Part shown: one piece after another, positions 1 to 64,000 of the stretch
How the letters are laid out: every line of letters begins with the position of its first letter
Numbering within the stretch: the first letter of the stretch is position 1
Source of the DNA: Streptomyces sp. NBC_00236
Lineage (GTDB): Bacteria > Actinomycetota > Actinomycetes > Streptomycetales > Streptomycetaceae
Length of the DNA stretch: 64,000 nucleotides
Direction of reading: 5' to 3'
Assembly: GCF_036195045.1 (NCBI RefSeq)
Contig: NZ_CP108100.1
Span: forward strand, 4,092,001 to 4,156,000
The notes under the pieces: generated by a model
The model's database searches: none
What the model was told of the DNA's origin: nothing
Seen by the model: only the letters and a program-made list of their open reading frames with translations
Made by a program: the position numbers and the translations under genes

Positions 1-1
1 G

Positions 2-748
2 GACACGAAGTCGCCGCTGCCCTGGCGTCTGCCGCTGACCACCGGGCAGCCCCTGCCCAACGAAGGCAACATCCCGTGCGAGAACGCCTCGCTCCGCGAA
101 GCGCTGCGGATGTCCTGCAACACCGTCTTCGGCAAGATCAGCGACGACCTCGGTAACCAGAAGATGATCGACCAGGCCGACAAGTTCGGCTTCAACAAGG
201 AGATCTTCACTCCGGTCCGCTCCGCCGCGAGCATCTACCCGAAGGACAACCGTCCGCAGAACGCCATGGCCGGCATCGGCCAGGCGTCCAACCGTGCCAC
301 CCCGCTCCAGATGGCCATGGTGGTCGCGGCGGTCGCCAACGACGGCAAGCTGATGCAGCCGTACATGGTGGCCAAGCGGCAGTCGCCCAGCCTGGACGAC
401 ATCTACACCCACGAGACCGAGCAGCTCAGCCAGCCGATTTCGGGTGAGAACGCACAGAAGCTCCAGCAGATGATGGAGACGGTCGTCAACACCGGCACGG
501 GCACGAACGCCAAGATCGACGGCGTCACGGTGGGCGGCAAGACGGGTACCGCTCAGCACGGTCTCAAGAACAGCGAGAACCCGTACGCCTGGTTCATCTC
601 CTACGCAAAGACGGACGACGGCTCGCCCGTGGCCGTCGCCGTGGTCGTCGAGGACAGCAACGCCAACCGCGACGACATCTCCGGTGGCGGACTGGCCGCA
701 CCCATCGCGAAGGACGTCATGAAGGCCGTCATCGACAGCAAGAAGTGA
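2..748 (+). CDS. pbpA: Penicillin-binding protein PbpA, C-terminal part (5' truncated by window edge)
   Basis: The open frame enters from base 2 and ends in TGA at 746-748, so only the last ~248 residues of a transpeptidase are present. The SxN motif (SCN) lies at about 113-121 and the KTGT motif at 539-550 (context GGKTGTAQHG); the SxxK serine motif must lie upstream of the window. This is a class B (FtsI-like) PBP that cross-links peptidoglycan outside the membrane. It sits 167 bp upstream of pknB on the same strand, as in the conserved actinobacterial rodA-pbpA-pknB cluster, which is the main basis for the name. Family assignment is firm; assignment as PbpA rather than another class B PBP rests on context. 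Confidence 0.93.
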   Translation, partial: DTKSPLPWRLPLTTGQPLPNEGNIPCENASLREALRMSCNTVFGKISDDLGNQKMIDQADKFGFNKEIFTPVRSAASIYPKDNRPQNAMAGIGQASNRATPLQMAMVVAAVANDGKLMQPYMVAKRQSPSLDDIYTHETEQLSQPISGENAQKLQQMMETVVNTGTGTNAKIDGVTVGGKTGTAQHGLKNSENPYAWFISYAKTDDGSPVAVAVVVEDSNANRDDISGGGLAAPIAKDVMKAVIDSKK

Positions 749-915
749 CACCGCTCACAACCGGCCCCGAATCCACGCCCGCGGATACCGGTCGGATATC
801 AGGTATTGCCTGCGGGCCGATCAGCTAGTGCGCGGCCGGTAGCGTATGCGCGAACAGCACACCGCCGGACCGCACACCGGTGCGGTCAGGACTGACGGAG
901 AGGGCTGGAACAGTT

Positions 916-2916
916 ATGGAAGAGCCGCGTCGCCTCGGCGGCCGGTACGAGCTGGGCTCGGTGCTCGGCCGTGGTGGCATGGCCGAGGTCTACCTCGCTC
1001 ACGACACCCGGCTCGGCCGCACCGTAGCTGTGAAGACGCTCCGGGCGGACCTCGCCCGCGACCCGTCCTTCCAGGCCCGGTTCCGCCGTGAGGCCCAGTC
1101 CGCCGCCTCGCTCAACCACCCGGCGATCGTCGCGGTATACGACACCGGTGAGGACTACGTCGACGGGGTCTCGATCCCGTACATCGTCATGGAGTACGTC
1201 GACGGGTCGACGCTCAGGGAACTGCTCCACTCCGGCCGCAGACTGCTGCCCGAGCGCACCCTTGAGATGACCGTCGGGATCCTTCAGGCGCTGGAGTACT
1301 CGCACCGCGCCCAGATCGTGCACCGCGACATCAAGCCGGCGAACGTCATGCTGACGCGCACCGGCCAGGTCAAGGTCATGGACTTCGGCATCGCCCGCGC
1401 CATGGGCGACTCCGGCATGACGATGACCCAGACCGCGGCCGTCATCGGCACCGCCCAGTACCTCTCCCCGGAGCAGGCCAAGGGCGAGCAGGTGGACGCG
1501 CGCTCCGACCTGTACTCCACCGGCTGCCTGCTCTACGAGCTGCTGGCCGTCAGGCCGCCCTTCGTCGGGGACTCGCCCGTCGCGGTGGCCTACCAGCACG
1601 TACGGGAAGAGCCTCAGCCGCCCAGCAACTTCGACCCCGAGATCACGCCCGAGATGGACGCGATCGTGCTGAAGGCCCTCACCAAGGACCCCGACTACCG
1701 CTACCAGTCGGCGGACGAGATGCGCGCCGACATCGAGGCCTGCCTCGACGGTCAGCCGGTCGCGGCAACCGCGGCGATGGGCGCGGCCGGGTACGGCGGC
1801 TACGGCGGTTACGACAACGACCAGCCGACCACCGCCCTGCGGGCCGCGGACCAGAACGGCGCTCCGACGTCGATGCTGCCGCCGGTCAACCCGGACGACG
1901 GCGGCTACGGCTACGACGACCGCCCCGACCGCCGCCGGCAGAAGAAGGGCAACACCTCGACGATCCTGCTGATCGTCGCGGGCATCCTGGTGCTGATCGG
2001 CGCGATCCTCATCGGCAAGTCCGTCTTCGGCGGCGACGGGGACAGCGGCGACGGCACGTTCGGTGCGCCGAACATGGTCGGCTCGACGATCCAGGAAGCG
2101 AAGCTGCTCGCCGACAACACCAACACCATCCTCAAGCAGGGCCCGAAGGAGGAGTGCGAGCAGCAGCCCGCGGGCAAGATCTGCCGGCAGACGCCCGAGA
2201 AGGGCGCGCAGGTCGAGGAGAACGACACCATCACGGTCTTCGTCTCCAGCGGTGCGCCGAAGGTCGAGGTGCCGGACGTCACGGAGAAGTCCCAGGAGAG
2301 CGCCCGCAAGCAGCTTGAGGAAAAGGGCTTCACGGTCACGGTCAACTCCGTCGAGTCCTCCGATGCCGACCCGGGCACGGTCCTGGACCAGACGCCGAAG
2401 GGCAACTCGAAGGCTGAGAAGAACTCCGAGGTGAAGCTCACGGTCGCCACGGAGAAGCTGATCGCGGTGCCTCCGGTGACCGGCCGTTCGTGGGATCAAG
2501 CGGTGGCCCAGCTCACCCAGCTCGGCTTCACCAACATCGGCAAGTCCGAGGTCGACAACGAGAAGCCCGCGGGCGAGGTCGTCGAGCAGAACCCGGCGGC
2601 CGACGAGAAGGTGGGCAAGAACACCTCGATCATCCTCAAGGTGTCCAAGGGCCCGACGCAGCCTGCGACGGTCGCTGTTCCGCAGGTCTTGGGCAAGCCG
2701 GTGTCCCAGGCCAAGGCGGAACTGGCCCAGGCCGGCTTCACCAACATCCAGTTCGCGGAGGGCAGCTCGGGTGACGACAACGCCTTCGTGACCGGCAGCG
2801 ACCCGCAGCCGGGCACCCAGGCCGACCCTGCCGCCACCACCATCACGCTCACGACGATGGGCGGCGGGGGCGGCGGGAACGGGAACGGTCTCCTGGGCGG
2901 CGGGAACGGCCGGTAG
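916..2916 (+). CDS. pknB: Ser/Thr protein kinase PknB with four PASTA domains
   Basis: Membrane receptor kinase of 666 aa. The kinase domain occupies about residues 10-275: glycine loop GRGGMAEV (18-25), catalytic Lys40, HRDIKPAN starting at 136, DFG at 156-158. A Gly/Tyr-rich juxtamembrane linker follows, then one transmembrane helix around 348-367, then four extracellular PASTA repeats (about 385-655) that in this family bind muropeptides or lipid II. The tail is Gly/Asn-rich. I chose ATG 916 over the in-frame GTG 880 because the protein then begins MEEPRRLGGRYEL, as in known Streptomyces PknB. It follows pbpA and is expected to regulate cell-wall synthesis and division. Confidence 0.96.
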   Translation: MEEPRRLGGRYELGSVLGRGGMAEVYLAHDTRLGRTVAVKTLRADLARDPSFQARFRREAQSAASLNHPAIVAVYDTGEDYVDGVSIPYIVMEYVDGSTLRELLHSGRRLLPERTLEMTVGILQALEYSHRAQIVHRDIKPANVMLTRTGQVKVMDFGIARAMGDSGMTMTQTAAVIGTAQYLSPEQAKGEQVDARSDLYSTGCLLYELLAVRPPFVGDSPVAVAYQHVREEPQPPSNFDPEITPEMDAIVLKALTKDPDYRYQSADEMRADIEACLDGQPVAATAAMGAAGYGGYGGYDNDQPTTALRAADQNGAPTSMLPPVNPDDGGYGYDDRPDRRRQKKGNTSTILLIVAGILVLIGAILIGKSVFGGDGDSGDGTFGAPNMVGSTIQEAKLLADNTNTILKQGPKEECEQQPAGKICRQTPEKGAQVEENDTITVFVSSGAPKVEVPDVTEKSQESARKQLEEKGFTVTVNSVESSDADPGTVLDQTPKGNSKAEKNSEVKLTVATEKLIAVPPVTGRSWDQAVAQLTQLGFTNIGKSEVDNEKPAGEVVEQNPAADEKVGKNTSIILKVSKGPTQPATVAVPQVLGKPVSQAKAELAQAGFTNIQFAEGSSGDDNAFVTGSDPQPGTQADPAATTITLTTMGGGGGGNGNGLLGGGNGR

Positions 2917-2936
2917 AACGCACCACGGTTCAGAAG

Positions 2937-2977
2937 CACAGGGCCCCGGTCACCTCAACGGTGACCGGGGCCCTGTG
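2937..2977. terminator. Bidirectional hairpin terminator, pknB / sortase
   Basis: Perfect 18-bp inverted repeat (2937-2954 with 2960-2977) around the 5-nt loop TCAAC, in the gap between convergent pknB and the first sortase gene. There is no T-tract, as is common for Streptomyces terminators. Confidence 0.85.
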
Positions 2978-2995
2978 TCTGTCGTCGCCTCCCGA

Positions 2996-3724
2996 TCAGA
3001 GCAGCTCCGCCGGCTTCGTACGGTCGTGGTCGACCCTCTCCGTACGCACCAGCTCGCCCCACACGATGTAGCGGTACTTCGACGTGTAGACGGGGGTGCA
3101 CGTCGTCAGCGTGATGTAGCGGCCGGCCTTCTTGGCGCCCGAGCCCTTCGGCACGGCCTGGAGGACGTCGACGTTGTACTTCGACGTCTCGGGGAGCTCC
3201 TTGAAGACCTTGTAGACGTACCAGGTGTCCTTGGTCTCGAAGACGATCGCGTCCCCGGTCCGCACCTTGTCGATGTTGTGGAACTTCGCCCCGTGCCCGT
3301 CGCGGTGGGCGGCCAGGGTGAAGTTGCCCTCCTTGTCGGACGGGAGCGCCGACTTCACCGGATCGGTGTAGTAGCCGGCGATGCCGTCGTTGAGGGTCTC
3401 GGTGTCGGTGCCCTTCTTGACGAGCACCTCGCCGTTCTTCATCGACGGGACGTGCAGGAAGCCGATGCCGTCCCTGGTGTCCAGCGCGCCCGGGCCGTCG
3501 GCCCAGCGGTCGCGGACGGTGTGGCCCTGCTTGGTGGCCTCGCGGTCGGCCAGGACGTTCGTCCACCACAGCGAGTAGACGACGAAGAGGCCGAGCACCA
3601 GGCCCGCGGTGATCAGCAGTTCGCCGAAGACGCTGACGGCGGTCGCGACGGGGTGACGGCCCCTGAGCCGCACCGGGGGCGCGGCCTCGTCGGTCTGCTC
3701 TTCGTCCTCGGTCCTCGCTGCCAC
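2996..3724 (-). CDS. srtE2: Class E sortase
   Basis: Sortase transpeptidase of 242 aa that cleaves a C-terminal sorting signal and links the protein to peptidoglycan. It has an N-terminal cytoplasmic tail, one membrane anchor around residues 27-52 and an extracellular sortase domain. The catalytic triad is visible: His140 (LAAHRDGHG), Cys209 (TLTTCTP) and Arg218, nine residues after the Cys. The start is GTG (3722-3724). It lies 32 bp downstream of a second, longer sortase gene on the same strand, so they are probably cotranscribed. In S. coelicolor the two class E sortases in this position anchor chaplins and are needed for aerial hyphae (from memory); the E1/E2 numbering is by synteny. Confidence 0.92.
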   Translation of the reverse strand: MAARTEDEEQTDEAAPPVRLRGRHPVATAVSVFGELLITAGLVLGLFVVYSLWWTNVLADREATKQGHTVRDRWADGPGALDTRDGIGFLHVPSMKNGEVLVKKGTDTETLNDGIAGYYTDPVKSALPSDKEGNFTLAAHRDGHGAKFHNIDKVRTGDAIVFETKDTWYVYKVFKELPETSKYNVDVLQAVPKGSGAKKAGRYITLTTCTPVYTSKYRYIVWGELVRTERVDHDRTKPAELL

Positions 3725-3756
3725 CGCACCGTCCCTGTCGTGATGTCTCGGCCCGC

Positions 3757-5121
3757 TCAGTCCAGGAGCGCGTCGGGCTTCCCCTCGCTGCGCGGCCGTT
3801 CGTCGACCATCTTGCCCCAGACGATCAAACGGTACGTACTCGTGAATTCGGGCGTACAGGTCGTCAGGGTGATGTAGCGGCCGGGCTTCTTGAACCCCGA
3901 CTGCGGCGGCACCGCGTCGATGACCGACACGTTGGACGGCGAGGTCTGGGGAAGGACGCTCGTCATCTCGTACGTGTAGTAGGCGTCCTGCGTCTCGACC
4001 ACGATCGGGTCGCCGGGCTTCAGCCGGTTGACGTAGCGGAAGGGCTCGCCGTGGGTGTTGCGATGGCCGGCCAGGGCGAAGTTGCCCTGCTTGTCCGAGG
4101 GCATCGCCGTGCGCAGTGGTTCCTCGCCGTAGTGCCCGACCATGCCGCGGTCGAGGACCTTCTCCTTGCTGATGCCTTCGGCGATCGGCGTGACCACGTC
4201 GAGTTTCGGAATGTGGATGATGGCGAAGCCCTCACCCGGTGCGAAGACGCCGGGGCTGCGTTTGCCCTTGGCCCAGTCGTCCTGGATCTTGTGCGTCTCC
4301 TTGCCGGCTATCTGGTCGGCGCGCACGTTCGTCCACCACAGCTGGTACGTGACGAAGAGCAGCATCAGGACGCCCAGCGAGATGAACAGCTCGCCGACCA
4401 CCCGGCTGACCACGACCGCGGGGCTGTCCTTCGCCGCCTTGGCCGCCCGCCGTGCCTCGACGCGCGACATCGGTTTCGGGGGCGTGGCATCCGGGCCGCC
4501 CGCCGCCGCGGTCTCCGGCTGCCCGTCGCCGCGCCTGCGCCCGCGCCCCTTCGCCGCCCGGCGCCGCTCGGCCCGTCCACCGGTGGCCGGAGCGGAGGCG
4601 TCCGGTCCGTCGGCTTCCCCGGGGCCGCCGTCCCCGGGGCCGGCATCGCGACCGAGGTCCGGCTGAGGACGGATCGTCGTCACCGGCAGGACCGCGGTCG
4701 CCGCCTGGTCGGCGACGACTACGCGCCGGGGTTCCGCCTTCCGCAGCGCCACGGTCTCCTCGTGGCGGGGCAGCGGCTCGGCAGGGGCGACGGGTGCCCC
4801 GGCCACGGGCGACCCGGTCACGGGCGGGGCCTGCGCGGGCTCCTGGCGGCCGTACCAGTCCCGTTCGTATCCCTCGGGGTCGTACCACTCGCTCGGAGGG
4901 TCCTGGGCCGTCTGTGGCCCGTGTGACACCTGCGGGGGCGTCGCCCCGTCCGCGACCGCCTGCCCGGCGGGGGTGTTCTCCGCCCGGAACCACGGCGACG
5001 CGTGCCGCCCCGGCAGCGGGTCGTTCAACGGGTCCGCCAGGTGATCCACCGCCGCCTCGAAACCGCCCGGTTCGTACGGGCCGTCCTGTCCGGCGTCGGA
5101 TCCATGGCGGGGTGGCGTCAC
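3757..5121 (-). CDS. srtE1: Class E sortase with long disordered N-terminus
   Basis: Sortase of 454 aa. Residues 1-225 are rich in Pro, Ala, Gly and charged residues and look disordered and cytoplasmic. A membrane helix follows around 235-262, then the sortase domain with His353 (LAGHRNTHG), Cys422 (TLTTCTP) and Arg431. The start is GTG at 5119-5121, forming a GTGA overlap with the stop of the upstream amidotransferase gene, so translation is probably coupled. Class E sortases act on LAXTG-type signals in high-GC Gram-positives. The length of the N-terminal region is unusual for a sortase; its function cannot be read from the sequence. Confidence 0.9.
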   Translation of the reverse strand: MTPPRHGSDAGQDGPYEPGGFEAAVDHLADPLNDPLPGRHASPWFRAENTPAGQAVADGATPPQVSHGPQTAQDPPSEWYDPEGYERDWYGRQEPAQAPPVTGSPVAGAPVAPAEPLPRHEETVALRKAEPRRVVVADQAATAVLPVTTIRPQPDLGRDAGPGDGGPGEADGPDASAPATGGRAERRRAAKGRGRRRGDGQPETAAAGGPDATPPKPMSRVEARRAAKAAKDSPAVVVSRVVGELFISLGVLMLLFVTYQLWWTNVRADQIAGKETHKIQDDWAKGKRSPGVFAPGEGFAIIHIPKLDVVTPIAEGISKEKVLDRGMVGHYGEEPLRTAMPSDKQGNFALAGHRNTHGEPFRYVNRLKPGDPIVVETQDAYYTYEMTSVLPQTSPSNVSVIDAVPPQSGFKKPGRYITLTTCTPEFTSTYRLIVWGKMVDERPRSEGKPDALLD

Positions 5122-5756
5122 GCGACGGCCTTGCCCACCACCGGCGCGAGTCCCGCCGACCTCTCGACGGCTCCGGCGTCACCGCACCGCGCCAGCCAGT
5201 TCGCCAGCATCAGATGGCCGTGCTCGGTGAGCACCGACTCCGGATGGAACTGCACCCCTTCGACCGCCAACTCCCGGTGGCGCAGCCCCATGATGATGCC
5301 GTCGGCCGTCCGCGCGGTGACCTCCAGCTCCTCGGGGACCGTGTCCGGTTCGGCGGCGAGCGAGTGGTAGCGGGTCGCGGTGAAGGGCGAGGGCAGACCG
5401 GCGAAGACGCCCCTGCCCGCGTGGATCACCGGGGACGTCTTGCCGTGCAGCAGCTCCGGGGCGCGGCCCACCACGCCGCCGTACGCCACCGCCATCGACT
5501 GCATGCCCAGGCAGACGCCGAAGACCGGGACACCGGTCGCCGCGCAGTGCCGCACCATGTCGACGCAGACGCCCGCGTGCTCGGGGGTGCCGGGGCCCGG
5601 CGAGAGCAGGACGCCGTCGAAGCCGTCCTGGGCGTGGGCCGTGGTCACCTCGTCGTTGCGGAGCACCTCGCACTCGGCACCCAGCTGGTAGAGGTACTGG
5701 ACGAGGTTGAAGACGAAGCTGTCGTAGTTGTCGACGACGAGGATGCGGGCGCTCAT
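5118..5756 (-). CDS. pabA: Class I glutamine amidotransferase (PabA/TrpG type)
   Basis: A 212-aa protein with the complete class I amidotransferase triad: Cys82 in GVCLGMQ, His171 and Glu173 in FHPES. The N-terminus (ILVVDNYDSF) is typical of the glutaminase subunit of anthranilate or aminodeoxychorismate synthase, which feeds ammonia to a TrpE/PabB partner. No partner gene is present in the window, so PabA versus TrpG cannot be settled. ATG 5754-5756 was chosen because it matches the family N-terminus and overlaps the upstream stop as ATGA. The stop overlaps the next sortase start as GTGA, so the gene sits in a tightly coupled operon of membrane-protein genes. Confidence 0.9.
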   Translation of the reverse strand: MSARILVVDNYDSFVFNLVQYLYQLGAECEVLRNDEVTTAHAQDGFDGVLLSPGPGTPEHAGVCVDMVRHCAATGVPVFGVCLGMQSMAVAYGGVVGRAPELLHGKTSPVIHAGRGVFAGLPSPFTATRYHSLAAEPDTVPEELEVTARTADGIIMGLRHRELAVEGVQFHPESVLTEHGHLMLANWLARCGDAGAVERSAGLAPVVGKAVA

Positions 5757-5941
5757 CGGCCGGCCCCCATCGCGTTCGTGCCGTCGCCGTCCACCGTCAC
5801 GTCGCCGAACGGAAGCAGTGGCTCCGCCCAGGGGAAGACGTACTGGAACAGGACGTAGACGACCGCCAGGGCGAGCACGAGCGAAATGAACCCACGCACC
5901 CACGCGTTGCCCGGCAGATGCCGCCAGATCCAGCCGTACAT
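5753..5941 (-). CDS. Small single-pass membrane protein, function unknown
   Basis: A 62-aa protein with one hydrophobic segment (about residues 16-36) and a short acidic C-terminal tail. The start ATG at 5939-5941 is preceded by a strong Shine-Dalgarno (GGAGGGG, five bases upstream), and the stop overlaps the amidotransferase start as ATGA; these two features make it a real gene. I know a small protein at this place in other Streptomyces but no function for it. Confidence 0.8.
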   Translation of the reverse strand: MYGWIWRHLPGNAWVRGFISLVLALAVVYVLFQYVFPWAEPLLPFGDVTVDGDGTNAMGAGR

Positions 5942-5997
5942 GCTGACCCCTCCATTCGGTACGGGACCAGACTAAAGGGCCGGGGCATCGCCGTGGG

Positions 5998-6708
5998 TCA
6001 GCTGTGGAAAGCCGCGGGCTTCCCGTCGGTGACGGGCTGGGTCGCGTCCAGGTGCGCCCAGGCGATCAGGCGGTGACTGCTGCCCCACTCGGGCTCGCAG
6101 GTGGTCAGCGTCAGATAGCGGCCGGGTCCGTCGAAGCCGGATTTGCGGGGGACCGGGTCGATGACACCGACATCGCTCGGCACGGTCCGGTAGGGCTTCC
6201 TGTCGATGCGGTACGTGAACCACGTCGTCCCGTCCGTCACGATCACCGCGTCACCGGGGCGCAGCTTCGGGAAGTCCTTGAAGGGGTCGCCGTAGGTGCG
6301 CCGGTGCCCGGCCACCGCGAAGTTGCCGGTCGCGCCCGCCGCCGCGGTGCCCCGGTAGTGCCCCAGCCCCTTCTGCAGGGTCCTGACCTTCGTGTTCTCC
6401 AGGACGGGCCACTCCCAGTCCTTACCGAAGCGGGGTATGTAGAGCATCGCGAACGGCTTCCCGTCGCGGTACGCCTTCGGGGCCGGCGCCGGGGCCGACG
6501 GCTTCGGGGTCTCCTCAGTGGCCTGCGGGGCGGGTGCGGTCACCGCCCCGTGCGCCCACTGGTTCTGCAGGTCGTCGATCTGTCCCTCGGTCGCGCCCGC
6601 CGCCTTCACCCCGGTCCAGAACAGGACGTAGACCACGAAGAGGATGATCAGGGCGCCGACGGTGATGCACAGCTCGCTGAACGTCCTGACGATCAGTCGC
6701 ACCGACAC
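5998..6708 (-). CDS. Third class E sortase
   Basis: A 236-aa sortase with an N-terminal membrane helix (about residues 8-34) and an extracellular domain carrying His135 (VAGHRRTYG), Cys204 (TLTTCEP) and Arg213, the same spacing as in the two sortases downstream. A Pro/Ala-rich linker (about 58-78) joins anchor and domain. The start is GTG (6706-6708) with a GGGGAGG ribosome site. It heads the sortase / small protein / amidotransferase run. A Glu replaces the Thr after the catalytic Cys, so its substrate preference may differ. It could also be a non-redundant paralogue kept for a specific substrate. Confidence 0.9.
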   Translation of the reverse strand: MSVRLIVRTFSELCITVGALIILFVVYVLFWTGVKAAGATEGQIDDLQNQWAHGAVTAPAPQATEETPKPSAPAPAPKAYRDGKPFAMLYIPRFGKDWEWPVLENTKVRTLQKGLGHYRGTAAAGATGNFAVAGHRRTYGDPFKDFPKLRPGDAVIVTDGTTWFTYRIDRKPYRTVPSDVGVIDPVPRKSGFDGPGRYLTLTTCEPEWGSSHRLIAWAHLDATQPVTDGKPAAFHS

Positions 6709-6733
6709 CGGTCGGCCTCCCCGCAGCTGCTCG

Positions 6734-7501
6734 CTACTTCACCGGCTCCGCATAGTGGAGATCCACTGTGCCCGAGTAGCCGGGAAGAGTCACCGCCTCG
6801 CGCTCGTCGACTTTCCAGCCGAGCCCGTACGCCTTCACGTACAGCAGGTAGTTCTGGATCGCCGGGGAGGCGTCGAGCGCCTGCTCCAGCTTTCCGGGGT
6901 CACCGACCGCGGTGATCTTGTACGGCGGCGAGTAGACCCGGCCCTGGAGGATCAGGGTGTTGCCGACGCAGCGCACCGCACTGGTGGAGATCAGCCGCTG
7001 GTCCATGACCTGGATGCCACGGGCGCCGCCCTGCCACAGGGCGTTGACGACGGCCTGGAGGTCCTGCTGGTGGATGACCAGGTCATTGGGTTGCGGATCG
7101 GGGTAGCCGGGGCTCGCCGTGGCGTTCTGCGGGGCGTCGTTCAGCGTGACGGAGACGGCTCGGCCGGAGAGCTTCGCGGTGCCGGCGGCCCGCTCCAGCG
7201 CCTTGAGCCTGGCGTCCTCCGCCTCGGTACTGCCGCCGTCTCGCTCGGCGAGGGTGTCGATGTCGTCGCGCACGGAGGCCACGGACTCGTTCAGGACGGC
7301 GTTCTTCTCACTGCGTTGCTGAATGAGATCGGAGAGTTTCAGCAGCGAGGAGTCCGTACGGATATTGGTGCCCTTGGCGGTATTGGCGCTGGTGACGAAG
7401 ATGAGGCCGGCCAGGGCGAAAACGGCAGCCGTGAGCACTTTGGCCGGATGCCGGAAGGTGCGCCGGACCGGGCCTGGGGGAGAGTCGGCAGAATTGCTCA
7501 A
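6734..7501 (-). CDS. DUF881 family membrane-anchored protein
   Basis: A 255-aa protein with a cytoplasmic N-terminus, one membrane helix (about residues 22-42), a coiled-coil-like stretch (about 55-105) and an extracytoplasmic DUF881 domain. DUF881 proteins sit beside crgA and pknB across Actinobacteria (Rv0012-like position in M. tuberculosis) and are suspected to act in division or wall synthesis, without a proven activity. The only start that fits is TTG at 7499-7501, preceded by GGAG. It is divergent from crgA with a 141-bp shared promoter region. Confidence 0.87.
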   Translation of the reverse strand: MSNSADSPPGPVRRTFRHPAKVLTAAVFALAGLIFVTSANTAKGTNIRTDSSLLKLSDLIQQRSEKNAVLNESVASVRDDIDTLAERDGGSTEAEDARLKALERAAGTAKLSGRAVSVTLNDAPQNATASPGYPDPQPNDLVIHQQDLQAVVNALWQGGARGIQVMDQRLISTSAVRCVGNTLILQGRVYSPPYKITAVGDPGKLEQALDASPAIQNYLLYVKAYGLGWKVDEREAVTLPGYSGTVDLHYAEPVK

Positions 7502-7642
7502 CGTACCCTTATCTCCTTCGGCGCCACGGAAGCACTACGCTAACGGACGCCCGGGGGAGGCAGCATTCCCCCTCGCGCCCAGCCCCGGCGTCAGCCACAG
7601 TTCCCTGCGCGGTCACGCAGCGCATCGACAGGAGAGTTCCTC

Positions 7643-7897
7643 GTGCCGAAGTCACGTATCCGCAAGAAGGCCGACTTCACGCCCCCTCCGGCGAAGCAGG
7701 CAACCAACATAAAGCTGACCAATCGCAGTTGGGTCGCGCCGGTGATGCTGGCGCTGTTCCTGATCGGACTGGCCTGGATCGTCGTTTTCTACGTGACCGA
7801 CGGCGACCTGCCGATCGACTCGCTGGGGAACTGGAACATCGTCGTCGGCTTCGGCTTCATCGCCGGCGGCTTCGGCGTCTCGACCCAGTGGAAGTAG
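7643..7897 (+). CDS. crgA: Septation regulator CrgA
   Basis: An 84-aa protein with a basic N-terminus ([12 protein letters not shown]) and two membrane helices (about residues 31-52 and 62-80) ending close to the C-terminus, the typical CrgA layout. CrgA is a small divisome membrane protein; in Streptomyces it delays or coordinates FtsZ-dependent septation in aerial hyphae, and in mycobacteria it recruits PBPs. GTG 7643 has GGAGAG at 7631-7636. It is divergent from the DUF881 gene, and its downstream gap carries a DnaA-box cluster. Confidence 0.96.
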
Positions 7898-7953
7898 CTC
7901 CACAGACCGCGTAGCACCACAGCGGACCCTGGTCCCGCAACCCTTGCCCTGAG

Positions 7954-8154
7954 TTACCCACAGCGTTATCCACAGGCGGGGGAAAAGGTCAGACGATCTG
8001 TGGATAACTCCTCGGCCGTTGACGCCGGTGTGACTGCAGCCACCCCTCGACGCAGGTGGCACGCCCCTTGTCCTGGCTGGAAAAACCCAGCTCAGCGGCA
8101 AGGGGCACAGTTATGCCCGCATCATGCACAAGATCAGCTACACACTGTGGACAA
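7954..8154. promoter_or_regulatory. DnaA-box cluster between crgA and the rhomboid gene
   Basis: Exact 9-mers: TTATCCACA at 7966-7974, its complement at 7999-8007, and the complement of TTGTCCACA at 8146-8154; TTACCCACA at 7954-7962 is one mismatch away. These are the preferred Streptomyces DnaA-binding sequences. They fill the 328-bp gap (7898-8225) between crgA and the rhomboid gene; I see no gene in that gap. The cluster is about 20 kb from oriC. Confidence 0.8.
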
Positions 8155-8225
8155 CTTCGATCACAAATGGTCCATATCGGGCTGACAGCTTGCGCGGCAG
8201 ACCAGTTCATGGCGTCGCCGCCCGC

Positions 8226-9134
8226 CTATGTCAGCGCCGCCGTTCTCGCCACCACGATCAGGACCACCGCGGCCAGCACCGCGGCACAGGTGCCGAACTG
8301 CACGAGGTTCCGCCGCTCCCGTGGCGCGTGCACCATGCCGATCCCGATCAGTACGCCCGCGATCAGTCCGCCCACATGCGCCTGCCAGGCGATTCCGCCC
8401 CAGGGGTTGAAGGTGATGACCAGGTTGAGCGCGAGGATCATGAACACCGGGCGCATGTCGTAGTTCAGCCGGCGCATCAGGACGACCGTGGCTCCCAGCA
8501 GGCCGAAGATGGCGCCCGAGGCGCCCAGCGAGGGCTGGTTCTGCGGAGCGAGCCAATAGGTCAGGGCGCCGCCCGCCAGGCCGGAGACCAGATAGAGCGC
8601 GAGATAGCGGGCGCGTCCGAGCGCTGCCTCCAGCGGTCCGCCGAGCCACCACAGCCCCAGCATGTTGAAGGCGAAGTGCCACACCGCCTCGTGCAGGAAC
8701 ATCGATGTGACCAGCCGGTACCACTGGCCCTCGGCGACACCCTCGACCGGGCCGCCCAGGTAGTACGGAGCCTGGCCCAGCAGCGCCAGGTCATTGGTCA
8801 GCGCGTCGTCGGCCAGCACGGCGAGGAACACCGCGGCGTTGATCCCCAGCAGGATCTTGGTGATCAGCCGGGGGTCGGCCGCGACCGCACCGCCGGCGAT
8901 CGTCCGCGGCCGGGCGGCGGCCGGGTGGTGTCCCGTACCCGACCCCTGGCGCACGCAGTCCGGGCACTGGAAGCCGACCGAGGCACTGACCATGCAGTCC
9001 GGGCAGATGGGCCGGTCGCAGCGGGTGCAGCGGATCGCCGTCTCACGGCCGGGGTGGCGATAACAGCTGACCGGACCACCGGCGGGCGGGGTCGGGCCCT
9101 GGCCGCCCGGTGGCTGCTGGTCCATCGGTCCCAT
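8226..9134 (-). CDS. Rhomboid family intramembrane serine protease with N-terminal zinc-finger
   Basis: About 302 aa. The N-terminal region has a B-box-like cysteine/histidine cluster (CYRHPGRETAIRCTRC, then CPDC motifs) that probably binds zinc on the cytoplasmic side. It is followed by about six membrane helices with the rhomboid signatures: HxxxN-type motif (HFAFNM), catalytic serine in GASGAIFG and catalytic histidine in QAHVGG. Rhomboids cut membrane proteins within the bilayer; the substrate here is unknown. The ATG at 9132-9134 has a GAGGGG ribosome site seven bases upstream; a second in-frame ATG at 9125 is an alternative. It lies downstream of the cyclophilin gene on the same strand. 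Confidence 0.92.
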   Translation of the reverse strand: MGPMDQQPPGGQGPTPPAGGPVSCYRHPGRETAIRCTRCDRPICPDCMVSASVGFQCPDCVRQGSGTGHHPAAARPRTIAGGAVAADPRLITKILLGINAAVFLAVLADDALTNDLALLGQAPYYLGGPVEGVAEGQWYRLVTSMFLHEAVWHFAFNMLGLWWLGGPLEAALGRARYLALYLVSGLAGGALTYWLAPQNQPSLGASGAIFGLLGATVVLMRRLNYDMRPVFMILALNLVITFNPWGGIAWQAHVGGLIAGVLIGIGMVHAPRERRNLVQFGTCAAVLAAVVLIVVARTAALT

Positions 9135-9177
9135 GCGCGGTCCCCTCGGTCCTCGTCGTGGCGACAGCGCACACGGC

Positions 9178-9226
9178 ACCGCCCTGCGCGTCCGCCCTCA
9201 CATCAAGTACGGACGGACAGGGCGGT
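9178..9226. terminator. Interrupted hairpin after the cyclophilin gene
   Basis: Inverted repeat ACCGCCCTG (9178-9186) / CAGGGCGGT (9218-9226) with an inner CGTCCG (9189-9194) / CGGACG (9210-9215). Positioned downstream of the leftward cyclophilin gene, so probably its terminator. Confidence 0.5.
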
Positions 9227-9276
9227 TGGTTCCCGGCAGGAGGACCGGAGAGTGACCGGACGGTGACGTCGGGCGA

Positions 9277-9804
9277 TCAGCGCTTCTCGACCACGACCGA
9301 CTCGATGACCACGTCCTGCACCGGGCGGTCGGTGCGCGCGTTCGTCGCCGTGGCCGCGATGGCGTCCACCACCTTCTGGCTCGCCGGGTCCACCACCTCA
9401 CCGAAGATGGTGTGCTTGCCCGTCAGCCAGGCGGTCGGCGACACGGTCACGAAGAACTGCGAGCCGTTGGTGCCCGGGCCGGCGTTGGCCATCGCCAGCA
9501 GGTACGGCTTGGTGAAGGCCAGGTCGGGGTGGAACTCGTCGCCGAACTCGTACCCCGGGCCGCCGGTCCCGTTGCCCAGCGGGTCGCCGCCCTGGATCAT
9601 GAAGCCGCTGATGACCCGGTGGAAGACGGTGCCGTCGTACAGCCGGTCCTTGGACTTGGCTCCCGTCGCCGGGTGGGTCCACTCACGCTCACCGGTGGCG
9701 AGCTCGACGAAGTTCTTGACCGTCTTGGGCGCGTGGTTCGGCAGAAGCCGGATCTCGATGTCGCCGTGATTGGTCTTCAAGGTGGCGTAAAGCTGCTCGG
9801 CCAC
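9277..9804 (-). CDS. ppiA: Peptidyl-prolyl cis-trans isomerase (cyclophilin)
   Basis: A 175-aa cyclophilin-type prolyl isomerase with the expected core: FHRVISGFMIQGGD (catalytic Arg and Phe/Met/Gln of the active site), then NGSQFFVTV and the TGKHTIFGEV segment. There is no signal peptide, so it is cytosolic. GTG at 9802-9804 is chosen because GGAAGG lies six bases upstream and the protein then starts at the family N-terminus; an open frame extends much further upstream but is not conserved-looking. A ppiA gene in this position is also found in M. tuberculosis (Rv0009). Confidence 0.95.
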   Translation of the reverse strand: MAEQLYATLKTNHGDIEIRLLPNHAPKTVKNFVELATGEREWTHPATGAKSKDRLYDGTVFHRVISGFMIQGGDPLGNGTGGPGYEFGDEFHPDLAFTKPYLLAMANAGPGTNGSQFFVTVSPTAWLTGKHTIFGEVVDPASQKVVDAIAATATNARTDRPVQDVVIESVVVEKR

Positions 9805-10166
9805 GGTCTGCCTTCCGTAAGTCTGATCTGACGTCAGCCGATCCTCGCACGGACCACCCCGCCCGGCGCCCGGCCCGGCCGCGCCGCACCCGGCCCGCCC
9901 ACCGTCGCGCCCCCTCGCGGCCTCACTCCCGGCCGGCAGCCGTGCGACAACAAATGCGGCCAAGTGCGTGACGAACCAGCGCGTGACGGACCGAACCGTG
10001 GCATTGTCATCGACAGGCTCCCCTTGCACCTGCTTGCCCCAGGGCATCCCTGATGACCTGAATGACCCGGATGCCAGCTCCGCGTGCCGCACAGGTCCCC
10101 TGCAGGCATGATCTCGAACTGGGTGGATAGGCGGAGTACCTACCCGCCACCAAGGAGGAGGATCCC
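9805..10166. promoter_or_regulatory. Divergent promoter region, ppiA / DUF5324 gene
   Basis: A 362-bp gap without a convincing gene. It holds a perfect 10-bp palindrome CTGACGTCAG at 9828-9837, a possible operator near the ppiA start. The DUF5324 gene has a strong AAGGAGGAGG ribosome site just before its GTG. No clear sigma-factor promoter was identified by eye. Confidence 0.4.
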
Positions 10167-10886
10167 GTGACCCGCATCGACAGCGTGCGCGCCGCAACCG
10201 ACTCGGCGAGGGACAGCGTGCAGCACGCCGCGGTAGTGGTGGCGCCCTACGCCGACTCGGCCAAGGAGCAGGCCGTTCACTACGCGCACGAGGCACGCAC
10301 ACTGCTCGCGCCGAAGGTGTCGAAGGCAGCTCAGCAGGCCCGTGTCCAGTACGACGCGCACCTCGCACCACGTCTCGAACTCGCCCTCGCACACGTACCC
10401 CCCAAGGTCGACGACGCGGCGCAGCGCGCGGCGCTGCGCACCCGCCAGGCCGCCCGGAGCGCCGCGGACTACACCGTTCCGCGCGTCGAGCACGCCATCG
10501 CCGCCGCCCAGCCCGTGGCCTCCGAGGCCACGGCCCGCAGCGCGGCCGCATTGGCCGCTCTGCGCGGACAGGTCACGCCGAAGGAGATCAGGAAGCTGGC
10601 CCGGAAGCACGAACGGCGGGCCGCCTGCGGCCGCGCGTTCAAGGGCCTGGCCGTGGCCGGCCTCCTGGCGGGCGCCGCCTACGCCGCCTGGCGCTGGTGG
10701 GACAAGCAGGCCAACCCCGACTGGCTGGTCGAGCCCCCCGCCCCCACCGAGGTCGACGACCGCGCCCCGCTGACCTCGGTCGACGGCAGCGATCCGGCGG
10801 TCCTGGACCCCGAGGTCCGGGCCAAGCAGGCCGAAGCCGAGGCAGAGGGCACCCTGGACGGCCAGGACCCGGACGAGCGCCCCTGA
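10167..10886 (+). CDS. DUF5324 family protein
   Basis: A 239-aa protein. The first 150 residues are Ala-rich and helical with a heptad-like pattern (coiled coil, resembling late-embryogenesis or apolipoprotein-type helices). A short hydrophobic stretch (about 155-175, ending in WRWW) may touch the membrane, and the C-terminus is acidic and disordered. The start is GTG with a very strong ribosome site. I recognise this as the Streptomyces DUF5324 family; no function is known to me. Confidence 0.8.
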   Translation: MTRIDSVRAATDSARDSVQHAAVVVAPYADSAKEQAVHYAHEARTLLAPKVSKAAQQARVQYDAHLAPRLELALAHVPPKVDDAAQRAALRTRQAARSAADYTVPRVEHAIAAAQPVASEATARSAAALAALRGQVTPKEIRKLARKHERRAACGRAFKGLAVAGLLAGAAYAAWRWWDKQANPDWLVEPPAPTEVDDRAPLTSVDGSDPAVLDPEVRAKQAEAEAEGTLDGQDPDERP

Positions 10887-10907
10887 CCGAGAGCCGAACA
10901 GAGCGAA

Positions 10908-10951
10908 AAAGTCCCCCTTGAACTGCGTTTCCGCAGTTCAAGGGGGACTTT
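10908..10951. terminator. Strong hairpin terminator between DUF5324 gene and tRNA-Ala
   Basis: Perfect 20-bp stem (10908-10927 with 10932-10951), 4-nt loop TTTC. The A-run before and T-run after make it function in both directions, serving the rightward DUF5324 gene and the leftward tRNA. Confidence 0.9.
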
Positions 10952-10956
10952 GTGTG

Positions 10957-11029
10957 TGGAGCCTAGGAGATTCGAACTCCTGACATCTGCCTTGCAAAGG
11001 CAGCGCTCTACCAACTGAGCTAAGGCCCC
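10957..11029 (-). tRNA. tRNA-Ala (anticodon TGC)
   Basis: Read on the minus strand this 73-nt sequence begins GGGGCCTTAGCTCAGTTGGT and folds as a cloverleaf: D-loop AGCTCAGTTGGTAGAGC, anticodon loop CTTTGCAAG with TGC, T-loop GTTCGAATC. The 3' CCA is not encoded. It corresponds to alaT near gyrA in mycobacteria. Confidence 0.96.
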
Positions 11030-11199
11030 GGACAGCAGGCAGCACCCGACGCTACGCGCCGTGGGCCACCGCCGCAGACCAGAGTACCGGGTGACCCCCT
11101 GAAACCTCCAAAAAGATAGGGACTCCCGGTGGGCAACCACTCTCCGTAAGATGCACGTCGAGGTTCGCAGCAGCGAAGCCGCAGCGAAGGGGAGACGCC

Positions 11200-11748
11200 A
11201 TGGATGCAGCGCAGCAAGAGGCAACGGCCAGAGCCAGGGATCTTCAGCGCAGCTGGTACGGGGAGCCGCTGGGTGCGCTCTTCCGACGGCTGATAGATGA
11301 CCTCGGCCTGAACCAGGCCCGGCTCGCCGCGGTGCTCGGACTGTCCGCCCCCATGCTCTCCCAGCTCATGAGCGGTCAGCGGGCGAAGATCGGCAACCCC
11401 GCGGTCGTCCAGCGCGTCCAGGCGCTCCAGGAACTGGCCAGTCAGGTGGCGGACGGCAGCGTGAGCGCGGGAGAGGCGACCGACCGCATGGAAGAGATCA
11501 AGAAGTCCCAGGGAGGTTCCGTGCTCACCGGCACCGGCCAGACCACGACGACCGGCGGCGCCCCCACCGTGCGCCGCGTGGTCCGCGAGATCCAGTCGCT
11601 GCTGCGGTCCGTCGCGGCGGCCGGTGAGATCATCGATGCCGCCGACTCCCTCGCCCCGGCCCACCCGGAACTGGCAGAGTTCCTCCGGGTGTACGGCGCA
11701 GGGCGCACCGCGGACGCGGTGGCGCACTACGAGGGCCACCAGAGCTAG
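11200..11748 (+). CDS. Helix-turn-helix DNA-binding protein
   Basis: A 182-aa cytosolic protein. Residues about 35-75 form an XRE/Cro-type helix-turn-helix (NQARLAAVLGLSAPMLSQLM), followed by a helical C-terminal half with a Thr/Gly-rich linker (about 108-125). AGGGGAGACGCC ends directly before the ATG, giving a good ribosome site. It lies 109 bp before a Ser/Thr kinase gene on the same strand, and may regulate or be phosphorylated by it; that link is inference. Targets are unknown. Confidence 0.85.
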   Translation: MDAAQQEATARARDLQRSWYGEPLGALFRRLIDDLGLNQARLAAVLGLSAPMLSQLMSGQRAKIGNPAVVQRVQALQELASQVADGSVSAGEATDRMEEIKKSQGGSVLTGTGQTTTTGGAPTVRRVVREIQSLLRSVAAAGEIIDAADSLAPAHPELAEFLRVYGAGRTADAVAHYEGHQS

Positions 11749-11857
11749 ACGGCCGGCCGGGACCGGGCACCCGCCCGGCAACCGGAGCATCCGGGTCCGG
11801 GCGCGGTAACAAGGACACGCACGGGCCGACACAGGAACGGGGAGCGGGCGCAGCGCA

Positions 11858-13216
11858 ATGGGTGAGGTCTTCGCTGGTCGGTACGAACTGATCGATCCGA
11901 TCGGACGTGGTGGGGTCGGTGCTGTCTGGCGTGCCTGGGATCACCGGCGCCGCCGTTACGTGGCGGCCAAGGTCCTCCAGCAGAGCGACGCGCACACGCT
12001 GCTGCGCTTCGTCCGCGAGCAGGCGCTGCGGATCGAGCACCCGCATGTGCTCGCTCCGGCGAGCTGGGCGGCCGACGACGACAAGGTCCTGTTCACCATG
12101 GACCTGGTCAGCGGCGGTTCGCTGGCCCATGTCATCGGTGACTACGGCCCGTTGCCCCCGAGATTCGTCTGCACGCTGCTCGACCAGTTGCTGTCGGGTC
12201 TTTCGACGGTGCACGCCGAGGGGGTCGTGCACCGGGACATCAAGCCCGCCAACATCCTGATGGAGGCCACCGGCACCGGACGACCGCATCTGCGGCTGTC
12301 CGACTTCGGGATCTCCATGCGCAAGGGCGAGCCCCGCCTCACCGAGACGAACTACGTCGTGGGGACGCCGGGTTACTTCGCACCCGAGCAGATGATGGGC
12401 GCCGAGCCCGACTTCCCCGCTGACCTCTTCGCGGTCGGTCTCGTCGCCCTGTATCTGCTCCAGGGCCAGAAGCCCGACTCCCAGGCGCTCGTGGAGCACT
12501 TCGCCTCGTACGGGACGCCCAGCGCGCCGCAGGGCATCCCCGAGCCGCTGTGGCAGGTCCTCGCGGGGCTGCTGCAGCCGGACCCGCAGGCCCGGTTCCG
12601 TACCGCCACGGGCGCGCGCAAGGCCCTGGCGGCCGCCGTCGAGATGCTCCCCGAGCCGGGCACCGACGACGAGCCGGTGGAGGTCTTCGACCAGATCGGC
12701 CCGCTGCCCGCCGGATTCGGCCCGGCAGGTCCCGTAACGGACCAGCAGGCCCCGCAGCCCGGACAGGCGACGGCAGGACAGCAGGCCCCGCAACCCGGAC
12801 CGCCGGCGGCAGGACAGCAGGCCACGGGACAGCAGCCGTACGCACCGGCCCCGGCCGCCATGTCGGAGACGGGCAGCTTCCACCTCCCGCCGCCTCCGCA
12901 GCCCACCGCCTCCACGCCCCAGGCCGCGCACCCCCTCGCCCCGCACCCGGCGACCCACACGACGGCCCCCTTCCCCGCCGCCGTACCGGATCCCTCGCAG
13001 GCCCCCACCTCCGCGGTGCAGCACGAACAGCCGCTCACCCGCGCCTACACCGCCCAGCACCCGCAGGCTCCGGCGGCGCACCGCACGCCCGCCCCGGTGC
13101 CCGCCTCGCACGCGCCGAGAACGCGTCCGGGACCGCCCCCGAAGGTGGCGGTCCCGGTCCTGCTGGTGGCGCTGATCTGCTTCGCCGTCGGCATCTGGGC
13201 GCTGACCCAGGCCTGA
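11858..13216 (+). CDS. Membrane Ser/Thr protein kinase
   Basis: A 452-aa kinase. The catalytic domain (about residues 9-265) keeps the glycine loop GRGGVGAV, the catalytic Lys (VAAKVL), HRDIKPAN and DFG, so it should be active. A long Pro/Gln/Ala-rich region with repeated GQQAPQPG-like units (about 290-420) leads to one C-terminal membrane helix (PVLLVALICFAVGIW) that leaves almost nothing outside. It therefore has no sensor ectodomain; input may come through partners such as the two secreted proteins encoded convergently next door. The stop is 13 bp from the stop of the neighbouring leftward gene. Confidence 0.92.
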   Translation: MGEVFAGRYELIDPIGRGGVGAVWRAWDHRRRRYVAAKVLQQSDAHTLLRFVREQALRIEHPHVLAPASWAADDDKVLFTMDLVSGGSLAHVIGDYGPLPPRFVCTLLDQLLSGLSTVHAEGVVHRDIKPANILMEATGTGRPHLRLSDFGISMRKGEPRLTETNYVVGTPGYFAPEQMMGAEPDFPADLFAVGLVALYLLQGQKPDSQALVEHFASYGTPSAPQGIPEPLWQVLAGLLQPDPQARFRTATGARKALAAAVEMLPEPGTDDEPVEVFDQIGPLPAGFGPAGPVTDQQAPQPGQATAGQQAPQPGPPAAGQQATGQQPYAPAPAAMSETGSFHLPPPPQPTASTPQAAHPLAPHPATHTTAPFPAAVPDPSQAPTSAVQHEQPLTRAYTAQHPQAPAAHRTPAPVPASHAPRTRPGPPPKVAVPVLLVALICFAVGIWALTQA

Positions 13217-13229
13217 GCGGACCGCGGGG

Positions 13230-14570
13230 CTACCAGGCCTGCGGCGGCCCTCCGTACGGCGGCTGACCGCCGGCGGGGGTGGCGGCGGCCGCGCGGCGCC
13301 GCGCGAGCAAGGTCCACACGCCCAGCGCGAGAACCAGCACGGCGCCCGCACCGATGCCGGCCGCGCCGACGAGCTTCATGGTGTCGCTCTCGCTCTTGGC
13401 CGCCTGCGGACCGCTCTTTCCGCTCTTGGCCAGGTCCTTGTCCTTGTCCGTGACCGCGAAGATCCCGGCGTCGCCCGCGTACGGAGACCCTTCCGCCTTG
13501 CCCTCGACCTTGACGGACAGCGTCAGCGGGAACGGCTTGGCGCCGTAGGCCTCGGCGACCTTCGGGCTCAGCGTGACGGACAGGTAGTACCAGCCCGCGA
13601 ACCGCATGGCGCTGACACTGCTGCTCGCGTCGAACCTGTTCGAGTACGCGACCGGAGGCACCGGGTCCAGGGAGACGGAGGCCGGCTTGCCCGAGTAGGC
13701 CATGGGCGACACGTTGTCGACATGTCCCAGGGCCGGGTTGTCGAGGGCCATCGCGAGCGCCCCGCTGATGTACTCGTCGGACGCGGGGCTGTTGCCGAGA
13801 CCGGCCGTGGCGAAGATCTGCTGCCCCCAGTCCACCGGCACCCGGTAGAAGCGGGTCTGCCCCGGCGTGATCTCGTCCTTCCACTCACCCGTCTCCAGGC
13901 TCGTGGCGTCGTAATAACTGGCCCCGCCCTGCCTGCGGTTGTCGGATGCCGGGGTGGGCGGCGCGGGCGAGGCGGACGGCCAGTCCTCCGGCGCCTGAGT
14001 GGGCATCGCGGCGTCATCGGCGAGTGCCGGCTCCGTCGCGTACCGCAGCTCCAGCTCCCAGTCCTCCGGCCCCGAGGTGGCCTTGCTCTCCCGCTCGACG
14101 AGGACGTTGTACGTACCGGGGCCCTGACAGGTGCTGCTGTCCTTCTCCACCACCCGGTAGGCGTACGCGGCGATCGGACGCGGGTACTCCGCGGACTCGA
14201 ACCGGGCGTCCTCGGAGCTGCACCGCAGATCGGACGAGTCCCTGACGCTCACGGTGATGCCGTCCCCGTAGGCGACCTTCCCGCCGCTCTTCGGTACGGC
14301 GACGGCCGAGACGTACGCGTTCGTCGTCGCGTCCAGGTTCAGCCGGTAGTACAGCTTCTCGCCGGCCTTGATCGAACTCCTGTAGACGGAACCCGCCTTG
14401 AGTGCCTTCGCATCGGTGCTCACCACCGCGCCCGCCACCGCCTCGGCACCCGGGTCGAAGGTGTACGCAGCGGTCTCACCGTCCGCCCACGCCGGTCCCG
14501 GGAGCGCCGCCACCGCGCACATCGCCGCGACCGCGGCCAGCGTCACCCGGCCCCTGCTGCGCTGCCTCAT
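13230..14570 (-). CDS. Secreted, membrane-anchored protein with two beta-sandwich-like repeats (VWA-less paralogue)
   Basis: A 446-aa protein with a signal peptide (ends near WADG, about residue 30), two extracytoplasmic domains, a C-terminal membrane helix (about 400-425) and a short tail ending in PPYGGPPQAW. Both domains align by eye with the two domains of the upstream-encoded VWA protein: shared landmarks are an LVERESK ... W.LEL.Y..EP segment and a W.D.I.P.QT.(W/F)YRVP..WGQQ segment. ATG 14568-14570 has GAGGGG nine bases upstream and shares one base with the upstream stop (TGATG), so the two are coupled. Function is unknown; extracellular sensing or adhesion is possible. Confidence 0.82.
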   Translation of the reverse strand: MRQRSRGRVTLAAVAAMCAVAALPGPAWADGETAAYTFDPGAEAVAGAVVSTDAKALKAGSVYRSSIKAGEKLYYRLNLDATTNAYVSAVAVPKSGGKVAYGDGITVSVRDSSDLRCSSEDARFESAEYPRPIAAYAYRVVEKDSSTCQGPGTYNVLVERESKATSGPEDWELELRYATEPALADDAAMPTQAPEDWPSASPAPPTPASDNRRQGGASYYDATSLETGEWKDEITPGQTRFYRVPVDWGQQIFATAGLGNSPASDEYISGALAMALDNPALGHVDNVSPMAYSGKPASVSLDPVPPVAYSNRFDASSSVSAMRFAGWYYLSVTLSPKVAEAYGAKPFPLTLSVKVEGKAEGSPYAGDAGIFAVTDKDKDLAKSGKSGPQAAKSESDTMKLVGAAGIGAGAVLVLALGVWTLLARRRAAAATPAGGQPPYGGPPQAW

Positions 14571-16507
14571 CACGCGCTTCCCCTCGTCGTCCGTGCGGCT
14601 GCTCCGCGGCGGCTGCGTACATATACGAACACGGCGACCAGCGCGGCCATGACGGCAGCCCCGGCAGCAGCCGCGATGCCGGTCCATCCTGCCCCTCCCG
14701 CACCACTGCTGTCTGCGGACGCGATCGAATCGCCCGGCTTGTCCTCATCCCGTGCAGCTTCCCTCTTGGCCACAGGGGCTCCGTGCTCCGGGCCTGCCCG
14801 TTCGTCGCCGAGTACCGACACCCGCAGCACCAGGCCGATGTGCGGGTTCTCGGCGATCTCGGCTGCCTCGGCGCCCAGCGTCACCGAGACGTAGAACCCG
14901 CCCCCGGCGTGCACCGGCCACACATCGGTCCGGTCCTCGTAGCGGTTGGTCCAGGCGACCGGCACCCCGCCCATCTCCACCGCGGCAGGGCGGCCGTTGT
15001 ACATCGCGCTCGGGTGGAACTCACCGCCGTCGGTGAGCGGGTGGCGGGCAGGCGTGTACAGCTGGGTCGCGCCGTACGAGTACGTGGCCGTGGAGCCTTC
15101 CACCGTGGGCTCGTTGGCGAACTCCACCTCGTAGCGCACCTGTTGGCCCCAGCCCGCCGGCACCCTGTACCAGAGCGTCTGGGACGGCAGGATCCGGTCG
15201 CGCCACACGCCCTCACCGACCGTCTCGGCGTCGTTGAACCCGGTGCCGCCGCGTACGTCACGGGGATCACCCGCCGGCAGGGCGGCCTCCTTGCCGCCCC
15301 GGCCGTACTCCGTCTGCGACTGGGCGGGCGTCATGCCCTTCGCCGGCGGTGGCTCGACCCCGTACACGAGCTCAAGGGGCCAACGCGCGGCGTCGGAGCC
15401 CTTCTTGCTCTCGCGCTCCACCACCAGCCGGTAGCGGCCGGCCCGGTCGCAGGTGCGGGTGCCCGCCTCCGAACGGATCCGGGCGACCGCCGAAGTCAGC
15501 GGTACCGCCCCCTCCTTCTGCAGGAAGCGCGCGGTGTGCGTCCCGCAGGAGCCGTGCTCGTCGTACTCGATCCTGGTGCTCAGCGCGTCGAAGGTGTCCA
15601 CGGCCGCCCCGGGCTGCGGCACGGCCGTCGCCGCGAAGTCCGCCGTGGACACGGCGTCCAGGTCCACCGCGTAGTACCGCTTCTCGCCGGGCCCGATGGT
15701 GTCCAGGTACTGCCCGGGTACGAGCACGGGCGCCCCGCCCGCGGTGGCCGCGCCCGTCACCCGCTCGCCCCTCAGCCGGTAGCCGTCGGCGGAGAGCCGG
15801 GAGGCGCGCTGGAGCTGACGGGCCAGCGCCTCGGCGTCCGGTGCGTCGTAGTAGCGGCCGTTGCCCGCGTTCGCGATGCACTCCAGCTGCTCGCGGGCCG
15901 CGCCCTTCACCTGGAAGCCGACGGTGTCGATGCGCAGCCCGACACTCTGCTTGCCGAGCTGCTGGGCGACCTCGCACGGCGGCGGCGTACCGCAGTTGTC
16001 CTCACCGTCGGAGATCAGCAGGACCGTGCGCGTACCGATGGATCCGCCCGCAGGCTGCGGCAGGTCCTGCGCCGCCTTCCGGAGCGACAGGCCGATGGGA
16101 GTGTCCCCCCGCGGCCGTACCGCCGCCACGGCCCGCTTCATCGCGGCCCGGTCGAGGGGGCGCACCGGGCGTACGAGCCGGGTGTCCGTGCAGCCCCGCG
16201 GCCGGTCGGCGCCGTACACGCGCAGACCCGTCGGATAGCCGTCGGGGAGGCCGTCCACGACCGTGCCGACGGCCGTCCGGGCGCTCTCCATCCTGGTACG
16301 CCCCGTACCGTCGTCGTCCGCCATGGAGCCGGACGAGTCGAGCACCATGACCAGGCTGCCGCTCCCGTCGGACCGGGCCGCGGCCGGGGTGTCAGGGGCG
16401 GCAGGCGGGTCCGCCAGGGCCGGCAGCGCGCCTGCCACCAGGGCGAACAGCACCCCGCCGATCAATGTCCCCACTCGTGCGGTGCGGTGGTGAGTGCGTG
16501 CGTTCAC
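14570..16507 (-). CDS. Secreted, membrane-anchored von Willebrand factor A domain protein
   Basis: A 645-aa protein with a signal peptide, a VWA domain from about residue 50 to 230, two beta-sandwich-like domains and a C-terminal membrane helix followed by a basic tail. The VWA domain has the metal-binding MIDAS signature DSSGS (57-61) and a later SDGEDNC segment. VWA domains mediate metal-dependent protein contacts. GTG at 16505-16507 is chosen because GAGGGGG lies five bases upstream and it gives a proper signal peptide; an upstream ATG at 16546 lacks a ribosome site. It is first in a two-gene operon with its VWA-less paralogue and lies beside the kinase gene. Confidence 0.87.
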   Translation of the reverse strand: MNARTHHRTARVGTLIGGVLFALVAGALPALADPPAAPDTPAAARSDGSGSLVMVLDSSGSMADDDGTGRTRMESARTAVGTVVDGLPDGYPTGLRVYGADRPRGCTDTRLVRPVRPLDRAAMKRAVAAVRPRGDTPIGLSLRKAAQDLPQPAGGSIGTRTVLLISDGEDNCGTPPPCEVAQQLGKQSVGLRIDTVGFQVKGAAREQLECIANAGNGRYYDAPDAEALARQLQRASRLSADGYRLRGERVTGAATAGGAPVLVPGQYLDTIGPGEKRYYAVDLDAVSTADFAATAVPQPGAAVDTFDALSTRIEYDEHGSCGTHTARFLQKEGAVPLTSAVARIRSEAGTRTCDRAGRYRLVVERESKKGSDAARWPLELVYGVEPPPAKGMTPAQSQTEYGRGGKEAALPAGDPRDVRGGTGFNDAETVGEGVWRDRILPSQTLWYRVPAGWGQQVRYEVEFANEPTVEGSTATYSYGATQLYTPARHPLTDGGEFHPSAMYNGRPAAVEMGGVPVAWTNRYEDRTDVWPVHAGGGFYVSVTLGAEAAEIAENPHIGLVLRVSVLGDERAGPEHGAPVAKREAARDEDKPGDSIASADSSGAGGAGWTGIAAAAGAAVMAALVAVFVYVRSRRGAAARTTRGSA

Positions 16508-16611
16508 CCGTTCCCCCTCGGCCCGAACCCCGGTTTCTTTGCTCAAGCAAGCTATTGATTTGCTTAAGGGAACTCAAGGGCACAGGTGTCACGGTCCCGC
16601 AACAGCACGAA

Positions 16612-16637
16612 GCCCCGGCCGCATCTGCGACCGGGGC
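16612..16637. terminator. Hairpin after the DLW-39 gene
   Basis: A 12-bp stem with one mismatch (16612-16623 with 16626-16637), just downstream of the leftward DLW-39 gene. Confidence 0.6.
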
Positions 16638-16657
16638 CCGCGACAGGCTGTTCTGTC

Positions 16658-16792
16658 TCACACACCCGAACCTGCGGGCACGGAGTCAGTCGCCTCCGTC
16701 CACAGATCCTGCTCGGCGCGATCCGCCTGGATCTGGCGGTACACGAGGAGCCCGCCGATGGCGGCCAGTGCGACCAGGAGAAGCTTCTTCAC
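16658..16792 (-). CDS. DLW-39 family small membrane protein
   Basis: A 44-aa peptide with one hydrophobic helix (KKLLLVALAAIGGLLVY) and the family-defining DLW motif near the C-terminus (AEQDLWTEATD). GTG at 16790-16792 has GAGG seven bases upstream. Small actinobacterial proteins of this family are found near gyrA; no function is known. The frame can be extended to 16879, but the extension is not membrane-like and lacks a better ribosome site. Confidence 0.85.
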   Translation of the reverse strand: MKKLLLVALAAIGGLLVYRQIQADRAEQDLWTEATDSVPAGSGV

Positions 16793-17109
16793 CGCGCGAC
16801 CTCGTCTTTCCTTGGCATTGGGGAGTTCTGCTGCCCGACTATACACATCGGCCGATATCGACCGGTGACCTCCCCGCAACCCAACTGGCGCCTACGGAAG
16901 AGCGATCATCGCCGGCCTGTGCATCGACAGCCCGGGCGCCGGCGGCACCCGCACTCGACGCCTGGACACCTCATATCCGCCCCGGTTGCACCATACGAGT
17001 GGTGTTCATCTGAAGAACGGCATATCGGTGGCGTCGCTCCACGGAATCGGGAGCCGGATCCACATCATCAGAAAGGTAAGCAAACCGGACCACCTGAAAG
17101 TGAGGGGCC
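16793..17109. promoter_or_regulatory. Divergent promoter region, DLW-39 / DUF6344-like gene
   Basis: A 317-bp gap of mixed composition with a slightly AT-richer stretch near 16830-16860. I see no gene or structural RNA here. The right side ends in GAGGGGCC, the ribosome site of the next gene. Confidence 0.4.
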
Positions 17110-17484
17110 ATGAGCACCTTCAAGGCCAAGAGCATCTGGACCGCCTTCATCACCGCGTTCTTCGCACTCCTCGCGTCGCTGGGCCTCGCAAGCTCCACCG
17201 CGGCAGCCACGGAAGCCACGGTCACGGAGCCGGCGACCACGAGCCACGAGCACAGGGCCCAGGGCGTCGCAACTCCGACCGCCCCGTCGGTGCGATGGAC
17301 CCTCCCGCGTGACCGGGCACTGCCGCCCACGATGAAGCAGCGCATCCGCGCCGAGGCCCACGGCTCCTCGCCCGCCACCCGGACGCTCGCCCCCGACACC
17401 CTGGACACCGCCCGCGCCACGCACGGCACCCGCACCGCCCTCGGCAACGCCCAAGCCCAGGACGGCGTCCCCCTGCCACCCTGA
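17110..17484 (+). CDS. Small secreted protein (resembles DUF6344)
   Basis: A 124-aa protein with a signal-peptide-like N-terminus (basic start, hydrophobic core at about 10-28, cleavage plausible after an Ala-rich stretch around residue 33). The mature part is Thr/Ala/Pro-rich and likely disordered. The ATG is preceded by GAGGGGCC. I recall a Streptomyces family called DUF6344 with this N-terminus; the match is from memory. Function is unknown. Confidence 0.7.
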   Translation: MSTFKAKSIWTAFITAFFALLASLGLASSTAAATEATVTEPATTSHEHRAQGVATPTAPSVRWTLPRDRALPPTMKQRIRAEAHGSSPATRTLAPDTLDTARATHGTRTALGNAQAQDGVPLPP

Positions 17485-17506
17485 GCGCACCGCGCCTGAC
17501 CACGCG

Positions 17507-17539
17507 AGGCCCCTGGACCGGGATCCCCGGCAGGGGCCT
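17507..17539 (+). terminator. Nested hairpin terminator after the small secreted protein gene
   Basis: Outer stem AGGCCCCTG / CAGGGGCCT (17507-17515, 17531-17539) with an inner CCGGG/CCCGG pairing, followed by a T-containing run. Confidence 0.75.
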
Positions 17540-17572
17540 TCTTCATGCCCGCGGGGCGCCCTGCGGGCACGG

Positions 17573-17710
17573 TGCCACACCGCGGGGTGCCCTGCAGGGC
17601 TGTCACGCCACGGGGTGTGCCCTGCGGGGCCGGCGCCACGCCACGGCGCGCCCTGCGGGGCACGTGCCACGCCACGGCGCGCCCTGCCGGGCCGGGTGTC
17701 ACGCCGCGGA
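17573..17710. repeat. Degenerate GC-rich tandem repeat, about five units of 28-33 bp
   Basis: Units built on a core like CACGCCACGG...GCCCTGCGGGG recur with cores starting near 17576, 17604, 17637, 17668 and 17700. The last unit runs into the 3' end of the superinfection-immunity-like gene (stop at 17699-17701). Each unit can form its own short hairpin (GCCCTGCGGGGC). Confidence 0.75.
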
Positions 17711-17899
17711 CGGGACCTCGGGCTTACGCAGGGCCAGCACGAGGGCCACCACCCAGCCCAGGAACGTCGCACCGAAGATGACGTTGATGGCCAGAACCAG
17801 CCACCGGTTGTCCGTCCGCCGGTTGAAGGCGATCAGCGACGGAAGCAGACAGACCGCCAAGCCCGCCAGGGCGAGCAGCCCGGTCACCACGGATTCCAT
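17699..17899 (-). CDS. Superinfection-immunity-like small membrane protein
   Basis: A 66-aa protein with two membrane helices (about residues 4-23 and 33-57) separated by FNRRTDNRW. The pattern of two helices with an N-R-R ... W turn is that of the superinfection immunity protein family (named after phage T4 Imm), which is common as an orphan in bacterial chromosomes; a phage-defence role is not implied. ATG at 17897-17899 has a GGTGGGG ribosome site; an upstream ATG at 17929 is less good. The 3' end is composed of the tandem repeat described at 17573-17710. Confidence 0.72.
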   Translation of the reverse strand: MESVVTGLLALAGLAVCLLPSLIAFNRRTDNRWLVLAINVIFGATFLGWVVALVLALRKPEVPSAA

Positions 17900-17965
17900 A
17901 CGCCCCCCACCTTGATCAATGAGGCGCACACCGTACCCGGCGGAGCCCCAGGGCCGTACGCATGC

Positions 17966-18001
17966 AGAAGGCCGGTAGATCCTGAGATCTACCGGCCTTC
18001 T
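17966..18001. terminator. Hairpin terminator next to tRNA-Ile
   Basis: Perfect 16-bp stem (17966-17981 with 17986-18001), loop CTGA, just downstream of the leftward tRNA-Ile. Confidence 0.88.
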
Positions 18002-18020
18002 GATCTGGCACTTACCGCTG

Positions 18021-18094
18021 TGGGGCTAACAGGATTTGAACCTGTGGCCTCATCCTTATCAGGGATGCGCTCTAACCAACTGAGCTATAGCCCC
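18021..18094 (-). tRNA. tRNA-Ile (anticodon GAT)
   Basis: On the minus strand the 74-nt sequence begins GGGGCTATAGCTCAGTTGGT, has anticodon loop CTGATAAG with GAT, and T-loop GTTCAAATC. The acceptor stem pairs GGGGCTA with TAGCCCC and the discriminator base is A. It corresponds to ileT beside gyrA in mycobacteria. Confidence 0.96.
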
Positions 18095-18171
18095 GCCGCG
18101 CTTTTGTGTCGCGCTGACGTGAAGAAGATTAGCGCACGTCGGGGCCAGTCCCAAAATCGATACCCGTACCG

Positions 18172-18861
18172 CTACTCGTCCTCGGCCAGCGTGAGCTCGA
18201 CTCCGCCCACGAAGCCTGCCGACAGGTTGTAGATGAAGGAGCCCAGCGTCGCCAGCGCGGTCGCCAGCACCACGTCGATCACCGCGATGACCGAGGTGAA
18301 GATCAGCACGCGCGGCAGCGAAAGGAACGACTGCAGGTCGAAGCCGTTGCCCTCGTTGGAACCGGTCGCCTCGCTGATGGTGCCGCCGACGGTCTCGAAG
18401 ACGCCCATGGCGTCCATGACCATCCACAGCACCGCGGACGCGACCACCGTGCAGATGCCGAGTGCGATGGACAGCAGGAAGCTGACCTTCATCACCGACC
18501 ACGGATCCGCCTTGGCCACCCTCAGGCGCGCCTTGCGGGTACGCGGAGTCGTCCGCGCACCCGTCCGGGGTCTGCGGGCCGCCTGGGCCGTTCCCGCGCC
18601 CTGCTGCCCGCCGTAGGACCGGCCGCCGCCCTGGGTCCCGCCCGGAGGCGAGGGGTAGGCCTGCGGCGGGTGGTACGGGCCCGCCTGGCCCGGTGCGGGT
18701 TCCCGCTCACCGGGCAACGGCCCGGTCGCGTAACCCTCGTACTGGGGCTGAGGGCCCCGGGTATCCGTCACAGTGCCCCCTTGGGAGTCCGTGGCAGAGC
18801 CACGGGCACCGTTCCCGCCGGCTCCTGAAGCGGCCGAACCTGCGCCCGTGGCTCCACTCAC
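18172..18861 (-). CDS. DUF3566 family membrane protein
   Basis: A 229-aa protein. The N-terminal ~105 residues are Gly/Pro/Gln-rich and disordered, then a basic patch (TRKARLRVAK) leads into the DUF3566 domain with two membrane helices and the conserved C-terminus (SAGFVGGVELTLAEDE). The start is GTG at 18859-18861, three bases after the gyrA stop, with its GAGGAG ribosome site inside the end of gyrA, so it is the last gene of the gyrB-gyrA transcript. The same arrangement exists in M. tuberculosis (Rv0007). A function is not established. Confidence 0.92.
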   Translation of the reverse strand: MSGATGAGSAASGAGGNGARGSATDSQGGTVTDTRGPQPQYEGYATGPLPGEREPAPGQAGPYHPPQAYPSPPGGTQGGGRSYGGQQGAGTAQAARRPRTGARTTPRTRKARLRVAKADPWSVMKVSFLLSIALGICTVVASAVLWMVMDAMGVFETVGGTISEATGSNEGNGFDLQSFLSLPRVLIFTSVIAVIDVVLATALATLGSFIYNLSAGFVGGVELTLAEDE

Positions 18862-18864
18862 GCT

Positions 18865-21534
<2,670 letters not shown>

Positions 21535-21580
21535 TGCTGGTCAAAGTCCTTTCGCGCTGCGGCTTGCTTGTACGGCCGAC

Positions 21581-24089
<2,509 letters not shown>

Positions 24090-24659
24090 TCATCCATAGG
24101 TGTCGCCCGGGCCCGTGCTGCCCGGCACGCGCAGCGGACCGTATCGCCGCGCGGGCCCTCCCGGCCCCAGGACCTTGATCATCCGTACGGTGCCGTGTCC
24201 CAGATCCGCGTTCAGCCGGGCCACCAGCTGCGGTGCCAGCAGCCTCAGCTGCGTCGCCCACGCCGTGGAGTCGCACTGCACCGTCAGAACCCGCTCGTCG
24301 GGGTCCTCGTCGTATCGCAACGGCACACAGTGATTCGCCAGGTCGTCACCCACGATCTGCGGCCAGCGGCCCATCACACCGCCCACCGCGGCCGGTGTCT
24401 CCCAGCCGCGCTCGGTGATCAGACGGTTGATCGCGGCTCCCAGCGGCAGTGGGTCCCGGCCGTCGGCGCGCGCACCGGAACGCAGCCCGCCGCCCCGCCG
24501 GGCCTGCTTCTTCTGCTGGGCGGCCGCCCCGCGCGCCTTCGCCTGCTCCTTCGCCGCGCGCAGGGCCACCCGCGCCAGGTCCACTCCCGAGGGCTCCGGC
24601 TGCCTCGCCGGGCCCTCGGCCGGTCCGGCCGGGTCCTTGCCGTCTCCGTCGCCGCTCAC
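24090..24659 (-). CDS. dciA: DUF721 / DciA-type helicase-associated protein
   Basis: A 189-aa protein. The N-terminal half is Ala/Gln/Arg-rich, and the DUF721 domain (about residues 70-165) has the family landmarks: [23 protein letters not shown] ([13 protein letters not shown]) and [11 protein letters not shown]721 proteins were shown to be DciA, the ancestral partner that helps load or operate the DnaB replicative helicase in bacteria lacking DnaC/DnaI. The start is GTG at 24657-24659, overlapping the recF stop as GTGA, so translation is coupled. Its place among recF, dnaN, dnaA and gyrB fits a replication role; an older view of such genes was 'hypothetical'. Confidence 0.87.
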
Positions 24660-25786
24660 AGCCGCTCCACCTCACCGGCGGACACTGCGTACCGCGTCCC
24701 CGCGAGCACTCCGGGGACGTCGTCGTCCACCGCGGCCGTCACCAGCACCTGCTCGCCGGGGGCCACCAGCTCGGCCAGCCGCTCCCGGCGCCGCGCGTCC
24801 AGTTCGGCGAAGACGTCGTCCAGCACCAGCACCGGCTCATTGCCCTCGGAGCGGAGCAGATCGTACGAGGCCAGCCGCAGGGCCAGCGCGTACGACCAGG
24901 ACTCACCATGGCTGGCGTACCCCTTGGCCGGCATTCCGCGCAGGCCCAGGACCAGGTCGTCGCGGTGCGGGCCGACCAGCGTCACGCCGCGCTCGATCTC
25001 CTGCTTGCGCACGTCGGCGAGGGCCGCGATCAGCTGCCCGTACAGCTCCTCGCGCGTGCGCGCGGGCTCCACCTCCGCGCCCACCGAGCTCCGGTACTCC
25101 AGCGTCACCGGACCGCCGCCCGGCGCCACGTCCGCGTACGCCTTGTCGGCGAGGGGCTGCAGCGTCGCGATCAGATCCAGCCGTTGCGCCAGCAGCTCGG
25201 CGCCCACGTGGCCCAGATGCTGGTCCCACACGTCGAGCGTCGACAGGTCCATCGACCGTCCGCCGTGGCGGCGCGCCATCGCCGCGGACTTCAGCAGTGT
25301 GTTGCGCTGTTTCAGCACCCGCTCGTAGTCGGAACGCACCCCGGCCATGCGCGGTGACCGCGCGGTGACCAGCTCGTCGAGGAACCGCCGGCGCTCGCCG
25401 GGGTCGCCCTTGACCAGCGCGAGATCCTCCGGCGCGAACAGCACCGTGCGCACTATCCCCAGCACATCACGGGGTCTGACCTGCGACGACCTATTGATCC
25501 GGGCACGATTGGCCTTGCCCGGGTTCAGCTCCAGTTCGACCAGCTGGTACCGCTCGCCCTGGGTGACGGCCGCCCTGATGACGGCCCGGTCGGCCCCCAT
25601 CCGCACCAGCGGCGCGTCGGAGGAGACGCGGTGGCTGCCGAGCGTCGCGAGATAGCCGACGGCCTCGACGAGATTGGTCTTGCCCTGCCCGTTGGCGCCC
25701 ACGAACGCGGTGACGCCCGGGTCGAGAGGAACCTCGACCCGGGCGTACGAGCGGAAGTCGGCCAGCGACAGATGCGTGACATGCAT
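24656..25786 (-). CDS. recF: DNA replication and repair protein RecF
   Basis: A 376-aa SMC-like ATPase that helps load RecA at single-strand gaps. Walker A is GANGQGKT (30-37), the signature/Walker B part is [12 protein letters not shown] near the C-terminus. The length and the N-terminus ([13 protein letters not shown]) are standard. The start is ATG 25784-25786, and the stop overlaps dciA. Same strand as dnaN and gnd, in the conserved dnaN-gnd-recF order. Confidence 0.97.
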
Positions 25787-25852
25787 GGTGTACGCCGACC
25801 TTTCCGGCTTTCCGCTCCGTGCTCCGTTGCGGCTGCTGCTTGTTCTCGGCCG

Positions 25853-26731
25853 CTACTTCTTGTTCTCGACCGCGTGGCCGCCGAACTGGTTGCGCAGCGC
25901 GGCGATCATCTTCATCTGCGGGGAGTCGTCCTGCCGCGAGGCGAAGCGCGCGAAGAGCGAGGCGGTGATCGCGGGCAGCGGAACGGCGTTGTCGATGGCG
26001 GCCTCCACCGTCCAGCGGCCCTCGCCGGAGTCGGCGGCGAAGCCACGGAGCTGGTCCAGGTGCTCGTCGTCGTCCAGCGCGTTGACCGCCAGGTCGAGCA
26101 GCCAGGAACGGATGACCGTGCCCTCCTGCCAGGAACGGAAGACCTCGCGCACGTCCGTGACGGAGTCGACCTTCTCCAGGAGCTCCCAGCCCTCGGCGTA
26201 GGCCTGCATCATGGCGTACTCGATGCCGTTGTGAACCATCTTCGCGAAGTGGCCGGCGCCGACCTTGCCCGCGTGGACGGAACCGAAGTCACCCTCGGGC
26301 TTCAGGGCGTCGAAGACCGGCTGGACCTTCGCGACGTGCTCGGCGTCGCCGCCGTACATCAGCGCGTAGCCGTTCTCCAGGCCCCAGACGCCGCCGGAGA
26401 CTCCGCAGTCGACGAAACCGATGCCCTTGATGCCCAGCTCGACCGCGTGCTTCTCGTCGTCGGTCCAGCGGGAGTTCCCGCCGTCCACGACGATGTCGCC
26501 GGGCGAGAGGAGCTCGGCCAGCTCGTCGATCGTCGACTGGGTCGCGGCACCGGCCGGGACCATGACCCACACGACGCGGGGGCCCTTCAGCTTGCCCACG
26601 AGCTCTTCGAGGCTGTGGACATCGGCGACGTCCGGGTTGCGGTCGTAACCGATGACGGTGTGGCCAGCGCGGCGGATGCGCTCGCGCATGTTGCCGCCCA
26701 TCTTGCCGAGGCCGACGAGACCGAGCTCCAT
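25853..26731 (-). CDS. gnd: 6-phosphogluconate dehydrogenase (decarboxylating), short form
   Basis: A 292-aa enzyme of the short, YqeC/GntZ-like class (classical Gnd is ~470 aa). It oxidises and decarboxylates 6-phosphogluconate to ribulose 5-phosphate. The Rossmann motif GLGKMGGN is at the N-terminus, the substrate-binding region contains DCGVSGGVWG, and the catalytic-type Lys/Asn are in AGHFAKMVHNGIEY. Length suggests NAD preference, which is inference. It is inserted between dnaN and recF, as in other Streptomyces and in M. smegmatis. Confidence 0.94.
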   Translation of the reverse strand: MELGLVGLGKMGGNMRERIRRAGHTVIGYDRNPDVADVHSLEELVGKLKGPRVVWVMVPAGAATQSTIDELAELLSPGDIVVDGGNSRWTDDEKHAVELGIKGIGFVDCGVSGGVWGLENGYALMYGGDAEHVAKVQPVFDALKPEGDFGSVHAGKVGAGHFAKMVHNGIEYAMMQAYAEGWELLEKVDSVTDVREVFRSWQEGTVIRSWLLDLAVNALDDDEHLDQLRGFAADSGEGRWTVEAAIDNAVPLPAITASLFARFASRQDDSPQMKMIAALRNQFGGHAVENKK

Positions 26732-26832
26732 CAGAGATTCCTTAAGCGTTGTGCCGATTCGTACCCAGGACCGAGCCTACGCCCGGCGGGGGACAGGACG
26801 CCGGGCATGCTCGGCGCTGAACATGCCCGTCG

Positions 26833-26868
26833 GGTCCTGCCGCGATTCAGTGAACGAACGGCAGGACC
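26833..26868. terminator. Hairpin after dnaN
   Basis: A 10-bp stem GGTCCTGCCG / CGGCAGGACC (26833-26842, 26859-26868) just downstream of the leftward dnaN stop. Confidence 0.65.
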
Positions 26869-26878
26869 GGTGACCGGA

Positions 26879-28009
26879 TCAGCCGGAGAGGCGCACCGGC
26901 ATGATCAGGTACTTGTACGCATCGTCCGCCTCGGCGTCCACGGCAGGCCGGCCGCTGAGCAGCGCGGGCTTGGTGGACGTCGTGAAGGAGAGCTGGGCGA
27001 CCGGCGAGTCGATGGCGCTCAGGCCGTCGAGCAGGAAGGTCGGGTTGAAGGCGATCGAGATGTCGTCGCCCTCCAGGACGGAGTCGACGCGCTCCACAGC
27101 CTGTGCATCGTCACTGGAACCCGCTTCGAGGATCAGGACGCCCTGCTCGAAGCTGAGCCGCACCGGGGTGTTGCGCTCGGCCACCAGGGCCACGCGCTTG
27201 ACGGCCTCGACGAACGGCGCCGTCTCGATGACCGCGACCGAGTTGAACTCGGTGGGGAAGAGCGTGCGGTACTTCGGCAGGTCGCCTTCGAGCAGTCGGG
27301 TGGTCGTCCGCCGGCCCGCGCCCTCGAAGCCGATGAGGCCTTCGCCTGCGCCGGAGCCCGACAGGGCGAGCGTCACGGTGTCACCGCTGGTCAGAGCCTT
27401 GGCGGTGTCCAGCAGCGTCTTGGCAGGCACCAGAGCGACGGCGGAGGCGTCGGCGTTCTCCGGCTTCCAGAGGAACTCGCGGACCGCGAAGCGGTAGCGG
27501 TCGGTGGAGGCGAGGGTGACGGTGTCTCCCTCGATCTCGATGCGCACACCGGTCAGCACGGGCAGCGTGTCGTCGCGGCCCGCGGCGATGGCGACCTGGG
27601 CGGCGGCGGAGGCGAAGACCTCGCCGGGCACGGTGCCGGTGGCGGTCGGCATCTGCGGGAGTGCGGGGTATTCCTCCACAGGAAGGGTGTGGAGTGTGAA
27701 CCGCGAGGATCCGCAGGCGACCGTCGCCCGTACACCGTCTGTGGAAATCTCCACCGGCCGGTTGGGCAGGGCGCGGCAGATGTCGGCGAGCAGCCGGCCG
27801 GAGACGAGCACCGTGCCGTCCTCCTCGATCTCGGCATCCACCGAGACCCGGGCCGAGACCTCGTAGTCGAAGCTCGAGAAGCTGAGGGCGCCGTCCTCAG
27901 CCTTCAGCAGAAGGCCCGCAAGAACGGGCGCCGGCGGACGGGCCGGGAGGCTACGGGCCACCCAGGCCACAGCCTCCGCGAGTACATCGCGCTCCACCCG
28001 GATCTTCAC
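26879..28009 (-). CDS. dnaN: DNA polymerase III beta sliding clamp
   Basis: A 376-aa processivity clamp with three repeated clamp folds. The C-terminal YLIMPVRL is the hallmark end. The start is GTG at 28007-28009, eight bases after AGGAGG, giving KIRVERDVLAEAV at the N-terminus as in other Streptomyces. The open frame continues upstream through oriC but has no ribosome site or conservation-like sequence there. It is the first gene left of oriC and is transcribed away from it. Confidence 0.98.
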   Translation of the reverse strand: MKIRVERDVLAEAVAWVARSLPARPPAPVLAGLLLKAEDGALSFSSFDYEVSARVSVDAEIEEDGTVLVSGRLLADICRALPNRPVEISTDGVRATVACGSSRFTLHTLPVEEYPALPQMPTATGTVPGEVFASAAAQVAIAAGRDDTLPVLTGVRIEIEGDTVTLASTDRYRFAVREFLWKPENADASAVALVPAKTLLDTAKALTSGDTVTLALSGSGAGEGLIGFEGAGRRTTTRLLEGDLPKYRTLFPTEFNSVAVIETAPFVEAVKRVALVAERNTPVRLSFEQGVLILEAGSSDDAQAVERVDSVLEGDDISIAFNPTFLLDGLSAIDSPVAQLSFTTSTKPALLSGRPAVDAEADDAYKYLIMPVRLSG

Positions 28010-28960
28010 CGGAACCGCCTCCTGCTGTTGCTCGCTCGCCCTGCTGGCCTTCGTCGTCTGGTCGGGTCGCTCCACCGATGCCGGGGGGAGGACGCCGGGG
28101 ACCAGTCTGACGTACGGCACCGACACTCGGTGCTGCTCGGGGTCAAGTCGCGACAAGAGGTTCGGAGAGCTCCGGCGCCGAGTTGTGCACAGGCCCCACT
28201 TCGAAGCGGATTCCGGGCTAACTATAGGTGGCAGTAGTAGTAGGGCCTGTGGATACGGTGGATAACGTCGTTTTCCCAGGTCAGGCCCTGTTTTTTGTCC
28301 ACCGACCCTGTGGGTGGGACCGGTGGACAACCCGGTGTTTCTGTGGACACCCGAAAGTTGTGCACACCCGATACACAGGGCAGGGGGGTTTCTCCCCAGG
28401 GCTGTCCCCAGCTTTACCCACGTTCCCCACAGCCCAACCGACCCTCTCGGTGTGACGCCTTTCACTCGGGGCGGTGAAAGCGGGTGTTGCGTTGCCGAAC
28501 AGTGGACAGCGGTGTGGAGAAGCCCGTCCTTCCTGGGGAAAACAGCCGCCGCCCTGTGGGCCGACGGTGGACAACGTCGAAGGTGCCCTGTGGACGAAAA
28601 ACTTGTCCACAGGCTGTGGATCATTGTTGACCACAAATCCCCAGGCCCCTGAGCTGGCCTGATGGAGTATCGGCTGCCTCGCCTGTGGAAGCAGTATGGA
28701 CAACTTTTGGATCCCCAGGCTGTGGAGGGAAAATTCTCCCCAGATCTGTGGAGAACACCCGTGTCCTGGCAGGTATTCGAACAGCGCGGCCGGGCGGAAG
28801 CGCCCGGCATCGGCGTGACGACGGTCTGCCAGCGCCTCTCCATCGCCTCCGACAGGGTTGGCGGGCACTCCACGGGGAACGGAGAAGGGCGCTGTGCGGA
28901 CTCCTGACGAGTCCGCACAGCGCCCTTCGGTCGCGTGCGTGGCCGGCTGCGGGAGAGCCG
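28010..28960. other. Chromosomal replication origin oriC
   Basis: Gene-free 951-bp dnaN-dnaA interval full of DnaA-box-like 9-mers in both orientations. Starts at or within one mismatch of TTGTCCACA or TTATCCACA: 28183, 28248, 28257, 28295, 28322, 28342, 28358, 28566, 28589, 28603 (exact), 28615, 28627 and 28695. They fall into a left group (28183-28366) and a right group (28566-28703) separated by about 200 bp. An AT-richer stretch with repeated AGT lies at 28219-28245. The dnaN promoter must lie in the left part. The layout and size agree with the known Streptomyces oriC. Confidence 0.96.
28884..28928. terminator. dnaA terminator at the right border of oriC
   Basis: Perfect 20-bp stem (28884-28903 with 28909-28928), loop CTGAC, directly after the leftward dnaA stop. 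It would stop dnaA transcription from running into oriC. Confidence 0.92.
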
Positions 28961-30766
28961 TCAGCCGTTCTTGATGCGGTTGGTGAGCTCGGTGACCTGG
29001 TTGTAGATGGAGCGCCGCTCCGCCATCAGCGCGCGGATCTTGCGGTCGGCGTGCATCACCGTCGTATGGTCCCGGCCGCCGAACTGGGCACCGATCTTGG
29101 GCAGTGACAGGTCCGTCAGCTCGCGGCACAGATACATGGCGATCTGGCGCGCCGTCACCAGCACACGGCTGCGGGAGGATCCGCAGAGATCCTCCACCGT
29201 CAGACCGAAGTAGTCCGCGGTCGCCGCCATGATGGCCGTCGCCGTGATCTCCGGAGCCGAGTCCTCGCCGCCGGGGATCAGGTCCTTCAGCACGATCTCG
29301 GTCAGACCGAGGTCCACCGGCTGACGGTTGAGGCTGGCGAAGGCCGTCACCCGGATGAGAGCGCCCTCCAGCTCACGGATGTTGCGGGAGATACGGGAGG
29401 CGATGAACTCCAGGACCTCCGGAGGGGCGTTGAGCTGCTCCTGCACCGCCTTCTTGCGCAGGATCGCGATGCGCGTCTCCAGCTCCGGAGGCTGCACATC
29501 GGTGGTCAGACCCCACTCAAAACGATTCCGCAGCCGGTCCTCCAAGGTCACCAACTGCTTGGGCGGGCGGTCCGAGGACAGCACGATCTGCTTGTTGGCG
29601 TTGTGGAGCGTATTGAACGTGTGGAAGAACTCCTCCTGCGTCGACTCCTTGCTCGCCAGGAACTGGATGTCGTCGACCAGCAGGATGTCCACATCGCGGT
29701 ACCGCTTGCGGAAGGTGTCGCCCTTGCCGTCACGGATCGAGTTGATGAACTCGTTGGTGAACTCCTCCGAGCTCACGTACCGCACGCGGGTGCCGGGGTA
29801 CAGGCTGCGGGCGTAGTGCCCGATGGCATGCAGCAGGTGGGTCTTGCCGAGCCCGGACTCCCCGTAGATGAAGAGCGGGTTGTACGCCTTCGCGGGCGCT
29901 TCGGCCACCGCGACGGCCGCGGCGTGCGCGAACCGGTTCGAGGCCCCGATGACGAAGGTGTCGAAGAGGTACTTCGGGTTCAGCCGGGCGTGCGGCTCAC
30001 CGGGGCCGGGCGCCGGTGCGGGCTGTGCGCCCATGGGGCCGGTGCCGCCGCCGGGCCGTCCGGTGCCGCCGCCCTGCCGGTGCTGGGGCTCCTGCATGTC
30101 GTGGCGCTCGGGCCGCTGGGACTCGTATCCCTGGCGCTCGGGCGGTTGCGGACGGTAGTCGTGCTGTGGCTGCTGCTGCTGGGGGCGGCCGCTTCCGTAC
30201 GGCTCGCGCCACTGCTCGGGGGACGGATCGCGGTCCTGGAACCCGCCGAGCCGGGGCTGCTGCCAGGAGAGGTCCTCCTGGGTGCGCGGCCACGCACCGG
30301 GCTCGGGCCGCTGCTGCTGGTAGTCGGGGTAGGCGGGCCGGGCCGTCGGCATGCCGTCGTCCGAGGGCCGGTGGCCGTATCCGTCATAGCCGTCGTTGTG
30401 CTGACGCTCGTCGTGCGGGGGTCCCTGGTAGCGGTGCTGCTGCGGCTGCTGGGACTGGTGCATGGGGGGCGCCGGCGGATTCGGCGGTTCGCCCGCGGAG
30501 TCGTCGACCGTGATCGCGATCCGGATCGGCCGCCCGCACTCGCGGCTCAGGGTCTCGCTGATGAGCGGGGCGAGCCGGCCCTCCAGGACGCGCTTGCCCC
30601 ATTCGTTGGGGACGGCGAGCAGCGCGGTGTCGGCGACCAGGGCGAGCGGCTGGCAGCGCTCGATCCACTGCTTGTCCTTGGGCTCGATGCCCTGCTGGCC
30701 CTCCCCGAGGAGTTGCTCCAGCACGCGTGGCCACACTGCGGCAAGATCGGCAGGTACGTCAGCCAC
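28961..30766 (-). CDS. dnaA: Chromosomal replication initiator DnaA
   Basis: A 601-aa initiator. Domain I covers residues 1-95; domain II is a long, disordered linker (about 95-260) rich in Gln, Pro, Arg, Tyr and Gly, which is typical of Streptomyces and makes the protein much longer than the ~450-aa norm. Domain III is AAA+ with Walker A GESGLGKT (about 302-309), Walker B LLVDDIQF and sensor motifs; domain IV has the DnaA-box-reading signature [15 protein letters not shown]. The start is GTG at 30764-30766. It is transcribed towards oriC. Two DnaA boxes lie 140-160 bp upstream. Confidence 0.98.
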
Positions 30767-31146
30767 AAGGCACGCTCTCTCGCTGGTCCCACGAATGTGT
30801 GGTTCTCGGGACGTATGGGTCGGGATGGGTGAGGACCGGCAGGCGGGAAGAAAAAGAACCGGAGTTCAGCCACGGTAGGCGGGCCGACCCATGCGGTTCA
30901 AGTCGTTGTCCACAGGCTGTGCACAATGGGGGGCCCGACAGGGTCGGTTTGACCGGATGGCGTAGCCGCGCGTACCGTGACCAGGTCGAGTTGTCGATGG
31001 CTGCTGCCGCCTGCCTCCGATGGGCAAAGATCACGATCTGTGATTGTGAAGCGGTGCAACTAGGGCGTTTACGCGAGTCTCTCGTGGGCGCACGGTGACA
31101 GCCAGGCGATGTCCCGCCAACAAACGATCATTACTGGAGCCCCCGA
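30767..31146. promoter_or_regulatory. dnaA / rpmH divergent promoter region with two DnaA boxes
   Basis: A 380-bp gap. An exact TTGTCCACA at 30906-30914 and the complement of TTGTGCACA at 30918-30926 (one mismatch) face each other with a 3-bp spacer. Such a pair in the dnaA promoter indicates autoregulation by DnaA, as described for Streptomyces. rpmH promoter elements should lie near the right end; I could not assign them by eye. Confidence 0.8.
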
Positions 31147-31284
31147 GTGAGCAAGCGCACCTTCCAGCCGAACAACCGTCGTCGCGCGAAGACCCACGGT
31201 TTCCGTCTGCGTATGCGGACCCGTGCCGGCCGCGCGATCCTCGCGTCCCGCCGTGGCAAGGGCCGCGCCAGCCTGTCCGCCTGA
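31147..31284 (+). CDS. rpmH: 50S ribosomal protein L34 (bL34)
   Basis: A 45-aa, very basic protein: [19 protein letters not shown] at the N-terminus is the L34 signature, and the protein ends in GRASLSA. The start is GTG at 31147 with a GGAG ribosome site about 8 bases upstream; TGA at 31282-31284. It is the first gene to the right of dnaA and heads the rpmH-rnpA-yidD-yidC-khpB-rsmG series. Confidence 0.97.
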
Positions 31285-31305
31285 TCGCGTACAGGTCGTC
31301 ATGAC

Positions 31306-31677
31306 GTGCTGCCTACCGAGAATCGGCTGAGGCGGCGCGAGGACTTCGCGACCGCAGTACGACGAGGACGCAGGGCAGGCCGCCCGCTACTCGTCGTTCA
31401 TCTACGCAGCGGTGCAACGGACCCGCACGTGACTGGGGAGACTGCTCCCCCGCCGCGTGCGGGTTTCGTTGTCAGCAAAGCAGTGGGTGGTGCGGTCGTC
31501 CGCACAGCGGTGAAGCGAAGGCTTCGCCATCTGGTCCGCGAGCGGCTGGCCCTGCTGCCCCCCGGTAGCCTGGTTGTCGTACGCGCGTTGCCCGGTTCGG
31601 GTGACGCCGACCATGAACAGCTGGCCCGAGACCTGGATGCCGCTCTCCAGCGGCTGCTGGGAGGGGGCGCGCGATGA
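31306..31677 (+). CDS. rnpA: Ribonuclease P protein component
   Basis: A 123-aa basic protein subunit of RNase P, which matures tRNA 5' ends with the catalytic RNA. The RNR signature region is visible as [19 protein letters not shown]. The GTG at 31306 begins [14 protein letters not shown], the family N-terminus. It follows rpmH by 21 bp and overlaps yidD as ATGA. Confidence 0.96.
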
Positions 31678-32033
31678 AGTACCCGCTGCTGGCTCTCATC
31701 AAGCTGTACCAGTGGACGATCAGCCCACTACTCGGGCCTGTCTGCCGTTACTACCCGTCGTGTTCCCACTATGGATATACGGCGATCGACCGGCACGGAG
31801 CGATCAAGGGCACGGCGCTGACAGCCTGGCGCATCCTGCGATGCAATCCGTGGTCACCCGGCGGCGTGGATCACGTTCCACCACGCAAACGTCCGCGTTG
31901 GCACGAACTGCTGCGTAGTGCCGTACGCGGCAGCAAGGGCGGGGACTCCGCCGCTGATGTGCCTTCCGGGAAGTCGGCCACCGACCTCCCGGGCCCGGCC
32001 GCAGAGACTTCGCCCAATGCTCAAGGAGCCTGA
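31674..32033 (+). CDS. yidD: Membrane protein insertion efficiency factor YidD
   Basis: A 119-aa protein with the complete family core: [26 protein letters not shown] and [14 protein letters not shown]. It is a membrane-associated helper of YidC. The C-terminal ~40 residues are a polar extension. The ATG overlaps the rnpA stop by four bases (ATGA), so it is translationally coupled. Confidence 0.96.
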
Positions 32034-32036
32034 TTA

Positions 32037-33305
32037 GTGGACACGATTGCCAGTCTGTTCAGCTTCATCACGTGGCCCGTTTCCTGGGTCATCGTCCAGT
32101 TCCACAAGTTGTACGGGGCGATCTTCGGCCCTGACACGGGATGGGCCTGGGGTCTTTCCATCGTGTCCCTCGTGGTGCTGATCCGTATCTGTCTGATCCC
32201 GCTGTTCGTCAAGCAGATCAAGTCGACGCGGAACATGCAGGTGCTCCAGCCGAAGATGAAGGCGATCCAGGAGCGCTACAAGAGCGACAAGCAGCGTCAG
32301 TCCGAAGAGATGATGAAGCTGTACAAGGAGACGGGTACCAACCCGCTGTCCTCGTGCCTTCCCATCCTGGCGCAGTCGCCGTTCTTCTTCGCCCTGTACC
32401 ACGTGCTCTCGGCCATCGCGTCGAACAAGAAGATCGGTGTCATCGACCAGTCGCTGCTCGACAGTGCTCGTCAGGCACACATCTTCGGTGCTCCGCTGGC
32501 CGCCAAGTTCATGGACAGCGCCGAGAAGGTCGAGGCACTCGGCGCCTCGCTGACCGACGTCCGGATCGTCACCGCCGTCATGATCGTGATGATGTCGGCC
32601 TCGCAGTTCTTCACGCAGCGCCAGCTGATGACGAAGAACGTCGACCTCACGGTCAAGACGCCGTACATGCAGCAGCAGAAGATGCTCATGTACATCTTCC
32701 CGCTGATCTTCGCCGTCATGGGCATCAACTTCCCCGTCGGCGTCCTCGTCTACTGGCTCACCACGAACGTCTGGACCATGGGTCAGCAGATGTACGTGAT
32801 CAACCAGAACCCGACCCCGGGCAGCAAGGCGCAGGAGCAGTACCTCGGGCGTCTCCTGAAGAGCGTCACCTCGCACGGTGAGGTGAAGGGCCGCACCCGG
32901 CGCAACACGGTCAAGCGCATTGTGGCCAAGGGCACGGACCGCAATGACATCGAGCGGAAGTTCGTGACCGGCCTGGCCAAGCTCGGTCTCGCCCCCCAGG
33001 AGGACGGCACGGTGGCCAAGAGCGACACCGCCGTCGCCGAGGCCGAGGGCGGTGTCGCACAGCGGCGCCAGCAGCCCAAGCGTCAGACGAAGGCGAAGCG
33101 CCAGACCGCCGCGGGCCACCCGGGCGGCGCCAAGGACGTCGAGACCGACGAGTCCGATTCCGAGTCGAAGACCTCCCTGCAGAAGAGCGCACCGCAGGAC
33201 GCCAAGCCCAAGCCGGCGGGCAAGTCCGCGTCCGGCTCCTCACGCCAAGCCAAGTCCGGACAGCGCAAGGGCCCGCAGCGGCCCAAGCACCCGTCCAAGA
33301 AGTAA
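32037..33305 (+). CDS. yidC: Membrane protein insertase YidC
   Basis: A 422-aa insertase (Oxa1/YidC/Alb3) that places proteins in the membrane alone or with SecYEG. The first helix is near the N-terminus, and the conserved five-helix core includes the cytoplasmic hairpin ([20 protein letters not shown]) and [16 protein letters not shown]. The C-terminal ~100 residues form a Lys/Gln/Ser-rich tail, common in Actinobacteria and likely to touch ribosomes. The start is GTG at 32037, three bases after the yidD stop. Confidence 0.97.
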
Positions 33306-33319
33306 GAAGGAGTCCATCC

Positions 33320-33829
33320 GTGACGGAAGGCACCACCTCCACGGCCGCTGAGGGCAGCGACACCTTGACCCGCCTTGAGCAGGAAGGGGAGATCGCAGCG
33401 GACTACCTTGAAGGCCTGCTCGACATCGCTGACCTCGACGGCGACATCGACATGGACGTCGAGGCAGACCGGGCCGCGGTCTCGATCATCAGTGAATCGG
33501 CGCGTGAACTGCAGAAGCTCGTGGGCCGCGACGGTGAGGTGCTGGAGGCACTCCAGGAGCTGACGCGGCTGGCCGTGCACCGGGAGACCGGTGACCGTAG
33601 CCGTCTGATGCTCGACATCGCCGGATTCCGCGCCCAGAAGCGCACGGAGCTCGCCGAGCTGGGTGCCAAGGCCGCGGACGAGGTCAAGAGCACCGGTGAG
33701 CCGGTGAAGCTCGACCCGATGACGCCGTTCGAGCGCAAGGTCGTGCACGACGCGGTCGCGGCCGCAGGTCTGCGCAGCGAATCGGAGGGCGAGGAGCCGC
33801 AGCGCTTCGTCGTCGTCCTTCCGGCCTGA
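33320..33829 (+). CDS. khpB: RNA-binding protein KhpB (Jag)
   Basis: A 169-aa protein with a KH domain (about residues 35-100; AAVSIISESARELQKLVGRDGEV) and a C-terminal R3H domain (about 100-169; MTPFERKVVHDAVAAAGL). There is no N-terminal Jag domain, so it is the short actinobacterial form. KhpB binds RNA, usually with KhpA, and in other bacteria influences cell elongation. It lies 14 bp after yidC. GTG 33320 is preceded by AAGGAG. Confidence 0.92.
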   Translation: MTEGTTSTAAEGSDTLTRLEQEGEIAADYLEGLLDIADLDGDIDMDVEADRAAVSIISESARELQKLVGRDGEVLEALQELTRLAVHRETGDRSRLMLDIAGFRAQKRTELAELGAKAADEVKSTGEPVKLDPMTPFERKVVHDAVAAAGLRSESEGEEPQRFVVVLPA

Positions 33830-33844
33830 CCGGAGCCTCTCGTG

Positions 33845-33874
33845 TCGGCCCCGTCTGTTCGCAGACGGGGCCGA
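33845..33874 (+). terminator. Hairpin terminator after khpB
   Basis: Perfect 13-bp stem (33845-33857 with 33862-33874), TTCG loop, followed by TCTTT. Confidence 0.9.
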
Positions 33875-33937
33875 TCTTTGTCAGCCTGATAGTCAGCCAC
33901 CCATGGTGCGGTAGTGCGGTATGGAAGGACGGTTCCC

Positions 33938-34654
33938 GTGACGGAGGAAGTAGCGCTTCCCCAGGCGCCCGACGAGGCCCGGGAGGTGTTCGGTGAGTGC
34001 TTTCCCGAGGCCGTCCGGTACGCGGAACTGCTGGCGGATGCGGGGGTCAAGCGTGGGCTGATCGGTCCGCGCGAGGTCCCGCGCCTGTGGGAGAGGCACC
34101 TGCTGAACTGTGCGGTGCTCTCCGAGGTCGTCCCTGACGGCGTCACGGTCTGCGATGTGGGGTCCGGGGCGGGCCTTCCGGGGATTCCCCTGGCGCTGGT
34201 GCGCCCGGACCTGAAGATCACTCTGCTGGAGCCGTTGCTGCGGCGTACGAACTTCCTCCAGGAGGTCGTCGAGCTGCTGGGGCTCGATCATGTGACGGTC
34301 GTCCGTGGCCGGGCCGAGGAGGTTCTGGGCACGCTTCAGCCGGTGCATGTGGTGACGGCCCGGGCGGTAGCACCGCTGGATCGCCTGGCGGGCTGGGGAG
34401 TGCCTCTGCTGCGCCCGTACGGGGAGATGCTGGCGCTCAAGGGCGATACCGCCGAGGAGGAGATCAACGGCGCGCGAGCGGCCCTCAGCAAGCTCGGCGT
34501 CGTGGAGACCGAGGTGCTCCATGTAGGTGAAGGTGTCGTCGACCCGATGTCCACTGTCGTGCGTGTGGTGGTGGGCGAGAGTCCTGGCGGTGTGAGGTTC
34601 GCCGCAAAGCGTGCCAAGGCCGCTCGGGTCAGCCGGACCCGTCGTCGTCGCTGA
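33938..34654 (+). CDS. rsmG: 16S rRNA (guanine527-N7)-methyltransferase RsmG
   Basis: A 238-aa SAM-dependent methyltransferase (formerly GidB). The SAM-binding motif is [15 protein letters not shown], followed by [12 protein letters not shown] and [11 protein letters not shown]. In Streptomyces, loss of this enzyme gives low-level streptomycin resistance and altered antibiotic production. GTG 33938 is favoured by GGAAGG upstream; a second GTG at 33914 is possible. The C-terminus is basic. A 29-bp sequence covering the stop codon is repeated just downstream (34644-34704). Confidence 0.95.
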
Positions 34655-34704
34655 GAGCAGCTGTGCGTACCCGCTGTCGTCGCTGAGAGCAGCTGTGCGT
34701 ACCC
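34644..34704. repeat. Direct duplication across the rsmG stop codon
   Basis: A 29-bp sequence is present at 34644-34672 and again exactly at 34676-34704 (32-bp period). The first copy contains the rsmG TGA (34652-34654); the second lies in the intergenic region. Confidence 0.9.
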
Positions 34705-34718
34705 CGCGCGGAGTGTCG

Positions 34719-34745
34719 TGCCCCTGTAGCTACGCTGCAGGGGCA
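34719..34745. terminator. Hairpin after rsmG
   Basis: Inverted repeat TGCCCCTG / CAGGGGCA (34719-34726, 34738-34745) with partial inner pairing, between rsmG and the first parS. Confidence 0.65.
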
Positions 34746-34749
34746 TCGT

Positions 34750-34763
34750 GTTTCACGTGAAAC
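34750..34763. other. parS: parS site 1 (upstream of parA)
   Basis: Exact GTTTCACGTGAAAC palindrome, the ParB-binding centromere site. It lies in the rsmG-parA gap, five bases after a terminator-like hairpin. Confidence 0.95.
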
Positions 34764-34846
34764 GTCGCTCTCTGCTGCATGGAATCATCGGCCGCGGTCG
34801 TGCGGCCGCCACCCCTCGCCATCGCAGGCCCGTTAGGGCTACGGAG

Positions 34847-34873
34847 TTGTCCACAGAAGTGGATTCATCCACA
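34847..34873. promoter_or_regulatory. DnaA box pair upstream of parA
   Basis: Exact TTGTCCACA at 34847-34855 and TCATCCACA (one mismatch from TTATCCACA) at 34865-34873, same orientation. They lie in the 303-bp rsmG-parA interval between parS 1 and the proposed parA start. Confidence 0.6.
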
Positions 34874-34957
34874 GAAGAGCGGGCCTCGCTGGTTCGCGAC
34901 CCCGAAACCATGGCAGGCTCTGCTCATTGCGAGCCTGAAGTCGAGGAGAGTGAATCC

Positions 34958-35986
34958 TTGCGGTCCGACGCCAACATCGCGGGACCGATGACCGATCCGG
35001 TCCCCGGTCCCCGAACCGAATCGGCGGGGGACGGTGTTTCACGTGAAACACCGCCGCCGATGGATGACACACCCATCGGCCGTGCGGCCCAGTTGGCGGT
35101 GGAGGCCCTCGGCCGTGCCGGCGAGGGGCTGCCGCGGCCTGACCAGACACGGGTCATGGTGGTGGCCAACCAGAAGGGCGGGGTAGGCAAGACCACCTCG
35201 ACGGTCAACCTTGCCGCCTCGCTTGCGCTTCACGGTGCACGCGTTCTGGTGGTCGACCTCGACCCGCAGGGGAACGCCTCCACGGCTCTGGGGATCGACC
35301 ACCATGCCGAAGTCCCCTCCATCTATGACGTCCTGGTGGAGAGCAAACCGCTCTCCGACGTGGTCCAGCCGGTCCCGGACGTCGAAGGTCTCTTCTGTGC
35401 CCCGGCGACCATCGATCTTGCCGGTGCGGAGATCGAGCTGGTGTCGCTGGTGGCGCGGGAGAGCCGGCTGCAGCGAGCGATCCAGGCGTACGAGCAGCCG
35501 CTCGACTACATCCTGATCGACTGCCCGCCCTCGCTCGGCCTGCTGACGGTCAATGCCCTGGTGGCCGGTGCGGAGGTGCTGATCCCGATTCAGTGCGAGT
35601 ACTACGCGCTGGAAGGGCTGGGACAGCTGTTGCGCAACGTCGACCTGGTACGAGGGCATCTCAACCCCGATCTCCATGTGTCGACGATCCTGCTCACCAT
35701 GTACGACGGCCGGACCAGGCTCGCGTCACAGGTCGCGGAGGAGGTGCGCAGTCACTTCGGCAAGGAGGTGTTGCGGACCAGCATTCCCCGGTCGGTACGG
35801 ATCTCGGAAGCGCCGAGCTACGGGCAGACCGTGCTCACGTACGACCCCGGTTCGAGCGGGTCCCTGTCCTACCTCGAAGCAGCCCGTGAGATCGCGTTGC
35901 GTGGGGTCGGGGTCCAGTACGAGGCCCAGCACGCCCGGACGGGCAGCCGGAACAGCCAGCAGAATACTTCGGAGGGGATCCAGTGA
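34958..35986 (+). CDS. parA: Chromosome partitioning ATPase ParA
   Basis: A 342-aa deviant Walker-type ATPase that moves or positions ParB-parS complexes. The deviant Walker A is KGGVGKTT (73-80), with VVDLDPQGN and IDCPPSLG following. Several starts are possible. I prefer TTG at 34958 because GAGGAGAG lies seven bases before it; ATG at 34910 and 34988 and the longest frame from 34748 have no comparable site. The second parS is inside the coding region and reads V-S-R-E-T. The stop overlaps parB as GTGA. In Streptomyces, parAB is upregulated during sporulation. Confidence 0.95.
35036..35049. other. parS: parS site 2 (inside parA)
   Basis: Exact GTTTCACGTGAAAC within the N-terminal coding region of parA. 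Confidence 0.95.
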
Positions 35987-37086
35987 GTGAGCGTCGCAGA
36001 GGTTTGGGGCGAGGGCTGGGTGCCCTGATCCCCGCCGCTCCGCAGGAGAAGCAGGTGCCGCCCGCCGGGATGGGTACGTCCTCGCCGGGGGCGATGCCGG
36101 TGCTGACGTCCGAGCGGGGTGTGGCCGTCGCGAAGGTGACCACCCTTGGCTCGGGTGGCCCTGTGGTGCCGGAGCCGAGCTCACCGGTCTCGGTGTCCGA
36201 CGGTACCGCCGGACCGGCAGAGGTGGCCGGGGCGTACTTTGCCGAGCTTGCCATCGACTCGATCACGCCGAACCCTCGTCAGCCGCGTGAGGTGTTCGAC
36301 GAGGACGCGCTCGCCGAGCTGGTCACTTCCATCAAGGAGGTGGGTCTTCTCCAGCCCGTCGTCGTACGGAAGGCGGAATCCGGGCGCTTTGAGCTCATCA
36401 TGGGTGAGCGGCGCTGGAGGGCCTGCCGTGAGGCCGGTCTGAAGCAGATCCCTGCGATCGTCCGGGCCACCGACGACGAGAAGCTCCTTCTGGACGCGCT
36501 TCTGGAGAACCTTCACCGGGCTCAGCTGAACCCCTTGGAGGAGGCGGCCGCGTACGACCAGCTGCTCAAGGACTTCAAGTGCACCCATGACCAGTTGGCC
36601 GACCGGATCGGGCGTTCCCGGCCGCAGGTGTCCAACACCCTGCGTCTGCTGCGGCTGTCGCCGCCGGTGCAGCGCCGGGTCGCGGCCGGGGTGCTGTCGG
36701 CAGGACACGCGCGGGCGCTGCTGTCGGTGGACGACTCCGATGAGCAGGACAAGCTGGCGCATCGCATCGTGGCCGAAGGGCTCTCCGTGCGCGCGGTCGA
36801 GGAGATCGTGACGCTCATGAGCTCCAGGCCCACGAGTGCGGCACGATCGAAGGGTCCCCGGGCCGGCGGTCGGCTGTCGCCGGCGCTGACCGATCTGGCG
36901 TCCCGGCTGTCCGACCGGTTCGAGACCAGGGTGAAGGTCGACCTCGGGCAGAAGAAGGGGAAGATCGTCGTCGAGTTCGCCTCGATGGAGGATCTGGACC
37001 GCATCCTCGGCAGCCTCGCGCCCGGCGAGGGGCGTGTCCTGGACCGCGCCACCGCGGAGGAGACGGCCGAGGACGACGAGGGCTGA
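35983..37086 (+). CDS. parB: Chromosome partitioning protein ParB
   Basis: A 367-aa CTPase-switch DNA clamp that loads at parS. The N-terminus has [12 protein letters not shown], the ParA-activating basic motif; a low-complexity linker follows; the CTP-binding domain has GERRWRA (141-147) and [17 protein letters not shown]; the parS-reading helix-turn-helix is [20 protein letters not shown]; the C-terminal part dimerises. The GTG overlaps the parA stop. Seven exact parS sites lie in this window, all to the right of parA's start region. Confidence 0.98.
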
Positions 37087-37103
37087 GTTCTGCGTGGTGA
37101 GTG

Positions 37104-37141
37104 GCGGGCCGTGCTCCGGCGGATGACGGAGCACGGCCCGC
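37104..37141 (+). terminator. Hairpin terminator after parB
   Basis: Perfect 15-bp stem (37104-37118 with 37127-37141), 8-nt loop, followed by TTTT. Confidence 0.92.
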
Positions 37142-37313
37142 TTTTCGCTGTCTGCGGGTGACGGTCTGCCCTTTGCTCTTTCACGGTGTCGGCTTGATCC
37201 CTCGGTGGATACGATGCGTTCTGGTAGGGCGCATCCATTTGATCCACCTCCGCGAACGGAGTGCACCGGCCGCCACACGATGCGGTGGGTGAAGGAAGTG
37301 AGGAACAGCCTTC

Positions 37314-37931
37314 ATGGGGCGTCGGCTCGTACCGCTCACGCTGGACAACCTGCCTGATCTCCCTCAGCGTTGCCGCTCGTGTGTCTTCTGGGAGCTCGAT
37401 CCGGTAAGGGGAGACGCCGCGGTCAAGGGCGGCCGAGCCGAACAGGAGAAGGAGTCCTGGATCTCCGCCGTTCTGCTGGAGTGGGGATCCTGCGGCCGCG
37501 TGGTCTATGTCGACGACGTTCCGGCCGGCTTCGTTCTCTACGCTCCGCCCGCCTACGTGCCGAGAGCGACTGCCTTTCCGACGAGTCCCGTCTCCCCCGA
37601 CGCGGTTCAGCTGATGACTGCCCTGATCCTGCCCGGATACCGGGGTCAGGGACTGGGCCGGGTCATGGTGCAGACGGTGGCCAAGGACCTGATACGTCGA
37701 GGGTTCAAGGCGATCGAGGCCTTCGGGGACGCTCGCTGGAAGGAACCGGCCTGTGTGCTGCCCGCAGATCATCTGCTGGCTGTGGGCTTCAAGACCGTAC
37801 GGCCCCACCCGGCGCACCCGCGGTTGAGACTGGAGCTGCGCACGACGTTGTCGTGGAAGGAAGACGTCGAGCTGGCTCTGGACCGGTTGCTGGGGGCTGT
37901 GCAGAAGGAGCCTGCGCTGCGGCCTCTGTGA
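37314..37931 (+). CDS. GNAT family N-acetyltransferase
   Basis: A 205-aa cytosolic protein with a GNAT fold; the acetyl-CoA-binding loop is GYRGQGLGR (motif A). The N-terminal region has RCRSCVFWELDP, a Cys-containing motif found in its orthologues. It is a conserved gene between parB and trxA in Streptomyces. The substrate is unknown. The ATG is preceded by GAGGAA, and the gene ends just before a hairpin that contains parS 3. Confidence 0.87.
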   Translation: MGRRLVPLTLDNLPDLPQRCRSCVFWELDPVRGDAAVKGGRAEQEKESWISAVLLEWGSCGRVVYVDDVPAGFVLYAPPAYVPRATAFPTSPVSPDAVQLMTALILPGYRGQGLGRVMVQTVAKDLIRRGFKAIEAFGDARWKEPACVLPADHLLAVGFKTVRPHPAHPRLRLELRTTLSWKEDVELALDRLLGAVQKEPALRPL

Positions 37932-37937
37932 GCAGGA

Positions 37938-37982
37938 ACGTGAAACGGGCCCACCCCCCTGAGGGATGGGCCCGTTTCACGT
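37938..37982. terminator. Convergent terminator whose right arm overlaps parS 3
   Basis: Perfect 16-bp inverted repeat (37938-37953 with 37967-37982) with a 13-nt loop, in the gap between the GNAT gene and convergent trxA. Its right arm runs into the parS palindrome at 37974. Confidence 0.88.
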
Positions 37983-37987
37983 GAAAC
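37974..37987. other. parS: parS site 3 (between GNAT gene and trxA)
   Basis: Exact GTTTCACGTGAAAC, partly sharing bases with the terminator stem. Confidence 0.95.
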
Positions 37988-38007
37988 AGCGGGACTGTTG
38001 TCCGGCT

Positions 38008-38337
38008 CTACTCGGTGATGAAGCCTTCGAGGTCGCGGAGGATCGCGGCCTTCGGCTTTGCGCCGACGATGGTCTTGGCGACCTCGCCACCCTGGTAGAC
38101 GTTCAGCGTCGGGATGGACATGACGCCGTACTTGGCAGCGGTGGCCGGGTTCTCGTCGATGTTGAGCTTGACGATCTCGATCTCACCGTGCTCGGCCGCG
38201 ATTGCCTCCAGGGAGGGGGCGATCTGACGGCACGGACCGCACCAGGCAGCCCAGAAGTCCACCAGCACGGGCTTGTCGCTCTTCAGGACGACTTCGTCGA
38301 AGGAGTCGTCAGTCACGTTCTTCAAGGCGCCGGCCAC
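38008..38337 (-). CDS. trxA: Thioredoxin
   Basis: A 109-aa thioredoxin with the redox motif WCGPC (Cys33, Cys36) and the cis-Pro segment SIPTLNVY. It reduces protein disulfides and is itself reduced by the thioredoxin reductase encoded 42 bp upstream. It is the last gene of the leftward trxB-trxA run that follows sigM and its anti-sigma factor. Confidence 0.97.
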   Translation of the reverse strand: MAGALKNVTDDSFDEVVLKSDKPVLVDFWAAWCGPCRQIAPSLEAIAAEHGEIEIVKLNIDENPATAAKYGVMSIPTLNVYQGGEVAKTIVGAKPKAAILRDLEGFITE

Positions 38338-38379
38338 GGCGGCCTCCTTAACTTCGCGGGGTGTGGGGTGAGGCGTGGA

Positions 38380-39342
38380 TCAGACGGTGGCTGCGGCGGC
38401 CTTCTCGTCGTCGGCGAGCGCGGCCAGGAAGCGCTCGGCGTCGAGGGCGGCGGAGCAGCCTGTTCCGGCAGCGGTGATGGCCTGCCGGTAGGTGTGGTCG
38501 ACGACATCGCCGGCGCCGAAGACACCGGTGAGGTTGGTGCGCGTCGACGGCGCGGCGACCTTGAGGTAGCCCTCGTCGTCGAGGTCGAGCTGGCCCTTGA
38601 AGAGCTCCGTGCGCGGGTCGTGGCCGACGGCGATGAACAGGCCGGTCACGGGGAGCTCGGACGTCTCGCCGGTCTTCGTGTTGCGCAGGGTCAGTCCGGA
38701 GAGCTTCTGCTCGCCGTGGACACCGGCGACCTCGCTGTCCCAGGCGAACTTGATCTTCGGGTCGGCGAAGGCGCGGTCCTGCATGGCCTTGGAGGCGCGC
38801 AGCGAGTCGCGGCGGTGGACGATGGTGACCGACTTGGCGAAGCGGGAGAGGAACGTGGCCTCTTCCATCGCGGTGTCACCGCCGCCGACGACGGCGATGT
38901 CCTGGTCCTTGAAGAAGAAGCCGTCGCAGGTCGCGCACCAGGAGACGCCGCGTCCGGAGAGGGCGTCCTCGTTGGGCAGGCCGAGCTTGCGGTGCTGCGA
39001 ACCGGTGGTGACGATGACGGCCTTGGCGCGGTGTACCGTGCCGGCGGTGTCGGTGACCGTCTTGATGTCACCCGTGAGGTCCACGGAGATCACGTCGTCC
39101 GGGATGAGCTCGGCACCGAAGCGCTCGGCCTGGGCACGCATGTTGTCCATGAGCTCCGGGCCCATGATCCCGTCCTGGAAGCCGGGGAAGTTCTCCACGT
39201 CGGTGGTGTTCATCAACGCGCCACCGGCGGTGACGGCGCCCTCGAACACCAGCGGCTTCAGCGAGGCACGCGCGGTATACAGGGCGGCTGTGTAGCCCGC
39301 GGGGCCGGAGCCAATGATGATCACATTACGCACGTCGCTCAC
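38380..39342 (-). CDS. trxB: Thioredoxin reductase
   Basis: A 320-aa NADPH-dependent flavoprotein: FAD motif GSGPAG (11-16), redox disulfide CATC (Cys136, Cys139), NADPH motif GGGDTAMEE, and the C-terminal GDV.D..YRQA FAD segment. GTG at 39340-39342 has GAGGAAG upstream and gives the family N-terminus ([12 protein letters not shown]). In Streptomyces this gene is a target of SigR in the thiol-stress response; a SigR promoter was not identified by eye. Confidence 0.97.
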
Positions 39343-39475
39343 GGGTTTCTTCCTCGTCTCTGCAGACTGCCTACTGTCCACGCCTACTGGGGTCGGTTCA
39401 ACGACTCTCACCCCACCCAACGGATCCTACGGGGGATGCATTCCCGACGTGCCGGGGTGGCATCCGAGGTGATTT

Positions 39476-40417
39476 TCAGGGGCGGGCGTAGACGTGCGTC
39501 AGCAGGAGCTTTCCCTTGGCCGCAGGCTCGGCGCCGACACAAGCCGCGTCGACGACGTAGGCCTGAACCCTGGCGGAGTCCGTGGGGTGCGGCAGGACGA
39601 CGAGGAAGGCGTCGGACCCTTCGTAGGTGCCCCGCTCGATGGCGAGGGCGGCCGTGTTCCGTCCGGTTCCCTGCTTGATGCAGGGGGGGACGGGCACGGA
39701 GGGCGCGCGGAGCGGGGTTTGAGGTGATGCGGATGTGGGCGACGTGGATTCCGCCGAAGACTTCGTGTCAGCGGAAGGATTCTGCTTTGCGCCACTGGAA
39801 TCCTGCGGGCCGACCGTGTCCGTCCGAGAGCCCAGAAGGCTGTGGACCCGCTCTTCCAGTGTGGACTGCGAGAACGCCTGTGTTCCCTCCTGGGAAGCGC
39901 TGACGCCTTGGTCGGCCGCCTTGAAGCTGTCCGAACCCCCGGACGAGGTGACGTTCTGAAGAAGCAGGACGCTCACGCTGACGACAGCGGCGCCGAGTGC
40001 GGCGCCGAGCACTGCGTTTCGGCGCCGTCGGCGGACAGCGCTGCGGCCGGGACCGGTGGCGGCGCGTGAGTGCCCTGCGGGCCGGTCCGCGAGTTCCTTC
40101 GCCGCGACAGCGGGCTCTGTTTCACGTGAAACATCTGCCGTGGAGGCAGGCGCCGCGAAGGGGGCGCGGCCTCGTGCTTCCTCCGCGAGTGCGGCGTCCA
40201 TGCGGTCCGCGACATCGGCGGGCATGGGTTCAGCGTCGGGCAGGGTGCCCAGGAGCCCACGGATCTCCTCCAGTGAGGCGAGTACATCGGAGCAGATCCC
40301 GCAGTCGGCCAGATGGCCTCGGACATCCTCGGCACGGGACGGGGGGAGCAGATCCTCGGTGAGGTCGGCGATCTCCGAGACGTCCGGGTGCCGGGTCGTG
40401 TCGGTCGTTGATGTCAT
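39476..40417 (-). CDS. Zinc-finger anti-sigma factor of SigM (transmembrane)
   Basis: A 313-aa protein. The N-terminal anti-sigma domain carries the zinc-finger motif H35-x3-C39-x2-C42 (HLADCGIC). A linker, one membrane helix (about 136-154) and an extracytoplasmic Ser/Thr-rich domain follow. It should hold the ECF sigma factor SigM at the membrane. The ATG overlaps the sigM stop as ATGA, which is typical of sigma/anti-sigma pairs. parS 4 lies in its coding region, encoding V-S-R-E-T. The corresponding mycobacterial gene is Rv3912. Confidence 0.9.
   Translation of the reverse strand: MTSTTDTTRHPDVSEIADLTEDLLPPSRAEDVRGHLADCGICSDVLASLEEIRGLLGTLPDAEPMPADVADRMDAALAEEARGRAPFAAPASTADVSRETEPAVAAKELADRPAGHSRAATGPGRSAVRRRRRNAVLGAALGAAVVSVSVLLLQNVTSSGGSDSFKAADQGVSASQEGTQAFSQSTLEERVHSLLGSRTDTVGPQDSSGAKQNPSADTKSSAESTSPTSASPQTPLRAPSVPVPPCIKQGTGRNTAALAIERGTYEGSDAFLVVLPHPTDSARVQAYVVDAACVGAEPAAKGKLLLTHVYARP
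40119..40132. other. parS: parS site 4 (inside the anti-sigma factor gene)
   Basis: Exact GTTTCACGTGAAAC within the anti-sigma coding sequence. Confidence 0.95.
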
Positions 40418-41118
40418 GCGCGTCCACCTCCGCCCTTCGCTGCCGCTGGATCACCCGTGTCCACATCCCTTGGTCCCGCCGCCGGTGGGACGGATGCTCT
40501 CCGCGTCCGGTTCCCTTCGCTTCCCGGCTCCTCGCTGTCGCCGGTCCCGCTGCGGAGATGGGTGAGCTGGGGGGCCAGCCTGGCGCGTCCCCGCGCACAG
40601 CGGCTCTTCACGGTTCCGACCGGCACATCGAGGATGCGGGCCGCTTCCGCCACCGGGTACCCCTGCATATCGACGAGGACGAGGGCGGCACGTTGCTCGG
40701 CAGGGAGCGTGGCCAGGGCCGCGAACAGCTCGCGCTGAAGGTCCTGACGCTCGGCCGGTGCCTCGGCGGACTCGTGGGGCTCCATGAGCTGGTCGAGCCG
40801 CTCCGCGTCGTCGACCGGAGCGGTCTTCCTGGAGGAGGCCTTCCGGACCCGGTCCAGGCATGCGTTGACCGTGATCCGGTGCAGCCAGGTGGTGACCGCG
40901 GACTGGCCACGGAAGGTGTGGGCGGCGCGGAAGGCGGAGATCAGGGCGTCCTGTACGGCATCGGCCGCTTCCTCGCGGTCGCCCAGGGTCCGCAGCGCCA
41001 CGGCCCACAGCCGGTCGCGATGACGTCGTACGAGCTCACCGAAGGCGTCCGGTTCGCCGGCGACGTGGTCGGCCAGAAGGTCCTGGTCGCTCGTGCCGGC
41101 GAATCTCGTGCTGTCCAA
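40414..41118 (-). CDS. sigM: ECF RNA polymerase sigma factor SigM
   Basis: A 234-aa ECF sigma factor. Region 2 spans about 10-85 (FGELVRRHRDRLWAVALRTL; DAVQDALISAF; WLHRITVNACLD) and region 4 about 125-185 (LPAEQRAALVLVDMQGYPVAEAARIL; PVGTVKSRCARGRARL). The C-terminus adds ~40 polar residues. I chose TTG at 41116-41118 because GAGGGGG is seven bases upstream and the protein then begins just before region 2; no ATG or GTG fits. It is 25 bp after the pseudokinase gene and overlaps its anti-sigma factor. The name is by synteny with mycobacterial sigM. Confidence 0.92.
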   Translation of the reverse strand: MDSTRFAGTSDQDLLADHVAGEPDAFGELVRRHRDRLWAVALRTLGDREEAADAVQDALISAFRAAHTFRGQSAVTTWLHRITVNACLDRVRKASSRKTAPVDDAERLDQLMEPHESAEAPAERQDLQRELFAALATLPAEQRAALVLVDMQGYPVAEAARILDVPVGTVKSRCARGRARLAPQLTHLRSGTGDSEEPGSEGNRTRRASVPPAAGPRDVDTGDPAAAKGGGGRA

Positions 41119-41143
41119 CGGTGAGCCCCCTCCCCTGGCGCTG

Positions 41144-42838
41144 TCAGCTGGTGACCTTGATGTCCGAGATCTTGCCTCGGAAGTTCCCTGAATCGCTCGG
41201 TGGCAAATTGGTGAGCCAGACCAGAAGGTACCGTGCCTGGACGGGTTCGCCAGGCTTGAGTGCCACCTTTGTTCCGGAACCCTGTGCAACCTTGGTGAAG
41301 CCGGTGGGTAGCCCCGGCACCTCGGCACTGGTGGCCGTCCGCAACTCGACCGATGTGGTGCCACCCAGGAAGGTCACATCCACCGTGCCGACCTGCTGGA
41401 CCTTGCCGAGGTCCAGCACGACACCCACGCCGTCCTTGAGCTTGCCGAAGTCGGCGGTGAAGTAGCCGTCGGTGTTCCAGTAACTTGTCGCGTCGTCGTC
41501 GTAGACGTGACTGATGTCCTTGGGCTTCTCGGACTGGTCCCCGAGGGGGTCGTAGTCCCGAGCGCCCATGATCGGTACCGGCTTGCTCTCCGCGACGGGC
41601 TTCGGCTCGTCGCCGTTCTCCGGGTTGGTCTGCGTCGTGCCAGGGTCGTCAGAGCCCTTGTCGCGGTCCAGGAGCGTCTCCGCCAGCTGCCAGCTGCCGA
41701 GACCGAGCGCGGCGATGAGCAGCGCGGACACGGCCCACTTGAGCGCCTTCCCGGTGCGGCTCTGGAGCGGGGCGGGAGGCACGGGGACAGGCTGGGTGCT
41801 GCCGGCGCCGGGTCCGGCCGGGCGCCCGTAGGTGCCCTGCTGGTACGTGGTCCGCTGGTACTCCGGCGGGGCGGTGAACGTGGGCTCGGGCGGGCGGATG
41901 CGCGGCATCGCCGCGACGGCCTTGGCGAGCTCGTCCGGAGTCGTGCACGGCTGCTCCTGGCGGGAGGCCGTGGCCCCGTCGTTGGCGAGCGCCCGCATGG
42001 CGATCTCGGAGAGACCGCGGTGGACTCCGGCCCGCACCTGGTCGGGTGCGATCAGCCCGACGCCCTTCGGGAGCCCGGTGAGGCCGTAGGCGTCGCTCTC
42101 GTAGGGCCAGCGCCGGGTCAGCGCCGCGTAGAGAAGGGCCCCGATCGCTTCGGTGTCGGCGCGCTGGGGTCCGTCGGAGGTGATCCCCCGCAGCGCGGCG
42201 TTCACCGCGAGGCCGCGGATGCGGTACTGGCCGGAGGAACTGCGCAGCACCGCCCCGGGCGTGAGCCTCAGATGGGCAAGGCCCTCGCGGTGCGCGGCGG
42301 CCATGGCCTGGGAGAGCTGACTGACGAGCTGGTAGGCGTCGTGGGCGTCCATCGGCCCCGCGCCCAGAAGGGCGGTCAGCTCGGTGGCGTCCGGAAGCCA
42401 CTCATGGACGACGTAGACGAGATCGTTCTCCTCCACGGCGTCGAGGACCTGCACGAAGCGGGGGTCGCCGAGAAGGGCGGACGAACGGGCCGCAGCCAGC
42501 ACGGAGCGGGCCCGTGGATGGTCCGCGGGCAGGAGATGCACTCCTACCGCGCGGCGCAGTTTCTCGTCGACAGCGCGCCAGCTGCTGAACCCGTCCAGAC
42601 GGGTGACGCACTCCTCGAGCCGGTAGCGCCCGGCAAGCTTGTGACCGCTGTGCAGATCAGGGGTCGGCACGGTGGTTCCGGAGTCGCTCGACTCGCTCTC
42701 CGCGTCCTGAGGGCTTGTGCCCGTTGAATCCTGAGCTTCTGCCGTACCGTCGCTCGTGGCCTCGTCCGCCTTCGCGGCCAGCGGCTTGTCGCCACTGTTG
42801 TCGGCCACGTCGACGGCAGCCGTGCTACGTTCCGCCAC
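41144..42838 (-). CDS. Membrane pseudokinase with extracellular lectin-like domain
   Basis: A 564-aa protein: disordered acidic N-terminus (1-65), a protein-kinase-like domain (about 70-315), a Pro-rich linker, one membrane helix (about 365-390) and an extracellular jelly-roll-like domain (about 430-564). The kinase motifs have decayed: the catalytic Lys is replaced in AVGVHLL, HRDxKPxN is HLRLTPGAV (189-197), and DFG is IRGLAV, so it should be inactive. In mycobacteria the same two modules, pseudokinase plus extracellular carbohydrate-binding-type domain, are fused to the end of MviN/MurJ (Rv3910). Here they form a separate gene 128 bp after murJ. GTG start, AGGA six bases upstream. Confidence 0.87.
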   Translation of the reverse strand: MAERSTAAVDVADNSGDKPLAAKADEATSDGTAEAQDSTGTSPQDAESESSDSGTTVPTPDLHSGHKLAGRYRLEECVTRLDGFSSWRAVDEKLRRAVGVHLLPADHPRARSVLAAARSSALLGDPRFVQVLDAVEENDLVYVVHEWLPDATELTALLGAGPMDAHDAYQLVSQLSQAMAAAHREGLAHLRLTPGAVLRSSSGQYRIRGLAVNAALRGITSDGPQRADTEAIGALLYAALTRRWPYESDAYGLTGLPKGVGLIAPDQVRAGVHRGLSEIAMRALANDGATASRQEQPCTTPDELAKAVAAMPRIRPPEPTFTAPPEYQRTTYQQGTYGRPAGPGAGSTQPVPVPPAPLQSRTGKALKWAVSALLIAALGLGSWQLAETLLDRDKGSDDPGTTQTNPENGDEPKPVAESKPVPIMGARDYDPLGDQSEKPKDISHVYDDDATSYWNTDGYFTADFGKLKDGVGVVLDLGKVQQVGTVDVTFLGGTTSVELRTATSAEVPGLPTGFTKVAQGSGTKVALKPGEPVQARYLLVWLTNLPPSDSGNFRGKISDIKVTS

Positions 42839-42966
42839 CGTCGTTCCTGCCTCCCCATCCGTTGGGCGATGCCAGCCAGCCCCGCACAGTCACGCCAATT
42901 GTGCCCACACTCCGGCACCATGCACGACACGCGGGAACCGACGATGGTTGTGCGGGCCGGTGATCC

Positions 42967-45126
42967 TCAGCGGCCGAGCCTTCCCCTGATCATGCCGACC
43001 ATGCCGTTGATCTCTTCGATCCGCATCCGCTTCGCCGCGACGACGAAGACTCCGAGCAGCACGATCCCGCCGCAGAGCAGGGCCAGGAGCGAGCCCGAGG
43101 CGCCGTCGCCGAGCACGTGGAGAAGGCCGAATCCCACCCCGCCGGCGATCACTGCCGCAGGGATCGCGGCGAGGCACAGCCGGGCGTAGGTACGCAGGAC
43201 GTGAGCACCGTCCAGATCGCCGCCCAGGCGGTTGCGGAGCCGGCGCCACGCGATACCGACGCCGACGGCGTAGGCGAGCCCGTAGGAGGCGGCCATGCCG
43301 ACCACGGCCCACTGGGCGGGCAGCACGACGTAGCAGACGGCCGAGGCGGCCGCGTTGACGAGGGCGACGATGACGGTGTTGTAGAAGGGCGTCCGGGTGT
43401 CCTCGTACGCGTAGAACCCGCGCAGCACCACGTACTGCACGGAGTAGGGAATCAGTCCGAGGCCGAAGGCCATCAGGATGAATCCCATGGAGCGGGCTGC
43501 CTCGGGGCCGCTGGAGGCGTAGAGCAGGGTGCACATCGGCACGCCCAGGGCGAGGAAGGCGAAGGCGACCGGCACGATGGCCACCGCCGAGTTGCGCAGG
43601 CCCTGGGAGATGTCGTCGCGTACCGCGCCCGGGTCGTTGTCGTGGGCGGCACGCGAGATGCGCGGCAGCAGCGCGGCCATGACCGAGACGGTGATGATCG
43701 CCTGCGGCATGCCCCAGATCAGCTGTGCGTTGGAGTACGCGAGGAAGCCCGCCCCGTTCTGGCCGGACGCCTTGCCCGCGGAGGTCGCGAGCTGGGTGAC
43801 GACCAGCACACCGGCCTGGTTGGCGAGGACGAACAGGACCGTCCACTTGGCCAGCTTGACCGTCTTGCCGAGCCCGTGGCCCCTCCAGTCGAAGCGCGGA
43901 CGGAAGCGGAATCCGGCCTCACGCAGATACGGGATCATGGCCAGGGCCTGGACGACGAGGCCGAGCAGGGTGCCGATACCCAGCAGCCGGACGCCCTCCG
44001 GCGGAATCGTCGTGACGCCCATCTGGGACTCGTGGGAAGTGCCGTACACCCAGATGAACAGGCCGAACGTGACGATCATGACGATGTTGTTGAGGACCGG
44101 GGTCCACATCATCGCGCCGAACTTCCCGCGGGCGTTGAGGATCTGCCCCATGACCACATGCACACCCATGAAGAAGATGGTGGGCAGGCAGTACCGGGCG
44201 AACGTGGTGGCCACGTTGTTGGCTGCGGGATCGCCGGCGATCGTCGACGACATCAGGCGGATGAGGAAGGGCGCGGCGAAGACCGCCACGGCGACGATCA
44301 GCGCGAGTGCGACCATCACCAGGGTCAGCAGCCGGTTGGCATAGGCCTCGCCCCCGTCCTCGTCGTCCTTCATCGAACGGACGAGCTGCGGGACGAAGAC
44401 CGAGTTGAGGCCGCCGCCCACGGTGAGGATGTAGATCATCGTCGGCAGCGTGTACGCGATGGTGAAGCTGTCACCGAGCAGGGCCGCGCCGAGCGCGGCG
44501 GTGATCACCAGGCTGCGGATGAAGCCGGTGAGCCGTGAGACGAGGGTGCCTGCGGCCATGACCGCGCTGGACTTCAGCAGGCTGGACGCCCGCCCGCCGC
44601 CCGACTTCGGCGGCGCGGGTGCGGGGGCCGGCTCGGGCCGGTGCGAGGCCGGGACCCCCGCCGGGCCCTCCTGGTCCCGGAAGAGGTGCGCGAAAGCGTC
44701 CGGCTCCTCGCGGTTCGTCGACGCCTGGGTGACGAGGTCGTCGATGCCCACGAACTGGGTCGTCGCGGCGTCGTCCCCGTACGGAAGGTGACGCGACGGG
44801 CCGTCCGGCTCGGGGGGCGGGGTCTGCGCCCAGATCCGCGGATCGGGCGGGTACTGGGCTGCCGGCGGCTGCTGGTAGAGCGGCTGCGGCTGCTGGTAGG
44901 TCCCGGGGGGCGGCGGCGGATGCGCGGCGCGGTCGTACAGCGCCTCGCTCACCGGGTCCTGGGCGGAGAGATCCTGGGACCGGTAGGGGTCGTAGTCATA
45001 CGCGTCCTGCAGATACGGGTCCGGGGCAGGGGGTACCTGCTCCGGACCCGGGGGCATCGCCGGCTCTCCGGGATACCCCGCTCCGCCCGTACCCTGACCG
45101 CGATCACCGTCGTACGGCGCGTTCAT
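42967..45126 (-). CDS. murJ: Lipid II flippase MurJ (MviN)
   Basis: A 719-aa MATE-like (MOP superfamily) membrane protein that moves lipid II across the membrane. The cytoplasmic N-terminal ~185 residues are Pro/Gln/Tyr-rich and disordered. The membrane part starts near KSSAVMAAGTLVSRLTGF, a highly conserved MurJ segment, and has about 14 helices. It lacks the mycobacterial C-terminal pseudokinase, which is encoded by the next gene. It follows the DUF6049-like gene by 49 bp on the same strand. Confidence 0.96.
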   Translation of the reverse strand: MNAPYDGDRGQGTGGAGYPGEPAMPPGPEQVPPAPDPYLQDAYDYDPYRSQDLSAQDPVSEALYDRAAHPPPPPGTYQQPQPLYQQPPAAQYPPDPRIWAQTPPPEPDGPSRHLPYGDDAATTQFVGIDDLVTQASTNREEPDAFAHLFRDQEGPAGVPASHRPEPAPAPAPPKSGGGRASSLLKSSAVMAAGTLVSRLTGFIRSLVITAALGAALLGDSFTIAYTLPTMIYILTVGGGLNSVFVPQLVRSMKDDEDGGEAYANRLLTLVMVALALIVAVAVFAAPFLIRLMSSTIAGDPAANNVATTFARYCLPTIFFMGVHVVMGQILNARGKFGAMMWTPVLNNIVMIVTFGLFIWVYGTSHESQMGVTTIPPEGVRLLGIGTLLGLVVQALAMIPYLREAGFRFRPRFDWRGHGLGKTVKLAKWTVLFVLANQAGVLVVTQLATSAGKASGQNGAGFLAYSNAQLIWGMPQAIITVSVMAALLPRISRAAHDNDPGAVRDDISQGLRNSAVAIVPVAFAFLALGVPMCTLLYASSGPEAARSMGFILMAFGLGLIPYSVQYVVLRGFYAYEDTRTPFYNTVIVALVNAAASAVCYVVLPAQWAVVGMAASYGLAYAVGVGIAWRRLRNRLGGDLDGAHVLRTYARLCLAAIPAAVIAGGVGFGLLHVLGDGASGSLLALLCGGIVLLGVFVVAAKRMRIEEINGMVGMIRGRLGR

Positions 45127-45175
45127 CGAAACCCCACCTCATCGTCCCCGGCCGACCGGCCACGACAGACATCGC

Positions 45176-47473
45176 TCAACGGTCCACTTTCTCACCCGTG
45201 CCCGACGGCTCCGTGCTTTCGGGACCGGTGTCCGGCGTCGGGTCACTCGGCTGCTCGGGTTCACTGCCGTCGTCACCCGCCGCGCCGCCCGCGTTGGCAC
45301 GCTTGCGATGTGCATACATCCGGATTCCGGCGAGGACCAGGAGCAGGAGGCCACCGGCGATCACGAGCAGCACGGTGGGGGTGAGCTCGGACACCTTCAC
45401 GGTGAACGCCATCTCCGCGCCGTACGGCCTGCCGTCGTCCGTGTAGAGCTGCGCGGTCATCTGCACCTGACCGTTGATGTTGGCCGCCGCATCGAACTTC
45501 ACGGACTGGCTGTGACCGGCGCCGATCTGGATCGGCTGCTCCGCCACGGCTCCGCCGTCGTTCAGCTCAAGGCGCGTCGCGTTCTCCGACTTCAGCCGGA
45601 GCACCAGATGATCGACGTCCTGGAGAAGCCTGTTCTGCACCGTCACGGGAATCGTGGCGCTGCGGCCGGACAGCGTGACGTCCGACTTCGAGATGAGCTG
45701 GACCTCGTTGATGAGGCCCTGGAGGTAGGTGCGTACCGAATCCCGGTACTGCTGGGCCTCCAGGGGCTTGCCCCGCCACGACGTCGACATGGACCGGTTG
45801 ACGGCGTTGCCGAAGGGGGTCACGACCCGCTCGGGCTGGGTGAGGACGACCTGGAAGTTGTCGAGCGAGGCCTGGGTGGACTTGATGTCCTGGAAGGCCT
45901 GGGTCGGCAGCTCCTGGCTGCGCAGCTTCTTGGGGTACTGGGACGTCCGGGGGACCGTGGTGGTCGCCTCGGCGTCGGGCTTCGCCGCAGCTGCCTCGAT
46001 CAGGGTCTGGGACTCGGTCCAGCGCCCGTCGTCCAGGGCGTGGAGCGCGCGCGCCATCGACTGGGCCTGGGCGATGGTCGGCATCCGCTGGGGAGCCACG
46101 ACGACGCTCCGGTCCTTGTCCGTGTCCTGCTCGGACAGCGCGAGCGTGAGGGCGAGGAACTTCTGCACGGCGAGCGTGGAGTCCCCGGCCTTCGCCATGT
46201 CGCCCTGGAAGGCCTTGGAGAGCCGGGCGTCGGACACCACCGCCGTGGTGCCGCCGCCGATGGGCCGCGCGGCGGTCGGTGTGTACGACAGGCCGGCGAT
46301 CTCCTGGAGGCTGTCGCTGCGGGCGATCACGTTGTGGGCACCCGTCGAGGTGGCGACATCCACGATGGACGGGTCGATCGCACCGTCGACGGGCCAGGCG
46401 AAGTCGGTCGACGGCTTCAGATGGAGGATCGTCTCCACCGTCACCCCGGCGACCTCGCTGGCCGTCTGGAGGTGGCTGAGCGTGCCCGACACGTTCTTGC
46501 CGCGGTGCGCGATGGAAGCCAGATCGGGGTCCCCGAAGGGCAGCGCGACGACCTTGCTGTCCGCCACGGCAGCTTCCAGTGAGCTGAGCCACTTCTTGGC
46601 CACTGCCTGGTTCGTCCCGGCGACCGTGGTGTCACCCGACTTGACGCGATAGCTCTTGGTCATGGCATCGACGCTGGCGAGCAGATCCGGGTCGATGACC
46701 CAGGTCACGGGCAGTTGGCTGCCGAGTGACACCATCCGTTCGAGGCGGCCGCCCGGCGCGATCTCGGCTGCCAGGTCGTCATCGGCGAATACCGGGGTCT
46801 GCTGCTCGTCGGAACCGGTCTCCGCGGTGAGATGCGCCGACGCGATCAGCGGCCACAGGTAGCTGATGCCGGTCTTGGAGTCACTGTCCTTGTTCTGCCA
46901 GGGCAGGAACGTCCGCTTGATGCCGAGTACGTGGTCGTACTGAGCGGCGGCCGTCCGGCCCGACAACGAGACGCCCAGCTGGTAGACGCCGTCGTCGCCG
47001 AGGTCCAGCTTGCTGACCGGCACGGACAGCGTGAAGTCCTGGCTGATGCCCGAAGGAAGCGTGGCGATCTTGGCCGTGTACTTGCCGCCGACCGGGTAGG
47101 GATCCGCTCCCGGGTCGTACCCCGTCCGCTGAGCGGCCGCGTCGATCGAGGTCCTGCCGTAGAGCCGCGGGCCCACGCGCAGATCGACCTGTGCGTCGGT
47201 GACGGTTTCCTTGCCCCTGTTGACCAGGGTGCCGGAGATGGTGAGCGTGTCCCCCTTCACCGGGGCGCTCGGCGTCAGGGTGTCCAGGGATACCGAGACG
47301 GTGCTGGAGCCCGTGGGGGCCTTGCTCGTCCCGCCGGCCTGCGCCTGCGGGGCGGCCACCCCGGCCAGCAGTGCGGCGACGAGCGGGGCCGCGGCGAGCA
47401 CGGCGGCTGTGCGCCGCAGCCACCGACGGGCAGGAGAGGGACTCGTCCCCTGGTTGTCTGCCGCCTCGGCCAC
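45176..47473 (-). CDS. Large secreted membrane-anchored protein (DUF6049-like)
   Basis: A 765-aa protein with a signal peptide (about residues 18-48, ending AQAG), a long extracytoplasmic part beginning with an immunoglobulin-like region (about 55-190), a central alpha/beta domain that resembles polysaccharide-deacetylase-like barrels only loosely, and a C-terminal membrane helix followed by a polar tail. GTG at 47471-47473 has GAGGGA upstream and gives the signal peptide; the longer open frame is antisense to the CCA-adding enzyme and not real. It immediately precedes murJ, as Rv3909 precedes Rv3910 in M. tuberculosis, which suggests a shared role in wall synthesis. Activity is unknown. Confidence 0.87.
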   Translation of the reverse strand: MAEAADNQGTSPSPARRWLRRTAAVLAAAPLVAALLAGVAAPQAQAGGTSKAPTGSSTVSVSLDTLTPSAPVKGDTLTISGTLVNRGKETVTDAQVDLRVGPRLYGRTSIDAAAQRTGYDPGADPYPVGGKYTAKIATLPSGISQDFTLSVPVSKLDLGDDGVYQLGVSLSGRTAAAQYDHVLGIKRTFLPWQNKDSDSKTGISYLWPLIASAHLTAETGSDEQQTPVFADDDLAAEIAPGGRLERMVSLGSQLPVTWVIDPDLLASVDAMTKSYRVKSGDTTVAGTNQAVAKKWLSSLEAAVADSKVVALPFGDPDLASIAHRGKNVSGTLSHLQTASEVAGVTVETILHLKPSTDFAWPVDGAIDPSIVDVATSTGAHNVIARSDSLQEIAGLSYTPTAARPIGGGTTAVVSDARLSKAFQGDMAKAGDSTLAVQKFLALTLALSEQDTDKDRSVVVAPQRMPTIAQAQSMARALHALDDGRWTESQTLIEAAAAKPDAEATTTVPRTSQYPKKLRSQELPTQAFQDIKSTQASLDNFQVVLTQPERVVTPFGNAVNRSMSTSWRGKPLEAQQYRDSVRTYLQGLINEVQLISKSDVTLSGRSATIPVTVQNRLLQDVDHLVLRLKSENATRLELNDGGAVAEQPIQIGAGHSQSVKFDAAANINGQVQMTAQLYTDDGRPYGAEMAFTVKVSELTPTVLLVIAGGLLLLVLAGIRMYAHRKRANAGGAAGDDGSEPEQPSDPTPDTGPESTEPSGTGEKVDR

Positions 47474-47656
47474 GCGTACCCGTCCCTCGTCGTCGTCAGC
47501 TGCTGTCGAGCGTTGTCTCCGTCGCTGCGTCCCCGCATGGTAACGATCTGCGCCGCGGTCAAGTGCCAGGGAGTGGGTCACACGAGGGGGAGCGTCTCGC
47601 AGCGTGAACGGAAACCATGACGTCCGGGCCGGTCCGGGCACGTACCCTTTTCTGTT

Positions 47657-49099
47657 GTGCCGAACGCCAATGAAGACAACTCCAGCGCCCTGACCCAGGT
47701 GCAGCTCCGCGCAGTCAGTGAACTGCTGCGGGTGTCGCCGGTCGCCGACGATCTCGCCCGCCGATTCCAGGATGCAGGATTCGGTCTCGCCCTGGTCGGC
47801 GGGTCGGTCCGGGACGCGCTCCTCGGCCGGCTGGGGAACGACCTGGACTTCACGACCGACGCGCGCCCCGAGGACGTGCTGAAGATCGTCAGGCCCTGGG
47901 CGGACTCGGTGTGGGAGGTCGGGATCGCCTTCGGCACGGTGGGCGCGCAGAAGGACGGCTACCAGATCGAAGTCACCACATACCGGTCCGAGGCGTACGA
48001 CAGGACCTCGCGGAAGCCCGAGGTCTCCTACGGCGACTCCATTGACGAGGACCTCGTCCGCCGCGATTTCACGGTGAACGCGATGGCCGTCGCGCTGCCG
48101 CAGAAGGAGTTCGTCGATCCGTACGGTGGCCTCGATGACCTGGCGGAGCGAGTGCTGCGCACTCCGGGCACACCTGAGGACTCCTTCTCCGACGATCCGC
48201 TGCGCATGCTCCGTGCCGCGCGCTTCGCCGCGCAGCTCGACTTCGAGGTGGCCCCGGATGTCGTCGCCGCGATGTCGGAGATGGCGGGCCGGATCGAGAT
48301 CGTCTCTGCCGAGAGGGTCCGGGAGGAGCTCAACAAGCTGCTGCTCTCCTCGCATCCCCGTAAGGGGCTCGCGCTCCTCGTCGACACGGGACTGGCCGAC
48401 CATGTCCTTCCCGAACTCCCCGCGCTCCGGCTGGAACGTGACGAGCATCACCGTCACAAGGATGTGTACGAGCACTCCCTGACCGTCCTGGAGCAGGCGA
48501 TCGACCTGGAGCAGGACGGCCCGGATCTCGTGCTGCGCCTCGCCGCTCTCCTCCATGACATCGGCAAGCCGAGGACCCGGCGTTTCGAGAAGGACGGGCG
48601 GGTCTCGTTCCACCACCACGAAGTGGTGGGCGCCAAGATGGTCAAGAAGCGCATGACCGATCTCAAGTACTCCAACGACATGGTCAAGGACGTTGCCAAG
48701 CTGGTGGAGCTGCACCTGCGCTTCCACGGGTACGGCGACGGGGAGTGGACCGACTCGGCGGTCCGTCGCTATGTGCGCGATGCGGGCCCCCTGCTGGAGC
48801 GGCTGCACAAGTTGACCCGCTCGGACTGCACCACGCGCAACAAGCGCAAGGCCAGTGCTCTCTCGCGGACGTACGACGGGCTTGAGGAGCGCATCGCTCA
48901 GTTGCAGGACCAGGAGGAGCTGGACTCGATCCGGCCGGACCTGGACGGCAACGAGATCATGCAGATCCTGGACGTCGGGCCGGGGCCGGTCATCGGCAAG
49001 GCGTACGCGTTCCTGCTTGAGCTTCGGCTGGAGAACGGGCCGATGGAGCACGACGCGGCAGTCGCAGAGCTCAAGAAGTGGTGGGCGGCACAGGGCTGA
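47657..49099 (+). CDS. pcnA: CCA-adding tRNA nucleotidyltransferase
   Basis: A 480-aa class II nucleotidyltransferase that adds or repairs the 3' CCA of tRNAs; the tRNAs in this window lack encoded CCA, so the enzyme is needed. The nucleotidyltransferase head has VGGSVRDALLGR and DLDFTTDA, the RRDFTVNAMA motif follows, and a C-terminal HD domain is visible (LLHDIGKPRTR). GTG at 47657. It is divergent from the DUF6049-like gene across 183 bp and convergent with the MFS gene. Confidence 0.95.
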   Translation: MPNANEDNSSALTQVQLRAVSELLRVSPVADDLARRFQDAGFGLALVGGSVRDALLGRLGNDLDFTTDARPEDVLKIVRPWADSVWEVGIAFGTVGAQKDGYQIEVTTYRSEAYDRTSRKPEVSYGDSIDEDLVRRDFTVNAMAVALPQKEFVDPYGGLDDLAERVLRTPGTPEDSFSDDPLRMLRAARFAAQLDFEVAPDVVAAMSEMAGRIEIVSAERVREELNKLLLSSHPRKGLALLVDTGLADHVLPELPALRLERDEHHRHKDVYEHSLTVLEQAIDLEQDGPDLVLRLAALLHDIGKPRTRRFEKDGRVSFHHHEVVGAKMVKKRMTDLKYSNDMVKDVAKLVELHLRFHGYGDGEWTDSAVRRYVRDAGPLLERLHKLTRSDCTTRNKRKASALSRTYDGLEERIAQLQDQEELDSIRPDLDGNEIMQILDVGPGPVIGKAYAFLLELRLENGPMEHDAAVAELKKWWAAQG

Positions 49100-49127
49100 G
49101 GTCGCGAAGACCGGCTCGGTCCCCAGG

Positions 49128-49165
49128 GCGGCTGGTCATGTTTCACGTGAAACATGACCAGCCGC
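49128..49165. terminator. 38-bp perfect palindrome centred on parS 5
   Basis: Complete palindrome 49128-49165 with parS in its centre, directly after the CCA-enzyme stop. It could serve as a terminator as well as a ParB site. Confidence 0.85.
49140..49153. other. parS: parS site 5
   Basis: Exact GTTTCACGTGAAAC at the centre of the 38-bp palindrome. Confidence 0.95.
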
Positions 49166-49174
49166 GGATACGTC

Positions 49175-49206
49175 GAGGGCGCTGTTTCACGTGAAACAGC
49201 GCCCTC
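49175..49206. terminator. 32-bp perfect palindrome centred on parS 6
   Basis: Complete palindrome 49175-49206, with parS at its centre. Its right edge touches the stop codon of the leftward MFS gene (49205-49207). Confidence 0.85.
49184..49197. other. parS: parS site 6
   Basis: Exact GTTTCACGTGAAAC, 44 bp from parS 5. Confidence 0.95.
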
Positions 49207-50482
49207 AGTCGAATCGGCGCGCCCGGTCGGTCCTGCTCCATCGCCACAGCATCACGGCCGTGAGGGCGTAGAGGAGAGCGACGCCGATCACCACCGTTGC
49301 TGATCTCCCGTCTGCGGGAAGGAGGAGTGCGGAGGCTGCGGCGGCGCCCACGAAGGCCACGTTGAACAGCACGTCATAGAGCGAGAAGACTCTGCCGCGG
49401 AACGAGTCGTCCACCGCCGTCTGCACCACGGTGTCCGTCGCGATTTTCGCTCCCTGGGTCACCAGGCCGAGAACGAACGCTGCGACGAGCATCGGGGCGG
49501 GCCTGAACCAGAGGCCCAGGGCCGGCTCAAGAACAGCGGCCGCCGCAGCACACACCACCATCCAGCGGAACCGTCCCAGTCGGCCTGCGGCCCAGGGAGT
49601 CAGTACAGCCGCTGCGAAGAAGCCCGCACCGGACACCCCGACCGCCAGGCCGAGCAGCGCCAGCCCGTCGGAGTCGTTGTCGGTCCAGGCGTACCGGCAC
49701 AGCATCAGGACCATGACCGTCAGCGCCCCGTAACAGAAGCGGATCACCGTCATGGCGGCCAGTGCCCGCGCGGCGCTCCTCCGTTCTGCCAGATGGTGCA
49801 ATCCGTGGCGCAGCCCGCGTGCGGTAGTGACCAGTGCCGCACGCAGGCGAAGGTGGCTTTCGCTCCGGTCCGGACCCAGCAGGCCGGAAGCCAGGCTCAG
49901 GGAGGCCAGTGCCGAGGCGAGATACAGGCCGGCGCCCAGGAGCACCACCGCGGCGTCGGAGTCCGAGAGGATCAGGCGAACAGCGAAGGCGAGACCGCCG
50001 CCCGCCGTGGCGGCGAGGGTGCCCGCGGTCGGTGACAGCGAGTTGGCCAGGACCAGCAGGTCCCGGTCGACGACGCGTGGCAGCGCGGCGGAGAGGCCGG
50101 CCAGGACGAAACGGTTGACCGCGGTCACACAGAGCGCCGAGGCATAGAAGAGCCAGTCGGGGGCTGAGCCGAGGATCAGGAGCGCGGTACAGCAGGCGAG
50201 CGCGGCGCGCAGCAGGTTGCCGTACAGGAAGACCTGCCTGCGCGGCCAGCGGTCCAGCAGCACACCGGCGAACGGGCCGATGAGCGAGTAGGGCAGCAGG
50301 AGTACGGCCATTGCGGAGGCGATCGCCCCGGCTGATGCCTGCTTCTCCGGAGAGAAGACGACATGCGCCGCGAGAGCCACCTGATAGACGCCGTCGGCCG
50401 ACTGGGACAGGATCCGCACGGCCAGCAGGCGGCGGAAGTTCCGAAGGCGCAGGAGTACGCGCAGGTCACGCACGACGGGCAT
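49205..50482 (-). CDS. Major facilitator superfamily transporter
   Basis: About 425 aa with some 12 hydrophobic helices. The loop after helix 2 contains GPFAGVLLDRWPRRQVFL, the MFS motif A with D-R-x-x-R/K. The sequence resembles drug-exporter-like MFS proteins (MFS_1/3 type). The substrate is unknown. The ATG at 50480-50482 begins MPVVRDLRVLLRLRNFRRL; a GTG 15 bases upstream is possible and neither has a strong ribosome site. It starts just after the ino1 terminator. Confidence 0.86.
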   Translation of the reverse strand: MPVVRDLRVLLRLRNFRRLLAVRILSQSADGVYQVALAAHVVFSPEKQASAGAIASAMAVLLLPYSLIGPFAGVLLDRWPRRQVFLYGNLLRAALACCTALLILGSAPDWLFYASALCVTAVNRFVLAGLSAALPRVVDRDLLVLANSLSPTAGTLAATAGGGLAFAVRLILSDSDAAVVLLGAGLYLASALASLSLASGLLGPDRSESHLRLRAALVTTARGLRHGLHHLAERRSAARALAAMTVIRFCYGALTVMVLMLCRYAWTDNDSDGLALLGLAVGVSGAGFFAAAVLTPWAAGRLGRFRWMVVCAAAAAVLEPALGLWFRPAPMLVAAFVLGLVTQGAKIATDTVVQTAVDDSFRGRVFSLYDVLFNVAFVGAAAASALLLPADGRSATVVIGVALLYALTAVMLWRWSRTDRARRFD

Positions 50483-50502
50483 GGGAGCAAGGGTCACATA
50501 CG

Positions 50503-50539
50503 TTGAGGGTCCCCGGGCGGATTGCCCGGGGACCCTCAA
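50503..50539 (-). terminator. Hairpin terminator after ino1
   Basis: Perfect 16-bp stem (50503-50518 with 50524-50539), 5-nt loop, downstream of the leftward ino1 stop. Confidence 0.88.
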
Positions 50540-50606
50540 GGGTGCGTGAGCCAAGGAGCGTTGCCGCTCCTCACTGCTCCGCGCCGATGCACCGTGTCAG
50601 GTGACG

Positions 50607-51689
50607 TTACTGGGAGACCTCACCGCGGATGAACTTCTCGACGTTCTCGCGGGCCTCGTCGTCGAAGTACTGGACCGGCGGGGACTTCATGAAGTACGAG
50701 GAAGCGGAGAGGATCGGGCCGCCGATGCCGCGGTCCTTCGCGATCTTCGCGGCGCGGACGGCGTCGATGATGACACCGGCCGAGTTCGGGGAGTCCCAGA
50801 CCTCGAGCTTGTACTCCAGGTTCAGCGGAACGTCGCCGAACGCGCGGCCCTCAAGGCGCACGTACGCCCACTTGCGGTCGTCCAGCCAGGCCACGTAGTC
50901 CGACGGACCGATGTGGACGTTGTCCGCACCGAGGTCGCGGTCACGGATCTGCGAGGTGACGGCCTGCGTCTTCGAGATCTTCTTGGACTCAAGGCGCTCA
51001 CGCTCGAGCATGTTCTTGAAGTCCATGTTGCCGCCGACGTTCAGCTGCATCGTGCGGTCCAGGACGACGCCCCGGTCCTCGAAGAGCTTCGCCATCACGC
51101 GGTGCGTGATGGTGGCGCCGACCTGCGACTTGATGTCGTCGCCGACGATCGGGACACCGGCCTCGGTGAACTTGTCCGCCCACTCCTTGGTGCCGGCGAT
51201 GAAGACCGGGAGGGCGTTGACGAACGCGACCTTGGCGTCGATGGCGCACTGCGCGTAGAACTTCGCAGCGACCTCGGAGCCGACGGGCAGGTAGCAGACG
51301 AGGACGTCGACCTTGCGGTCCTTGAGGATCTGGACGATGTCGACCGGGGCCTCGGCCGACTCCTCGATGGTCTCGCGGTAGTACTTGCCCAGGCCGTCGT
51401 GGGTGTGGCCGCGCTGGACGGTCACGCCGGCGCTCGGCACGTCGCAGAGCTTGATGGTGTTGTTCTCGCTGGCGCCGATGGCGTCCGAGAGGTCGAGGCC
51501 GACCTTCTTCGCGTCGACGTCGAAGGCGGCGACGAACTCGACGTCGCTGACGTGGTAATCGCCGAACTGGACGTGCATCAGGCCGGGCACCTTGCCGGCC
51601 GGATCGGCGTCCTTGTAGTACTCGACGCCCTGGACCAGCGAGGCGGCGCAGTTGCCCACGCCGACGATGGCTACGCGAACCGAACCCAT
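50607..51689 (-). CDS. ino1: Inositol-3-phosphate synthase
   Basis: A 360-aa enzyme converting glucose 6-phosphate to myo-inositol 3-phosphate with NAD, the entry to inositol phospholipids and mycothiol in Actinobacteria. The Rossmann motif [13 protein letters not shown] is at the N-terminus; conserved [12 protein letters not shown] and [16 protein letters not shown] follow. It is the short actinobacterial form. The ATG is at 51687-51689, 61 bp after the padR stop, so both may be cotranscribed. Confidence 0.95.
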
Positions 51690-51750
51690 TCCGGTTGCTC
51701 CCTGTGTGTAATGGATGTTCCTGATGAGGCCCCGCGGATCTGCGGGGAAC

Positions 51751-52455
51751 TCACTTGGCGGTGTCGCCGGACGGATCCGGCGGGTTGTTACCCCGCCGGG
51801 GCAGGCCGTCCGGCTCTCCTGCGGTGTTCTGCTGAGCTGAGCCCTCGGGCGAGGATCGTCGCTGATCCCGTCCCGACCGCTCGCTCTCGATGAGCTCGTT
51901 CAGCCAGCGCACTTCGCGCTCCACGGACTCCATGCCGTGTCGCTGAAGCTCAAGTGTGTAGTCGTCGAGGCGCTCGCGGGTGCGGGCCAGAGAGGCGCTC
52001 ATCTTCTCGAGGCGCTCCTCCAGCCGGCTGCGACGGCCTTCCAGCACCCGCATCCGCACGTCGTGCTCCGTCTGCCCGAAGAAGGCGAAACGAGCAGCGA
52101 AGTGCTCGTCCTCCCAGGAGTCGGGGCCGGTGTGCGAGAGCAGTTCCTCGAAGTGTTCCTTACCTTCTGCCGTCAACCGGTAGACGATCTTGGCGCGGCG
52201 CCCTGCCAGTGAAGAGGCGGGGGCGACCGCACGGCCGGCGCCGGGCGGAAGGTCTGCCGGAACATTCCCCGGTTCCTCGATCAACCAGCCGTTGGCGACC
52301 AGCGTCTTGAGGCAGGGGTAAAGGGTTCCGTAGCTGAAGGCACGGAAGATCCCCAACGAGGTATTGAGGCGCTTGCGCAGCTCGTAACCGTGCATCGGGG
52401 ACTCGCGGAGCAGCCCGAGGACGGCGAACTCGAGGATGCCTGAGCGTCTGCTCAA
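51751..52455 (-). CDS. PadR family transcriptional regulator
   Basis: A 234-aa regulator. The N-terminal winged helix has [23 protein letters not shown] and [12 protein letters not shown], which is the PadR signature; the C-terminal half is a coiled-coil dimerisation domain (about 105-185). The start is TTG at 52453-52455, five bases after AAGGAGGAGG. A palindrome ~75 bp upstream has the ATGT...ACAT form expected for a PadR operator, so autorepression is likely. It may also control ino1 downstream and the divergent PBP gene. Confidence 0.9.
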
Positions 52456-52857
52456 CCTCGCCTCCTCCTTCTCCGAGTGCTCTCACGTGACTTTGTGCCG
52501 AGCCGATGTACCGGGTCGATGTACCGAGCTGATGTATCGACTCGATACATCAGCACGATAGATCGGACTGAGGGCTGCGACAAGGGGGGCCTTAGTGAGC
52601 GGCGTCACATCGCTAATTCGTAGCAACCGACTTGCGTAATTTGGGGTGAAGTTCGGCCCCAGGAGGGTTTTGACCGTGCGTAGTCTGTGCGGCATGCAGA
52701 CCACCGGGAACCGCGTGACGTCCGAACGCGTCAGTTTTCGCGGACTGACCGGATGCACTGCGGATGAGCCTGTCGCAGGGCTGGTCCGTAATTCGGGGGG
52801 ACCGGATCTCAACTGCCGCTTCCAGGCGATCTCGCCTGCCCGAGGAGTAGTCGTTCG
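52456..52857. promoter_or_regulatory. Divergent control region padR / class A PBP gene
   Basis: A 402-bp gap. Near padR it carries the palindrome and repeats described separately (52504-52553). The rest up to the PBP start has no obvious gene; GCGATCTCGCC...GAGGAG precedes the PBP ATG as a ribosome site. Confidence 0.55.
52504..52553. promoter_or_regulatory. Putative PadR operator: palindrome plus 13-bp-spaced repeats
   Basis: Inverted repeat CTGATGTATCG (52529-52539) / CGATACATCAG (52543-52553) with a 3-bp spacer. The same GATGTAYCG half-site occurs as direct repeats starting at about 52505, 52518 and 52531, a 13-bp period. This matches the ATGT...ACAT style of PadR binding sites. Confidence 0.75.
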
Positions 52858-55599
52858 ATGAGCGAGCACCGTCGCAAGATGCCGCAACCGCAAGGTGGCG
52901 GGCGTGCCGCGGCCAGACGAGCCGCCCAGCAGTCCACTGGACGCCGCGCGGCACCGTCACGTGGAGTGACGTCTGAATCACCTTCCGATTCCTATGGCGA
53001 GGATTCCCCGTACGGCGGGCGCGCCGCGGCCAGACGGGCCGCACAGCGCGGCGGCGGTGGCCGCGGCGGCTCCGACGGCGGGGGCGGCGGCCGACGTCGC
53101 GGAGGCGGGGACGGCGGCCACGAGGGCCCCGGCCGTGGGCGTGGGCGCGGAAGCCAGCGTCCGGCCAAGAAGCGCTTCATCGACTACCCGCGAGCCGGCA
53201 GGTACGGCGTGCGGCGCTGGATGCCGTCGTGGAAGCTGGTCTCCGGGCTGTGCATCGCCTTTCTCGGCCTTCTGATGGGGCTCGCCGGCCTTGCGTACGC
53301 GATGGTCGCCAAACCCGAGGTCCAGGCGGCCGCGAAGGCGGAGAACAACGTCTACTTCTGGAAAGACGGCTCGCAGATGGTGGCCACCGGCGGTGATGTC
53401 AACCGCCAGATCATCGACTACGCCCAGATCCCGGAAGCGATGCGCAACGCCGTCATCTCGGCGGAGAACAAGACCTTCGACACCGACCACGGCATCGACC
53501 CGATGGGCATCGCCCGGGCCGTGTTCAACATGGCCAAGGGCGGCCAGACCCAGGGTGGCTCGACGATCACCCAGCAGTACGTGAAGAACTCGCGGCTCTC
53601 GCAGGACCAGACCCTGAGCCGCAAGTTCGAAGAACTCTTCATCACGCTGAAGGTCGGCAGCGAGATGGACAAGAAGCAGATCATGGCGGGGTACCTCAAC
53701 GTCTCGTACTACGGACGTGGCGCCTCCGGCATCCAGGCGGCAGCCCGTACGTACTACGGCAAGGACGCCAAGGCGCTGGACCCGAGCCAGTGCGCCTTCC
53801 TGGCCACCCTGCTCAAGGGGGCCAGCTACTACGACCCCGCGGGTGCCGTGGAGGTCGACCCGGTGGAGGCGACCCCGGAGAAGAACACGGCACGGGCGAT
53901 CAAGCGCTGGAAGTGGATCCTTGACGAGGAGGTCAAGGACGGCCGCATGGAGCAGTCGGAACGCGACAAGTACACCGAGTTCCCGATGCCCGACAAGCCG
54001 AAGAAGGACGCTCAGCTGGGCGGCCAGATCGGCTACCTCGTCGCCATGGCCCGGTCCAACTTCCTCAGCAACTACGACATCACCCGCGACCAGCTCGACC
54101 AGGGCGGCTACGAGATCCACACGACCTTCGACAAGAAGAAGGTCGCCCAGCTCAGCAAGGCCGTCAAGCGGGTCTACGACGAGAAGATCGACCTCAAGAA
54201 GCGCCCCACGAAGGACACCCACGTCCAGTTCGGCGGCTCGTCGGTGAATCCGAAGACCGGAGCCATCGAGGCGATCTACGGCGGTGTCGACGCGACGAAG
54301 CACTACACCAGCAACGCCGATCCCACCGGCGCCGCGGTCGGCTCGACCTTCAAGCCGTTCGTCCTGGCGGCAGCGATGGAGTACGGCAAGCGGGATCCCT
54401 CGGGCGGTCCCGAGCAGGACGAGTCGCAGCGTACGAAGGTCTCGCCGAAGAGCATCTACAACGGCGACAACAAGCTGAAGATCAAGAAGTACAACGGCGA
54501 CGTCTGGACGGACGAGAACGGCAAGGAGTGGCTCCAGGTCAACGACGGGGACGACTCGCTGGGCAACGTCACCCTGCGCGAGGCGATGCGGGTGTCCGCC
54601 AACTCTCCCTACGTGCAGCTGGGCATGGACGTCGGCACCGACAAGGTGAAGGACGTGGCCCTCGCTGCGGGCCTGAAGGACGACCAGTACATGGCGAACG
54701 CGAGCGTGCCGTCGTTCTCGATCGGCACCTCCTCGCCCAGTACGACCCGTATGGCCGGGGCGTACGCCACCTTCGCGGCCAGCGGCCAGCAGCGTGAGCC
54801 CTTCTCGGTGACCGAGGTGAAGAAGGGCGGCGAGGTCGTCTACCAGCACAAGGTGGTGGCCAAGAGCGCCTTCTCCAACATCATCGCCGACAACGTCACC
54901 GACGTCCTCAAGAACGTCGTCGACAAGGGAACCGGCACACCGGCCAAGCTTCCCGGGCGGGACGTCGCGGGCAAGACGGGTACGACGGACGACAACCTGT
55001 CCGCCTGGTTCGTGGGCTACACGCCGCAGTTGTCGACCGCGATCAGCATGTACCGGCTGGACGACAACGAGAAGAACAAGGACCGCAAGTTCCTGAAGAT
55101 GTACGGCACCGGTGGTGAGACGTCGATCCACGGTGCGTCGTTCCCCGCGCAGATCTGGCACGACTACATGGCCGAGGCGTTGGACGGCCAGGAGAAGCTG
55201 TCCTTCCCGAAGCCGGAGCCGATCGGCGAAACGGTCTACGGAGGCGGAGCGAAGAGCCCCACGCCGACGCCCACGCCGACGCCCACCCCGACGCCGACCG
55301 AGACGGAGACCGTCAAGCCGTCTCCCACTCCTGAGAACCCCACGCCCGACCCGTCGCAGACGACCTGCGGCACGTGGGACGTGAACTGCCAGAACAACAA
55401 CGGCGGCAATTCCACAGGCTGGACCGACGGCGGCGCCGACGCCGGGACGACCGACGGCGGGACCGGCGGCACGGATGCCGGGACCACCACCGGAACCACG
55501 GAGGGCGAGACCGACGGGGGTACCAGCCCCTCGCCCGACACAGGTGGCGCCGGCAACGCCAACAGCAACGGGACCGGCTGGATCGGCGGCGGCGGATAG
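52858..55599 (+). CDS. Bifunctional class A penicillin-binding protein
   Basis: A 913-aa protein that polymerises lipid II (GT51) and cross-links peptides. The cytoplasmic N-terminus (~125 residues) is Arg/Gly/Ala-rich with GRAAARRAAQ repeated twice. One membrane helix (about 127-150) follows. The glycosyltransferase domain has SAENKTFDTDHGID and GGSTITQQYVKN; the transpeptidase domain has the active-site Ser in GSTFKPF, SxN as SANS, and KTGTT. The C-terminus is a PT-repeat (PTPTPTP...) and then a Gly/Thr/Asp-rich tail, probably spanning the wall. It is divergent from padR. Confidence 0.96.
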   Translation: MSEHRRKMPQPQGGGRAAARRAAQQSTGRRAAPSRGVTSESPSDSYGEDSPYGGRAAARRAAQRGGGGRGGSDGGGGGRRRGGGDGGHEGPGRGRGRGSQRPAKKRFIDYPRAGRYGVRRWMPSWKLVSGLCIAFLGLLMGLAGLAYAMVAKPEVQAAAKAENNVYFWKDGSQMVATGGDVNRQIIDYAQIPEAMRNAVISAENKTFDTDHGIDPMGIARAVFNMAKGGQTQGGSTITQQYVKNSRLSQDQTLSRKFEELFITLKVGSEMDKKQIMAGYLNVSYYGRGASGIQAAARTYYGKDAKALDPSQCAFLATLLKGASYYDPAGAVEVDPVEATPEKNTARAIKRWKWILDEEVKDGRMEQSERDKYTEFPMPDKPKKDAQLGGQIGYLVAMARSNFLSNYDITRDQLDQGGYEIHTTFDKKKVAQLSKAVKRVYDEKIDLKKRPTKDTHVQFGGSSVNPKTGAIEAIYGGVDATKHYTSNADPTGAAVGSTFKPFVLAAAMEYGKRDPSGGPEQDESQRTKVSPKSIYNGDNKLKIKKYNGDVWTDENGKEWLQVNDGDDSLGNVTLREAMRVSANSPYVQLGMDVGTDKVKDVALAAGLKDDQYMANASVPSFSIGTSSPSTTRMAGAYATFAASGQQREPFSVTEVKKGGEVVYQHKVVAKSAFSNIIADNVTDVLKNVVDKGTGTPAKLPGRDVAGKTGTTDDNLSAWFVGYTPQLSTAISMYRLDDNEKNKDRKFLKMYGTGGETSIHGASFPAQIWHDYMAEALDGQEKLSFPKPEPIGETVYGGGAKSPTPTPTPTPTPTPTETETVKPSPTPENPTPDPSQTTCGTWDVNCQNNNGGNSTGWTDGGADAGTTDGGTGGTDAGTTTGTTEGETDGGTSPSPDTGGAGNANSNGTGWIGGGG

Positions 55600-55652
55600 C
55601 GTCCACCCTCGCGCGTCCGACGGGCCCGCGCGAGGCGATCCGAGCAGTATGA

Positions 55653-55688
55653 CGAGGGCCGCCGCACCACGGGGTGCGGCGGCCCTCG
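55653..55688 (+). terminator. Hairpin terminator after the PBP gene
   Basis: Perfect 16-bp stem (55653-55668 with 55673-55688), loop ACGG. Confidence 0.88.
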
Positions 55689-55723
55689 ACGTTTCCACAG
55701 TCCGGTACGGCAGGATGTGCGGC

Positions 55724-57220
55724 ATGCCAAGCGCAGAGGACACGAGCGTGCACCAGGAACGGTCCGTCGTACGGCCCACGCACCAGGACGAGATCGCCGC
55801 GGCCGGCAGCGAGTTGATCGGTGGGAGGTCGGGGCGCTGGACCCGGCTCGGCAGCACCGCGCTCACCCCCGTGGGCGCTGTCGCGCTGGTGGCGATCGGG
55901 ATGTTCGCGCTCGGTATGGTGCAGAAGCTGCCCTGCTACAACTGGGCGTGGTTCAGGGGTGCGGGCTCGCAGTACACCCATGCCTGCTACTCCGACATTC
56001 CGCATCTGTACTCCGGACGCGGCTTCGCCGAGGGTCTGGTGCCGTACTTCGACCGGCTGCCCGGTGACATGCAGTTCCTGGAGTACCCGGTCCTCACCGG
56101 TGTGTTCATGCAGGTCGCCGCCTGGTTCACCCCGGGCGGCTCCATGCAGGAGCAGGAACAGGCCTACTGGCTCGTCAACGCGGGCATGCTGATGATCTGC
56201 ACCGCCGTCCTGGCCGTGTGTGTCGCACGCACACACCGCCGCCGCCCCTGGGACGGCCTGCTGGTGGCGCTGGCGCCCGCGTTCGCCCTCACGGCCACCA
56301 TCAACTGGGACCTGCTGGCCGTCGCCCTCACGGCCGCGGCGATGCTCATGTGGTCCCGGAGCCGCCCCCTCGCGTTCGGCATTCTGATCGGGCTGGCCAC
56401 GGCCGCCAAGCTCTATCCCGTGTTCCTGCTGGGCCCGGCCTTCGTCCTGTGCTGGCGGGCCGGGAAGTGGCGGGAGTTCTCGGTGGCGACGCTCGGCGCG
56501 GCCGCCTCCTGGCTGGTGGTCAACCTGCCGGTGATGGTGTTCGCGCCCGAGGGCTGGAAGAAGTTCTACACCTTCAGCCAGGAGCGCTCGATCGACTTCG
56601 GCTCCTTCTGGCTGGTCATCACCCAGCGCACCGGTGAATCCATCGAGGTCTCCACGGTCAACACGGTCTCCACGCTGGCGACGGTCGGCCTGTGCGCAGC
56701 GATCGGGGCGCTGACGCTGACGGCACCGCGCCGGCCGCGCTTCGCCCAGCTGGCGTTTCTCGTCGTCGCGGTGTTCATCCTCGTCAACAAGGTCTACTCA
56801 CCGCAGTACGTGCTGTGGCTGATCCCGCTCGCCGTGCTGGCCAGGCCGCGCTGGCGGGACTTCCTGATCTGGCAGGCGTGCGAGGTCATGTACTTCCTGG
56901 GCATCTGGATGTACCTCGCCTACACGACGAGCGGGGACAAGCACCAGGGACTGCCGACGGAGGGCTATCAGCTGGCGATCGTCCTGCACCTGCTGGGCAC
57001 GCTCTACCTCTGCGCCGTGGTCGTACGGGACATCCTGATGCCGGAGCGCGACGTGGTGCGGCGTGACGGCTCGGACGATCCGTCGGGCGGGGTTCTCGAC
57101 GGGGCCGAGGACGTCTTCGTCCTCGGGCACGCGGCGGCGCATCCGCCGCGCCATGCCGCGTTCACCGAGACGGGACCGCGAGTGGAATGGGGCACGGCGG
57201 GCACGCCGGCCGCCGACTGA
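55724..57220 (+). CDS. Glycosyltransferase family 87 (DUF2029) membrane protein
   Basis: A 498-aa multi-pass membrane protein (about 10 helices) of the GT-C fold. The first outer loop contains CYSDIPHLY, where the Asp is in the place of the catalytic GT-C Asp, and ATAAKLYPVFLLGP is typical of GT87 mannosyltransferases that use polyprenyl-phosphate-mannose. The acceptor is unknown (lipomannan-like or O-mannosylated proteins are possible). ATG 55724 was chosen by the AGGA about ten bases upstream; the frame extends further upstream without support. Confidence 0.86.
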   Translation: MPSAEDTSVHQERSVVRPTHQDEIAAAGSELIGGRSGRWTRLGSTALTPVGAVALVAIGMFALGMVQKLPCYNWAWFRGAGSQYTHACYSDIPHLYSGRGFAEGLVPYFDRLPGDMQFLEYPVLTGVFMQVAAWFTPGGSMQEQEQAYWLVNAGMLMICTAVLAVCVARTHRRRPWDGLLVALAPAFALTATINWDLLAVALTAAAMLMWSRSRPLAFGILIGLATAAKLYPVFLLGPAFVLCWRAGKWREFSVATLGAAASWLVVNLPVMVFAPEGWKKFYTFSQERSIDFGSFWLVITQRTGESIEVSTVNTVSTLATVGLCAAIGALTLTAPRRPRFAQLAFLVVAVFILVNKVYSPQYVLWLIPLAVLARPRWRDFLIWQACEVMYFLGIWMYLAYTTSGDKHQGLPTEGYQLAIVLHLLGTLYLCAVVVRDILMPERDVVRRDGSDDPSGGVLDGAEDVFVLGHAAAHPPRHAAFTETGPRVEWGTAGTPAAD

Positions 57221-57241
57221 GCGACCGGCGGCCCGGGGGCC

Positions 57242-58273
57242 TCAGCGGTCGACGAGCCGGTCGAACTGGGTCGTCGTGTGACGCAGATGGGCCACCAGTT
57301 CGTCGCCCACCCGTGGCTCCTCCGCGTCCGAGGGCACGAACAGGATCGACACCTGCATGTGCGGCGGCTCGGCGAACCAGCGCTGCTTGCCGGCCCAGAC
57401 GAACGGCGACAGGTTGCGGTTGACGGTGGCCAGCCCCGCCCGGGCGACCCCCTTGGCGCGCGGCATCACACCGTGCAGGGCCTTCGGGGCCTCCAGGCCC
57501 ACGCCGTGCGACGTGCCGCCCGCGACGACGACCAGCCAGCCGTCGGAGGCGGCCTTCTGCTGCCGGTAGCCGAACCGGTCGCCCTTGACGACGCGCGTGA
57601 CGTCGAGCACCGCGCCCCGGTACTCCGTCGCCTCGTGGTCACCCAGCCACAGCCGGGTGCCGATGCGGGCGCGGAACCGGGTCTGCGGGAACTGCTGCTG
57701 CAGCCGGCCCAGCTCCTCGGCACGCAGGTGGCTCACGAACATCGTGTGCAGCGGCAGCCGGGCCGCCCGGAGACGGTCCATCCAGGCGATGACCTCTTCG
57801 ACCGCGTCCGAGCCGTCCGTCCGGTCCAGCGGGAGGTGCAGGGCGAAACCCTCGAGGCGCACGTCCTCGATGGCGGCGTGCAGCTGCCCGAGCTCCTCCT
57901 CCTTGACGCCGTGGCGCTTCATCGAGCTCATGCACTCGATGACGACACGGGCGCCCACCAGCGCGTGCACGCCGTCCACGGAGGAGACGGAGCGGATGAC
58001 CCGGTCGGGCAGCGGCACCGGCTCCTCGCCCCGCCGGAACGGCGTGAGCACCAGCAGATCACCGCTGAACCAGTCCTTGATGCGGGCCGCTTCGTAGGTG
58101 GTGCCGACCGCGAGGATGTCGGAGCCGAAACGGATCGCCTCGTCGGCCAGCCGCTCGTGGCCGAAGCCGTACCCGTTGCCCTTGCAGACCGGTACCAGGC
58201 CGGGGAACTGGTCGAGCACGGATTTCTGGTGCGCCCGCCAGCGCGCGGTGTCGACGTACAGGGAGAGCGCCAT
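57242..58273 (-). CDS. Alanine-racemase-like PLP protein
   Basis: A 343-aa fold-type III PLP protein. The PLP lysine is Lys31 in PVCKGNGYGFG, corresponding to the VKADAYGHG motif of alanine racemases, and the C-terminal domain has GDRFGYRQQ and GGTSHGVGLEAP where canonical Alr has the catalytic Tyr and GYADG motif. The substitutions suggest that it is not the housekeeping racemase. It ends the femX/alr-like pair on the same strand (134 bp apart), so a role in wall-precursor amino acids is likely but unproven. ATG at 58271-58273 lacks a strong ribosome site. Confidence 0.8.
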   Translation of the reverse strand: MALSLYVDTARWRAHQKSVLDQFPGLVPVCKGNGYGFGHERLADEAIRFGSDILAVGTTYEAARIKDWFSGDLLVLTPFRRGEEPVPLPDRVIRSVSSVDGVHALVGARVVIECMSSMKRHGVKEEELGQLHAAIEDVRLEGFALHLPLDRTDGSDAVEEVIAWMDRLRAARLPLHTMFVSHLRAEELGRLQQQFPQTRFRARIGTRLWLGDHEATEYRGAVLDVTRVVKGDRFGYRQQKAASDGWLVVVAGGTSHGVGLEAPKALHGVMPRAKGVARAGLATVNRNLSPFVWAGKQRWFAEPPHMQVSILFVPSDAEEPRVGDELVAHLRHTTTQFDRLVDR

Positions 58274-58406
58274 GGCCGGTCCGGAACCTTTCTGGTGGCT
58301 GCGGTGGTGTCGGTGGTGTGCGGTGCTCCGGAAGCGCCTTCTCAGGTCCTGCCGGAAGAGCCCATTGAAACGAATAAAGCCGGTTTCGTCAGCCTTGCTC
58401 GGCGGA

Positions 58407-59525
58407 TCAGCGGCGTGACATGTAGATGTCGAGAGCCTTGTGCAGCAGCTTGTTGAGCGGGAAGTCCCACTCACCGAGGTACTCCGCGGCCTGGCCGCCG
58501 GTACCCACCTTGAACTGGATCAGGCCGAAGAGGTGATCGGTCTCGTCCAGCGAATCGGAGATGCCGCGCAGGTCGTAGACGGTGGCACCCATCGCGTACG
58601 CGTCACGCAGCATCCGCCACTGCATCGCGTTCGAGGGACGGACCTCGCGCTTGTGGTTGGCCGAGGCGCCGTACGAGTACCAGACGTGCCCGCCCACGAT
58701 CAGCATGGTCGCGGCCGCGACGTTCTCGCCCTCGTGACGCGCGAAATAGAGCCGCATCCGGTTGGGGTCCTCGTTGTTGAGGGCCGTCCACATGCGCTGG
58801 AAGTAGCCGAGCGGGCGCGGGCGGAAGTGGTCACGCTCCGCCGTGATCTCGTAAAGGCGCTGCCACTCGGCGAGCTCCGCGTAGCTCCCCTGGACGACCT
58901 CGACACCGGCCTTCTCGGCCTTCTTGATGTTGCGCCGCCAGAGCTGGTTGAAGCCCTTGTGCACGTCTTCGAGGGAGCGGTTGGCCAGCGGCACCTGGAA
59001 GATGTAGCGAGGCTGTACGTCACCGAATCCGGCGCCGCCGTCCTCTCCCTGCTGCCAGCCCATCTTCCGCAGCCGGTCCGCGACTTCGAAGGCACGGGGC
59101 TCGATGTGGGTGGCCTCGACGTCGCGCAGACGCTTGACGTCCGGGTCCTGGATGCCGGCCTTGATGGCGGCGGCGTCCCAGCGGCGGATGACGACCGGCG
59201 GGCCCATCTTCACGGAGAAGGCGCCCTGCTGCTTGAGATGCGCCAGCATCGGCTGCAGCCAGTCGTTCAGATTGGGGGCGTACCAGTTGATGACCGGGCC
59301 CTCGGGCAGATACGCGAGGTATCGCTTGATCTTGGGCAGCTGCCGGTAGAGCACCAGGCCGGCGCCGACGAGCTGGCCGCCCTTGTCGAACCAGCCCAGG
59401 CTCTCCGAGCGCCACTCGGCCTTCACATCCGCCCATGCCGGGACCTGCATGTGACTGGCCGCGGGCAGGCTCTGGATGTACGCCAGATGCTGCTCTCGGC
59501 TGATGGTCCTCAGGGTCAGGCTCAT
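58407..59525 (-). CDS. femX: FemX-type aminoacyltransferase (lipid II branch)
   Basis: A 372-aa FemABX-family protein made of two GNAT-like domains, with the inserted helical arm typical of the family (about 200-260; [16 protein letters not shown]). The conserved [10 protein letters not shown] near the C-terminus is a family hallmark. In S. coelicolor the gene in this place adds the glycine branch to LL-diaminopimelate of lipid II using Gly-tRNA (from memory). It is preceded by a 186-bp gap and followed by the racemase-like gene. Confidence 0.9.
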
Positions 59526-59711
59526 GCGGGGCGCTCCTCGGCAGGTGTGTCCCCATGGGTCAGGGGCTCCGGCTCTCGCGCCGAAGCCTACTGTGACCGG
59601 GAAGCGCGCGGTCTGGCCCCGTCGTGCGTGCGGTGCCGGTACGGCGCACGGGGCGGCCCCGTCCGTGGACGGCGCCGCCCCGCAGGCTGCCGGGGCGGTG
59701 CTGCGCCGCGG

Positions 59712-60032
59712 TCAGCCGATCACGCCGCCGAAGAGTCCGCCGTGGGCCATACCCAGGAAGAACCCGAGGCCGGCCGCGCCCATGCCGACCAGCAACGGGA
59801 ACCTCTCCCGTGTGGTGGCGGAGATGTACAGCCCGTAACCGCCCGTGAGGAATCCGACGAGCCCGGCCCACGAGCTGATCAGATGCAGGCTGTGGAACAT
59901 CGCCGTCACGAACGCGAGGGCGCCGAGAACCACCGTCACGGCCACCAGGGTGTCCTGGAGCGGGTGGGGCTTGCCGTCCGTCGCGAAGAGGGAGACGGAG
60001 GAGCGGGGGCGGGATCGCATTGCTTGTGCCAT
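59712..60032 (-). CDS. Hypothetical three-helix membrane protein
   Basis: A 106-aa protein with a polar N-terminus (1-30) and three hydrophobic helices (about 30-50, 56-72, 80-100); the last is Gly-rich. The ATG (60030-60032) has AGGAGG six bases upstream, which decides the start. It is a conserved small gene between femX and rpsF in Streptomyces. No function is recognisable. Confidence 0.8.
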
Positions 60033-60311
60033 GGAGTACCTCCTGGCCGAAAGGCGGCGCGTCGTGGCGCCGCTCACACCCGATGTGTACAGATTGCGTC
60101 TCCTGACCACCGGATTTCAACCGGAAGCCGGTCTGCAGGTACTCTGTACGGTCTGCACCGGTGTCTGCCCAGGCCAGCACAGTCAGCCCCTTCTCGAAGG
60201 AGGGCGTTGTCAGTGGCGGCTGTTTTACTCGGAGACACTGTTGCTTACGCATCACGACCCTCCTGCCACGGAACGACCGTGGCCGCTGAGTCCAAAGGAG
60301 GTGGGTTCCAC

Positions 60312-60602
60312 ATGCGTCACTACGAGGTGATGGTCATCCTCGACCCCGATCTCGAGGAGCGAGCAGTCTCCCCGCTGATCGAGAACTTCCTCTCCGTCGT
60401 CCGTGAGGGCGAAGGAAAGGTTGAGAAGGTCGACACCTGGGGCCGTCGTCGGCTCGCTTACGAGATCAAGAAGAAGCCCGAGGGCATCTACTCGGTCATC
60501 GACCTGCAGGCCCAGCCTGCGGTCGTCAAGGAGCTTGACCGCCAGATGAACCTGAACGAGTCGGTCCTCCGGACCAAGGTCCTCCGTCCCGAGATCCACT
60601 GA
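60312..60602 (+). CDS. rpsF: 30S ribosomal protein S6 (bS6)
   Basis: A 96-aa ribosomal protein with the S6 N-terminus ([16 protein letters not shown]) and [12 protein letters not shown] near-ideal Shine-Dalgarno AAAGGAGGTG (60295-60304) precedes the ATG. The gene heads the rpsF-ssb-rpsR-rplI operon. The 279-bp gap upstream holds its promoter, which I did not assign. Read-through frames upstream are not genes. Confidence 0.98.
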
Positions 60603-60676
60603 GCTTCTAGCTCAGTGGTCATCGGGTTCGAGTAGCAGCAAGCAGCCAGAAGCAATCCCCGCCGAGAGGTTCATCC

Positions 60677-61294
60677 ATGGCAGGCGAGACCGTCATCACG
60701 GTCGTCGGCAATCTCGTCGACGACCCCGAGCTGCGCTTCACCCCGTCCGGTGCGGCGGTCGCGAAGTTCCGCGTCGCGTCCACACCCCGCATCTTCGACC
60801 GGCAGACCAATGAGTGGAAGGACGGCGAAGGCCTGTTCCTCACCTGCTCGGTCTGGCGTCAGGCGGCGGAGAACGTCGCCGAGTCGCTCACGCGAGGCAT
60901 GCGCGTTGTCGTGCAGGGCCGGCTGAAGCAGCGGTCGTACGAAGACCGCGAGGGCGTCAAGCGCACGGTCTACGAGCTGGACGTCGAGGAAGTCGGCCCC
61001 AGTCTCAAGAGCGCGACTGCCAAGGTCACCAAGACCACCGGTCGTGGTGGCCAGGGCGGCGGCCAGGGTGGATACGGCGGCGGCCAGCAGGGTGGCGGTA
61101 ACTGGGGCGGCAGTCCCGGTGCTGGTGGCCAGCAGGGTGGTGGCGGTGCTCCCGCCGACGACCCGTGGGCCACGAGCGCGCCGGCCGGCGGCCAGCAGGG
61201 CGGGGGCCAGCAGAGCGGCGGAGGCGGTTGGGGCGGAAGCTCCGGCGGCTCCGGCGGTTCTGGCGGCGGCTACTCGGACGAGCCTCCCTTCTAG
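60677..61294 (+). CDS. ssb: Single-stranded DNA-binding protein
   Basis: A 205-aa SSB. The OB-fold covers about 1-115 ([28 protein letters not shown]). The rest is a long Gly/Gln-rich linker ending in the acidic tip DEPPF that recruits replication and repair proteins. It is the essential, operon-encoded paralogue (SsbA type) between rpsF and rpsR, as is usual. Confidence 0.98.
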
Positions 61295-61337
61295 GGCAGC
61301 TCGTACCCCCACTTCTTGATCACACAGGAGAAACACC

Positions 61338-61574
61338 ATGGCGAAGCCGCCTGTGCGCAAGCCTAAGAAGAAGGTCTGCGCGTTCTGCAAGGACAAGACC
61401 CAGTACGTGGACTACAAGGACACGAACATGCTGCGGAAGTTCATTTCCGACCGCGGCAAGATCCGTGCCCGCCGCGTCACCGGCAACTGCACTCAGCACC
61501 AGCGTGACGTCGCCACGGCTGTCAAGAACAGCCGTGAGATGGCGCTGCTGCCCTACACGTCCACCGCGCGATAA
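61338..61574 (+). CDS. rpsR: 30S ribosomal protein S18 (bS18), zinc-binding form
   Basis: A 78-aa protein. It is of the C+ type: CAFC near the N-terminus and GNCTQHQ further on make a likely C-C-C-H zinc site. Streptomyces generally also carries a C- paralogue elsewhere that is made under zinc shortage. RBS AGGAGAAA before the ATG. Confidence 0.97.
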
Positions 61575-61592
61575 GGGAAGGGTGACCGAATC

Positions 61593-62039
61593 ATGAAGAT
61601 CATCCTCACCCACGAGGTCTCCGGCCTCGGTGCTGCTGGCGACGTCGTTGACGTCAAGGACGGGTACGCCCGTAACTACCTGGTTCCGCGTGGCTTTGCC
61701 ATCCGCTGGACCAAGGGTGGCGAGAAGGACGTGGCGCAGATCCGCCGCGCCCGCAAGATCCACGAGATCGCCACGATCGAGCAGGCCAACGAGATCAAGT
61801 CCAAGCTCGAGGCCGTGAAGGTCCGTCTGGCCGTTCGCTCCGGCGACGCCGGCCGTCTCTTCGGCTCTGTCACCCCTGCCGACATCGCTTCGGCGATCAA
61901 GGCTGCGGGTGGCCCGGATGTCGACAAGCGTCGCGTCGAGCTCGGCTCGCCGATCAAGACGCTCGGCGGACACCAGGTGTCCGTGCGTCTGCACCCCGAG
62001 GTCGCTGCGAAGCTCGGCGTCGAGGTTGTTGCTGCCTGA
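61593..62039 (+). CDS. rplI: 50S ribosomal protein L9 (bL9)
   Basis: A 148-aa protein with the L9 N-terminal signature ([30 protein letters not shown]) in two parts, a long connecting helix and the C-terminal domain ending in [12 protein letters not shown]. It is the last gene of the operon and is followed by a strong hairpin and then a parS-derived array. Confidence 0.98.
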
Positions 62040-62064
62040 TCGGGCCGCACCTCAGCAGAACAGT

Positions 62065-62095
62065 GAAGGGCCGCACCCCGAGGGTGCGGCCCTTC
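62065..62095 (+). terminator. Hairpin terminator after rplI
   Basis: Perfect 14-bp stem (62065-62078 with 62082-62095), 3-nt loop CGA. Confidence 0.9.
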
Positions 62096-62109
62096 GCCGT
62101 TGCCGGGCG

Positions 62110-62220
62110 GCTCCGTTTCACGTGAAACGGGGACCGGTCTCCACGTGAAACGGGACCGGTCTCCACGTGAAACGGGACCGGTCCCTACGAGGATCGGGAC
62201 GGCTCTTCACTTGAAACGGG
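62110..62220. repeat. Decayed parS array with 22-bp period
   Basis: After parS 7 the half-site CACGTGAAAC recurs at 62142-62151 and 62164-62173, then a degraded unit, then CACTTGAAAC at 62208-62217. Unit spacing is 23, 22 and 2x22 bp. The repeat GACCGGTCTCCACGTGAAAC is identical in the two middle units (62132 and 62154). It lies between rplI and the convergent MATE gene. Confidence 0.85.
62115..62128. other. parS: parS site 7
   Basis: Exact GTTTCACGTGAAAC, the first unit of the degenerate array at 62110-62220. Confidence 0.95.
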
Positions 62221-62235
62221 TCCGGAGCGGTGGGC

Positions 62236-63573
62236 TCAGCGGGTGGCGCCCGTGACCACCCATCTGCCGGAGCGGGCGCGAAGCCAGAGCGTCGCCATGC
62301 GTACGAGCATCATGAGAGCCATCGCGCACCACAGCGTGGTCAGGCCGCCCCCGAGGACGGGAACCAGCAGGGCCGCCGGGGCGAAGACCGCCAGGGTGAC
62401 GAGCATGGCCCAGGCCAGATAGGTCCCGTCCCCGGCGCCCATCAGTACGCCGTCCAGGACGAAGACGACTCCGGCGACCGGCTGGGTCAGCGCAACCACC
62501 AGCAGGGCGGGGAACAGCGTGTCCTGCACGGACTGGTCGCTGGTGAAGAGCGGGACGAACAGCGGACGGGCAAGAACGATCAGTGCGCCGAACACGACGC
62601 CGGCGACGACTCCCCACTCCACCATGCGGCGGCAGGCCTCACGGGCGCCCTTGGTGTCACCGGCCCCCAGATAGCGCCCGATGATGGCCTGGCCCGCGAT
62701 GGCGATGGCATCCAGCGCGAAGGCCATCAGGCTCCACAGCGACAGAATGATCTGGTGCGCGGCGATGTCGGTGTCGCCCAGCCGGGCGGCGACGGCGGTG
62801 GCGATGAGCAGGACGGCGCGGAGTGACAGCGTGCGGACCAGAAGGGGCACGCCTGCCCGGGCGCTGGCCTTGATGCCGGCGGCGTCGGGGCGCAGCGAGG
62901 CCCCGTGGCGCCGGGCGCCACGGACCACGACCACGAGATAGGCGACCGCCATGCCGATCTGGGCGATCACCGTGCCCCAGGCCGATCCCGCGATGCCGAG
63001 CCCGGCACCGTAGACGAGGCCGGCGTTGAGGGCCCCGTTGGCGGCGAATCCGCCGATGGCGACGTAGAGCGGGGTGCGGGTGTTCTGCAGGCCCCGGAGC
63101 ACACCGGTCGCGGCCATCACCACGAGCATCGCGGGGATGCCGAGGCTGGAGATCCGGAGGTAGGTGGTCGCGTAGGGGGCCGCGGTGTCGGAGGCGCCGA
63201 ACACCTCGACGAGCCAGGGGGCCAGGGGGAGCGCCAGGGCGATGACGGCGAGGCCGAGCAGGATCGCCAGCCAGATCCCGTCCATTCCCTGGCGGATCGC
63301 GGACGGCAGGTCGCCGGCACCGACCCGTCGTGCGACAGCCGCGGTGGTGGCGTAGGCCAGGAAGACGAAGATGCTCACGCCGGTCATCAGCAAGGCTGCG
63401 GCAACGGCCAGACCGGCCAGTTGTGGAGTCCCGAGGTGGCCGACGATGGCACTGTCGACCATCACGAAAAGGGGCTCTGCCACGAGGGCGCCGAAGGCGG
63501 GGACGGCGAGCGCGATGATCTCGCGGTCGTGTCGCCTGCGACGGGACGGCGGGGTCGCCGGTGCCTGGATCAT
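62236..63573 (-). CDS. MATE family efflux transporter
   Basis: About 445 aa with 12 predicted helices in two related halves of the MATE (DinF-like) type; PLFVMVDSAIVGHLGTPQLAGL is the classical first-half signature. MATE proteins export cationic compounds using Na+ or H+. The ATG at 63571-63573 is preferred over a TTG three codons upstream. The gene lies between rplI and the region where dnaB is expected, as in other Streptomyces. Confidence 0.92.
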   Translation of the reverse strand: MIQAPATPPSRRRRHDREIIALAVPAFGALVAEPLFVMVDSAIVGHLGTPQLAGLAVAAALLMTGVSIFVFLAYATTAAVARRVGAGDLPSAIRQGMDGIWLAILLGLAVIALALPLAPWLVEVFGASDTAAPYATTYLRISSLGIPAMLVVMAATGVLRGLQNTRTPLYVAIGGFAANGALNAGLVYGAGLGIAGSAWGTVIAQIGMAVAYLVVVVRGARRHGASLRPDAAGIKASARAGVPLLVRTLSLRAVLLIATAVAARLGDTDIAAHQIILSLWSLMAFALDAIAIAGQAIIGRYLGAGDTKGAREACRRMVEWGVVAGVVFGALIVLARPLFVPLFTSDQSVQDTLFPALLVVALTQPVAGVVFVLDGVLMGAGDGTYLAWAMLVTLAVFAPAALLVPVLGGGLTTLWCAMALMMLVRMATLWLRARSGRWVVTGATR

Positions 63574-63761
63574 GGGAGCCAATCTAATCTTCCACAGGTA
63601 ATGGATGCAAGCGGTTTGCGATCCTTACAAATGCCGTGGAGTGACGTTCTGGCATGTGCCGGTTGCCGCGATCTTGTGCTGACTTGGAAAGTTTTTCTCC
63701 CCCACAGCCCGTGGATGGAGAAAGTGCAGGTCAAGCCGCTGATGGCGGCGTGGCTATGAGT

Positions 63762-63850
63762 TTGTCCACAGTGCTGTCCCCCGGTCCGTGCACAGGTTCT
63801 GCGGACTTCTCCACAGCATCTGGTCCGTCGTCCACATGCCCTGTGGATAA
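63762..63850. promoter_or_regulatory. DnaA-box cluster at the right edge (upstream of expected dnaB)
   Basis: Exact TTGTCCACA at 63762-63770, TCGTCCACA (one mismatch) at 63828-63836 and the complement of TTATCCACA at 63842-63850. The 427-bp stretch 63574-64000 has no supported gene. Streptomyces gene order predicts dnaB just beyond the window. Confidence 0.75.
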
Positions 63851-64000
63851 CCAGATTGGCTGACGGTGCCGAGGCGCCTACCGTGGTCCGGCGCCCCCAC
63901 CTCGTTTCGGCCCTGGAAACCCGCAGAACCCGACACACCGGAACCGGAGTCGGGCGTCTTGTTTGTCGGTGCCGTGCCGTAAGAAAGAGTGGCACGGCTA

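Follow-up and report, generated by a model that had tools for sequence, protein, structure and literature searches.

A parS array behind rplI in Streptomyces sp. NBC_00236, most likely a tandem-copied and partly broken cluster at a fast-turnover locus

The window analysed here is a stretch of 64,000 nucleotides from Streptomyces sp. NBC_00236 (positions 4,092,001-4,156,000 of an 8.33-Mb contig). At one end of it, rplI and the gene of a MATE-family transporter converge on an interval that harbors one exact parS and a run of imperfect units derived from the same motif (Table 1). The region of the hairpin at the 3′ end of rplI folds strongly (62041-62105, -40.7 kcal/mol, z -4.7), and no U-tract intrinsic terminator is called in 61900-62400. 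The genome contains 15 exact parS, 13 of which lie within 4,033,454-4,184,475 and the other two at 3,873,075 and 4,399,244. The sites are clustered, and the cognate ParB gene is nearby (parA-parB at 34748-37086). Two exact parS are located inside open reading frames, at 35036-35049 (parA) and 40119-40132 (minus-strand ORF 39476-40417), where they read Ser-Arg-Glu-Thr. Outside the window, sites with one mismatch are present in the same genome at 4014715, 4206574, and 4600862.

Table 1. Features of the rplI-MATE interval, the partition genes, and the palindromic parS doublet, in window coordinates
Feature	Position	Strand	Remarks
parA	34748..35986	+	Pfam AAA_31
parB	35983..37086	+	Pfam ParB_N, HTH_ParB, ParB_C
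parS 49140-49153, centre of a 38-bp perfect palindrome	49128..49165	.	arm extension 12 bp
parS 49184-49197, centre of a 32-bp perfect palindrome	49175..49206	.	arm extension 9 bp
rplI, ribosomal protein L9	61593..62039	+	ORF; Pfam Ribosomal_L9_N and _C
rplI 3′ hairpin, GAAGGGCCGCACCC / GGGTGCGGCCCTTC	62065..62095	+	without U tract
exact parS, GTTTCACGTGAAAC	62115-62128	.	sole intact site of the array; 14-bp palindrome with both half-sites
repeat unit 1	62119..62141	+	23 nt; comprises the right part of the exact parS and the spacer
repeat unit 2	62142..62163	+	with 62138-62141 reads TCTCCACGTGAAAC, 3 mismatches to parS
repeat unit 3	62164..62185	+	TCTCCACGTGAAAC, 3 mismatches to parS
unit 4, eroded	62186..62207	+	8/14 mismatches to parS (14-mer at 62182)
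unit 5	62208..62229	+	with 62204-62207 reads TCTTCACTTGAAAC, 3 mismatches to parS
MATE-family transporter gene, convergent with rplI	62236..63582	-	ORF; Pfam MatE

The array follows a regular lattice. The 14-mers at 62138, 62160, 62182, and 62204 differ from parS at 3, 3, 8, and 3 positions, respectively. The 22-bp repeat that the first-pass annotation had described behind rplI is thereby confirmed, and its coordinates are correct except for the first step, which measures 23 bp (62115 to 62138), all others being 22 bp. Tandem Repeats Finder reports the same structure independently (62119-62225, period 22, 4.8 copies, score 135). The half-site motif CACGTGAAAC stands at 62142 and 62164, and the variant CACTTGAAAC at 62208. 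The heptamer GTGAAAC (reverse complement GTTTCAC) is kept in unit 2 (62145-62151) and unit 3 (62167-62173), and unit 5 carries TTGAAAC, one base off. None of units 2-5 has both half-sites of a parS. Three of the four lattice positions match parS with at most three mismatches, compared with a maximum of one in 200,000 single-base shuffles of the right-hand sequence (reached by 10 shuffles), for a lattice that was picked after the array had been seen. At the same threshold the whole window holds 10 matches (seven exact sites and three array units), against 1.12 expected. A chance origin of the array is excluded.

Comparison of the units with each other points to tandem duplication. Unit 1 is identical to unit 2 at 22/22 positions when a single G is removed from unit 1, and unit 3 is identical to both at 21/22, which means that the spacer was copied together with the half-site, as is characteristic of tandem duplication. 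Because units 1-3 agree at 21-22/22 positions with their spacers included, units 2 and 3 are recent copies. A copied 22-bp segment that starts inside parS (CACGTGAAACGGGACCGGTCTC) would account for the presence of the core and the right half-site without the left one; the left half-site of units 2 and 3 may have been lost before the last duplication, or it may never have been copied. Units 4 and 5 are less alike (10-17/22 identical with any other unit, unit 4 reaching 14-15/22 with units 1-3).

The nearest named relatives by MATE protein, among the matches listed, are Streptomyces sp. or43 (97%) and S. poriferorum (96%), the list being one that may omit the window's own record. The interval was aligned between the window, these two sister species (L057 and L058, respectively), locus L056, and six others. 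In S. poriferorum, the interval is 21 bp shorter than in the window, which corresponds to one unit fewer, and a second site with one mismatch aligns with unit 3 of the window. In sp. or43, the middle part that comprises units 2-3 is absent. A stretch homologous to unit 4 is present in both species, and unit 5 is found in all three at the aligned position with 3 (window), 2 (S. poriferorum), and 4 (sp. or43) mismatches. The further relative sp. A0642 has an exact site and a one-mismatch site 24 bp apart. Units 4 and 5 are thus best described as older wreckage common to the sister species. On the basis of the alignment and the unit identities, the array is composed of fresh copies and old wreckage. 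An "unequal-crossover duplication in decay", one of the origins considered in the first-pass annotation, is therefore right about the duplication and about old decay in units 4-5, but not about separate decay of units 2 and 3, which are near-identical and hence did not decay separately.

The rplI-MATE locus can be followed across the genus. The rplI regions of 120 genomes, the window's own included, extend over up to 19.9 kb (two are under 18 kb) and represent the first 121 matches by similarity among 392 genomes searched, minus one whose match lies at a contig start (G044). They were complemented with the 80 named loci that ranked highest among the listed matches to the MATE protein. Both samples lean to close relatives and overlap, and the 200 regions reduce to 186 distinct ones. 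An exact parS is present within 700 bp of rplI in 112 of the 120 regions, 46 of which have two to four sites; the distinct regions give 176/186 with at least one and 72/186 with two to four. The expectation that parS are normally single palindromes thus fails for the genus. Of the 181 regions in which the MATE stop could be placed, 174 retain an exact parS in the stretch from rplI to the MATE gene (in the remaining 5 of 186, no stop of MATE was assigned at 60-500 bp behind rplI).

Tandem copies of different pitch are found at this locus. Streptomyces sp. McG3 has four units at 23 bp (three exact, one with one mismatch), S. fimicarius three exact parS at 23 bp, and S. globisporus 1912-4Crt three exact parS at 23 bp with identical spacers. 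A 24-bp repeat occurs in sp. CBMA291, and sp. LHD-70 carries a parS-like 41-bp repeat 121-216 bases after the rplI stop, in which the spacers differ at one base, two copies share the same single mismatch, and one copy is exact. The identical spacers in S. globisporus and the repeats of 41 and 24 bp in sp. LHD-70 and sp. CBMA291 indicate that tandem copying recurs. On a tree of the rpsR-rplI block (182 tips; 4 of the 186 regions have short upstream sequence and are left out), the class of exact-site number (0, 1, 2+) changes at least 40 times, compared with 56-72 times in 30 label shuffles. A pitch of 22-24 bp, present at 17/182 tips, changes 8 times, compared with 15-17 in 30 shuffles. Both characters show fast turnover with family likeness, and the family likeness of the pitch leaves room for a clade-specific preference in spacing. 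Sites with one or two mismatches are rare in the 120 regions (17, against 485 exact parS) and are 31-fold denser where an exact parS lies no more than 120 bp away (9 in 82,187 bp) than elsewhere (8 in 2,286,497 bp), as expected of short-lived remnants. Sites with three mismatches number 5 near exact parS and 13 elsewhere, and 3 of those 5 come from the window's array itself.

From these comparisons, the interval is taken to be a parS locus with one intact putative loading site and four non-intact copies that arose by tandem duplication, a reading with a probability of roughly 0.8. Slippage or unequal exchange would repeatedly add parS copies to the rplI-MATE interval, and selection would retain at least one exact copy while the others would be free to be lost. 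Exact parS load ParB-CTP clamps. ParB would load at the exact site 62115-62128 as usual and then slide over the remaining units, and the broken units would add little or nothing to loading. The half-site run is probably for the most part an evolutionary by-product, since runs of this kind appear and disappear among related species, which nearly always retain one good copy or more.

The array likeliest belongs with the known parS clusters, as a tandem-copied and partly broken one. With the chromosomal clusters of S. coelicolor and S. venezuelae it shares the exact motif and the nearby parA-parB, in a genome with 15 exact sites, and it differs in that the extra units at 62138-62217 are not intact. 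In S. venezuelae, two pairs among 16 parS were too close to be distinguished by ChIP-seq, as stated in an excerpt of PMC4852455. The half-parS of Pseudomonas aeruginosa share the heptamer GTGAAAC with units 2 and 3, whereas the half-sites here derive from the copying of a parS. Tandem centromeres of plasmids of the F sopC type consist of direct repeats that contain the partition site, and all of their sites are intact. Direct repeats of a partition site are thus common to both, but just one of five is intact here.

Several other explanations compete with tandem duplication of a parS. The one that survives best, although it is possible rather than probable, proposes that the units are kept as the folded 3′ end of the MATE gene, with selection acting on the RNA hairpin and parS being only incidental; it is compatible with tandem duplication and does not exclude it. 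The spacer GGGACCGGTC(T/C)C comes close to a palindrome and pairs from one unit to another, and 62105-62235 folds better than shuffles on both strands (z -4.25 minus, -3.84 plus). The minus strand of the homologous interval reaches z -4.8 in sp. or43 and -7.2 in S. poriferorum, and many other parS form palindrome cores near stop codons. Among the rplI-MATE regions folded (156 of 181; the 25 omitted are under 40 nt), 100 have a z below -2, but the other 56 fail to reach this value, and a palindromic unit repeated in tandem folds well even in the absence of selection. The hairpin reading is further weakened by the absence of a U tract from 61900-62400 and by the arms of the palindromes, which are extended by at least 5 bp in just 19 of 168 parS at rplI and by 2 bp at the window's own site.

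Far less credible is a role of the units in ParB spreading, in which phased half-sites about two helical turns apart on one face of the DNA would help ParB bound at the exact parS to spread or bridge. The pitch of 22-23 bp is regular, and such arrays exist in relatives (sp. McG3, S. fimicarius); the phased units in these relatives, however, are full parS and not half-sites. The 87 spacings between exact sites at rplI include 14 of 23 bp and 10 of 19 bp. Helical phasing of rplI parS pairs was considered and rejected: with the 5 spacings over 59 bp dropped, Rayleigh R is 0.08 at 10.5 bp (n=82), and the same spacings give 0.17-0.21 at periods of 11.5-14 bp. Likewise rejected as support for the 22-bp lattice was the 44-bp step, the commonest at a nucleotidyltransferase/MFS junction (26 pairs), which is no independent evidence because it stems from one conserved locus. 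The phased spreading element proposed in the first-pass annotation therefore finds no support, as the two nearest sisters either lack units 2-3 (sp. or43) or have a single one-mismatch, near-intact site in their place (S. poriferorum), and a 10.5-bp period is missing. The literature adds to this. ParB of P. aeruginosa binds half-parS sites, which would favor spreading via half-sites, but an excerpt of the same source lists S. coelicolor ParB among those without such binding in ChIP of ParBs made in E. coli (PMC7022226). For canonical ParB, closure of the clamp is proposed to follow the meeting of two subunits on opposing half-sites, according to an excerpt of PMC12260392. These two reports are the reason why the broken units are considered passive. 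Least probable of all are binding sites for another regulator that recognizes the palindrome GGGACCGGTCCC and is unrelated to ParB: the spacer is constant in units 1-3 apart from one base in unit 3, but it is different in both sister species, the interval sits between two gene ends, and no sigma-70-like promoter is called in 61900-62400 (other promoter types being outside the scan).

Many parS in these regions are associated with long palindromes. Of the exact parS found in the 120 regions (485 in all), 180 form the centre of a perfect palindrome whose arms extend by 5 bp or more, compared with 9.5 expected with swapped flanks, although these counts are not independent events because related genomes share arms. 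The longest arms measure 24 bp, and 305 of the 485 sites have no such arms. Extended arms are unevenly distributed: 145/236 about 13 kb before rplI, 1/29 at 5.5-7.5 kb before it, 19/168 at rplI, where the window's own site belongs to the unextended ones, and 14/43 at 4-6 kb after it (the remaining 9 parS belong to none of these bins or lie at the end of a region).

In 117/120 regions, an exact parS stands roughly 13 kb before rplI. In the window, this place is occupied by a doublet (49128-49206): two convergent genes are each followed by one parS, and the two sites are 44 bp apart. The 38-bp palindrome lies 3′ of a gene of the poly(A) polymerase/tRNA nucleotidyltransferase family (47657-49099), and the 32-bp palindrome shares 2 bp with the end of the convergent MFS gene (49205-50554, minus strand). 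The fold of 49120-49215 reaches z -9.9 and -10.2. Both gene ends were located in 112 of the 120 genomes (the other 8 are left out). The edges of the parS or palindromes lie at a median of 14 and 7 nt from the two stops (quartiles 8-23 and -2 to 36; 111 genomes), 225/227 parS fall between both stops at a tolerance of 20 bp, and 84/97 doublets have at least one extended site. At this junction, 114/236 parS have arms of 8 or more perfectly paired bp, and these 8-bp arms come in 54 different sequences; the arms therefore change between species yet stay complementary. Complementarity at arm positions 2-8 is 0.74-0.86, compared with 0.37-0.60 for swapped flanks, and involves several pair types, whereas position 1 is mostly T-A, real or swapped, and carries little information. 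In the window's own genome, 4 of the 15 exact parS have arms of at least 5 bp, each just behind a gene stop as judged from mechanically called ORFs. Two are those of the doublet. The other two are at 3873075 (L011 1501-1514, arm 12 bp), 27 bp past the stop of one ORF and ahead of the following ORF, which is on the same strand, and at 4033454 (L012 1501-1514, arm 7 bp), between two convergent ORFs.

No U tract is called at the palindromes of the doublet, the one U-tract terminator called in 48900-49400 (49116-49135) is something other than a parS palindrome, and the sequence behind the arms shows no excess of T (0.25). A terminator role is hence deduced from where the palindromes lie and from their compensated pairing. 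The paired arms might also have arisen by quasi-palindrome correction during replication. In the terminators of Neisseria that contain uptake sequences, a DNA word recognized by a protein likewise takes part in 3′-end hairpins, as parS seems to do at other loci here. The difference is that parS is itself palindromic and forms the tip of the hairpin, whose arms are flanking sequence unrelated to it, and that a U tract is lacking. The titles and opening lines of abstracts searched hold no description of parS in 3′-end hairpins or of a half-site array, which is not to claim absence from print. The chances are about even that many Streptomyces parS would form the tips of long 3′-end hairpins, in which a single element would be both putative ParB loading site and transcript end for convergent genes. 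The array at rplI would then be a by-product of slippage in such a hairpin zone.

The likeliest meaning of the array itself is ordinary, namely a parS cluster that was copied in tandem and partly broken, at a locus of fast turnover. It illustrates that parS clusters can grow and shrink by tandem copying while at least one exact site is nearly always kept. The association of parS with hairpins is the more interesting lead. Compensated palindromes that are built around a parS and lie at gene ends would tie chromosome segregation to the termination of transcription at convergent genes: if true, transcription is predicted to stop at the very place where ParB clamps, followed by SMC, are loaded.
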